Assembly (NCBI GenBank): GCA_002690805.1 | Contig: NZFW01000020.1 | Span: 220,777 to 262,255, forward strand | DNA length: 41,479 nucleotides | From: Flavobacteriaceae bacterium | GTDB taxonomy: Bacteria > Bacteroidota > Bacteroidia > Flavobacteriales > Flavobacteriaceae | Direction of reading: 5' to 3' | Shown: positions 1 through 41,479 of the stretch, one piece after another | Layout: each line of letters opens with the position of its first letter | Numbering within the stretch: position 1 is the first letter of the stretch | Made by a program: the position numbers and the translations under genes | Notes under the pieces: model-generated | The model's database searches: none | The model's input: only the letters and a program-made list of their open reading frames with translations | Told to the model about the DNA's origin: nothing

Positions 1-2711
1 TACTGACCAGGAACAGCCATTGCGCCTCCCCGACTTCTCCATGATCTTCCTTGACCTCTTGAGACTCTATCTGGATCTATTGGAGTTGAAGCCGAATGTC
101 TTAAGTTCCATGATATTCTACTAGTTCCTTTTTTGGCAGATTGACTTACATTGTTAATTATGTTACCCTCAGAATCTTTGATACTTAACCACACAAGTGA
201 TCTCTTCTCATTTTTTTCTTCTTCTAACTTATTCCAACCTGGAAAAGGTATATCAACATTATTTTTATTTAACTGACGTTCACGTTTCATTCTTTTTTGC
301 TTGGTAGTTGAAAAATCACCATTCAAATGATAAGTAAATACAGCTCCAAAAGTTGGGTTTTCAGCAAAATAGTAATCTGCTCCTGTGTTTCCAGTTATGC
401 TCTTTGGATTATACCATTTTGCAGGTCTATTTTTATAAAGTTTAGCTTCTTTCTTTAAATTAGCTGGGGTCATTTCTCTTAATGCACTATAGTCGTCTAA
501 CACATAAAAGCCTCTCCCGAAAGAAGCTGCAACTAAGTCACTTTCTCTTTTTTGAATTACTAAATCTCTTATACCCATGTTAGGGGTTCCTGGTAACCTA
601 TTCCAATTTTTTCCCGAATTAAGGGAAGTATAAACTCCTGATTCAGTTGCTACAAAAAGTAAATTTTTAACAACTGAATCTTGAACCATTCTCCATATCA
701 ATAATCTATTTGGTAAATTACCTTTAATTGATTTCCAAGTAACTCCCTTATCTGTACTTTTAAAAATGTATGGACTAAAGTCTCCTTCTTTATGATTATC
801 TAAGCTAACATAAACTGTGTTTTCATCGAATAAATCAGCTTTAATATCATTTACAAAACTTCTTGATGGTATTCCTAATTTTGTGACAGGAATTTTAGTC
901 CAAGAATCTCCATCATTTGATGTAACTTGTATGTATCCATCATCTGTACCAGCATAAATTAATCCCTGCTTAATTGGAGACTCTGATAAAGATGTAATTG
1001 TATTATAATTTGACATTGCCCCGACATCCCAAGCATTATCCCAGCTTTGTTGTCTTCCCATTATGGGGAGAGTTATTCTTTCTTCATTCCTTGTTAAATC
1101 TTTCGATATTGGTATCCAATCATCACCTCTATTTTCAGACTTCCATACTCTAGAAGAAGCAAAATAAAGTCTTGAAGGTTTATGAGGGCTAACTAGAATT
1201 GGAGCATCCCAATTATATCTTTCAAATGGATCACCAAGCTCAGGTTGAGGTTGAATAAATACTTGATCACCCGTGGTTAAATCAACTCTATGAAGACCTC
1301 CTTGTTGTGTTTCAGCATATATTATATTATTAAATTCAGGATCAGTTGCTGATTGATGACCGTCAGCTCCTAAAGTTTTATACCAATGTTTGTTGCTAAT
1401 TCCTTCTCTTTCGTCAGTAGCTGATGGTCCACCAGCAGAACCATTGTCTTGAGTTCCACCAAAAATATGATAAAAAGGCTCATAATTATTAACTGCAACT
1501 TTATAGAATTGAGTCAAAGGTAGATTTTTAATATACCTCCATGTATCAGCTAAATCAAAGCTTTCATAAATTCCTGCATCAGTTCCTAACATCAAGTAAT
1601 TAGGATCATCATTTTTAAATATCAAAACATGATTGTCAGAATGTTTTTTCTGTTCTTTTAATTGGTTGAATGTTTTTCCACCATCTTCGGATGTCAAAAC
1701 TCGAACATTCATTAGGTATAATCTATCAAACTTGTGAGGGCTGGCATACAACTCTTGATAGTAGTGAGGTCCAGTTGCTCCAGAAACCGTGTTAGACATT
1801 TTTTTCCAAGACTCTCCTTTGTTTTCAGACCTAAAAACACCACCCTTTGTTCTATCTAATTCTATTGCAGCGTAAATAACATCTGGATTTTGTGGAGAAA
1901 TTGCTAAACCAATTTTTCCTTTATTAGATTTTGGAATACCATTTGTTAATTTTTTCCAATTGTTTCCACCGTCATTTGAACGATAAATTGCAGTTCCTGG
2001 ACCACCTCCCATAAGAGCAGCAACAGTTCTGTGACGATCCCAAGTCGCAGCATATAAAATATTTGAATCTCTTGGATCAATTAATATATCTGTAACTCCT
2101 GTCCATTGATTATTTCCTAAGGTTCGCTTCCATGTTTTACCTCCATTTTCAGTTTTATATAATCCTCTTTCACCTCCTTTACTCCACAAAGGGCCTTGAG
2201 CAGCAACCCATACGATGTCTGGATTTGATGGATGTACAATAATTTTTGAAATATGTTCAGATTTTTTCAAACCCATATTTTTCCATGTCCTGCCTTCATC
2301 ATTTGACTTATAAACTCCATCACCATAAGCAACATGGCGACCACCTACATTTTCACCAGTGCCCAGCCAAATGGTTGAAGGATTATTATTATCAATAGTT
2401 ACACATCCTGTAGAGTAAGAAGATTGATTATCAAATAAAGGCATCCATGTAGTTCCAGCATTTTCTGTTTTCCATAATCCTCCGGAGCCGACAGCTACAT
2501 ACCATGTATTTTCTTTCTCTGGATGGATTGCAATATCTGCAATTCTTCCAGATAAAAAAGCAGGACCTACATTTCTAAATTTAAACGCAGATAAATCTAT
2601 CTGCTTTTCAGCATTTGGTTTTTCTTGTTTTTGTACACGTTTTTTTTGAGCAATTAAAAAGTTATTAGAAGCTAAAAATATACTCACAGTTATGATAATA
2701 AATCGTTTCAT
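1..2711 (-). CDS. Secreted Asp-box (BNR/VPS10-type) beta-propeller protein, C-terminus cut by the window edge
   Basis: The frame is open from an ATG at 2711 to the window edge (903 codons seen), so the C-terminus is missing. The N-terminus (MKRFIIITVSIFLASNNFLIAQ) is a signal peptide. About eleven Asp-box motifs of the form S-x-D/N-x-G-x-T-W follow, for example NDEGRTWK, TENGGKTWK, SNDGGNNWKK, SEDGGKTF, STDKGVTWK and SLNSGKNWN. These are the loops of sialidase/sortilin-type propeller blades, and two propellers in tandem would fit the length. The last visible part (WNLRHSAS...AVPGQ) resembles the Ig-like FlgD-type end of this Bacteroidota family. Such proteins are usually labelled glycosyl hydrolase or VPS10/sortilin-like, but no enzymatic activity can be read from the sequence. 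A run of twelve or more A residues sits just before the start codon on the coding strand. Domain call is secure; function is unknown. Confidence 0.88.
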   Translation of the reverse strand, partial: MKRFIIITVSIFLASNNFLIAQKKRVQKQEKPNAEKQIDLSAFKFRNVGPAFLSGRIADIAIHPEKENTWYVAVGSGGLWKTENAGTTWMPLFDNQSSYSTGCVTIDNNNPSTIWLGTGENVGGRHVAYGDGVYKSNDEGRTWKNMGLKKSEHISKIIVHPSNPDIVWVAAQGPLWSKGGERGLYKTENGGKTWKRTLGNNQWTGVTDILIDPRDSNILYAATWDRHRTVAALMGGGPGTAIYRSNDGGNNWKKLTNGIPKSNKGKIGLAISPQNPDVIYAAIELDRTKGGVFRSENKGESWKKMSNTVSGATGPHYYQELYASPHKFDRLYLMNVRVLTSEDGGKTFNQLKEQKKHSDNHVLIFKNDDPNYLMLGTDAGIYESFDLADTWRYIKNLPLTQFYKVAVNNYEPFYHIFGGTQDNGSAGGPSATDEREGISNKHWYKTLGADGHQSATDPEFNNIIYAETQQGGLHRVDLTTGDQVFIQPQPELGDPFERYNWDAPILVSPHKPSRLYFASSRVWKSENRGDDWIPISKDLTRNEERITLPIMGRQQSWDNAWDVGAMSNYNTITSLSESPIKQGLIYAGTDDGYIQVTSNDGDSWTKIPVTKLGIPSRSFVNDIKADLFDENTVYVSLDNHKEGDFSPYIFKSTDKGVTWKSIKGNLPNRLLIWRMVQDSVVKNLLFVATESGVYTSLNSGKNWNRLPGTPNMGIRDLVIQKRESDLVAASFGRGFYVLDDYSALREMTPANLKKEAKLYKNRPAKWYNPKSITGNTGADYYFAENPTFGAVFTYHLNGDFSTTKQKRMKRERQLNKNNVDIPFPGWNKLEEEKNEKRSLVWLSIKDSEGNIINNVSQSAKKGTSRISWNLRHSASTPIDPDRVSRGQGRSWRSRGGAMAVPGQ

Positions 2712-2846
2712 TTTTTTTTTTTGTTAATCTGAATATTAATTAATTTGACTTATGAGAAAACATAAGGTTTAATCCATAATGGAAAAATAAATATAAAAAT
2801 TTATATTTATAAATTATTTTAAAAATTTTAATGAATTTTATAATTA

Positions 2847-3683
2847 ATGTATAATTTAATTGAGTACTTTGAAAATATCCCAAGTATTCACAGAGCTGTA
2901 ATTTTAGTCGGTGGTATATCTTTTTTTTGGATTTTAGAGGGAACTGTTCCACTTTTCGCTTTTAGATATAAAAAATGGAAACATGCATTTCCAAATTTAT
3001 TTTTCACTTTTACAACAATAATAATTAATTTTTTATTGGCGTTTTTACTTTTATACACCTCGGATTGGGTAGTTGAAAATGAATATGGATTTATACATTT
3101 ATTTAATGGAATTCCTTTAATAATTGAAGTGTTTTTAGCTGTTCTGTTATTAGATTTCATAGGAGCTTTTCTTGCTCATTATGTAGAGCATAAAATTAAC
3201 CCCTTGTGGATGATTCATCTTGTTCATCACTCTGACCATAATGTAGATACCACAACTGCGAACAGACATCATCCTTTAGAGAGTCTTATTAGGTTTTCTT
3301 TTACATTATTTGCAATCTTAATTGTTGGAGCTCCAATAGGATATGTAATGCTCTACCAATCTCTTTCTGTTATTTTAACTCAATTCAATCATGCTAACAT
3401 TAAGCTGCCAAGAAAAATTGATAAATGGTTAAGCTATTTAATTGTTTCTCCTGATATGCACAAAATTCATCACCATTATCGCTTACCATATACAGATGCT
3501 AATTATGGAAATATATTTTCTATTTGGGATAGAATTTTTGGAACCTTCATGGATCTTGATAGAGAGAAGATTATTTATGGAGTAGATGTTTTTCCAGATG
3601 AGTATAAAAACTCAAATATTAAAGATCTTTTAAAACAGCCTTTTCAAAAATATCAAAGACCAACAAAATCAAGTAAAATTTAG
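2847..3683 (+). CDS. Sterol desaturase / fatty acid hydroxylase superfamily membrane protein
   Basis: This 278-residue protein has several membrane segments (about 15-38, 48-72, 92-112, 152-178) and the His clusters of the fatty acid hydroxylase superfamily: HYVEH (111-115), HLVHH (124-128), NRHHP (139-143), NHAN (181-184) and HKIHHH (205-210). These would hold a non-haem di-iron centre that hydroxylates or desaturates a lipid using oxygen, at the inner membrane. The substrate cannot be told from sequence; in this phylum relatives act on fatty acids, carotenoids or sterol-like lipids. The ATG at 2847 is the first usable start, since an ATG at 2831 soon meets a stop. The gene converges on hisS and overlaps its end by 4 bases. 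I see no clear promoter box upstream. Confidence 0.85.
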   Translation: MYNLIEYFENIPSIHRAVILVGGISFFWILEGTVPLFAFRYKKWKHAFPNLFFTFTTIIINFLLAFLLLYTSDWVVENEYGFIHLFNGIPLIIEVFLAVLLLDFIGAFLAHYVEHKINPLWMIHLVHHSDHNVDTTTANRHHPLESLIRFSFTLFAILIVGAPIGYVMLYQSLSVILTQFNHANIKLPRKIDKWLSYLIVSPDMHKIHHHYRLPYTDANYGNIFSIWDRIFGTFMDLDREKIIYGVDVFPDEYKNSNIKDLLKQPFQKYQRPTKSSKI

Positions 3684-5065
3684 ATTTTATTTAATTTTTC
3701 TAAAACTCTCAACATATTATCAATAGGATGTTGCTCTTGCTCACCAGAAGTCATGTTTTTAAGGGTGAACTTTTTATTTTCAATTTCATTTTCTCCTAAA
3801 AATACAACATGACTGATATCTTTTTTATTAGCATAATTTAATTGTTTGTTTATTTTAACCTTTAAAGGATAAAATTCACAAACAAGACCTTTGGATCTCA
3901 ATTTATTAATTTTACTAAAAATGATATCAGAACCAGTTGTTCCAAGATTTAAAAATAAAATATCTGTTTTTCTATTAATATTTGAGGGAAACAAACCTAA
4001 TTCATCTAAAATGAGATAAATTCTATCGAAGCCAAAAGAAATTCCAATACCACTGACACCTCTCATTCCAAATGAACTTGTTAACTCATCATATCTTCCT
4101 CCCCCTCCAATTGAACCCATTTTAACTTTAGAAGGACCTTCAACTTCTACTATCATTCCTGTGTAATAATTAAGTCCCCTAGCCAAAGTGAGATCAAATG
4201 AGATATTGACTGATTTAAGTTTAACAATTTTAAGCTTAGTTAAGATAAATCTTAATTCTTCTAACCCTTTTAATCCTACTGGTATATTTTTAAATAATAA
4301 ATCTAATTCACTCAAAACATTATTTACATCACCTTTTAAATTTAAAATTGGTTTAATTATATCAATAGAATCATTAGTAAAACCCTTTGCAATTAATTCA
4401 TCTTCAACTCCTTTAAGTCCAATTTTATCTATTTTATCAATCGCAACTGTAAAATCAGTTAATTTATTCTCATTTCCAATCAATTTAACAATTCCTTCAA
4501 GGATTTTTCTATGATTAATTTTAACAGTGACATCTTCAAGCTTTAAGTCAGAAAAAACCTTGTCGTATAATGAAATCATTTCTACTTCTTGCCATAAAGA
4601 TCTATCCCCGACTATATCAGCATCACATTGGCAAAATTCCTGAAAACGTCCATGTTGAGGCCTATCAGCTCTCCAAACATTTTGAATCTGAAATCTTCTA
4701 AAAGGAAAAGTTAATTCATTTTGATTAGAAGCAACATACCTTGCGAATGGAACTGTTAAATCATATCTTAATGCTTTTTCACTGAGAGAATTTGAAAAAC
4801 CCTTTAGATTATTTTTTTGAAAATCATTAATATTTGCTTTTTTTAATTTGTCTCCAGAATTGAGAATTTTAAATATTAAACGATCTCCTTCTTCACCATA
4901 CTTTCCAGTCAAAGTCGATAGCCTTTCAAATGAAGGAGTTTCAATTGGCTCAAAAGCAAAAGACTCAAATCCCTTTTGAAGAATCATTCTTAGATAATTC
5001 CTTTTGTACAAAACTTCTGATGAAAAGTCTCTTGTACCCTTAGGTATTTTTGGTTTCGATGACAT
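3680..5065 (-). CDS. hisS: Histidine--tRNA ligase
   Basis: HisRS charges tRNA-His with histidine in the cytoplasm. The 461-residue protein shows all class II landmarks: YDLTVPFARYV (101-111), motif 2 with FRRFQIQNVWRADRPQHGRF (122-141), the histidine-specific LARGLNYYTG (294-303), GGGGRYD (320-326), and motif 3 with GISFGFDR (341-348). A C-terminal anticodon-binding domain covers about 365-461. Length is normal for the longer bacterial forms. Start is the ATG at 5065. The gene lies 25 bases downstream of the DUF6495 gene on the same strand and is probably cotranscribed with it. Its 3' end overlaps the convergent hydroxylase gene by 4 bases. Confidence 0.97.
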   Translation of the reverse strand: MSSKPKIPKGTRDFSSEVLYKRNYLRMILQKGFESFAFEPIETPSFERLSTLTGKYGEEGDRLIFKILNSGDKLKKANINDFQKNNLKGFSNSLSEKALRYDLTVPFARYVASNQNELTFPFRRFQIQNVWRADRPQHGRFQEFCQCDADIVGDRSLWQEVEMISLYDKVFSDLKLEDVTVKINHRKILEGIVKLIGNENKLTDFTVAIDKIDKIGLKGVEDELIAKGFTNDSIDIIKPILNLKGDVNNVLSELDLLFKNIPVGLKGLEELRFILTKLKIVKLKSVNISFDLTLARGLNYYTGMIVEVEGPSKVKMGSIGGGGRYDELTSSFGMRGVSGIGISFGFDRIYLILDELGLFPSNINRKTDILFLNLGTTGSDIIFSKINKLRSKGLVCEFYPLKVKINKQLNYANKKDISHVVFLGENEIENKKFTLKNMTSGEQEQHPIDNMLRVLEKLNKI

Positions 5066-5090
5066 AATGATTATCTGCTAGACAAATATC

Positions 5091-5576
5091 CTACTTTTCA
5101 CTTGATTTTAAAAGTCTTTCATCAAACATAATGAATAGTTGCCCTTCAGATATATGTGAGCCCTTTGAAATAAGGGAAAAGATTTCATCATTTCTATTGG
5201 TTTTATATCTTTTGGTAGATCTTAATAACTCAACTTGATCTGATTTAATGTTATTTAGGATCCAACTCTGTCCTTTAAAAGAATTTAAATAAATTGATTG
5301 ATTTTTAGACTTTACAATTATTGAATTGATTGAATTTTTATTACACTTAAACAAAAAAAGATGAGTTGAACTTATATTCTCAACAAATCTAACCTTGTTT
5401 AAAATATCATTCCACACCAAATCACTAAATAAGTCTAAAATAAGATTTACTTTATCCGGTGAATTAGACTTTATTTTATCCCATTTTTCTTTATCAATCG
5501 AATTGGATGCTAAAAAAATTGAAAACTCATTACTTAGTGAATCAAATTGTTCTTTTGAAAGTCTATTATATCTCAA
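5091..5576 (-). CDS. DUF6495 family protein, TTG start
   Basis: A 161-residue soluble protein with the pattern I associate with the flavobacterial DUF6495 family: an N-terminal RYNRLSKEQFDSL segment, a central FSDLVWNDILNKV segment, and a hydrophobic C-terminal end. Function is unknown. I see no signal peptide, membrane helix or catalytic motif. The start appears to be TTG at 5576: the family-like N-terminus begins there, an in-frame stop lies three codons upstream, and no ATG or GTG is available in between. It sits between the rplI terminator and hisS, and pairing with hisS suggests a shared transcript. Family assignment is from memory of the family, so moderate confidence. Confidence 0.75.
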   Translation of the reverse strand: MRYNRLSKEQFDSLSNEFSIFLASNSIDKEKWDKIKSNSPDKVNLILDLFSDLVWNDILNKVRFVENISSTHLFLFKCNKNSINSIIVKSKNQSIYLNSFKGQSWILNNIKSDQVELLRSTKRYKTNRNDEIFSLISKGSHISEGQLFIMFDERLLKSSEK

Positions 5577-5581
5577 TTTAT

Positions 5582-5609
5582 TTTATAAAAAAAACCCCAA
5601 GAATTGGGG
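5582..5609 (-). terminator. Intrinsic terminator of the rpsF-rpsR-rplI operon
   Basis: Read on the minus strand, CCCCAA (arm 5609-5604), loop TTC and TTGGGG (arm 5600-5595) form a 6-bp GC-rich stem, followed at once by a run of eight T. It lies 23 bases past the rplI stop. The T-run is on the downstream side only for minus-strand transcription, so it ends the ribosomal operon. The DUF6495 gene just beyond then needs read-through or its own promoter, and I find no good box for one. Confidence 0.85.
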
Positions 5610-5631
5610 CTTTATATTAAATTAATATCTT

Positions 5632-6084
5632 TTATGACTTAGCAGCAATTATCTCAAAAGGATATTGAATACTAATATCTCGGTGTAGGCGAATGGTTGC
5701 TTCATATTTACCAATTCTTTTAATTGATCGGCCAGGAATACTTATGTATTTTTTATCAATATTTTCACCTTTTGATTCAAAAAAGCTGGCTAAATCTTGG
5801 GAATTAATTGACCCAAAAAGACGATCACCTGAAGAAACTTTAGAAGATAATTTCATTTCAATTTTCATTAATTTTTCTCCTAAAGATTTAGCCTCCTTGA
5901 TAATTTTCTCTTCTTTGAAAGCCCTTTGCTTTAAATTTTCATTTAAAACTTTTTTGGCTGATATGGTTGCAAGAACAGCCTTTCCTTGTGGAATTAAAAA
6001 ATTTCTACCATATCCATTTTTAACTTCAACTAGGTCGTCTTTAAAACCTACGTTTTGAACATCTTCTTTTAATATAATTTGCAT
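5632..6084 (-). CDS. rplI: 50S ribosomal protein L9
   Basis: L9 binds 23S rRNA at the base of the L1 stalk. The 150-residue protein has the conserved N-terminal domain (MQIILKEDVQNVGFKDDLVEVKNGYGRNFLIPQGKA), a charged connecting helix (about 42-75), and a C-terminal domain (FGSINSQDLA...IGKYEATIRLH). Length is typical. It is the last gene of the rpsF-rpsR-rplI operon, 10 bases after rpsR, and is followed by an intrinsic terminator. Confidence 0.97.
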   Translation of the reverse strand: MQIILKEDVQNVGFKDDLVEVKNGYGRNFLIPQGKAVLATISAKKVLNENLKQRAFKEEKIIKEAKSLGEKLMKIEMKLSSKVSSGDRLFGSINSQDLASFFESKGENIDKKYISIPGRSIKRIGKYEATIRLHRDISIQYPFEIIAAKS

Positions 6085-6094
6085 AATATCTGAT

Positions 6095-6391
6095 TTATTT
6101 TAACATATCAGCCACATAAGGCATTAAAGCTAGATGACGAGCACGTTTTATTGCAACTGATACTTTACGTTGATATTTTAAAGAAGTTCCTGTCAAACGT
6201 CTTGGCAAAATTTTTCCTTGTTCGTTCACGAACTTTATCAAAAAGTCTGGGTCCTTATAATCAACATATTTAATACCTGTTCTTTTGAATCTACAATACT
6301 TTTTTTTCGTAGATGTATCAATATTTAAGGGTGTTAAATATCTTATTTCACCTTCCTTTTTATTGCTATTTTGTTCTTCTATCTTTGACAT
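6095..6391 (-). CDS. rpsR: 30S ribosomal protein S18
   Basis: S18 pairs with S6 on the platform of the small subunit. The 98-residue protein carries the conserved core: [20 protein letters not shown], then [20 protein letters not shown] and [10 protein letters not shown]. The N-terminal 20 residues ([18 protein letters not shown]) are a charged extension often seen in this phylum. It lies 4 bases after rpsF and 10 bases before rplI, the usual order. Confidence 0.97.
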
Positions 6392-6395
6392 AAGT

Positions 6396-6734
6396 TTAAG
6401 CTTTTACAGTTTTCTTCTTTCTTCTTTTTTCTGCCCATGCTAAAGAATGTTTATCTAGCTTAACAGTTAAATATCTCATAACACGTTCATCTCTTCTAAA
6501 AGAAACTTCCAATTCGTCAATTGTAGCACTATCGGAGGTATATTCAAATAAATGATAAAAAGCACTCTTTTTATTTTGTATTGGATATGCTAGCTTTTTC
6601 AAGCCCCAATTTTCTTTACTTGTTATGCTTCCACCTTTGGAAATCAGAAATTTTTCATATTTCTGAACTGCTTCCTCTATCTGGGGTTCAGATAGAACGG
6701 GATTTAGAATGAAAACAGTTTCATAATTATTCAT
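6396..6734 (-). CDS. rpsF: 30S ribosomal protein S6
   Basis: S6 binds S18 and 16S rRNA. The 112-residue protein begins [12 protein letters not shown], the standard S6 N-terminus, and contains [20 protein letters not shown] and the terminal basic tail ([12 protein letters not shown]). I chose the ATG at 6734. A longer reading from TTG at 6755 is rejected because that TTG is the end of the -7 promoter box (6753-6760) and would lie upstream of the transcription start. First gene of rpsF-rpsR-rplI. Confidence 0.97.
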
Positions 6735-6752
6735 AAATATTATTTTAGTTTG

Positions 6753-6783
6753 CAAAAGTATGAGAACTCTTTGTTAACACCAA
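6753..6783 (-). promoter_or_regulatory. Bacteroidota-type promoter of rpsF operon
   Basis: On the minus strand, TTG (6783-6781), a 20-base spacer, and TACTTTTG (6760-6753) match the Bacteroidota housekeeping consensus of a TTTG/TTG -33 box and a TAnnTTTG -7 box. The expected transcription start is near 6746, giving a leader of about a dozen bases before the rpsF ATG at 6734. Confidence 0.8.
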
Positions 6784-6817
6784 GTTTTTATGTTTTTTTT
6801 TAAAACTTAATACTAAA

Positions 6818-9268
6818 TTAGTATGGATCAACATCAACAACTAATCTAACACTTTTGAATGAAGCTATACTTTCAAAACTTTTTTTGGTTTTGTTTAGAA
6901 TTAATTTAAAATGAAGTCTTGATGCTCTAGAATCTAATTTAATCAAAATTTGTTTGTGATAATAGTTTCTTATTCTCGATATGGGGGGGAAAACAGGACC
7001 TAAAATTTTACCTTTAAAAGACTGACTCAAAACATTTGTAAACCAGTCAGATGCAATATTTAAATTTTCTATATTTCTATTTTTAAAAGTAATTCGAACC
7101 AATCTTACAAATGGTGGAAAAGAATTTAACCTTCTATCATTTAATTCTAAATCAATCAAAGAGTTTATATTGTTTTGAATTACATTTATTATTACCGGAT
7201 GATTTGGTTGATATGTTTGAATTAAAACTAAACCTCTTTGATTTGATCTTCCTGACCTACCAGCAACCTGAGTAAGCATTTGAAAACTTCTTTCATGAGA
7301 TCTAAAATCAGGAAAATTTATTAAGTGATCAGCATTAATTACTCCAACTAATTGTACGTTTTTAAAATCCAAACCTTTAACAATCATTTGAGTTCCGACG
7401 AGTATCTTAATTTTTTGAGATGAAAAGGAATTAATAATTCGATCAAAATCATTTTTCCCCCTTGTTGTATCCCAGTCCATTCTGGCAATAGGAATATTCG
7501 GAAATAAATCATTTAACTGTTTTTCAATTTGCTGTGTACCAGACCCTTTTGTAATAATATTAGTTGAGTTACATGAATGGCACATAACAGGAATAGGAAT
7601 ATTATATCCACAATAATGACACTGTAGTTTTTCAGTATTTTTATGATAAGTTAGAGTAACATCACACTGAACACATTGAGGCATGTGCCCACATGTTAAA
7701 CATTCCAGAATTGGAGCAAAACCCCTTCTGTTTTGAAATAAAATGACTTGCTTGTCTGATTCTAATGTTTTAGAAATTGAATCTATTAAATGAATTGACA
7801 AGTCACCTTTAATCTTCTTTTTCCTATGAGCATCCGCAAGATCAATTGTTTTAATTTCTGGCAACTTAATACCCCCAAACCTTTCATTTAAATAACCAAC
7901 TCCATATTTTTTTTTATTTACATTATATATTGTTTCGAGACTTGGTGTAGCAGATCCAAGAATTACTTTTGCATTAATAATTTTTGAAAGATAAATTGAA
8001 GCATCTCTAGCATGGTATCTTGGTGCTGGATCAAATTGTTTATATGAAATCTCATGTTCTTCATCAACAATGATTAGATCTAGTTGTTTAAAGGGTAAAA
8101 ATAAAGAGGACCTCGCTCCTATTATAACCTTTGCATTATCAGAAGAGGAATAAACATTTTGCCAAATTTCTGTCCGCTCATTTAAATTATTTTTTGAGTG
8201 ATATGCTTGAACTTGATTTCCAAAATATGATTGAAATCTAACTATCATTTGAGAGGTTATAGAAATTTCGGGTAATAAAAATAGAACTTGCCCACCTTTA
8301 TCAATTATATTTTTTATAAATTTCATATAAATAGCAGTCTTCCCTGAGGATGTGACGCCTTGTAACAAAACTATATTTTTTTCTTTCAATTCCTTATTTA
8401 AGGAAAAATAAGCTTTGTTTTGATGATCTGATAATTTTTGTAAAGCTGGATGAGTAATTCCATCATATTTAACTCTATCTAACTTAATTTCTTTCTCTAT
8501 TATTAATTTCTTTTTAAGAAGAGATCTGGATATTGATGCGGAGGTACAAGACTTTTCATAAATTTTTTTTGCATTAATCCACTTATTTTTTTGATCACTA
8601 AGAGCAATTAATGATAAAATAAATTTTAATTGTTTAGGTGACTTTTTTAAAGATTCGAGTGTTTTTTTTAAGATGGTAGGCTTATTAAAATTTTTGTTTA
8701 AGCTAAAAACTTTTTGAAATTTAGGCTTATACCTTTCTTCAATATTTTGTTTAACTAGGACAGCATCTTTTTTGATTAATGGCTGAAGTAACTTTATAGC
8801 ATTTTTCTTTCCTGAAATTTTAATAACATCTTTAATATTTAAACTTGTGTTTTCTAGCGCTTCATATACTAAATATTCTTCGTCAGAAAGAGAGTTTTTA
8901 TCTATAGAAATATTGTTGTTTTTAATAACTTTTGTCTCACTTTCCAGTAATAATGTTGCGGGTAATGAAGCTTTAATTACAGAACCAATAGAACATTGAT
9001 AATATTCAGATATCCAATTCCAAAATTCAATTTGAAAAGGATAAATACATGGCTTATCGTCTAAGATTGAGTCAATAAATTTAGGCTTATAAGTCTGGGG
9101 AGATACTTTGTGTTTACGTGAAATTATTCCAGTATAAATTTTTGATCTCCCAAAAGGAATAGCTACTCTAAATCCAGGAAATAGCAGTTTATAATCTTCC
9201 TCATTTACTTGATATGTATAAGGTTTAGGTAAAGGAAGCGGTAAAAAAACATCAACAAAAAAATACAT
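6818..9268 (-). CDS. priA: Replication restart helicase PriA (primosomal protein N')
   Basis: PriA recognises stalled forks and reloads the replisome. The 816-residue protein has an N-terminal DNA-binding region with FPGFRVAIPFGRSKIYTGI (30-48), Walker A GVTSSGKT (304-311), Walker B DEEH (402-405), GSATPSLE (438-445), and eight zinc-ligand cysteines at 523, 526, 532, 535, 550, 553, 563 and 566, two sites as in known PriA. The helicase C part has GTQMIVKGLDF and QVAGRSGR. Length fits the Bacteroidota form. It lies 26 bases after the YihY-family gene on the same strand and may be read from its promoter. Confidence 0.97.
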   Translation of the reverse strand: MYFFVDVFLPLPLPKPYTYQVNEEDYKLLFPGFRVAIPFGRSKIYTGIISRKHKVSPQTYKPKFIDSILDDKPCIYPFQIEFWNWISEYYQCSIGSVIKASLPATLLLESETKVIKNNNISIDKNSLSDEEYLVYEALENTSLNIKDVIKISGKKNAIKLLQPLIKKDAVLVKQNIEERYKPKFQKVFSLNKNFNKPTILKKTLESLKKSPKQLKFILSLIALSDQKNKWINAKKIYEKSCTSASISRSLLKKKLIIEKEIKLDRVKYDGITHPALQKLSDHQNKAYFSLNKELKEKNIVLLQGVTSSGKTAIYMKFIKNIIDKGGQVLFLLPEISITSQMIVRFQSYFGNQVQAYHSKNNLNERTEIWQNVYSSSDNAKVIIGARSSLFLPFKQLDLIIVDEEHEISYKQFDPAPRYHARDASIYLSKIINAKVILGSATPSLETIYNVNKKKYGVGYLNERFGGIKLPEIKTIDLADAHRKKKIKGDLSIHLIDSISKTLESDKQVILFQNRRGFAPILECLTCGHMPQCVQCDVTLTYHKNTEKLQCHYCGYNIPIPVMCHSCNSTNIITKGSGTQQIEKQLNDLFPNIPIARMDWDTTRGKNDFDRIINSFSSQKIKILVGTQMIVKGLDFKNVQLVGVINADHLINFPDFRSHERSFQMLTQVAGRSGRSNQRGLVLIQTYQPNHPVIINVIQNNINSLIDLELNDRRLNSFPPFVRLVRITFKNRNIENLNIASDWFTNVLSQSFKGKILGPVFPPISRIRNYYHKQILIKLDSRASRLHFKLILNKTKKSFESIASFKSVRLVVDVDPY

Positions 9269-9294
9269 TTTTTAAATTAATCAAGGTTAAAGTT

Positions 9295-10215
9295 CTATTC
9301 TTTTTTTGGGATTTCATTTTTTAAACGCATTAGTGTTGCATTTAATTCAAACCCTAAAAGCAAAACATTTGAATTTAACCATATGTATAACATAAATATC
9401 AATAAGGCGCCTATTGAACCATATAATTGATTATACGTTGCAAAATTTTCAATATAAATTCCAAAAAGCCATGTTGTAATCATTATTAGTAATGTAGTCA
9501 TTAAGGCTCCTGGAGAAAAAAAGTTTGATTTTTTTCCTTCAATTGTCCCAAAATAATATAAAATAGAAACTGAAAAATATATCAGGAAGATATAAAAAAA
9601 AGATTGCCCTAATCTTAGCCAATTAACTGTATTTTCTAAAAGTTGTTTTATATTATTGTAAATGTATATTTCAAAATAAACTGCAAAAACCACAGCAATT
9701 AAAAGAGTAAAAGCTAATAAAACAGCTACACCCATTGAATATAAATACTGTTTGAAAAAATTTCTTGAAAGCTCAATATGATATGATTCTTCAAACCCAG
9801 CAAATATTGCACTTACACCATTTGCAGTAAGAATTATCGAAAGAAGAAATACAGAGGACAATAATCCACCTCTTGGTTTACTTTGAATATCCTGAAAAAT
9901 TGAAGAAAAAAAACCTTGACTGTCATTTGGTAATAGAATTTCAATAAAGTTTAATAATATCGAATCAAAATTTTCTATAGGAATGAAGGGAATAAGATTT
10001 AAAATAAAAAGAAGAAAAGGAAAAATAGCCATAAAAAAACTAAAAGATATACTTCCTGCCCTTGCAGTTAGTGCACCCTTTACGATTCCTAAAAAATACA
10101 TTTCTAGCAAATCAAAAATTGAAAACCCCTTATAGCCAGGCAACTTTATGGAATCAGTGAATTCAACAAAATATTTGAATAAAAAAAACTTATTTAATCG
10201 ATTCCTCAAAATCAT
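9295..10215 (-). CDS. YihY/virulence factor BrkB family membrane protein
   Basis: A 306-residue inner-membrane protein with about six hydrophobic segments (about 66-88, 125-142, 163-188, 208-227, 240-262, 274-295). The family signature is visible as KGALTARAGSISFSFFMAIFP (about 46-66) and the end part LYGSIGALLIFMLYIWLN with VLLLGFELNATL. The family was once called ribonuclease BN in error; its members are multi-pass proteins with no agreed activity, some proposed to transport solutes. Start is the ATG at 10215, supported by a good -7 box just upstream. priA follows closely. Confidence 0.88.
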   Translation of the reverse strand: MILRNRLNKFFLFKYFVEFTDSIKLPGYKGFSIFDLLEMYFLGIVKGALTARAGSISFSFFMAIFPFLLFILNLIPFIPIENFDSILLNFIEILLPNDSQGFFSSIFQDIQSKPRGGLLSSVFLLSIILTANGVSAIFAGFEESYHIELSRNFFKQYLYSMGVAVLLAFTLLIAVVFAVYFEIYIYNNIKQLLENTVNWLRLGQSFFYIFLIYFSVSILYYFGTIEGKKSNFFSPGALMTTLLIMITTWLFGIYIENFATYNQLYGSIGALLIFMLYIWLNSNVLLLGFELNATLMRLKNEIPKKE

Positions 10216-10229
10216 TATTAATTAATAAT

Positions 10230-10237
10230 CAAATATA
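10230..10237 (-). promoter_or_regulatory. -7 box of the YihY-family gene
   Basis: The minus strand reads TATATTTG, an exact TAnnTTTG, 14 bases before the ATG at 10215. No good TTTG -33 box lies 19-20 bases further up (ATTT only), so this is a moderate call. It lies in the 79-base divergent gap shared with rlmH. Confidence 0.45.
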
Positions 10238-10294
10238 ACATGGAATTATATATTTTAAATATGTAAATTGTTTTATCTAGCGTATTTTTTTGGC

Positions 10295-10762
10295 ATGGAG
10301 ATAGTTTTATTAAGTGTAAATAAAGTCAAAAATCAAAATTTAAAATCTTTAATTGATGAATATGATAAAAGAATAAGACACTACATAAAATTCTCTCATA
10401 TAAATATTTCTAATATTAAAAATTCAAAAAAATCTCCTTTAGACCATATAAATAGTGAAGCTATTTTGATTAAAAAAGAAATAAAGAAAGGAGATTTGTG
10501 TATTTTACTTGACGAAAAAGGAGATTTACTTGACTCAAAAAAATTTTCTGAATTTTTAAATAAAACATACAATACTAATTACAAAAGAATTGTTTTTATT
10601 ATTGGTGGCTCATATGGTTTTTCAGAATCAATTTATTTATTAAACTTTAAAAAAATATCTTTATCAAAAATGACATTTACACATCAAATGACAAAGTTAT
10701 TTTTTTGTGAACAATTATACCGAGCTCATACCATTTTGAAAAATGAAAAATATCATCATTAA
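10295..10762 (+). CDS. rlmH: 23S rRNA (pseudouridine1915-N3)-methyltransferase RlmH
   Basis: RlmH is a SPOUT enzyme that methylates pseudouridine 1915 in helix 69 of 23S rRNA on assembled ribosomes. I start it at the ATG at 10295, giving 155 residues, the usual RlmH length; the frame could be read from TTG at 10268 but those nine residues match nothing in the family. Family marks: a LLDEKGDLLDSKKFSEFL segment in the middle, the SAM loop IIGGSYGFSE, and the C-terminal LSKMTFTHQMTKLFFCEQLYRAHTIL split by its knot, ending YHH. rdgB follows after 5 bases. Confidence 0.95.
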   Translation: MEIVLLSVNKVKNQNLKSLIDEYDKRIRHYIKFSHINISNIKNSKKSPLDHINSEAILIKKEIKKGDLCILLDEKGDLLDSKKFSEFLNKTYNTNYKRIVFIIGGSYGFSESIYLLNFKKISLSKMTFTHQMTKLFFCEQLYRAHTILKNEKYHH

Positions 10763-10767
10763 ATAAC

Positions 10768-11349
10768 ATGAATATTGTCTTTGCTACAGGAAATAAGAAT
10801 AAAATTAAAGAAATTAAAAACCTCATGCCTAAAACTATTAAGATTTTAAGCTTAAAAGATATTGGATGTAATCAAGAAATAAAGGAAACTGGATCTACCA
10901 TTTCTGAAAATGCGATTATAAAATCAAATTATATTAAAACAAATTATGGCTATGATTGTTTTTCAGATGACACTGGACTTGAAGTTGATGAACTTGATGG
11001 TAAACCCGGAGTTTTTTCAGCCAGATATGCTGGGAAATATTCAAATTCTGCAAAAAATATTCAATTGGTTCTTAAAAATATGAAATCAATAAATGATCGA
11101 TCTGCTCAATTTAGAACGTGTATTTCATTATGTCATGGAAATGAAAATTATTTATTTGAGGGAATTGTAAAAGGGACAATAACTTCTAAGCCTAAAGGAA
11201 ATATGGGTTTTGGATATGATTCTATATTTAAACCAAATTTATCCAATAAAACTTTTGCTGAATATACTTTATCAGAAAAAAATAAGATTAGTCATCGATC
11301 AATAGCATTAAAAAAATTAATTAATCATTTAATAAAAGTAAATCTCTAA
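10768..11349 (+). CDS. rdgB: dITP/XTP pyrophosphatase (RdgB/HAM1)
   Basis: The enzyme hydrolyses non-canonical purine triphosphates (dITP, ITP, XTP) to monophosphates, keeping them out of nucleic acids. The 193-residue protein has FATGNKNKIKEI (5-16), the metal and base-binding SDDTGLEVD (66-74), GVFSARYAG (81-89), GFGYDSIF, and SHRSIALKKL near the end, all HAM1 marks. Length is normal. It follows rlmH by 5 bases and is surely in the same operon. Confidence 0.96.
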   Translation: MNIVFATGNKNKIKEIKNLMPKTIKILSLKDIGCNQEIKETGSTISENAIIKSNYIKTNYGYDCFSDDTGLEVDELDGKPGVFSARYAGKYSNSAKNIQLVLKNMKSINDRSAQFRTCISLCHGNENYLFEGIVKGTITSKPKGNMGFGYDSIFKPNLSNKTFAEYTLSEKNKISHRSIALKKLINHLIKVNL

Positions 11350-11408
11350 AAATTAGATACCCAAGACTATTATATATACAATGAAGTTCCCTATTTTCGT
11401 TAAAGTAA

Positions 11409-12176
11409 ATGAGATATTTTTTTTATTTAATATTTTTTTTTGGTTATACAACTATTTTAGCTCAAGATCTGCCTAAACTTTTTAAAGGAACAGTTCAAAA
11501 TGAAATTACAGAAGTTCCAATGCAAAGTGTGCATGTTATAAATCTTAGTCGGGTGATTGGGACTATAACAAATAAAAAAGGTGAATTTGAAATCGATGCT
11601 TCAGTTAACGATACTTTATATTTTTCATATGTTGGTTATAAACCATTAAAAATTTCAGTAACTGCAGACATGTTGAAATTTGGTAATTCTACTTTTAAAT
11701 TAACAGGCCTAGCTTTTGCACTAGAGGAAATTATTTTAAGACCATATGAACTTACAGGTTATCTGGAAATTGACGTTAAAAATGCGCCAATAAATTCTGC
11801 TGGAAGATATAGTATTTCTGGGCTCCCGAATTCAGGCTATGAGGCAGGAAATAGAAATAAGGGATCAATTAGTAAAGCATTGGGTGCTTTATTTAATCCG
11901 ACAGATTTTTTATATAATCTTTTTGGTAAAAACCCAAAACAATTAAATAAACTTAAAAAGATGAGAGCTGATGATGAAATTAAAAACTTGTTAGTGTCAA
12001 AATTTGATAGGGAAGTATTAGTTCAACTACTTGGAATTAAAAAAATTGACTTAGAAGAAATTATAAGAAACTGTAATTATTCTGATTTATTTATTAAAGA
12101 ATCTAATGATTTACAAATTCTTGAGGCAATTAGCTCTTGTTATGAAGAGTATAAAGTCATGCGGGGAAGTAAATAA
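11409..12176 (+). CDS. Exported protein with CarboxypepD_reg-like domain
   Basis: The 255-residue protein has a signal peptide (about 1-18, ending ILAQ) and then a carboxypeptidase-D regulatory-like beta sandwich (about 24-100): FKGTVQNEITEVPMQSVHV, then IGTITNKKGEFEIDA and DTLYFSYVGYKPL. This fold starts many TonB-dependent receptors in Bacteroidota, but no plug or barrel follows. The rest (about 110-255) is charged, probably helical, with a glycine-rich stretch near 135-160, and matches no domain I recognise. It is likely periplasmic or outer-membrane associated. Gaps of 59 bases before and 47 bases after it, with a -7 box after, suggest it is its own unit or ends the rlmH-rdgB transcript. 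Confidence 0.75.
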   Translation: MRYFFYLIFFFGYTTILAQDLPKLFKGTVQNEITEVPMQSVHVINLSRVIGTITNKKGEFEIDASVNDTLYFSYVGYKPLKISVTADMLKFGNSTFKLTGLAFALEEIILRPYELTGYLEIDVKNAPINSAGRYSISGLPNSGYEAGNRNKGSISKALGALFNPTDFLYNLFGKNPKQLNKLKKMRADDEIKNLLVSKFDREVLVQLLGIKKIDLEEIIRNCNYSDLFIKESNDLQILEAISSCYEEYKVMRGSK

Positions 12177-12194
12177 TATAAAGTAAAAGAATTG

Positions 12195-12202
12195 TACATT
12201 TG
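12195..12202 (+). promoter_or_regulatory. -7 box of purB
   Basis: TACATTTG matches TAnnTTTG exactly and lies 21 bases before the purB ATG. The -33 region (about 12171-12176) lies inside the end of the preceding gene and has no TTTG, so the promoter may be weak or helped by a regulator. Confidence 0.5.
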
Positions 12203-12223
12203 TAATTCAATTTTAAACAAAAT

Positions 12224-13567
12224 ATGTCTCTCACAGAATTAAACGCAATTTCCCCTATTGATGGAAGATATAGATCGAAATCAAAGGCTTTTTCAATTTT
12301 TTTTTCAGAGAAGGCGTTAATAAAATATCGTATCAGAGTTGAAATTGAATACTTCATTTCTCTTTGTAAAATACCTCTACCACAATTATCAGAATTTGAT
12401 CATTTATTATTTCCTGATCTTCAAGATATTTATAAAAATTTCAGTGATGATGATGCTATTATTGTTAAGCAAATTGAGAAGAAAACAAATCATGATGTTA
12501 AGGCAGTTGAATATTTTTTAAAAGATAAGTTTGACAAACTTAAACTACAAGATTATAAAGAATTTATCCATTTTGGATTAACTTCTCAAGATATAAATAA
12601 TACTGCTATTCCATTATCAATAAAAGATGCAATAACAAATATTTATCTTATTGAATTAAATGAATTACTTGCTCTAATGACTGAGCTATCTAAGGATTTT
12701 AATAATATTACTATTCTGTCAAGAACTCATGGGCAACCAGCATCACCTTCTAAACTTGGAAAAGAATTTATGGTTTTTATCGAACGTATTAAAAATCAAA
12801 AAGCTTTACTGTCCCAAATTCCATATGCAGCTAAGTTTGGTGGTGCAACAGGTAATTACAATGCTCACAATGTAGCATATCCAGAAATTGATTGGAAACA
12901 ATTTAGTACGAGTCTTATTGAATCAGGATTTGGTTTGAAACACTCATTTCCAACAACACAAATTGAACATTATGATTACTTTGCTGCTTTATGTGATTCA
13001 TTGAGAAGAATTAATACAATCTTAATTGACTTCAATCGAGATATATGGTCCTATATTTCAATGGATTACTTTAAACAAAAAATATTTGATGGAGAGGTTG
13101 GATCATCAGCTATGCCTCATAAAGTTAACCCTATAGATTTTGAAAATTCCGAGGGTAATCTTGGTTTAGCTAATTCAATTTTTGATTTCTTTTCAAATAA
13201 ACTACCAATTTCTCGACTTCAAAGGGATTTAACCGATAGTACAGTTTTAAGAAATATTGGTGTCCCATTATCCCACACACTGATAGGTATTAAATCTACA
13301 TTCAAAGGTTTAACAAAATTAATAGTTAATAAAGACGTAATTCACAATGACTTAGATAATAATTGGGCAGTAATAGCTGAGGCTATTCAGACAATTTTAA
13401 GGAGAGAAGGATATCCAAACCCTTATGAAGCTCTAAAAGAATTGACAAGAACAAATAAAAACATAACAAAGAAAAGTTTGTCAAATTTTATTGATTCATT
13501 AGATATAAAAGAATCAATAAAAATTGAACTTAAATCGATTACTCCATTTAATTACACAGGAATATAG
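12224..13567 (+). CDS. purB: Adenylosuccinate lyase
   Basis: PurB acts twice in purine synthesis: it releases fumarate from SAICAR and from adenylosuccinate. The 447-residue protein shows the fumarase/aspartase superfamily signature GSSAMPHKVNP (293-303), FGLTSQDINNTA (117-128), the catalytic-His region RTHGQPASP (167-175), and the PurB-specific GGATGNYNAH (206-215). It is the longer form akin to E. coli PurB. Start ATG at 12224 gives MSLTELNAISPIDGRY, the normal N-terminus. The S41 protease gene starts 3 bases after it. purL is elsewhere in the window, so purine genes are scattered. Confidence 0.97.
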   Translation: MSLTELNAISPIDGRYRSKSKAFSIFFSEKALIKYRIRVEIEYFISLCKIPLPQLSEFDHLLFPDLQDIYKNFSDDDAIIVKQIEKKTNHDVKAVEYFLKDKFDKLKLQDYKEFIHFGLTSQDINNTAIPLSIKDAITNIYLIELNELLALMTELSKDFNNITILSRTHGQPASPSKLGKEFMVFIERIKNQKALLSQIPYAAKFGGATGNYNAHNVAYPEIDWKQFSTSLIESGFGLKHSFPTTQIEHYDYFAALCDSLRRINTILIDFNRDIWSYISMDYFKQKIFDGEVGSSAMPHKVNPIDFENSEGNLGLANSIFDFFSNKLPISRLQRDLTDSTVLRNIGVPLSHTLIGIKSTFKGLTKLIVNKDVIHNDLDNNWAVIAEAIQTILRREGYPNPYEALKELTRTNKNITKKSLSNFIDSLDIKESIKIELKSITPFNYTGI

Positions 13568-13570
13568 TTT

Positions 13571-15022
13571 ATGAAATCATCTAAATTTTTATTAATATTT
13601 TTTTTATTTATCAATTTTAGTTGTTCAAAGGATAAAGATGATACATTAATAGAATTAAGTAGCGATCTTGAAATTAGTGATTTTGTTTGGAAAGGTTTGA
13701 ATGAATTTTATTATTGGCAAACCAAAGTACCAAATTTAAACGATTCCAAGATCGAAAACCTAAATATTTATACTCAGTTTATATCTCAAAATTCTGAACC
13801 AAAATCTTTTTTTGATATTTTACTTTATTCTCAAGATAGGTTTAGTTGGATTGTTGATGATTATGTTGAGCTAGAAAACTCTTTACAAGGGATAGTAGCC
13901 TCAAATGGAATGGAATTTGGTTTAACAAGACAATGTAGTGGATGTGATGAATTAGCCGGTTATGTTAAATATGTTCATCCCGAATCTTCAGCATCAGAAA
14001 AGAATATTTTAAGAGGCGATTTATTTACCGCTGTTAATGGTTTTAATTTAACGATAAATAACTACAGAGATATATTATTTGCTGATGAAATGATGTCTTA
14101 TACGATTTCACTTTCGAATTATGAAAATGGGAGTTTTATTCCTGATGGTCGAAATATTACGTTAATTAAAGAAACCAATTTTGAAAAAAAACCAATTCAT
14201 ATTACTAAAACAATAGAAGCGGGCTCCATAACTGGAGCTGTCACAGGAACTTATAAAATTGGATATTTAATGTATAACCAATTTGTTTCAGGTTATGATG
14301 AAGAACTTAATGATGTTTTTGCCGATTTTAAATCTGAAAATATCACTGATCTAGTTTTAGATTTAAGATACAATAGAGGAGGTGCAATTAGTAGTTGTGT
14401 TGTTTTATCGAGTCTCATTACAGGGCAATTTACAGGTGAAGTTTTTTCTTCTCAGAATTGGAATGATAAACTAAATAAATATTGGGAAGAGAAAAATCAA
14501 GACTTAAATGATTACTTTGTTGGATCACTTTCAAACGGAATGGCATTAAATAGTCTTAATTTAAGCAAATTATATGTTTTAACTTCCAGTGAAAGTGCGT
14601 CTGCTAGTGAGCTTTTAATTAACGGATTAGCCTCGCACATAAATGTGATTCATATAGGAGATACAACTACTGGAAAAAATGTAGGGTCAATAACTTTATA
14701 TGATTACATTGATAATGATGGTAATAAAAATCCAAATCACAAATATGCAATGCAACCAATTGTTTTAGCTATTGCTAATAGTGATGGATTTTCAGATTAC
14801 ACAGAAGGTCTCAAGCCTGATCATGAAATCAAAGAGAGCGTGTCTCAACTTGGAGTTTTAGGTGATACTACAGAATCTTTGTTATCAAAAACAATTGAAA
14901 TAATTAATGGTAATTTTAAACGATCATCAAATCAAGATAATCTAATTGACAACAGAATAATAGATCCAGAAATGATTAAAGAACAGAAGTTAATTATAGA
15001 TAATACTCCGAATATTAAATAG
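13571..15022 (+). CDS. S41-family peptidase lipoprotein (C-terminal processing protease type)
   Basis: The N-terminus is a lipoprotein signal with lipobox N-F-S-C (Cys18), so the protein is anchored to a membrane facing the periplasm or surface. A PDZ-like region (about 105-200) includes SEKNILRGDLFTAVNG. The S41 catalytic domain (about 225-425) has LDLRYNRGGA (264-272 region), the Ser motif SSESASASE (339-347) and a candidate Lys in TTGKNVGS (Lys369), the expected Ser-Lys dyad. Length (483) fits the Bacteroidota lipoprotein S41 group. It is 3 bases after purB and likely cotranscribed; its substrate is not evident. The end converges on carB with an 8-base gap. Confidence 0.9.
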   Translation: MKSSKFLLIFFLFINFSCSKDKDDTLIELSSDLEISDFVWKGLNEFYYWQTKVPNLNDSKIENLNIYTQFISQNSEPKSFFDILLYSQDRFSWIVDDYVELENSLQGIVASNGMEFGLTRQCSGCDELAGYVKYVHPESSASEKNILRGDLFTAVNGFNLTINNYRDILFADEMMSYTISLSNYENGSFIPDGRNITLIKETNFEKKPIHITKTIEAGSITGAVTGTYKIGYLMYNQFVSGYDEELNDVFADFKSENITDLVLDLRYNRGGAISSCVVLSSLITGQFTGEVFSSQNWNDKLNKYWEEKNQDLNDYFVGSLSNGMALNSLNLSKLYVLTSSESASASELLINGLASHINVIHIGDTTTGKNVGSITLYDYIDNDGNKNPNHKYAMQPIVLAIANSDGFSDYTEGLKPDHEIKESVSQLGVLGDTTESLLSKTIEIINGNFKRSSNQDNLIDNRIIDPEMIKEQKLIIDNTPNIK

Positions 15023-15030
15023 TAAATTTC

Positions 15031-17883
15031 TTACTTAGTTAAGTACATTTTTCTTCTTGAATACAAGTTGTAAAACTCATCATCTTTGAGATCATTAATA
15101 AATAAAATACTCTCTCCAGTACTTTTCATTTCTGGTCCCAATTGTTTATTAACGTTATGAAATTTATTAAAAGAAAATACTGGCTGTTTTATTGCATACC
15201 CTTTTAAGGTGGGCTTAAAATTAAAGTCACTAACTTTCTTATCTCCTAACATAATTTTAGTTGCAAAATTTACGTAAGGCTCATTGTAAGCTTTGGAGAT
15301 AAAAGGGACAGTCCTCGAAGCCCGGGGGTTAGCTTCAATTATGTAAACCTTATCATCTTTAATTGCAAATTGAATATTAATTAATCCCTTTGTTTTTAGA
15401 GCTAAAGCAATTTTGTGAGTATGATCTTTTATTTGTTGTAAAACATACTCTCCCAAATTAAATGGAGGTAGAGTTGCATTTGAATCTCCAGAGTGAATAC
15501 CACATGGTTCAATATGTTCCATTATTCCAATTATATAAACATCTTCTCCATCTGATATTGCATCTGCCTCAGCTTCTATTGCCCCATCTAAATAATGATC
15601 TAATAAAAGTTTATTATTTGGTATTTTTCTTAATAAATCTACCACATGAGATACTAAATCTTCTTTATTTATAACAATTTTCATTCCTTGACCTCCTAAA
15701 ACATAGGAAGGTCTAACGAGTATAGGGAAATTTAATTTTTCGGTTAATTTTATTGCATCTTCCGCGGTTTGGGCAACACCAAAATCAGGATACGGAATTT
15801 TATTTTGTTTTAGAAGAGTAGAAAAACTCCCTCTATCTTCAGCTAAATCAAGTGATTGATAACTTGTTCCAATAATTTTGATTCCATATCGATTAAGCTT
15901 TTCAGCAAGCTTAAGTGCTGTTTGGCCTCCCAACTGAACAATTACACCATATGGATTTTCATGTCTGATAATATCATAAATATGTTCCCAAAAAACTGGC
16001 TCAAAATAGAGTTTGTCAGCAACATCAAAATCAGTAGATACAGTCTCAGGATTACAATTAATCATTATAGTTTCGTATCCTGCCTCGCTTGAAGCTAAAA
16101 CTCCATGAACACAACAATAATCAAATTCAATTCCCTGCCCTATTCTATTAGGTCCGGAACCAAGAACAACTATCTTCTTGCGATCACTAACAGTACTTTC
16201 ATTTATACTGAGAGCTTTGTTTGAATTTGAGAACTGAATTTTCTCTTCAAAAGTTGAGTAATAATATGGAGTTTTAGCTGCAAATTCAGCAGCACATGTA
16301 TCAACTAACTTATAAACCCTTTGTATTCGGAGATCTTCCCTTCTTTTATAAACTTGACTTTCTAAGCAATTCAACATATGAGCTATTTGACGATCAGCGA
16401 AACCTCGCTGCTTTGCCTCTAACATCAATGATGATGAAATTGTGTCAACAGAATAATTTGAGATTTCACGCTCAAGCATAAATAACTCCTCATACTGTCT
16501 CAAAAACCAAAAGTCAATCTTAGTAATATCATGAATTGTACTGAGAGGTATTCCGATTTGTATTGCATCATATATTACAAAAACCCTGTCCCAACTTGCA
16601 TATTTTAATTTATTAAGAATTAGGTCATAATCAGTATATCCTTTACCATCAGCACCTAGACCATTTCTTTTTATTTCAAGAGATTGAGTAGCTTTATGAA
16701 GAGCTTCTTGAAAAGACCTTCCAATACCCATTACCTCTCCGACAGACTTCATTTGTAAACCAAGTGTCCGATCAGAACCCTCAAATTTATCAAAATTCCA
16801 TCGAGGTATCTTAACTATTACATAATCTAGAGTTGGTTCAAATAAAGCAGAAGTTGATTTTGTGATTTGGTTTCCTAATTCATCCAAACTATATCCAATT
16901 GCTAGCTTCGCTGCAATTTTTGCGATTGGATATCCAGTTGCTTTGGAGGCCAGAGCTGAGGATCTTGAAACTCTAGGATTTATTTCAATTGCAATAATTT
17001 CTTCTTTATTGTCGGGACTAACTGCAAATTGAACATTACATCCCCCTGCAAAGTCTCCAATACTTCTCATCATCTTAATGGCCATGTCTCTCATTCTTTG
17101 AAAAGTATGATCAGATAGCGTCATTGCAGGAGCAACTGTAATTGAATCACCTGTATGAATACCCATTGGGTCCATATTTTCAATGGTACATATAATAACT
17201 ACGTTATCATTTTTATCTCTTAGTAATTCAAGTTCATACTCTTTCCAACCTAAAAGAGCTTTATCGATTAACACCTCGTGAATCGGAGAAGCCTCTAAGC
17301 CTCTAGTTAATAATTCATCGAATTCCTTTTCATTATGAACAAATGATGCTCCAGTACCACCCAATGTAAATGATGGCCTGATTACTAAAGGAAATCCAAA
17401 TTTTTGAGCAATTTCCTTTCCTTTTAAAATTGAATTGGCAGTTTGAGCAGGAGCAACAGGTATGTTAATTTTTTTCAATAATTTTTTAAATTGATCCCTG
17501 TCCTCAGTAATTTGAATTGCATCAATATCAACTCCTATAATATCAACGTCAAAATCTTTCCAAATACCTTTATCATCAGCTTCAATACATAAATTTAGAG
17601 CTGTTTGACCACCCATTGTAGGTAGAACCGCATCTACCTTGTGATCATTTAGAATTTCAATGATAGATTTAGTTGTTAAAGGTTTAAGATAAATATGATC
17701 AGCCATAGAGGGATCTGTCATTATTGTAGCTGGGTTGGAATTTATTAAAATAGTTTTAATTCCATCCTCTCTTAGTGACCGAAGAGCTTGTGTTCCTGAG
17801 TAATCAAATTCACAGGCTTGTCCAATAATTATTGGTCCTGATCCTATAATTAATATACTTTTTAATTTATTTTCTTTTGGCAT
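15031..17883 (-). CDS. carB: Carbamoyl-phosphate synthase large subunit, lacking the C-terminal allosteric domain
   Basis: CarB makes carbamoyl phosphate from bicarbonate, ammonia (from CarA) and two ATP, for pyrimidines and arginine. The 950-residue protein has the two homologous halves: GSGPIIIGQACEFDYSGTQA (13-32) with its ATP-grasp, and GSGPNRIGQGIEFDYC with the second (about 560-930). Metal-binding ends EINPRVSRSSALASKATG and EANPRASRTVPF are present in both. The protein stops about 35 residues after GPEMKSTGE, whereas enteric CarB (1073) continues with an MGS-like domain that binds UMP, IMP and ornithine; that domain is absent. I believe 950 residues is usual in Flavobacteriia. carA is not in the window. 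A strong terminator lies 18 bases before the ATG. Confidence 0.96.
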   Translation of the reverse strand: MPKENKLKSILIIGSGPIIIGQACEFDYSGTQALRSLREDGIKTILINSNPATIMTDPSMADHIYLKPLTTKSIIEILNDHKVDAVLPTMGGQTALNLCIEADDKGIWKDFDVDIIGVDIDAIQITEDRDQFKKLLKKINIPVAPAQTANSILKGKEIAQKFGFPLVIRPSFTLGGTGASFVHNEKEFDELLTRGLEASPIHEVLIDKALLGWKEYELELLRDKNDNVVIICTIENMDPMGIHTGDSITVAPAMTLSDHTFQRMRDMAIKMMRSIGDFAGGCNVQFAVSPDNKEEIIAIEINPRVSRSSALASKATGYPIAKIAAKLAIGYSLDELGNQITKSTSALFEPTLDYVIVKIPRWNFDKFEGSDRTLGLQMKSVGEVMGIGRSFQEALHKATQSLEIKRNGLGADGKGYTDYDLILNKLKYASWDRVFVIYDAIQIGIPLSTIHDITKIDFWFLRQYEELFMLEREISNYSVDTISSSLMLEAKQRGFADRQIAHMLNCLESQVYKRREDLRIQRVYKLVDTCAAEFAAKTPYYYSTFEEKIQFSNSNKALSINESTVSDRKKIVVLGSGPNRIGQGIEFDYCCVHGVLASSEAGYETIMINCNPETVSTDFDVADKLYFEPVFWEHIYDIIRHENPYGVIVQLGGQTALKLAEKLNRYGIKIIGTSYQSLDLAEDRGSFSTLLKQNKIPYPDFGVAQTAEDAIKLTEKLNFPILVRPSYVLGGQGMKIVINKEDLVSHVVDLLRKIPNNKLLLDHYLDGAIEAEADAISDGEDVYIIGIMEHIEPCGIHSGDSNATLPPFNLGEYVLQQIKDHTHKIALALKTKGLINIQFAIKDDKVYIIEANPRASRTVPFISKAYNEPYVNFATKIMLGDKKVSDFNFKPTLKGYAIKQPVFSFNKFHNVNKQLGPEMKSTGESILFINDLKDDEFYNLYSRRKMYLTK

Positions 17884-17900
17884 TAATTTTTAATTTCAAT

Positions 17901-17937
17901 ATAAAAAAAAGGTGTTACTTTTTAAAAGTAACACCTT
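17901..17937 (-). terminator. Strong intrinsic terminator between rpmH and carB
   Basis: On the minus strand a 12-bp perfect stem (arms 17937-17926 and 17920-17909, beginning AAGGTGTTAC) with a 5-base loop is followed by a T-run of about eight. It lies 23 bases after the rpmH stop and 18 bases before the carB ATG, so it ends rpmH transcripts. The stem is symmetrical but the T-run exists on the minus strand only. Confidence 0.85.
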
Positions 17938-17960
17938 AATAAATTTTTTAATGTAAAATA

Positions 17961-18119
17961 TCATTTTTTGTGTCTTGGCTCTGATGATACAGATATTTTA
18001 TTTCTTCCTTTAGCACGACGATTTGAAATAACCTTTCTTCCACTGGCACTAGCCATTCTATCTCGAAAGCCATGTTTGTTTCGTCTTTTTCTCTTAGAAG
18101 GTTGGAATGTTCTTTTCAT
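17961..18119 (-). CDS. rpmH: 50S ribosomal protein L34
   Basis: This is a 52-residue gene. Translation from the ATG at 18119 gives [18 protein letters not shown], then [20 protein letters not shown] and [10 protein letters not shown], the complete Bacteroidota L34 sequence. L34 is a small basic protein of the large subunit. A consensus promoter lies about 37 bases upstream and a strong terminator just after, so it forms a one-gene unit. dnaA and rnpA, its neighbours in many bacteria, are not here. Confidence 0.97.
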
Positions 18120-18155
18120 AATTTAAACTTTGAAGAGATTTCTACTAAAGCCGTG

Positions 18156-18185
18156 CAAATATATAACATCTTTTTATTTAACAAA
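18156..18185 (-). promoter_or_regulatory. Bacteroidota-type promoter of rpmH
   Basis: The minus strand reads TTTG (18185-18182), an 18-base spacer, and TATATTTG (18163-18156), a near-perfect -33/-7 pair. The predicted start near 18149 gives a leader of about 30 bases. It lies back to back with the promoter of the divergent gene at 18242. Confidence 0.8.
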
Positions 18186-18192
18186 GCCTTTA

Positions 18193-18225
18193 TTTGATAT
18201 TTCCGATCCTTTTTTTTTACCTTTG
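18193..18225 (+). promoter_or_regulatory. Promoter of the TPR-like membrane protein gene
   Basis: TTTG (18193-18196), a 21-base spacer rich in T, and TACCTTTG (18218-18225) match the Bacteroidota consensus. The start codon at 18242 is only 16 bases past the -7 box, so the leader is about ten bases. Confidence 0.65.
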
Positions 18226-18241
18226 ATTTAAAATAAAAAAT

Positions 18242-18757
18242 ATGTTTCATAAGTCAATTAAATTAATTTTTACTTTCATATTATTTGCATATTCAATCTA
18301 TCAATTTATTGAAAACTACATAGGAAATGGAATTTTTTGTATTTTATTGGGACTAATATTTCTTCTTTTATATTTCAAAAATGAACTTATTTTTTTAGCA
18401 TTTTTAAGGTTACGAAAACAAGATTTTAATGGAACTGAAAAATGGTTAAATAGAATATCTAATCCTGAGTCAAACCTTGTCAGAAAACAACAAGGTTATT
18501 TTTATTATCTACATGGAATCATTCAATCTCAAACTAACCTAACTATTGCTGAAAAGAATTTTAAAAAAGCTGTAAATCTTGGTTTATCTTTTAATCATGA
18601 CTTAGCAATGGCTAAAATGAGTTTAGCAGGTATTTCTATGCAAAAAAGAAGAAAGCGTGAAGCTTTAATGCTTCTTGCAGAAGCAAAAAAATTAGACTCT
18701 CAAGGCATGCTTAGTGGACAAATGAAAATTATGCATCAACAATTAAAAAAAATTTAG
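18242..18757 (+). CDS. Membrane protein with two N-terminal helices and a TPR-like cytoplasmic region
   Basis: The 171-residue protein starts with two hydrophobic segments (about 6-24 and 29-46). It continues with a helical region whose spacing resembles tetratricopeptide repeats: a YFYYLHGIIQSQTNL stretch, then AEKNFKKAVNLGLSFNHDLA, then AMAKMSLAGISMQKRRKREA and LLAEAKKLDSQGML. I recognise it as a protein common in Flavobacteriia without assigned function. The many Lys/Arg residues past helix two place the TPR part in the cytoplasm. It is transcribed alone from its own promoter, divergent from rpmH, and converges on the hydrolase gene with a 2-base gap. Confidence 0.75.
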   Translation: MFHKSIKLIFTFILFAYSIYQFIENYIGNGIFCILLGLIFLLLYFKNELIFLAFLRLRKQDFNGTEKWLNRISNPESNLVRKQQGYFYYLHGIIQSQTNLTIAEKNFKKAVNLGLSFNHDLAMAKMSLAGISMQKRRKREALMLLAEAKKLDSQGMLSGQMKIMHQQLKKI

Positions 18758-18759
18758 TT

Positions 18760-19413
18760 TTAATCTGATATTAATTCAAATAAGTTTTTATTAAACCAAT
18801 TTGCCTGGGTCAAAATTATTGCATGAGATCCTTTTATTTTTAGAATTGGTTCTTGAATGAATCTAATTGGAAATATATTATCTCTTATTCCATGGATATG
18901 AATAATTGAGTCGATTATATAATCCTGATCCCAACTTACAATTGCGTTAATAGCCCATTTAAGGTATTCAGGGTCTCTTTTGGATAAATATTTCTCATAA
19001 AGGTTTATTTTAGTTTTAATTAAATCTCCGAAAACAAAGAGAACAAGATTTTCAATATTTTTAATCCATTCAAGAGGTAAAAGATTATGAACTTTAGTAC
19101 GATTAGCCATTTTCATATGAATTGGCAACTCACTTTTAGACTTTATACTCGAGACAATAATGAGTTTTTCGCATTCAATTATTTTAGAAATTTCTTGAAC
19201 TAATAGTCCTCCAAAAGAAACACCAATAAGAATAGGTTTTTTAACATTAATTTTTTTACTCATTCTAAGAGCATAATCTGACAACTTTTCATTTTTAAAT
19301 GGCGGAATCCAGGATAAATTATAAATATCAAATTGTTCGGGAAATTTGATTAATTCAAATATTTTGGGACTTGCTGCCATACCGGGCATCAGATAAATTG
19401 ATTTTTTTTTCAT
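18760..19413 (-). CDS. Alpha/beta hydrolase family protein
   Basis: The 217-residue protein begins MKKKSIYLMPGMAASPKIF and has the nucleophile elbow GVSFGG (Ser66), a likely acid in HGIRDNIFP (about Asp181) and a His in KGSHAII (about 202), so the Ser-Asp-His triad looks intact. It lacks a signal peptide, so it is cytoplasmic. The substrate (ester, thioester or peptide) cannot be told. I chose the ATG at 19413; a GTG at 19428 would add five residues but the ATG fits the short strand-first N-terminus of the family. I see no promoter box upstream. It converges on the TPR-like gene. Confidence 0.8.
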   Translation of the reverse strand: MKKKSIYLMPGMAASPKIFELIKFPEQFDIYNLSWIPPFKNEKLSDYALRMSKKINVKKPILIGVSFGGLLVQEISKIIECEKLIIVSSIKSKSELPIHMKMANRTKVHNLLPLEWIKNIENLVLFVFGDLIKTKINLYEKYLSKRDPEYLKWAINAIVSWDQDYIIDSIIHIHGIRDNIFPIRFIQEPILKIKGSHAIILTQANWFNKNLFELISD

Positions 19414-19453
19414 ATTTTGAACAAGCACTTATTTATTCATCAACTTTTTTTTG

Positions 19454-19461
19454 TAAATTTG
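19454..19461 (+). promoter_or_regulatory. -7 box upstream of the GNAT-like gene
   Basis: TAAATTTG is an exact TAnnTTTG. No TTTG lies 19-21 bases above it. The implied leader before the ATG at 19539 would be about 70 bases, long for this window, with no evident hairpin or riboswitch in it. Tentative. Confidence 0.35.
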
Positions 19462-19538
19462 TGGCCCTTTGACAATGAATATTATCTATTTAAATTCGTT
19501 TTAGGTTAATACAATTTTAAAAAACTAATCTACTCAAT

Positions 19539-19832
19539 ATGGCAAATATAATTCTTGAAAACAATGAATTTCTTAGACAATTTGAAACGAAAATTGAAAA
19601 TTCACTTGCACGTATTGAATATGCGGAACAAGAGAGAAAAATTTTTCTTACTAAAATCATTGTGCCTGATACTGTTAAAGATAAAAGTTTTGAAGAAAAA
19701 TTTATTCGTTGTGTACTAGAAGTTTTATCGGAAAGGAATATTAAGGTTGTCCCTACCTCCCCAAAAATAGCTGGTTTTGTTCGTAGAAATAAATCATACA
19801 AATCTCTTTTACCTGTAGGTATTAAATTATAA
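19539..19832 (+). CDS. Small GNAT-like (YjdJ/Acetyltransf_CG-type) protein without the acetyl-CoA loop
   Basis: The 97-residue protein matches the layout of the small GNAT-like family typified by YjdJ: SLARIEYAEQERKIFLTKI (strands), IVPD, a helix FEEKFIRCVLEVLSERN, then KVVPTSPKIAGFVRRNKSYK. The last block is the family hallmark. In active family members a Q/R-x-x-G-x-G/A loop that binds the acetyl-CoA pyrophosphate sits between the VPD strand and the helix. Here that place reads DTVKDKSFEE, with no glycines. It may therefore bind something other than acetyl-CoA or be a structural remnant. No signal peptide. The last 11 bases overlap the end of mtaB on the other strand. Confidence 0.7.
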   Translation: MANIILENNEFLRQFETKIENSLARIEYAEQERKIFLTKIIVPDTVKDKSFEEKFIRCVLEVLSERNIKVVPTSPKIAGFVRRNKSYKSLLPVGIKL

Positions 19833-21180
19833 CCTCATATCTCATAAAGCCTTCTTCATCAATCTCCTTAAGCGAAGCAAATACTATTTGATTTACTAAA
19901 TCTGGATTCCAAGGGGCTCTAACTTTTACATAATTTCTTGTAAACCCATGAATATATCCATTCTTGTTTTCACCTTCTAACAAAATATTTGTTTTTTTTC
20001 CAATCTGAGATTCATAAAAACTTCTGCGCTTCTTTATAGATAACATTCTAAGCATATTACTTCTCTTGTTTCGAATATGAGTTGGAACCTTTTTGTTCAT
20101 AGTAAAAGCTTCAGTATTTTGTCTTTCGGAATATTTAAAAACATGTAAATAGCTAATTGGCAGGTCATTTAAAAAACTATAGGTTTCAATAAAATTTTCT
20201 TCACTTTCACCTGGAAATCCGCATATGACATCCACACCAATACATGCATCAGGCATACATTGTTTTATTTTTAAAACACGTTCCTTATACATTGAAGTCA
20301 TGTATCTACGCTTCATTTTTTTTAGAATCTCATCACTTCCGCTTTGTAATGGAATATGAAAATGAGGAACAAAACTTTTACTTTTTGAAACAAATTCTAT
20401 TATTTCATTTTTGAGTAAATTTGGCTCGATTGAAGAAATTCTTATTCTATGAATTAAATTGACTTTGTCCAAAGCAATAATCATATCTAACAACGAGTGG
20501 TTATGTTCTTTATCTCCATTTTCACCCTTACCATAATCTCCAATATTTACTCCCGTCAAAACTATTTCCTTTACTCCCTTGGAAGCAATTTTATTAGCGT
20601 TTAAAATAATATTATTTAGAGAATCGCTTCTAGAAACACCTCTAGCCATGGGAATTGTACAATAAGTACATTTATAATCACATCCATCTTGAACTTTTAA
20701 AAAAGATCTTGTTCTATCATTAAGGGAATAGCTGCCTACATAATTTTCAACATGCTCAATTTCACATGAATAAATTTTACCTGTTGTATTCTTGGTTATA
20801 TTATTTAAATAGTAAGGGAGCTTAAACTTTTCATTTGCCCCTAGAACCAGATCAACTCCATGGATTGATGCAAGTTCTCTTGGTTGTAGTTGTGCATAGC
20901 AACCGATTGCTACAATAAAAGCCTTGTCATTAATTTTTAAAGTCTTATTGACTAATGACTTAAATTTTCGATCAGCGTTACTGGTGACAGAACAAGTATT
21001 AATCACATAGATGTCTGAAACATCATTGAAACTTACTTTACTGAATTTATCTTTATCAAAATCTCTAGAAATTGAGGAAGTTTCAGAAAAATTTAGTTTA
21101 CAACCCAAGGTGTAGAAAGCTATTCTTTTTTTGGATGATTTTTGTTTTGATGAAATAGACGAAATCTTAAGATCTAACAA
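19822..21180 (-). CDS. mtaB: tRNA (N6-threonylcarbamoyladenosine37-C2)-methylthiotransferase MtaB
   Basis: MtaB adds a methylthio group to t6A37 of tRNAs that read ANN codons, using two 4Fe-4S clusters and SAM. The protein has the N-terminal UPF0004 domain with cysteines at 27, 63 and 94, the radical SAM motif CDYKCTYC (167-174), the GVNIGDYG segment that marks the MtaB subgroup, and a C-terminal TRAM-type region. The start is a problem: no ATG or GTG exists between the in-frame stop at 21243-21241 and the GCKLN motif; TTG at 21180 is the best candidate (452 residues). It lies 53 bases after rpmE2 on the same strand. Its end overlaps the convergent GNAT-like gene. Confidence 0.92.
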   Translation of the reverse strand: MLDLKISSISSKQKSSKKRIAFYTLGCKLNFSETSSISRDFDKDKFSKVSFNDVSDIYVINTCSVTSNADRKFKSLVNKTLKINDKAFIVAIGCYAQLQPRELASIHGVDLVLGANEKFKLPYYLNNITKNTTGKIYSCEIEHVENYVGSYSLNDRTRSFLKVQDGCDYKCTYCTIPMARGVSRSDSLNNIILNANKIASKGVKEIVLTGVNIGDYGKGENGDKEHNHSLLDMIIALDKVNLIHRIRISSIEPNLLKNEIIEFVSKSKSFVPHFHIPLQSGSDEILKKMKRRYMTSMYKERVLKIKQCMPDACIGVDVICGFPGESEENFIETYSFLNDLPISYLHVFKYSERQNTEAFTMNKKVPTHIRNKRSNMLRMLSIKKRRSFYESQIGKKTNILLEGENKNGYIHGFTRNYVKVRAPWNPDLVNQIVFASLKEIDEEGFMRYEVII

Positions 21181-21233
21181 AATGATATGGTTTGTAATTT
21201 TGAAATTAAAATAAAAAAAGTAAAAGCTAAATT

Positions 21234-21485
21234 CTACTTTTTATACTTTGAATACTTATTCTTAAACTTATCTATTCTACCAGCAGAATCAACAAGTTTA
21301 GATTTACCGGTGTAATAAGGATGTGATGTTCTAGAAATTTCTAATTTAACAAGTGGATATTCAACACCTTCAAAATCAATTGTTTCTTTAGAGTTAACCG
21401 TAGATTTTGTAATAAAAATATCATCATTGGACATATCTTTAAAAGCCACAAGTCTGTAATTATCTGGATGAATATCTGTTCTCAT
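21234..21485 (-). CDS. rpmE2: 50S ribosomal protein L31 type B
   Basis: The 83-residue protein begins MRTDIHPDNYRLVAFKDM and has EYPLVKLEISRTSHPYYTG, the L31 core. It lacks the CxxC zinc-binding cysteines, so it is the zinc-independent type B form usual in Bacteroidota. The frame is open further upstream, but the ATG at 21485 is right: it matches the family, and a consensus promoter lies only 19 bases before it. mtaB follows and may share the transcript. Confidence 0.96.
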   Translation of the reverse strand: MRTDIHPDNYRLVAFKDMSNDDIFITKSTVNSKETIDFEGVEYPLVKLEISRTSHPYYTGKSKLVDSAGRIDKFKNKYSKYKK

Positions 21486-21503
21486 TTTAAATATTTGTGG
21501 TTG

Positions 21504-21534
21504 CAAATTTACTTTTTTTTTAAAAATATACAAA
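21504..21534 (-). promoter_or_regulatory. Bacteroidota-type promoter of rpmE2
   Basis: The minus strand reads TTTG (21534-21531), a 19-base spacer, and TAAATTTG (21511-21504). This is an exact consensus with ideal spacing. The expected start is near 21497, about 12 bases before the ATG at 21485. It rules out longer readings of the L31 frame. Confidence 0.85.
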
Positions 21535-21595
21535 AGTCTTTGAATTTTAATTAAAAATAATGAATGATTAAAAGTATATTGTAAAAAAATAAAAA

Positions 21596-22120
21596 ATGGA
21601 AAAATCATCGCTACAAACATCATCTTATGCCCTCAACTTTGGAACAATGCTGGGTATAGCAACTGTTTTTTTCTCATTAATGTTGTTTTTTCTAGATGCT
21701 CATTATCAGGGTGATACATTGTCGTCTGTTGTACCTCTAATCCTCAGTGTTGGCCTTATCAATTATGGTATTTATCAGTTTAAAAAAGATAATTCTGGGT
21801 TTGTTTCTCTTTCAGAAGCACTTAAAGTAGGTGTTGGAATTTCATTAATTTCTGGGATTATAGGGACAATATATGGAGTTATATTAACTGAATTCTTAGA
21901 TCCTGAATTCATGAATAAAACATTTGAAATTGCAAAGCAAAAGATGTTAGATGCTAATCAGGAACTGTCCATGGAAGACGCAAACCAAGCAATTGAAATG
22001 TCAAAGAAATTTACATCATTACCGATAAGAATTGCAGGAGGTTTAATTAGTTCAGTTTTCATTGGTTTTTTTGTTTCGCTAATTGGTGGTTTGGTACTAA
22101 AAAAAACTAAGTCAGAATAA
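21596..22120 (+). CDS. DUF4199 family membrane protein
   Basis: The 174-residue protein has four hydrophobic segments (about 14-34, 44-60, 76-98 and 146-168), with an acidic cytoplasmic or periplasmic stretch between the third and fourth (FMNKTFEIAKQKMLDANQEL). The overall layout and GFVSLSEALKVGVGISLISG match DUF4199, a small inner-membrane family common in Bacteroidota with no known function. It is placed 36 bases before a GT2 glycosyltransferase gene, a neighbour arrangement I have often seen in this phylum, and the two are likely cotranscribed. The upstream gap of 110 bases to rpmE2 is divergent; I see only an imperfect -7 box (TATATTGT) for it. Confidence 0.85.
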   Translation: MEKSSLQTSSYALNFGTMLGIATVFFSLMLFFLDAHYQGDTLSSVVPLILSVGLINYGIYQFKKDNSGFVSLSEALKVGVGISLISGIIGTIYGVILTEFLDPEFMNKTFEIAKQKMLDANQELSMEDANQAIEMSKKFTSLPIRIAGGLISSVFIGFFVSLIGGLVLKKTKSE

Positions 22121-22156
22121 GTCTCATTTTTTGTAAATTTATACAAATATTTTATT

Positions 22157-23113
22157 TTGGATATTTCTGTTATAATCCCATTATTTAATGAAGAGGAGTC
22201 ATTGATAGAATTGCATCAATGGGTAAAATCTAGTTTGACTGATGCTGGATATTCATTTGAACTTATTTTTATTGACGATGGTAGCTCAGATAATTCATGG
22301 AAAGTAATTACTAATTTATCATCTACAAATCAAAATGTATTCGGCTATCGATTCTCAAAAAATTATGGAAAATCTCAAGCTTTAAATGCCGGATTTGAAT
22401 ATGCCAAAGGAAAATATATTGCAACTTTAGATGCTGACCTTCAAGATTCCCCAGAGGAAATTCCTTCTATGATAAATATGCTTAATGAGCAAAAGTTAGA
22501 TTTAGTATCTGGTTGGAAAAAAATTCGACATGATAGTTTGTTTTTTAAAAACATACCTTCAAAACTTTTTAATTTTGCCGCCCGAAAAGTTTCTGGAATA
22601 AAATTACATGATTTTAATTGTGGCATTAAAGTCTATAGGCATAATGTAATAAAGACAATTGATGTAAGTGGAGAAATGCATAGATATATTCCTGTTTTAG
22701 CTTCACAAGCGGGATTTAAAAGGATTGCTGAAAAACAAGTTAAACATCAAATTAGAAAATACGGAGTAACTAAATTTGGAGCTGAAAGGTTTATTAATGG
22801 TTTTCTTGATCTACTAACCTTATGGTTTTTAAACCAATTTGGTAAAAGGCCCATGCACTTTTTTGGACTTCTGGGAACTTTCATGTTTATCATTGGAATA
22901 GGTTTTTTATTATATCTTGGAATTGATAAATTATACTTTAACATAAATTCCCGGTTAATCACTGATAGGCCTCAATTTTTTATTGCTCTTGTAACTATTA
23001 TTATTGGAGTTCAATTTTTTGTTTCAGGTTTTATAGGTGAACTATTATTAAGATTAAGAATTAAAGAAAAAAGTTACATAATCTCAGAAATTTCATCTAG
23101 TGAAGGAAATTAA
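22157..23113 (+). CDS. GT2-family glycosyltransferase, polyprenyl-phosphate type (DPM1/ArnC-like)
   Basis: The 318-residue protein has a GT-A domain: MDISVIIPLFNEEESL (1-16), FIDDGSSDNSW (38-48), and the metal-binding DADLQDSPE (92-100). Two membrane helices follow (about 233-256 and 272-298). The N-terminal catalytic part with two C-terminal helices is the form of enzymes that move a sugar from a nucleotide sugar onto undecaprenyl phosphate at the inner membrane, such as ArnC or GtrB. The sugar is not evident. The start codon is TTG at 22157; it fits the family N-terminus exactly and no ATG is near. The 3' end overlaps the phosphohexomutase gene by 14 bases. Confidence 0.9.
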   Translation: MDISVIIPLFNEEESLIELHQWVKSSLTDAGYSFELIFIDDGSSDNSWKVITNLSSTNQNVFGYRFSKNYGKSQALNAGFEYAKGKYIATLDADLQDSPEEIPSMINMLNEQKLDLVSGWKKIRHDSLFFKNIPSKLFNFAARKVSGIKLHDFNCGIKVYRHNVIKTIDVSGEMHRYIPVLASQAGFKRIAEKQVKHQIRKYGVTKFGAERFINGFLDLLTLWFLNQFGKRPMHFFGLLGTFMFIIGIGFLLYLGIDKLYFNINSRLITDRPQFFIALVTIIIGVQFFVSGFIGELLLRLRIKEKSYIISEISSSEGN

Positions 23114-24806
23114 AGAAAAAGCATTACAATGGTGTGAATATCCTTTTGACAAAAAAACACAAAGTGATGTAAAAGCACTTTTTAATCACCCCAGTGAATT
23201 AAAAGATGCATTTTACAAAGATTTAGAGTTTGGAACAGGCGGAATTAGAGGAATAATGGGGGTTGGAACAAATCGAATAAATAAGTATACTTTGGGTAAA
23301 ACAACTCAAGGTCTCTCTTTGTATCTAAAAAAAATATACCCAAATGATAAAATCAAAGTTATCATAGCATATGATTGTAGACATAACAATGATTTATATT
23401 CTAAAATAGTTTCAAGTATTTTATTGGCGAATAATATTAAAGTTTATATGTTTTCATCTCTAAGAACTACTCCAGAACTATCTTTTTCTGTCAGATATTT
23501 AATGGCTCATTGTGGTATTGTTTTGACTGCATCCCATAATCCTCCAGAGTATAATGGATTTAAAGTTTATTGGAAAGATGGAGGACAAATAGTACCGCCT
23601 CATGACTTAGAGCTTATGAAAAAGATAAATTCTATAAATTTTGATGAAATTATCTTTAAAGGAGGAAGTGAAAAAGTAAATTTAGTTGACCAAGAACTTG
23701 ATAAAGCTTTCATTAAAACATCAATTAAAACTGCTTTTCAAGATCAGCTTAAATCAAAGAATCTTAAAATAGTTTATACACCCTTGCATGGAACTTCTGT
23801 AATGTCAATTCCCCAAGTCTTAAAAAAAGCAGGACATAAATTAGTTACTACAATTGAGGAACAAGCAAAACCTGATGGAAGTTTTCCCACTGTTAAGTCT
23901 CCAAATCCTGAAGAACCAGAAGCTTTAAAAATGGCAATAGAAAAAGCATTAATAATAAATGCAGATATTGTAATTGGAACAGATCCGGACTCAGATAGAA
24001 TAGGTATAGCAATTAAGAATAAAAAGGGGGAATTTATTATTCTTAACGGTAATCAAACTATGCTGATAATGGCCCATTTTATCTTAAGCATAAGACAAGA
24101 AAAAGGATTGATCAAATCTAATGATTACATTGCTTCAACAATTGTATCATCCCCAGTAATGAAAAAAGTAGCTAATTACTTTGGAATTGAATATATAGAA
24201 ACCCTAACTGGATTCAAGTGGATAGGTAAAGAAATTGAATTAAGGAAAAATCAAGATTTTATATTTGGTGGAGAAGAAAGCTTTGGTTATCTAATTGGAA
24301 GTGAAGTTAGAGATAAAGATGCGGTCACCTCTGCGCTATTAATTTGTGAAATTGCTGCAATTTTAAAATTAAAAGGGAAAACTTTATATGATTTAATGAT
24401 TGAATGCTACAGATTATATGGTCCACATAAAGAACGCTTAGTTAGTTATGAAAAAGTTGGGAAAAGTGGAGAAGAAAATATAAAAAAAATGATGTATTCT
24501 TTTAGAAATAGTCCACCAAAAAAAATAAATAATCAATATTTAATATCTATTGATGATTATTTAAATTCTACAAATAATAACCTTTTAAATAAACAAATCA
24601 ATAAAATATTTCTACCCAAATCAAATGTAGTTACATATACATTACAAGACGATAGTCGAATATCAATTCGACCAAGCGGAACAGAACCGAAAATTAAGTT
24701 TTATTTTAGCGTAAACTCAAAATCGTTTACAAACAATGAATGGCTATCAACAGAAAAAGAATTAGATAAGAGAATTGATTCAATCATTTTAGATTTAAAA
24801 TTATAA
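23100..24806 (+). CDS. Phosphohexomutase (phosphoglucomutase/phosphomannomutase family)
   Basis: The 568-residue protein belongs to the alpha-D-phosphohexomutase superfamily, which interconverts sugar 1- and 6-phosphates. It has FGTGGIRGIMG (44-54), the phosphoserine loop TASHNP (143-148, Ser145), the Mg loop DPDSDR (295-300), the sugar-binding GGEESFGY (390-397), and the phosphate-binding RPSGTEPK near the end. Long forms of this kind act on glucose or mannose phosphates, and in some bacteria on pentose phosphates, so the exact substrate is open. Start is GTG at 23100, within the end of the GT2 gene (14-base overlap), suggesting translational coupling and joint supply of a sugar precursor. 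Confidence 0.93.
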   Translation: MKEIKEKALQWCEYPFDKKTQSDVKALFNHPSELKDAFYKDLEFGTGGIRGIMGVGTNRINKYTLGKTTQGLSLYLKKIYPNDKIKVIIAYDCRHNNDLYSKIVSSILLANNIKVYMFSSLRTTPELSFSVRYLMAHCGIVLTASHNPPEYNGFKVYWKDGGQIVPPHDLELMKKINSINFDEIIFKGGSEKVNLVDQELDKAFIKTSIKTAFQDQLKSKNLKIVYTPLHGTSVMSIPQVLKKAGHKLVTTIEEQAKPDGSFPTVKSPNPEEPEALKMAIEKALIINADIVIGTDPDSDRIGIAIKNKKGEFIILNGNQTMLIMAHFILSIRQEKGLIKSNDYIASTIVSSPVMKKVANYFGIEYIETLTGFKWIGKEIELRKNQDFIFGGEESFGYLIGSEVRDKDAVTSALLICEIAAILKLKGKTLYDLMIECYRLYGPHKERLVSYEKVGKSGEENIKKMMYSFRNSPPKKINNQYLISIDDYLNSTNNNLLNKQINKIFLPKSNVVTYTLQDDSRISIRPSGTEPKIKFYFSVNSKSFTNNEWLSTEKELDKRIDSIILDLKL

Positions 24807-26627
24807 ATGAATTACTTCAATAAAATTTTAAAATACGCAATACCATACAAATCGTATGCAATACTTAATATTTTTTTTAATATAATGTATGCACTCTTTA
24901 GTGCCCTTTCAATGATTGCTTTCATTCCTCTTTTAGAGGTTTTATTTAAGAGTAACAGAAAAATAAAAATCAAACCTCAATATGATGAGATAAATTCATT
25001 TAGGAGCTATATTGAAGACTGGCTGAGTTACCAAGTTACAATTCAACTTGAAAAAGATATTAGTACTACCTTAATTTATGTTGTTACTCTTGTTATTGTT
25101 CTATTTCTTTTAAAAAATTTATTTAACTACTTAGCTCTATTTTTTATAACTTATTTACGAAATGGTGTTTTAAAGGATATAAGAAATTCAATTTACAACA
25201 AAGTAATTAATTTGCCTGTAGCTTTTTTTACAGAAAAAAGAAAAGGTGATATTATGGCTAGAATTTCATCTGATGTCTTAGAGGTTCAAGTTTCATTTTT
25301 ATCAATTATAGAGCTACTAATTCGAGAACCTTTAACTATAGTTTTTACCTTGATAGCAATGTTTACTATTAGTTATAAGCTTACTTTCTTTGTTATTATA
25401 TTTATTCCTGTTTCGGGATTTTTCATATCATTGATTGGAAAAAAACTAAGAAAAGATTCAGATTTAGTTCAAAAAGAACAAGGCTATTTTTTATCAATTA
25501 TTGACGAAACCATAAATGGACAAAAAATTATTAAAACCTTTGGAGCAGGAAATTCATTTTTAAAAAAATTCAAAGAATCCACAAAAAGATTTTTCGATCA
25601 CTCGAATCGTTTACTTCACAGAACAAATCTTGCAGCGCCAAGTAGTGAGTTTTTTGGGATTACAGTAATTGGAGTTTTATTATGGTATGGTGGACAAATG
25701 GTTTTAATCGACACTAGTTTAAAGGGTAGTACATTTCTTGTCTTTATTGGCTTAGCGTACAATATTTTAACACCAGCAAAAGCAATTAGTAAGTCTATTT
25801 TTAGTATTAAGAAGGGTGATGCAGCTGCTGCAAGAATTATTGAAATACTAGAAGCCAAAAATTCCTTAAAAGATAAACCTGATGCTATTGAAAAATTTAA
25901 TTTAAAATCAAAAATAGAATTTAAAAATATTAAATTTTCATATCAAAGCACAACAATAATAAATGGGTTTAATTTAAAAATAAAAAAAGGGGAAACAGTC
26001 GCTTTGGTTGGACAATCTGGAAGTGGAAAAACAACAATAGCCAATCTATTAGCTCGTTTTTATGATGTTGAATCTGGCTCTATATCTTTTGATGATAATG
26101 AATTGACAAAAATCAAAAAAAGTTCTTTACATAAGATGATTGGAATTGTAACTCAGGATTCAATTCTCTTTAATGAAAGTATAAAAAATAATATCAAACT
26201 TGGAGATCCAAACGCTTCAGATAAAAAAATAGTTGAAGCAGCAAAAGCTGCTAATGCTCACGATTTTATAATTAAAATGAAGGATGGTTACGAAAGTAAT
26301 ATTGGTGAAAGCGGTAATAAATTGTCAGGTGGACAAAAGCAAAGATTATCTATAGCGAGGGCAATACTTAAAAATCCCCAAATCCTGATTTTAGATGAAG
26401 CAACCTCATCGCTTGATACAGAATCTGAAAAATTAGTTCAGTCAGCATTAGAAAATATCATGAAAGGAAGAACAGCTTTAATTATTGCACACCGACTTTC
26501 TACAATTCAAAAAGCAAAGACAATTGTCGTAATGCATAATGGGAAAATCATTGAAAAAGGTTCTCACAATGAACTTTTATCAAAAAAGAAAGCTTATTTC
26601 AACCTAGTTCAACTTCAAAAAATATAA
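24807..26627 (+). CDS. MsbA-like ABC exporter (membrane and ATPase fused)
   Basis: The 606-residue half-transporter has six membrane helices (about 15-45, 88-118, 165-200, 280-320) and an ATPase domain (about 370-600) with Walker A GQSGSGKT (402-409), Q-loop TQDSILF (449-455), signature LSGGQ (506-510), Walker B ILILDE (526-531) and the switch His562 (AHRLST). It would work as a dimer in the inner membrane. The MsbA type flips lipids such as lipid A or lipid-linked sugars. It follows the phosphohexomutase stop with no gap, and the GT2 gene is nearby. It is a candidate lipid or glycolipid flippase, but multidrug export cannot be excluded. Confidence 0.93.
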   Translation: MNYFNKILKYAIPYKSYAILNIFFNIMYALFSALSMIAFIPLLEVLFKSNRKIKIKPQYDEINSFRSYIEDWLSYQVTIQLEKDISTTLIYVVTLVIVLFLLKNLFNYLALFFITYLRNGVLKDIRNSIYNKVINLPVAFFTEKRKGDIMARISSDVLEVQVSFLSIIELLIREPLTIVFTLIAMFTISYKLTFFVIIFIPVSGFFISLIGKKLRKDSDLVQKEQGYFLSIIDETINGQKIIKTFGAGNSFLKKFKESTKRFFDHSNRLLHRTNLAAPSSEFFGITVIGVLLWYGGQMVLIDTSLKGSTFLVFIGLAYNILTPAKAISKSIFSIKKGDAAAARIIEILEAKNSLKDKPDAIEKFNLKSKIEFKNIKFSYQSTTIINGFNLKIKKGETVALVGQSGSGKTTIANLLARFYDVESGSISFDDNELTKIKKSSLHKMIGIVTQDSILFNESIKNNIKLGDPNASDKKIVEAAKAANAHDFIIKMKDGYESNIGESGNKLSGGQKQRLSIARAILKNPQILILDEATSSLDTESEKLVQSALENIMKGRTALIIAHRLSTIQKAKTIVVMHNGKIIEKGSHNELLSKKKAYFNLVQLQKI

Positions 26628-26649
26628 AAATTAACCTCTATTGTGCCCT

Positions 26650-27864
26650 ATGAAATGGCATCATAATTTATTAGTAGGAGTAATTAATGGCCTTGAACAA
26701 TTTTTTTTTCATAAAAGAAGATCAGTTAAAGTTGTTGAAGAGCTTTTTGAAAAGAATAAAAAATGGGGTTCTCGTGATAGAAAAATTGTTTCATATTTAA
26801 TTTTTGAAAATGTAAGATGGGTAAGAAAATTTGCTTATTGTTCTAACATAAAAGAGTTATCAACCAAAAAAGACTTATGGAGCATCCTTGGATCATCAAT
26901 TGTAATTAAAGATAGACTTCTTCCAAATTTTATTGAATTTTCTCATCTTGACTCTAAAAAAATTCTCAATAGAGAAAAAAAAATTAAAAACAATAGAAAA
27001 ATCAGTCAATCTATTCCTGACTGGATAGACTCATTGGGTGTTAATGATTTTGGGAACAAAATATGGGATAAAGAGATTAAGGCATTAAATATTAAATCAA
27101 ATTTAGTTCTTAGGTGTAATACATTAAAATCAAATATAAATCATCTTAAAAAAGAACTCTCAAAAAACAATATTGATTCATTCCTAATAAAAGAATATCC
27201 TCATGCTTTAATAATTAAAGAACCCAAAAAGATTACAAATTTATCCTGTTTTAAAATGGGGTATTTTGAAATACAAGATGCAAATTCTCAAAAAGTAGCA
27301 TTATCCTGTAATTTAAAAACTAGAATGACAGTTATTGATGCCTGTGCAGGAGCAGGTGGTAAAAGCTTGCATATGGCTAGTATTATGAAAAATAAGGGAG
27401 AAATTATTGCATTAGATCCGTTTGATAATAAACTTAAAGAACTAAATAATAGAGCAATAAGAAATGGTATAGATATAATTCGAACTTTAAATACATCAAA
27501 TAAAAATTTAATTTCAAATATAATTGGAAAAGCTGATAGGGTTTTGATAGATGCTCCCTGTAGCGGTCTAGGTGTTCTTAAAAGGAATCCCGATGCAAAA
27601 TGGAATATGACTCCAAAAAAAATTAAAGATTTAATAAAAGTTCAAGATAGTTTATTAGAAGAATGGTCAAAATATTTAAAAAAAGGAGGTGAACTTATTT
27701 ATGCAACATGCTCAATTTTTAAAAATGAAAATACAAATCGGATTAAAACATTTTTAAAGAGTGAAAGTGGAAAAAATTTTAAGATTATAAAAGAAAAAAC
27801 ATTTTTTTCATATTCAACTGGATTTGATGGATTTTATATTGCTCAACTTAAAAACTGTGAATAA
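26650..27864 (+). CDS. RsmB/NOP-family RNA (cytosine-5-)-methyltransferase
   Basis: The 404-residue protein has an N-terminal NusB-like helical region (about 5-90) with KKWGSRDRKIVSYLIFENVR, as in 16S rRNA m5C967 methyltransferase RsmB. The Rossmann domain has the SAM motif DACAGAGGK (230-238), motif IV DAPCSG (Cys304) and motif VI ATCS (Cys354); the two cysteines are the catalytic pair of this class. RNA target is probably 16S rRNA. I chose the ATG at 26650 rather than TTG at 26641. It starts 22 bases after the ABC exporter gene. Confidence 0.9.
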   Translation: MKWHHNLLVGVINGLEQFFFHKRRSVKVVEELFEKNKKWGSRDRKIVSYLIFENVRWVRKFAYCSNIKELSTKKDLWSILGSSIVIKDRLLPNFIEFSHLDSKKILNREKKIKNNRKISQSIPDWIDSLGVNDFGNKIWDKEIKALNIKSNLVLRCNTLKSNINHLKKELSKNNIDSFLIKEYPHALIIKEPKKITNLSCFKMGYFEIQDANSQKVALSCNLKTRMTVIDACAGAGGKSLHMASIMKNKGEIIALDPFDNKLKELNNRAIRNGIDIIRTLNTSNKNLISNIIGKADRVLIDAPCSGLGVLKRNPDAKWNMTPKKIKDLIKVQDSLLEEWSKYLKKGGELIYATCSIFKNENTNRIKTFLKSESGKNFKIIKEKTFFSYSTGFDGFYIAQLKNCE

Positions 27865-27940
27865 ACAGTGAATTATAATTTTATCTATATAACAACAATA
27901 ATATATTAAAAAGTATTTTTACACTTACTATATATTTTAT

Positions 27941-30900
27941 ATGATTCAATTTTTCGGTATCCAAAGTAAAACTGTTTTTGCTGTTCAAACAAATTCAACT
28001 TTAAACCAAAATACAATAAGTAAATTAAGTTGGTTGTTTAGCGATATGCCATTAATACAAGAAGAGATAATTAACGGTGACTATATAGGCCCTAAAGCAA
28101 ATATGCTGACTCCTTGGAGTACAAATGCTGTTGAAATTCTTCAAAACATGGGAGTATACAGTGTTATAAGAATTGAAAAGTATTTTTTAACGAATAAAAA
28201 AATTGTTTTTGATCCAATGTTGCAAGAAAAATTCACAAAACTTGATCAAAATATATTTAAACTAAATAAAAAACCAGAACCGATTCTTAAAATTAGGAAT
28301 ATAAGTGAATTCAATGAAAAAGAAGGACTTGCATTAAATAAGGATGAAGTTGATTACCTAGAAAACCTAGCCACTATACTAAAAAGAAAATTGACAGATT
28401 CTGAAGTTTTTGGGTTTTCTCAAGTAAATTCTGAACATTGTAGGCATAAAATTTTTAATGGTGAATTTATAATTGACCGATTATCAAAAAAAGAATCATT
28501 ATTTAATTTAATAAAGAATACATCTAAAAAAAATCCTAATGAAATTGTATCAGCATATAAAGATAATGTTGCATTTATAAAAGGACCTAAAATTGAACAA
28601 TTTGCCCCCTCCAAAGGAGATAAGCCGAGTATTTACAAGAAAACCGATATAAAGAGTGTTATTTCATTAAAAGCTGAAACACATAATTTTCCAACTACTG
28701 TTGAACCTTTCAATGGAGCAGCAACTGGTTCTGGGGGGGAGATAAGAGATCGGCTAGCAGGAGGACAAGGTTCAATTCCATTAGCAGGAACTGCAGTTTA
28801 TATGACACCATACTCTAGGGTTTCAGAGAATAGACCTTGGGAAAAAAAATTTCATGAAAGAGTTTGGAGATATCAGACCCCTTTAAATATATTAATCAAA
28901 GCATCTAATGGTGCTTCAGATTTTGGAAATAAATTTGGCCAACCATTAATTGCAGGTTCATTATTTACATTCGAACATCATGAAAATAAGCACAAAATTG
29001 GATATGATAAAGTTATTATGCAGGCAGGTGGAATTGGTTTTGCTAATGCTCTTCATGCTAAAAAACATACCCCAAAAAAGGGAGATATTATTATTATTTT
29101 AGGAGGTGATAATTACAGAATAGGTATGGGAGGTGCAGCAGTTTCATCAGCTAACACTGGAGCTTTTGAAACTGGAATTGAACTAAATGCAATCCAACGG
29201 TCAAATCCTGAAATGCAAAAAAGAGTCGCAAATGCGATTAGAAGTCTTTGTGAACAATCAAAAAATCCAATAATTTCAATTCATGATCACGGGGCTGGAG
29301 GTCATTTAAATTGTTTATCTGAGCTTGTTGAAGATACAGGAGGTGAAATTTTTTTAAATAAATTACCAATTGGAGATCCAACTTTATCAGATAAGGAAAT
29401 AATAGGTAACGAATCTCAAGAAAGAATGGGGCTTATTGTCGCACCAAAAGACGTTAAGCTTCTTAGGGATATTTGTAAAAGAGAAAGAGCACCAATTTAT
29501 TTAGTAGGTAAAGTTACTGGTGATGAGCATTTTACTTTTGTAAATAAAATTACTGATCAAAAACCTATCGATTTAGAATTAAAATCTCTTTTTGGCAGCT
29601 CCCCTAAAACAAAAATGTATGATAAGACCATAAAAAATGAATATGATAAAGTAAATTTAAAAAAAGATCCAATAGTTTCCTTACAGAAAATTTTAATGCT
29701 TGAAGGTGTAGCTTGTAAAGATTGGTTAACTAATAAAGTAGACAGGTGTGTTACTGGACGAGTCGCACAACAACAAACTGTTGGTCCAATTCAATTGCCT
29801 TTGAGTAATTGCGGTGTTATTTCATTGGATTATATAGGAAGAAATGGAATTGCAACAAGTATTGGACACTCTCCCATCGTTGGATTAATTGACCCTTCAA
29901 AAGGAAGCATAAACTCTATAGCTAAAGCATTAACCAATATCATTTTTGCACCATTAAAAAACGGTTTAAGGTCAATTTCTCTATCCGCAAACTGGATGTG
30001 GCCCTGTAATAATCCAGGTGAAGATGCTAGATTATATAGTGCTGTTGAATCATGCTCTAAATTTTCTCAAGATTTAGGAATAAATATTCCTACAGGTAAA
30101 GATTCACTATCAATGAAGCAAAAATATTTTGATGGGGATGTAACTGCACCAGGAACAGTCATAATTTCAGCAACTGGACAATGTTCTGATGTAAAAAATA
30201 TTGTAACTCCAAACATTAAAATTAATGGAGGTTCTTTATTTTATATCGATTTTTCAAGTGATCAAAATTATTTAGGTGGAACTGCATTTGCACAAATACA
30301 AAATAAAATAGGAAGGGAAGCTTCCTTTGTTAAAGATTCAGTCTATTTCAAACGAGCTTTTAATTTAGTTCAAGAATTAATAAAAGATGGGAAGATTTCT
30401 GCAGGTCATGACATAAGTTATGGAGGTTTTATTACTACTTTATTAGAAATGTTTTTTTCAGTTCAAGGGATTGGAGCTGAAATTAAATTAATTGAAACAA
30501 ACAACATTAATCAAAGTTTGTTTTTTGAAAATTCTGGAATTATTGTTCAGTCAAAATTATCTTTAGATAAATATTTTAGCAAAAATAGTATTAAGTGTGT
30601 TAAAATTGGAGAAGTTAAACTATCTAATGAAGTAATTATTAAACATGGTGATGATAGAATCAGCATTGATATAAATAATTATAGAGATATTTGGTTTAAA
30701 ACATCGACTGATTTAGATAGCAAACAAACAGCTAATAATCTTGCTTTTGAAAGGTTTAATAATTATAAAAATCAAACCTTAAATTTCAAATTCCCAAATA
30801 TTTTTACTGGAAAACTTCCATTAACTTCAAATAAAAGAATTAAAGCAGCAGTAATTAGAGAAAAAGGAAGTAACTCTGAAAGAGAAATGGCTTATGCAAT

Positions 30901-31600
30901 GCAAGTTGGTGGTTTCGAGGTTACAGATGTACACATGACTGACTTAATAAATGGTTATACAGATCTATCTGAGTTTAACTTTATAGTTGCTGTTGGCGGA
31001 TTTTCAAATTCAGATGTGTTAGGTTCAGCAAAGGGTTGGGCAGGATCATTTATTCATAATGAAAAAGCAAATAAAAGTTTGAAAATGTTTTTTGAAAGAG
31101 AAGACACATTATCTCTTGGAGTTTGTAATGGATGTCAACTTTTTATAGAGCTGGGCCTTATTACACCTGAGTTAGAAAATAAACCCAAAATGCTAGCTAA
31201 TGATTCAGGTAAGTTTGAATGTATTTTTACTGCTGTTGATATTCTTAAATCTACATCTATTATGCTCAAAGGTCTTGAAGGAAGTAGACTTGGTATATGG
31301 GCAGCTCACGGAGAAGGAAAATTTCTTTTACCCGGATCAAAAAATAATTATCAAATTCCTGCAACTTATCATTACGAATCATATCCTGCAAATCCAAATG
31401 GATCAGATCACAACGCAGCTATGTTATCAAGTAATGATGGCAGACACCTAGCTATGATGCCACATCTGGAGCGTTCAACATTTCCTTGGAACTGGGCTTA
31501 TTATCCAGAAGATCGTAAAAAAGATCAGATCACTCCATGGATCAAAGCTTTTGAAAATGCAAGAAACTGGTTTTATGAAAATCAGTACATCAATCATTAA
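27941..31600 (+). CDS. purL: Phosphoribosylformylglycinamidine synthase (single-chain, large form)
   Basis: PurL makes FGAM from FGAR, glutamine and ATP in the fourth step of purine synthesis. The 1219-residue chain is the large form with the glutaminase fused at the C-terminus: N-terminal domain (1-~150), synthetase halves with SQVNSEHCRH (about 163-172) and FPTTVEPF, and glutaminase with LGVCNGCQLF (Cys1062). Length is near that of enteric PurL (1295). The ATG at 27941 is preceded by a 76-base gap with no clear consensus promoter. The next gene, an acyl-CoA ligase, is 49 bases on and not evidently related. Confidence 0.97.
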   Translation: MIQFFGIQSKTVFAVQTNSTLNQNTISKLSWLFSDMPLIQEEIINGDYIGPKANMLTPWSTNAVEILQNMGVYSVIRIEKYFLTNKKIVFDPMLQEKFTKLDQNIFKLNKKPEPILKIRNISEFNEKEGLALNKDEVDYLENLATILKRKLTDSEVFGFSQVNSEHCRHKIFNGEFIIDRLSKKESLFNLIKNTSKKNPNEIVSAYKDNVAFIKGPKIEQFAPSKGDKPSIYKKTDIKSVISLKAETHNFPTTVEPFNGAATGSGGEIRDRLAGGQGSIPLAGTAVYMTPYSRVSENRPWEKKFHERVWRYQTPLNILIKASNGASDFGNKFGQPLIAGSLFTFEHHENKHKIGYDKVIMQAGGIGFANALHAKKHTPKKGDIIIILGGDNYRIGMGGAAVSSANTGAFETGIELNAIQRSNPEMQKRVANAIRSLCEQSKNPIISIHDHGAGGHLNCLSELVEDTGGEIFLNKLPIGDPTLSDKEIIGNESQERMGLIVAPKDVKLLRDICKRERAPIYLVGKVTGDEHFTFVNKITDQKPIDLELKSLFGSSPKTKMYDKTIKNEYDKVNLKKDPIVSLQKILMLEGVACKDWLTNKVDRCVTGRVAQQQTVGPIQLPLSNCGVISLDYIGRNGIATSIGHSPIVGLIDPSKGSINSIAKALTNIIFAPLKNGLRSISLSANWMWPCNNPGEDARLYSAVESCSKFSQDLGINIPTGKDSLSMKQKYFDGDVTAPGTVIISATGQCSDVKNIVTPNIKINGGSLFYIDFSSDQNYLGGTAFAQIQNKIGREASFVKDSVYFKRAFNLVQELIKDGKISAGHDISYGGFITTLLEMFFSVQGIGAEIKLIETNNINQSLFFENSGIIVQSKLSLDKYFSKNSIKCVKIGEVKLSNEVIIKHGDDRISIDINNYRDIWFKTSTDLDSKQTANNLAFERFNNYKNQTLNFKFPNIFTGKLPLTSNKRIKAAVIREKGSNSEREMAYAMQVGGFEVTDVHMTDLINGYTDLSEFNFIVAVGGFSNSDVLGSAKGWAGSFIHNEKANKSLKMFFEREDTLSLGVCNGCQLFIELGLITPELENKPKMLANDSGKFECIFTAVDILKSTSIMLKGLEGSRLGIWAAHGEGKFLLPGSKNNYQIPATYHYESYPANPNGSDHNAAMLSSNDGRHLAMMPHLERSTFPWNWAYYPEDRKKDQITPWIKAFENARNWFYENQYINH

Positions 31601-31649
31601 TTTTATTTAATTTGGATTAATTTGTATTTTAGGCTTAAAACCTATTAAT

Positions 31650-33413
31650 ATGATACCTACTCGTCTTTTTGATTTTTTGGAGTTTGCAAAAAACAATCAT
31701 CCATCTGATAATGTTTTGAATACAAAATATAATGGAAAATGGCAATCCCTTTCAACACATGATTATGATTTAAAAGCTAATTACATAAGCTCTTCACTAA
31801 TTAGTATGGGTGTTAAACCGGGAGATAAAATTGCTATGATTTCTTCTACCAATAGATCCGAGTGGTCAATCATAGATATGGGATTATCTCAAATAGGAGC
31901 AATAAATGTTCCACTTTATCCAACAATTACCTCTAAAGATTATTTATATATCTTAAACCATTCTGAGTGCAAATATTGTTTTGTAAGCGATTTAGAAGTT
32001 TATGAAAAAGTTTTTGCTGTTAAAGAACAAGTTAAAAGTCTTAAAAACATTTATTCCTTTGATAATATTGACAAATGTTCAAACTGGAGAGAGTTAATTG
32101 ATTCAGGCCAAGAAAGTTTAGATATAAGTATTATTCAAGAACAAAAATCAAAAGTTAAACCTGAAGACTTAGCCACTATTATATATACATCGGGAACAAC
32201 TGGAACTCCCAAAGGAGTAATGTTGAGTCATAGTAATATAGTTTCAAACGTACTTTCAACCTCCAATAGGTTTCCTTTTGAAAAAGGAAAAGAAACTGCA
32301 CTTAGCTTTTTACCTATTTGTCATGTTTTCGAAAGGGTTGTTCTTTATAGTTACCTGTACAATGGTATAGATGTATATTTTGCAGAATCTTTGGAAACAA
32401 TAAGTGATAATTTAAAAGAAGTAAAACCAGAAATTATGACAGCAGTTCCTCGCCTATTAGAAAAAGTATATGATAAAATATACTCTAAAGGAGAAGAATT
32501 AGATGGACTAAAACAAAAACTATTTTACTGGGCTGTAGAGATTGCTCTTAAATATGAGCCATACAATAATAATGGAATACTATATTCTATAAAACTAGCT
32601 TTGGCCAAAAAACTTATTCTTTCAAAATGGCAAGAAGCACTTGGAGGCAATCTGAAACTTATTGCTTCAGGAAGTGCACCTCTCCAGGCCAGACTAGCAA
32701 GAGTATTTACAGCTGCCGGTATGACAATTGTTGAAGGTTATGGCTTAACTGAAACATCACCGGCAATTTCATTAAATGATATGAGAAATGGAGGTTTAAA
32801 GATTGGAACAGTTGGCAAATTAGTTGATGGAGTTGAAGTCAAAATAGCTGAAGACGGTGAAATCCTTTGTAAAGGGCCTAATGTAATGATGGGATATTAT
32901 AAAGAAGAAGAAAAAACAAAAGAAGTTATGTCAGGAGATTTTTTTCATACTGGGGACATAGGAATAATAGATTCAGATGGGTTTTTAAAAATAACCGATA
33001 GAAAAAAAGAAATGTTTAAAACATCCGGTGGAAAATATATTGCCCCAGCTGTTATTGAAGGAGAGATGAAACAATCATTATTTATTGAACAAATTATGGT
33101 TGTAGGTGAAAGTAAAAGAATGGCAGCAGCAATCATTCAACCAAATTTTGAATACATAGAAAACTGGATGAAAGAGAATAATATTCAAGAAAAAATTGGT
33201 GAAATTTATAGAAATGACAAATTAATAAATGAAATTCAAAAAGACATTGACATCCATAATGAAAAATTTGCGCAATGGGAAAAAATTAAAAAATTTGAAT
33301 TAACATCTGATCCATGGACTATTGAAAATGGATTATTAACTCCTACTATGAAGTTAAAAAGAAAAGCAATCAAATCAAAATATCAGCATTTGATAAATAA
33401 AATTTACACTTAA
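31650..33413 (+). CDS. Long-chain fatty acid--CoA ligase (FadD-like AMP-binding enzyme)
   Basis: The 587-residue enzyme would activate free fatty acids with ATP and CoA. It has the P-loop TSGTTGTPKG (about 180-189), YGLTETSP (364-371), the acyl-ligase hinge KITDRKKEMFKTSGGKYI (about 449-466), and a C-terminal lid. Length and the KMFKTSGGKY motif fit the long-chain ligase group. There is no membrane helix. It precedes the MarR gene by 118 bases and the acyl-CoA dehydrogenase gene, so it belongs to a fatty-acid use locus, though it does not seem to share the MarR promoter. Confidence 0.93.
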   Translation: MIPTRLFDFLEFAKNNHPSDNVLNTKYNGKWQSLSTHDYDLKANYISSSLISMGVKPGDKIAMISSTNRSEWSIIDMGLSQIGAINVPLYPTITSKDYLYILNHSECKYCFVSDLEVYEKVFAVKEQVKSLKNIYSFDNIDKCSNWRELIDSGQESLDISIIQEQKSKVKPEDLATIIYTSGTTGTPKGVMLSHSNIVSNVLSTSNRFPFEKGKETALSFLPICHVFERVVLYSYLYNGIDVYFAESLETISDNLKEVKPEIMTAVPRLLEKVYDKIYSKGEELDGLKQKLFYWAVEIALKYEPYNNNGILYSIKLALAKKLILSKWQEALGGNLKLIASGSAPLQARLARVFTAAGMTIVEGYGLTETSPAISLNDMRNGGLKIGTVGKLVDGVEVKIAEDGEILCKGPNVMMGYYKEEEKTKEVMSGDFFHTGDIGIIDSDGFLKITDRKKEMFKTSGGKYIAPAVIEGEMKQSLFIEQIMVVGESKRMAAAIIQPNFEYIENWMKENNIQEKIGEIYRNDKLINEIQKDIDIHNEKFAQWEKIKKFELTSDPWTIENGLLTPTMKLKRKAIKSKYQHLINKIYT

Positions 33414-33486
33414 AATTTTTTTGAAGTAATATATATTTTCTATAAAATTCTAATAGTTTATTTAAGCAGTAATAAAGAATAAATAT

Positions 33487-33506
33487 TTATTATGCACGCA
33501 TAATAA
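33487..33506. promoter_or_regulatory. Palindromic operator at the MarR promoter
   Basis: TTATTATGC (33487-33495), AC, GCATAATAA (33498-33506) is a perfect 9-bp inverted repeat with a 2-base spacer, a typical size for a MarR dimer site. A further TTATTAT half-site (33510-33516) pairs with ATAATAA (33500-33506). The palindrome covers the place where the -33 box would be (about 33490-33495) and the start of the spacer. Bound repressor would block the promoter. Confidence 0.7.
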
Positions 33507-33513
33507 TTTTTAT

Positions 33514-33521
33514 TATATTTG
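33514..33521 (+). promoter_or_regulatory. -7 box of the MarR-acyl-CoA dehydrogenase operon
   Basis: TATATTTG is an exact TAnnTTTG, 10 bases before the ATG at 33532. The -33 position about 20 bases above falls in the left arm of the palindrome and reads TATG rather than TTTG. Leader would be only a few bases long. Confidence 0.65.
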
Positions 33522-33531
33522 AATTTAATAA

Positions 33532-33960
33532 ATGGAAAAACAAAAAACTTTTGATTATGCTCTCAGATCAACCTGGCAAGGAGTAAGTAATATGTATAAC
33601 AAAGCAGCTGGAAAGTTTGATTCAACTATGGCTACCGGGTTTGTTCTTTTAAATATTGAACAAAATGGTACGCCATCAACATCTTTAGGGCCAAAAATGG
33701 GTATGGAAAACACAAGTCTATCAAGAATACTGAATACTCTTGAAAAAAGAAGTCTTATTGAGAGAAAACAAAACCCTAATGACGGAAGAAGTCGTTTAAT
33801 CCACCTTACAAAACTTGGATTAGAAAAAAGAGAGATTTCAAAAAAAATTGTTTTAGAATTTAATAAATCAGTAGCTGATCAGCTTAAAAAAGAGGAAATA
33901 AATATTTTTTTTAAAGTAATTAACTGTATTAATAAGCAAAGTCAAAAAATAAATCAATAA
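33532..33960 (+). CDS. MarR-family transcriptional regulator
   Basis: The 142-residue protein has the MarR winged helix: helix-turn-helix with LGPKMGMENTSLSRILNTLEK (about 52-72) and a wing with DGRSRLIHLT (84-93), flanked by dimerisation helices at both ends. MarR dimers usually repress their own gene and nearby genes and release DNA on binding a small ligand. The palindrome over its own promoter and the acyl-CoA dehydrogenase gene 9 bases downstream point to autorepression with control of fatty-acid use, and an acyl-CoA or fatty acid as the likely ligand. The ligand is inference. Confidence 0.9.
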   Translation: MEKQKTFDYALRSTWQGVSNMYNKAAGKFDSTMATGFVLLNIEQNGTPSTSLGPKMGMENTSLSRILNTLEKRSLIERKQNPNDGRSRLIHLTKLGLEKREISKKIVLEFNKSVADQLKKEEINIFFKVINCINKQSQKINQ

Positions 33961-33969
33961 ATCAAATTA

Positions 33970-35769
33970 ATGGTAATAGAAAATAAAAAAACACAGGGAG
34001 GTGGTTTTATAACAACAATAAATGACTCAACAAAGACAATTTTTACACCAGAAGATTTTTCTGAGGAACAAATAATGATGAAAGATGCTGTCAAAGAGTT
34101 CATTGAAAGAGAAGTATGGCCTCATAAAGAACGTTTTGAAAATAAGGATTATGGTTTCACAAAAGAAGTCATGGAAAAAGCAGGGAAGTTAGGATTTCTT
34201 GGTGTTTCTGTTCCTGAGGAATATGGTGGTCTTGGAATGGATTTTATTTCTACCATGTTAGTATGTGATTATATTTCAGCTGCATCAGGGTCATTATCTA
34301 CAGCTTTTGGTGCTCATACTGGCATAGGAACTCTTCCAATAACATTATATGGAACTAAAGAACAGAAACAAAAATATGTTCCCAATCTAGCCTCAGGAAA
34401 ATGGTTTGGATCTTATTGCCTTACTGAACCAGGTGCAGGATCTGATGCAAATTCAGGTAAAACCAAAGCCATTCTTTCTGAAGACAAAAAGAATTATTTG
34501 ATTTCTGGACAGAAAATGTGGATTTCAAATGCGGGATTTGCAAGTATATTTATTGTATTTGCTCGAATTGAGAATGATAAAAATATTACTGGTTTTATTG
34601 TTCCAGCTGATTATAATAATGGAATTATTCTTGGAGATGAAGAAAAAAAACTTGGTATTCATGCCTCGTCAACCAGACAAGTTTTTTTTAATAACACTAA
34701 GGTTCCTGTTGAAAATATGTTAGCTCAAAGAGGTGAAGGTTTTAAAATAGCCATGAATGCCCTTAATGCAGGAAGAATAAAACTTGGTGTTGCCTGTGTT
34801 GATGCTCAAAGAAGAATTATCAACGGATCAGTTAAATATGCAAATGAACGAATTCAATTCAAAACTCCAATTTCACAATTTGGTGCAATCAAAGAAAAAA
34901 TTGCAAAGATGTCTGTTGATTTATACGCAAGTGAATCAGGGAGCTATAGAGCGGCCTCTGACATTAAAGATCATATTGAATTTTTAAAAAGTGGAGGTAA
35001 GACAGACCAAGAAGCGGAATTAAAGGGGTTAGAGGAATATGCCATAGAATGTTCAATGATTAAAGTTTTTTGCTCAGAAGCTATGCAAAATTCTTCTGAT
35101 GAAGGGATTCAGATTTTTGGAGGTATGGGATTCTCAGCAGATACTCCAATGGAAGCAGCATGGAGAGATGCCCGTATTGGTAGAATTTACGAAGGAACTA
35201 ATGAAATTAACAGAATGGTTTCAGTTGGAATGCTCTTAAAAAAAGCTGCTAAAGGACATTTAGATTTAATGAATCCTGTTATGAAAGTAGTAGAAAATGC
35301 CAAGTCTAATAATTATGGTAAACTGTCTTCTGAATCTGAATTTGCCCAGGAAAAACTATTAGTTCAAAACATTAAGGATATCTTTTTATTGTTAACTGGA
35401 GCTGCTTTTCAAAAGTTTGGTTCAGAACTTGAAAACCATCAAATAGTTCTTCTTGGACTTTCGGATATTTTAATGCAGTCGTACTTTTCTGAATCAGTTT
35501 TATTAAGAACTATAAAAAATCATCAAAGATCTCACACAAACTTCTCAGAAACTCATAAAGACATGACTCAATTGTTCTTGTTTAATTCAGTTGAAAAAAT
35601 AAAAAATAAAGCAAATGAAATAGTTTTGAGTATTTCAAATGACAAGGACAAAGTTGGATTATTAAAACATATTGATCAAATGACTAGATATAAGGTTTAT
35701 CCAAATATTGTCGAGCTAAAAACGAAAATAGCAGATAAAGTCATTAAGGAAAATGAATACAAGCTATAA
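33970..35769 (+). CDS. Acyl-CoA dehydrogenase (FadE-like, ~600-residue Bacteroidota form)
   Basis: The enzyme would carry out the first step of beta-oxidation, using FAD. The 599-residue protein has the usual N-terminal helical domain with VPEEYGGLGMDF, FAD contact YCLTEPGAGSDANSG (about 154-168), WISNAGFASIF, and the catalytic-base region IYEGTNEI with Glu408. A C-terminal helical extension (about 440-599) is seen in the long Bacteroidota group. It follows the MarR gene by 9 bases and overlaps the next start by 1 base. Confidence 0.93.
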   Translation: MVIENKKTQGGGFITTINDSTKTIFTPEDFSEEQIMMKDAVKEFIEREVWPHKERFENKDYGFTKEVMEKAGKLGFLGVSVPEEYGGLGMDFISTMLVCDYISAASGSLSTAFGAHTGIGTLPITLYGTKEQKQKYVPNLASGKWFGSYCLTEPGAGSDANSGKTKAILSEDKKNYLISGQKMWISNAGFASIFIVFARIENDKNITGFIVPADYNNGIILGDEEKKLGIHASSTRQVFFNNTKVPVENMLAQRGEGFKIAMNALNAGRIKLGVACVDAQRRIINGSVKYANERIQFKTPISQFGAIKEKIAKMSVDLYASESGSYRAASDIKDHIEFLKSGGKTDQEAELKGLEEYAIECSMIKVFCSEAMQNSSDEGIQIFGGMGFSADTPMEAAWRDARIGRIYEGTNEINRMVSVGMLLKKAAKGHLDLMNPVMKVVENAKSNNYGKLSSESEFAQEKLLVQNIKDIFLLLTGAAFQKFGSELENHQIVLLGLSDILMQSYFSESVLLRTIKNHQRSHTNFSETHKDMTQLFLFNSVEKIKNKANEIVLSISNDKDKVGLLKHIDQMTRYKVYPNIVELKTKIADKVIKENEYKL

Positions 35770-36449
35770 TGACAAAATTTTGGGCTGTTTACATAATTAG
35801 AGTTGTTTCATTATATTTTTTGTCAAGTGTTATTGTTGCGGCTATTCTATACCCTGGAGGAAACATATTTGATCCAAATCAAATTGGTTATTCATTTACT
35901 AAAAACTATTTAAGTGATTTGGGTGGATTTATGAGTAGATCTGGAGAAATTAATTTTCTTTCCTCTTTTATTTTTAATACTTCAATGTTTTTATATCTAT
36001 TATCTGGAGTAGGTTTTTTATTCGTTCCTGAACTCTTTAAAAAAGAAAAAAAAATTTATTATTTAGCTTGGATAGGTAGTTTTTTCTTTTTCATTGCTTG
36101 TTTCTGTTTTGCGGGAGTTGGTTTAACTCCCCACGATTTATACCAAACACTACATGGGCATTTTGCCAAAAATGCATTTAGACTTTTAATTCCAGCATCA
36201 ATCTTTTACGTAATAGTATTATTTAAAAGTAATGTGAATAATAAATATACATTGGTCACTTTAGGATATTTATTTTTCACCACTGCTTACGTTATATATC
36301 AACTTTTGATTGAAGATGCAATGAAAAGTCCTGAAGCTTTAATGGAGTCTGTAACTATTCAGAAACTCATTGCTATAATAAGCACCATAAGTATTTTCTC
36401 ACTTACTTTTGCTTTTTCGTCGAAAATATCAAAGAATAATTCAATTTGA
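35769..36449 (+). CDS. DUF998-like multi-pass membrane protein
   Basis: The 226-residue protein has about six hydrophobic segments (about 8-27, 61-83, 95-117, 136-151, 158-178, 198-217). Between the first two lies YPGGNIFDPNQIGYSFTKNY followed by LSDLGG, which resembles the start of DUF998-type proteins. A conserved-looking LTPHDLYQTLHGHFAKNAFR stretch follows the third helix. Function is unknown. Its ATG shares one base with the stop of the acyl-CoA dehydrogenase gene, so translation is coupled and a link to the MarR operon is likely. Confidence 0.72.
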   Translation: MTKFWAVYIIRVVSLYFLSSVIVAAILYPGGNIFDPNQIGYSFTKNYLSDLGGFMSRSGEINFLSSFIFNTSMFLYLLSGVGFLFVPELFKKEKKIYYLAWIGSFFFFIACFCFAGVGLTPHDLYQTLHGHFAKNAFRLLIPASIFYVIVLFKSNVNNKYTLVTLGYLFFTTAYVIYQLLIEDAMKSPEALMESVTIQKLIAIISTISIFSLTFAFSSKISKNNSI

Positions 36450-36514
36450 CGTAAGGAATTTAATTTTAATTAAAAGAAACTCGTTAAATCTTTTTTTTGT
36501 ATTTTTTAAAAAAA

Positions 36515-37855
36515 ATGCGTCAATTTTTTCACATATACATTTTCTTAGCATGTAGTTTTTTATATTCTCAAAGCTCAAATGATTTTTATCAAATAATAAA
36601 TCAAACTAATGCTAGTAGAATTGAAAATGACATCAAAATCCTAGCTAATTTTGGCACAAGACACTCTCTAAGCGATACTATTTCTAATTCAAGAGGAATT
36701 GGAGCTGCTAGAAGATGGATTAAGTCCGAATTTGAAAAAATTTCTAAAAATTGTAATAATTGTTTAGAAGTTTTTTATCAAAAAAATTATTACACAGAGG
36801 ACGACGGACCAAGAATTGTAAAACCCGTGTGGATTAATAATGTTGTTGCTATTCAAAAAGGAAGAAAATTTCCAAATCGATTTATTATTATGAGTGGTGA
36901 TATTGACTCTAGAATATCTGATCCAAACAACTTCACTAGTGATTCTCCAGGGGCTAATGATAATGCATCTGGAATGGCAGGAACAATTGAAGCTGCTAGG
37001 ATTCTTTCTAAATATAATTTCGATAACAGCATTATCTACGTTGGACTCTCAGGAGAAGAACAGGGTCTTTTTGGAGGTAAAGGTCTTGCTAACTTCGCAA
37101 AAAAAAGAAAATGGGATATAATAGGTATACTTAACAATGATATGATTGGTAATATTGAAGGAGTTGACGGAGTTATAGACAATAGAACTTTTAGAATATT
37201 CTCAGAACCAACACCTCCTACTGAAACTGAGAATGAAAGAAATGCAAGAAGATTTTACGGAGGAGAAGTTGACGGTATTTCTAGACAGCTAGCTAGGTAT
37301 ATATATAAAAATGTAAAAAAATACATGCCTGAAATGAACCCACTTTTAATTTATCGCTTGGATAGATTTGGAAGAGGAGGGCATCATCGACCATTCAATG
37401 ATTTAGGTTATGCAGGAGTCAGAATAATGGAAGCACATGAAAATTATAATAGACAACACCAAGATATAAGAAATGAAAATGGCATAAGTTACGGTGACGT
37501 TATTAATGGTGTCAATTTTGATTATGCTGCCAAATTAACAGCCGTAAATGCAATTAACCTGGCAAGTATTGCATGGTCTCCTCCAACAGTAAAATCCTTA
37601 TCAATTGGAGGGGTTGTTGAACCTTCTGTTAAATTTAAATGGGAGGCAATAAATGATAAGTCAATTAAAGGTTATAAAATTTATTGGAGAGATACAACAA
37701 GTCCCTTTTGGGAAAAAAGTCGATTTGTTGGTAAATTATCTAAATATACTCTTAAAGGAATAGTGATTGATAATTTCTTATTTGGAATATCTACTGTTGG
37801 AGAAAATGGTTTAGAAAGTCCAGTAGTTTTCCCTAATAAGGTTTTTAGAGATTAG
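36515..37855 (+). CDS. Exported M28-family metallopeptidase with Fn3-like C-terminal domain
   Basis: The 446-residue protein has a signal peptide (about 1-19). The M28 domain (about 30-345) has GANDNASG (Asp149), SGEEQGLFG (Glu181/182), NNDMIGN (Asp209) and a candidate His in NRQHQD (His315), the usual metal and catalytic ligands. The first ligand, normally His in a G-H-x-D-S motif, is Asp129 here (GDIDSR). A C-terminal region (about 360-446) resembles a fibronectin type III-like domain (KWEAINDKSIKGYKIYWRD). I chose the ATG at 36515 over an upstream TTG at 36497. The end overlaps the sprF gene by 4 bases, convergent. Confidence 0.88.
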   Translation: MRQFFHIYIFLACSFLYSQSSNDFYQIINQTNASRIENDIKILANFGTRHSLSDTISNSRGIGAARRWIKSEFEKISKNCNNCLEVFYQKNYYTEDDGPRIVKPVWINNVVAIQKGRKFPNRFIIMSGDIDSRISDPNNFTSDSPGANDNASGMAGTIEAARILSKYNFDNSIIYVGLSGEEQGLFGGKGLANFAKKRKWDIIGILNNDMIGNIEGVDGVIDNRTFRIFSEPTPPTETENERNARRFYGGEVDGISRQLARYIYKNVKKYMPEMNPLLIYRLDRFGRGGHHRPFNDLGYAGVRIMEAHENYNRQHQDIRNENGISYGDVINGVNFDYAAKLTAVNAINLASIAWSPPTVKSLSIGGVVEPSVKFKWEAINDKSIKGYKIYWRDTTSPFWEKSRFVGKLSKYTLKGIVIDNFLFGISTVGENGLESPVVFPNKVFRD

Positions 37856-38868
37856 TAATAATTATCTATACTTAATCTTCTATAATCACCTCTTCTATTT
37901 CTTAAGTAAGGACTGAAATCAAAAGTTAAAAATACTTCAAAAGTACTTGGTGAATATGCTTTTGATGGATCTTTTCTTGATGGAAAATTATACAACGTAC
38001 CAAACTCAAAATTCTCATATGATAGGGCAACTGAAATACCCATATTTAACATAGAAAAACTTTCTACGCTCTTCATTGACTGATTTAAACCAATTGAAAA
38101 CTCACCAAATTGAAATTCTTCTGAAAGAAAAATATCAGTGCTATAAGATGATTGAGAAATATTAGTAAAAGCATAAAAAGTTGAATATCTAGGTAAAAAT
38201 CCTTGATCATATGGGTTTATATTAAATTCATATGCTCCTTGTATAGAAAAACGAATAGGCATTTTATATTCCTCATTTTCTTTATTGTAGGAAATATTTG
38301 GTTGATTAAGATGTTGAGCACTAAAACCAACTAGATATTTATCAGAATGAATAATAAATGAAGCACCTAAGTCAAGGTAATTAGCATTTCCAATTAAAGG
38401 AGCTAAGGGGTCAAGTGATTGAGCTTGAAGAAATCCAGATACAAGTGACAATTGATCCTCAAAAACTAACTTACTTGTGTCTAATTTGGAACCTCCCATT
38501 CCTAATGTTATTGAAGGCAAGAAAAAATCTTGATTATCTAATTGAATTTTATATATAAAGCTCAATGAGGGTTTTGTATATACCAAACCAGCATTATCCA
38601 TTGTATAGGAATACATGTCAACTCCAAGTGAAAAATAGTCTGAGTCAAACGAAATAGCTCCAAAAAAATATCTACTTTCAATTCCTTGATTAGAAACTAG
38701 GCCAATTGAATTATATAAAACACCTGTCTTGTTCATGTTATTTAATCCCATAAAACTAGGATTAGATTTCTGCATGAATCTTGAATGACTTACTATTAGA
38801 TCATCTTGAGCCGAAAGCTTAAAAACAATCAACATTATTAAAAATAATATGTAGTTTATTTTTTTCAT
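37852..38868 (-). CDS. PorP/SprF family type IX secretion membrane protein
   Basis: The 338-residue protein has a signal peptide (about 1-20, ending LSAQ), then alternating beta-strand segments of an outer-membrane barrel. N-terminal SHSRFMQKSNPSFMG is the PorP/SprF start, and GNANYLDLGASFIIHSDKYL a typical central stretch. SprF-type proteins partner with the adhesin encoded next to them, helping type IX export or anchoring. It starts 1 base after the SprB-like gene and is surely cotranscribed. Confidence 0.92.
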   Translation of the reverse strand: MKKINYILFLIMLIVFKLSAQDDLIVSHSRFMQKSNPSFMGLNNMNKTGVLYNSIGLVSNQGIESRYFFGAISFDSDYFSLGVDMYSYTMDNAGLVYTKPSLSFIYKIQLDNQDFFLPSITLGMGGSKLDTSKLVFEDQLSLVSGFLQAQSLDPLAPLIGNANYLDLGASFIIHSDKYLVGFSAQHLNQPNISYNKENEEYKMPIRFSIQGAYEFNINPYDQGFLPRYSTFYAFTNISQSSYSTDIFLSEEFQFGEFSIGLNQSMKSVESFSMLNMGISVALSYENFEFGTLYNFPSRKDPSKAYSPSTFEVFLTFDFSPYLRNRRGDYRRLSIDNYY

Positions 38869-38869
38869 A

Positions 38870-41479
38870 TCATCTTAAAAGTAAAAATGTTCCATCCCTA
38901 AATACTGATACATCATCCATGGTTTTTCCCTCAAGTGTATATATAAAGTATGGTGTAATTATATCTTTTGCATTATCAACAGAAAGATCTGGACCACACC
39001 AACCATTGAGTGTTATTGCCTCTTTTGTTGGATCTGCAGGAGGTACGCCAATTTCTTGATAAAGAAGTGCTCCTTGAGCATCATATACTCTAAATGTTAC
39101 TTCAACTAGTCCATTAAATAATGGTTTAAAACACTGATTGTATATATCTCCATTTGGTGTAAATACATTTGGCGATAAAACATTATATCCTTTTCCAACC
39201 TTAATAGTCTGTGTAAGTTCAGCAACACATCCAATATCATTATAAATTCTAAGGGTCACATAGTAAGTTCCTGCAATTGCATACTCATGTACAATTGGAT
39301 TTGGTTGATTTCTTTCTAATCTTTCAGATTGAGTACCATCACCAAAAATAAATTCAAATGAATCATATTCATCTTCGGACAAATCCCTAAATGTAATATC
39401 TTCTCTAGCTATATATTGTGATGATTGTTGGAAACTAATTGAAGTAAAATCAAATAAAGGATTACCAATTCCAACACTAATTTGTCTAGCTAAGCCACAT
39501 CCAGCATCATTTAAAACTTCTAATCGTGCAGATGTTTGAGGATCATCAATTTCTACTATATATTGATCTTCTCCAACAATTGTACTTTTTACTGGTTTTG
39601 AGTTGTAAAAAAATGATAAAGGACCTGTACCACCATCAAAAACATCTATATAAATAGTTCCAGCATTTCCTTGACATAAATCTGGACTTACTATAGGTCC
39701 TTCTCTTATTTGTAAAACATTTTCATTTGCAACATTTATCACACCTTGAATCTGATTATTAGAAATATTAGGCCCTGCACAATTTGACAAGCCTGCAGGA
39801 ATAATTGTATATCTATAATTGCCTTCAGCCAAATTATTTAAACTTGTAAAGCCTGTAAAATCAACAGAACCATTTGTTCCATCTAGAGGGGTCCAATTAG
39901 CAGTACTAACTGTAGTATTTAACATTTGTAAACGAGTAGTTTTAGTAACTATTTCTAATGAAATTGATGCTCCAGACTCTGTTTCAATTCTAATTTGAAC
40001 ATCTTGAAGTGTTCCACCATTATTTGCAGATTCAATAGAAGAACTAAATTGTGGGGAGCTATCTATTGCTTGAGCCATTTCCTTAACTACAGACTCTATA
40101 GGCTCACTTGGTGATTGAGTAGTATAAGTAAATGGTATACTATTTACTAAAACTGAGTAAACTTCCAAACTATCTGTATCAGCCTCGACACCTTGAAATA
40201 AAAGAATTGCCTCATCATCATCGATTTCAGCCCCCTGAACTTCCCATGTTATAACGTATGGAGTAGAATTTGATGAACCGTCTTGGTTATCAATAGATAT
40301 TGCTATAGTTCCGTCCTCTGCGTCAATTTGACAACTTACAGGTAAACTAGATGATCCTGAAGCATCAGCTACTCCATTGACTACTATCTCATTGAATTCA
40401 GAAACAAAATTAAATTGAGCAGTTGTATTTCCATTTTGATCCTGAATTGTACATCCATTTTTATCTTGAATGCTTAATTGATATGCTCCGGGTAAAGGTA
40501 AAAATGATACGTTATTACTTAAACTATTAAACACTGTTGAATTTGCAGTTGAATTTGGATCTGGATAATATGTCCATGTTAAGTTATAATATGGTTGTCC
40601 TGATACATCCAAAAATGGTGTTCCTCCTGTTATAAGGAATTGATCAAAAAATGGATCTTGATAACTTTCATAGCAAGCACTAATTGTAAAATCTGTTTGA
40701 CCAGAATAGTTAATTGGTGTAATATCAGCAATGGTAAAGTTTAAAAGAACCAAACATCCTGTTTGTGTATTTTCAACCTCTAAGACATAATTGTTAGGAT
40801 CAAGATTTTGAATCAATACTATATTAGTGGCTAAATTTGGTGTATAAAAGTTTCCAGATAAAACATTTGTAGCAAGTGAACTAGTTGGAGTTGAGGAAAT
40901 TGATGATCCATTTGAAACTGTACTTTGCAGAAGAGTCCCATTAAGAGTAAATTCGAATACGGTTGGATCTGGTATTAAATCAAACTGACCATTACCTAAT
41001 TTGAAACTAATTGATGCTGTGTTTTTGACACATGTGATTTCATCAAACTCTACATTTTGAATCTGTAATTTACTTGGGTCATCAATTTCAAACTCATAAC
41101 CACCTTGAGTTAAGTTTTCAACAAGCATACTTCCACAGCCTGAAGAATCAGTAACCACACCTCGATAATATCCTATATTTAATCCTGTAAGCACTTCAAA
41201 TCCTGCTGTTCCAGGCACTTCATTCCAAACTGTTTGTGCAGTTACAGAAATCGGAGATAAATTCATTGTTAAACCATAAACTGGTGTAATTGAAACAGCT
41301 TGAGCAGAATTAATAATTTGAGACTTAACAGATATACTTGAACCAATCAAAAATGCATCTAATGACGGATCACTATTAATTATAGTTGCTAAGTCAGATG
41401 CGATGTCTAAAATAGTTGTACTGTTGGTTATAACAATTGAAGAATTAAATGTTGTTCCGTTTATTATAACTCCAAGTGT
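38870..41479 (-). CDS. SprB-like gliding-motility adhesin with T9SS type B C-terminal domain, N-terminus cut by the window edge
   Basis: The frame is open to the right edge without a stop, so at least 869 residues are seen and the N-terminus is missing. SprB-like repeats are visible as cysteine-started blocks (ITCVKNTASISFKLGNG, VSCQIDAEDGTIAISIDN) ending in forms like GAYQLSIQDKNGC. A PKD-like domain has FIFGDGTQSE and YYVTLRIYNDIGC. The C-terminus, LSPNVFTPNGDIYNQCF, then FRVYDAQGALLYQ, then NGWCGPD, is the gliding motility-associated (CHU_C, T9SS type B) sorting region. An odd second module occurs twice, near the right edge and near 39950-40162. sprF follows by 1 base. It is a surface protein for adhesion or gliding. 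Confidence 0.9.
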   Translation of the reverse strand, partial: TLGVIINGTTFNSSIVITNSTTILDIASDLATIINSDPSLDAFLIGSSISVKSQIINSAQAVSITPVYGLTMNLSPISVTAQTVWNEVPGTAGFEVLTGLNIGYYRGVVTDSSGCGSMLVENLTQGGYEFEIDDPSKLQIQNVEFDEITCVKNTASISFKLGNGQFDLIPDPTVFEFTLNGTLLQSTVSNGSSISSTPTSSLATNVLSGNFYTPNLATNIVLIQNLDPNNYVLEVENTQTGCLVLLNFTIADITPINYSGQTDFTISACYESYQDPFFDQFLITGGTPFLDVSGQPYYNLTWTYYPDPNSTANSTVFNSLSNNVSFLPLPGAYQLSIQDKNGCTIQDQNGNTTAQFNFVSEFNEIVVNGVADASGSSSLPVSCQIDAEDGTIAISIDNQDGSSNSTPYVITWEVQGAEIDDDEAILLFQGVEADTDSLEVYSVLVNSIPFTYTTQSPSEPIESVVKEMAQAIDSSPQFSSSIESANNGGTLQDVQIRIETESGASISLEIVTKTTRLQMLNTTVSTANWTPLDGTNGSVDFTGFTSLNNLAEGNYRYTIIPAGLSNCAGPNISNNQIQGVINVANENVLQIREGPIVSPDLCQGNAGTIYIDVFDGGTGPLSFFYNSKPVKSTIVGEDQYIVEIDDPQTSARLEVLNDAGCGLARQISVGIGNPLFDFTSISFQQSSQYIAREDITFRDLSEDEYDSFEFIFGDGTQSERLERNQPNPIVHEYAIAGTYYVTLRIYNDIGCVAELTQTIKVGKGYNVLSPNVFTPNGDIYNQCFKPLFNGLVEVTFRVYDAQGALLYQEIGVPPADPTKEAITLNGWCGPDLSVDNAKDIITPYFIYTLEGKTMDDVSVFRDGTFLLLR
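39950..40162 (-). repeat. Second copy of a repeated protein module in the SprB-like adhesin
   Basis: Coding for YSVLVNSIPFTYTTQ, VVKEMAQAIDSSPQF and VQIRIETESG, this segment follows the same pattern as the first module at 41276-41479: a strand-rich V-x-V/I-N-x-x-x-F start, a helix ending in A-x-x-I-N/D-S-x-P, then a strand. Match is by pattern, not a measured alignment. Confidence 0.5.
41276..41479 (-). repeat. First copy of the same protein module in the SprB-like adhesin
   Basis: Codes for GVIINGTTFNSSIVITN, ILDIASDLATIINSDPSL and ISVKSQIINSAQAVSITP. It may begin beyond the edge. The V-I-I-N-G-x-x-F start, central helix with A-x-I-I-N-S-D-P, and the final strand match the second copy. Confidence 0.5.

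Follow-up and report, generated by a model that had tools for sequence, protein, structure and literature searches.

A conserved palindrome over the promoter of a MarR–acyl-CoA dehydrogenase operon in Flavobacteriaceae: a candidate autoregulatory operator and, in relatives, a candidate beta-oxidation regulon

Organisation of the MarR locus

The window, by which we mean the whole 41,479-nucleotide stretch of Flavobacteriaceae DNA analysed here, contains a gene for a MarR-family regulator, with an acyl-CoA ligase gene before it and an acyl-CoA dehydrogenase gene directly after it. The features discussed below are the following.

31650-33413, + strand: acyl-CoA ligase gene, FadD type (Pfam AMP-binding; a conserved neighbour by gene order)
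33486-33507, no strand: candidate MarR operator, 22-bp core TTTATTATGCACGCATAATAAT, family consensus TTTATTATGCATGCATAATAAA (palindrome, ortholog conservation, sites in relatives)
33510-33516, + strand: TTATTAT, read as an extra half-site in the first-pass annotation (overlaps the -7 box; half-site status unsupported)
33514-33521, + strand: putative Bacteroidota -7 promoter box TATATTTG (sequence; TAnnTTT conserved in the loci; sigma-A consensus TAnnTTTG according to PMC9723704)
33532-33960, + strand: MarR-family regulator gene, 142 aa, protein P0001 (Pfam MarR; predicted fold)
33970-35769, + strand: acyl-CoA dehydrogenase gene, FadE type, 599 aa, protein P0002 (NCBIfam NF058590; Pfam)
35769-36449, + strand: gene for a 226-aa protein, weakly DUF998-like (start overlaps the dehydrogenase stop; common to loci L033, L034 and L036)

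The regulator P0001 matches the MarR domain PF01047 with 43.4 bits (cut-off 24.6). Its AlphaFold2 model, with a mean pLDDT of 89.5 and a pTM of 0.75, has the MarR fold, and its best-ranked PDB matches are titled as MarR-family proteins. The dehydrogenase P0002 scores 673.1 bits against the FadE model NF058590 (cut-off 600). The gap between these two genes is 9 nt. The 226-aa protein has a DUF998 score of 21.4 bits, below the cut-off of 30, and its gene probably belongs to the same operon, since its start overlaps the stop of the dehydrogenase gene.

The order of the genes is conserved. Loci L037, L044 and L056, for example, read ligase, operator, MarR, FadJ, FadI and dehydrogenase, and in one set of single-contig genomes FadJ follows MarR at all of the MarR loci. 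The window and many marine loci lack FadJ and FadI between MarR and the dehydrogenase. The joint control of MarR and acyl-CoA dehydrogenase that was proposed from the window sequence fits both the 9-nt gap and this gene order. With a single site in the window at up to 3 mismatches, the ligase gene there lacks an operator of its own.

The palindrome and the promoter

Positions 33487-33506 form a perfect 9+2+9 inverted repeat, TTATTATGCACGCATAATAA, which reads TTATTATGC-AC-GCATAATAA. It ends 7 nt ahead of the -7 box TATATTTG and 25 nt ahead of the MarR ATG at 33532, and the first-pass annotation was therefore correct in describing a perfect 9-bp inverted repeat with a 2-base spacer by this promoter. 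Most relatives have GCATGC at the centre, so that the palindrome is uninterrupted there and the spacer of two bases seen in the window is a local variant. The palindrome is the sole match across the window, even when up to 3 mismatches are allowed.

Inverted repeats of this kind (9-bp arms, a spacer of 0-2, at least two G/C per arm) were counted in the window, which has a G+C content of 30%, and in ten Markov shuffles of it. There are 3 in the window and 0-4 per shuffle, and the palindrome taken alone is thus no rarer than chance expects within the window. Its significance comes from its conservation across relatives and not from window statistics.

Conservation upstream of MarR orthologs

Matches to the MarR protein at E ≤ 1e-15 were obtained in 188 of the 199 family genomes, a count that includes the window's own. 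Upstream regions were compared at 55 loci, comprising the 30 best family matches and 26 further loci, minus L004, which lies on the same contig as L033; these are the closest relatives and not a random sample. A 22-mer matching TTTATTATGCATGCATAATAAA, a consensus drawn from these same loci, at 18 or more of its 22 positions is found upstream of MarR in 45 of the 55, compared to 2 of 1100 shuffled upstream regions. In L048 it is located 170 nt upstream of the MarR match. The MarR proteins of the 25 loci L033-L057 are 53-80% identical to that of the window.

Ten loci fall below 18 of 22 (L024, L029, L058, L050-L055 and L057). Seven of them, L050-L055 and L057, have a recognisable variant, in which the operator is changed and lengthened around ATTATTCAAGAATAATATTCTTGCATAAT and the promoter-side GCATAAT is retained. 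The palindrome, for which the first-pass annotation had proposed to look upstream of orthologous MarR genes, is accordingly present at most of them. Like the operator, the recognition helix (TSLSR.L) hardly varies among the orthologs. An altered recognition helix was considered as the cause of the ATTATTCAAGAATAATATTCTTGCATAAT variant and rejected, no change being seen in the helix at L050-L055 and L057. The variant could be two overlapping sites 13 bp apart.

Some promoters carry operators in tandem. By reading, two or three copies are present at one promoter in L005, L006, L024, L029, L058, G046 and G151. L006 has three copies with a spacing of 14 bp (G178:C15:9444-9491), and L058, which has a Bacteroidales MarR of 42% identity, has two.

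The position of the operator relative to the promoter is also well preserved. A TAnnTTT box lies 3-9 nt past the 22-mer in 52 of the 55 loci (6 or 7 nt in 44), and the distance from the operator centre to the box is 16-18 bp in 48. TTATTAT, which the first-pass annotation took for a further half-site, follows the operator in 14 of the 55, among them the window and three near relatives. It lies there inside TTATTATATTTG, that is, in the -7 box, and only one of the 55 has the full half-site TTATTATGC behind the operator when one mismatch is allowed. We therefore reject TTATTAT as an additional half-site and assign it to the -7 box.

A palindrome that lies over the regulator's own promoter and is kept in its orthologs is what would be expected of a MarR autoregulatory operator. 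On these sequence comparisons, the palindrome is very probably a binding site of the adjacent MarR protein.

Further sites in relatives

Genomes were searched with TTAYTATGCRYGCATARTAA, allowing up to 2 mismatches, with the reversed sequence as a control. All of the 29 single-contig genomes of the family, which were picked for being a single contig and not for score, contain 3-6 sites each; the control gives none in 28 and one in the remaining genome. At least 24 of the 29 have a site just ahead of MarR: its distance to the MarR match is 20-96 nt in all 16 genomes for which both coordinates are listed, and such a site is also present in G143, G157 and six more.

In 17 of the 29 genomes, the sites were read by their place. 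This gave 58 regions with 59 sites, namely those other than the site at MarR, together with the complete set of four in G143, which includes one at MarR. For each of the 59, a gene is predicted to start no more than 160 nt away on one side (found by tblastn for L100), and in 5 cases the first 49-70 nt of the ORF call overlap the site. Targets were assigned by clustering, with one representative per cluster scanned in Pfam.

The most constant target is etfB, which is fronted by a site in all 17 genomes (16 by clustering and G078 by tblastn). It is usually divergent from a gene resembling PDH-E1-beta (pdhB-like), which lies within 301 nt in 16 of the 17. Other genes are found behind a site more variably: an NMO-like flavoprotein (7 genomes of 17), a ketoacyl-synthase-III-like gene (6), a thioesterase (5), FadL (3), a gene that we take to be M3-peptidase-like (3), an SDR (2), an OYE-type reductase, presumably dienoyl-CoA-reductase-like (1), and a second acyl-CoA dehydrogenase-like gene (1; L133, 36% identity). 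The remaining sites are next to genes without an evident lipid link, among them genes resembling those for TonB-dependent receptors, RNase HII and pyruvate carboxylase, and these sites may include chance matches or other functions.

The operator also stands upstream of the divergent pyruvate-dehydrogenase-E1-beta-like gene, for example in L105. Its position between etfB and the pdhB-like gene suggests cross-talk of pyruvate and fatty-acid oxidation.

The wider distribution was sampled with a draw of 296 genomes from the phylum. At 1 mismatch, 26 of them have sites. The family contributes 20 of its 30 genomes, a second family of the class 5 of 7, and the 259 others a single one; at this stringency, 10 genomes of the family are thus without a site. 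In 13 further family genomes the best site is at etfB in 8, at MarR in 3, at a ligase gene in one and at no reference gene in one. In the other family of the class, five loci were read, giving thiolase twice, acyl-CoA dehydrogenase once and no reference gene twice; Pfam was used at L185 and L189. L179 (G482) differs from the window in that its best site precedes the FadD-type ligase gene itself, at a distance of about 100 nt.

The window's own genome and genus

The window's own genome (G000) is 1.38 Mb long and 74% complete. The exact site is unique in it. Four further matches, the surroundings of which were read, are found at 2 mismatches, against four for the control, and one match at 3 mismatches, with equally many for the control. 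Additional operator sites in this genome were consequently rejected, the weaker matches being at control level. The genome-wide search proposed in the first-pass annotation, which was to look for hits upstream of beta-oxidation genes, therefore succeeds in relatives, where the same site is present at unlinked etfB, FadL and other beta-oxidation or lipid genes, and fails in the genome from which the window comes.

The same is seen in the genus. Exactly one site, by reading always before MarR, is present in 6 of the 7 genomes, the seventh being 68% complete. All seven have etfB, and the best match in its upstream region is 12-14 of 22 in six of them and 16 in one (L156, which does not have the GCAT core). 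Four separate fadJ genes have best matches of 13-14 of 22. Shuffled MarR upstream regions mostly score 12-15 of 22, and an operator at etfB or at a separate fadJ is for this reason rejected in this genus.

FadJ occurs in 4 of the 7 genomes, apart from MarR and with no operator. It was not found in the window's own genome, in G203 (68% complete) or in G052 (90%). The ligase and the acyl-CoA dehydrogenase are retained in G000 and G052. In this genus of small genomes, the regulon thus appears to be reduced to a single autoregulated operon. Some members may be without the classical FadJ/FadI steps, but since the genomes are incomplete, we make no firm claim on a loss of FadJ and FadI.

Proposed mechanism and alternatives

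The explanation that we strongly favour is that the palindrome is a MarR operator, which autorepresses the MarR–acyl-CoA dehydrogenase operon and in relatives also governs a beta-oxidation regulon. A MarR dimer would bind the two ATTATGC half-sites of the operator. With the -7 box taken as -12 to -5 and the sigma-A consensus as TAnnTTTG (PMC9723704), the operator centre at MarR is near -29, and the operator lies over the -33 region. The bound dimer would cover this region and block RNA polymerase at the TATATTTG promoter, and the operon of MarR, the dehydrogenase and, probably, the DUF998-like gene would be autorepressed. We infer steric repression from the position of the operator and from the usual behaviour of the MarR family (PMC5487221). 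A fatty-acid-derived signal, perhaps acyl-CoA made by the ligase encoded upstream, would release it. Acyl-CoA is a plausible ligand, given that the ligase gene is usually found next door and that MarR proteins of the CouR type bind CoA thioesters (PMC5487221).

Most members of the family would use this protein and operator to run a dispersed beta-oxidation regulon, made up of the fadJ-fadI-acyl-CoA dehydrogenase operon and etfB, and variably of FadL, a thioesterase and reductases. In the small-genome genus, it would have shrunk to the lone autoregulated operon. In Flavobacterium psychrophilum, beta-oxidation genes are highly up-regulated by mucus and plasma (PMC9723704), which fits an inducible system; the paper reports this up-regulation without a named regulator, and its main text does not mention MarR.

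The geometry at etfB is different. The distance from the operator centre to the -7 box is 25-29 bp in 15 of 16 cases (for example L099:1958-1977 and L103:1933-1952), which places the centre near -40, about one helical turn (about 10 bp) further upstream than at MarR. Of the 8 sites at the NMO-like gene, 6 have a spacing of 14-19 bp. A centre at -40 corresponds to a class-II activator position. The operator position at etfB therefore allows either activation or repression, and MarR could be a dual regulator, which represses its own operon from a centre at about -29 and activates etfB from one at about -40. The consistent difference in spacing (16-18 bp at 48 of 55 MarR loci against 25-29 bp at etfB) speaks for this, as does the etfB box, which is often TAnnTTCG. 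On the other hand, a 22-bp site centred at -40 reaches to about -30 and could still block contact at -33, characterised MarR proteins are mostly repressors (PMC5487221), and the positions themselves assume a box at -12 to -5 (PMC9723704). On balance, we regard a dual mode as rather unlikely.

An extended form of the same idea would make this MarR a general regulator of fatty-acid oxidation in Flavobacteriaceae, a job done in E. coli by FadR. The protein would repress where the spacing is about 14-19 bp, as at its own fadJ-fadI-dehydrogenase operon and at the NMO-like gene, and activate etfB from one turn upstream, and small-genome marine lineages would have kept only the autoregulatory site as their beta-oxidation was reduced or uncoupled. 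We find this picture doubtful as a whole.

It could also be that another regulator binds the site and that MarR is just one of its targets. This would account for G138, a genome of 99% completeness in 130 contigs, which has five sites, one of them at etfB, and no MarR match at E 0.001. There are two more site-bearing genomes with no detected MarR: G015 (84% complete), which has one site and no MarR match, and G170, which has two sites and whose MarR gene is interrupted by a contig end. Against this, the site lies at a fixed distance before MarR in most of the orthologs read, and 8 of the 11 family genomes with no detected MarR are also without sites. Conversely, 32 of the 34 small MarR-positive genomes have 1-5 sites; the other two, G065 and G185, have MarR and no site at 2 mismatches, and G185 shows two near-sites at its locus L005. 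Autoregulation from palindromic sites is moreover usual for such factors (PMC5487221). A different regulator is in our opinion improbable.

The repeat lies 73 nt past the stop of the ligase gene and has a run of T behind it, as would suit an RNA hairpin or intrinsic terminator belonging to that gene. The same sequence, however, occurs between the divergent etfB and pdhB-like genes, where no listed gene ends, and its position with respect to the -7 box is fixed. The sites between divergent genes make a terminator scarcely credible, and we reject it. That the repeat is a chance palindrome in AT-rich DNA, which the window alone would permit, is refuted by its conservation at MarR and by the further sites in relatives.

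Comparison with known regulators

An autoregulatory MarR operator is of a known kind. MarR, MexR, MepR, SlyA, PcaV and CouR, like the MarR protein of the window, have a palindrome at their own promoter. The P0001 model superimposes on two of them in complex with DNA, MepR (4lln; Z 17.0, rmsd 1.6, 134 residues aligned, 22% identity) and SlyA (3q5f; Z 16.6, rmsd 2.1, 139 aligned, 19% identity), which are among the top matches and count as tied, their scores being within 1 of each other. CouR (5cyv) has a similar MarR fold (TM 0.79, 21% identity). What differs from these autoregulatory relatives is the operator, built around ATTATGCATGCATAAT, and the dispersed beta-oxidation regulon. CouR and FerC control catabolic operons that are induced by CoA thioesters (PMC5487221).

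FabT resembles the present protein in belonging to the MarR family, in its link to lipid metabolism and in being encoded by the first gene of a regulated operon (PMC13046290), and its structure (6jbx) matches the model with Z 15.6 and rmsd 2.4 over 139 residues. However, P0001 scores only 20.7 bits against the NCBIfam FabT model (cut-off 200), and FabT regulates fatty-acid synthesis, whereas the targets here are degradation genes.

In other phyla, fatty-acid degradation is regulated by FadR, PsrA and FadP, which belong to other protein families. They do a similar job, in that they control a scattered beta-oxidation regulon; here the protein is a MarR, with an unrelated operator. The full-text literature searched, which mostly excludes subscription journals, yielded no paper whose title or opening of the abstract describes such a regulator in Bacteroidota, nor any description of the family-wide beta-oxidation regulon.

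The regulator is a candidate on/off switch for fatty-acid use in Flavobacteriaceae. With a 22-bp operator consensus and a target list at hand, the control of fatty-acid use becomes directly testable. Two concrete questions arise, one from the 10-bp shift that separates the promoter classes and the other from the reduced regulon of the small-genome genus.

Elsewhere in the window, positions 37852-41350 on the - strand contain a PorP/SprF-like gene and a gene for a large PKD-domain protein, which we take to be a type IX secretion pair.
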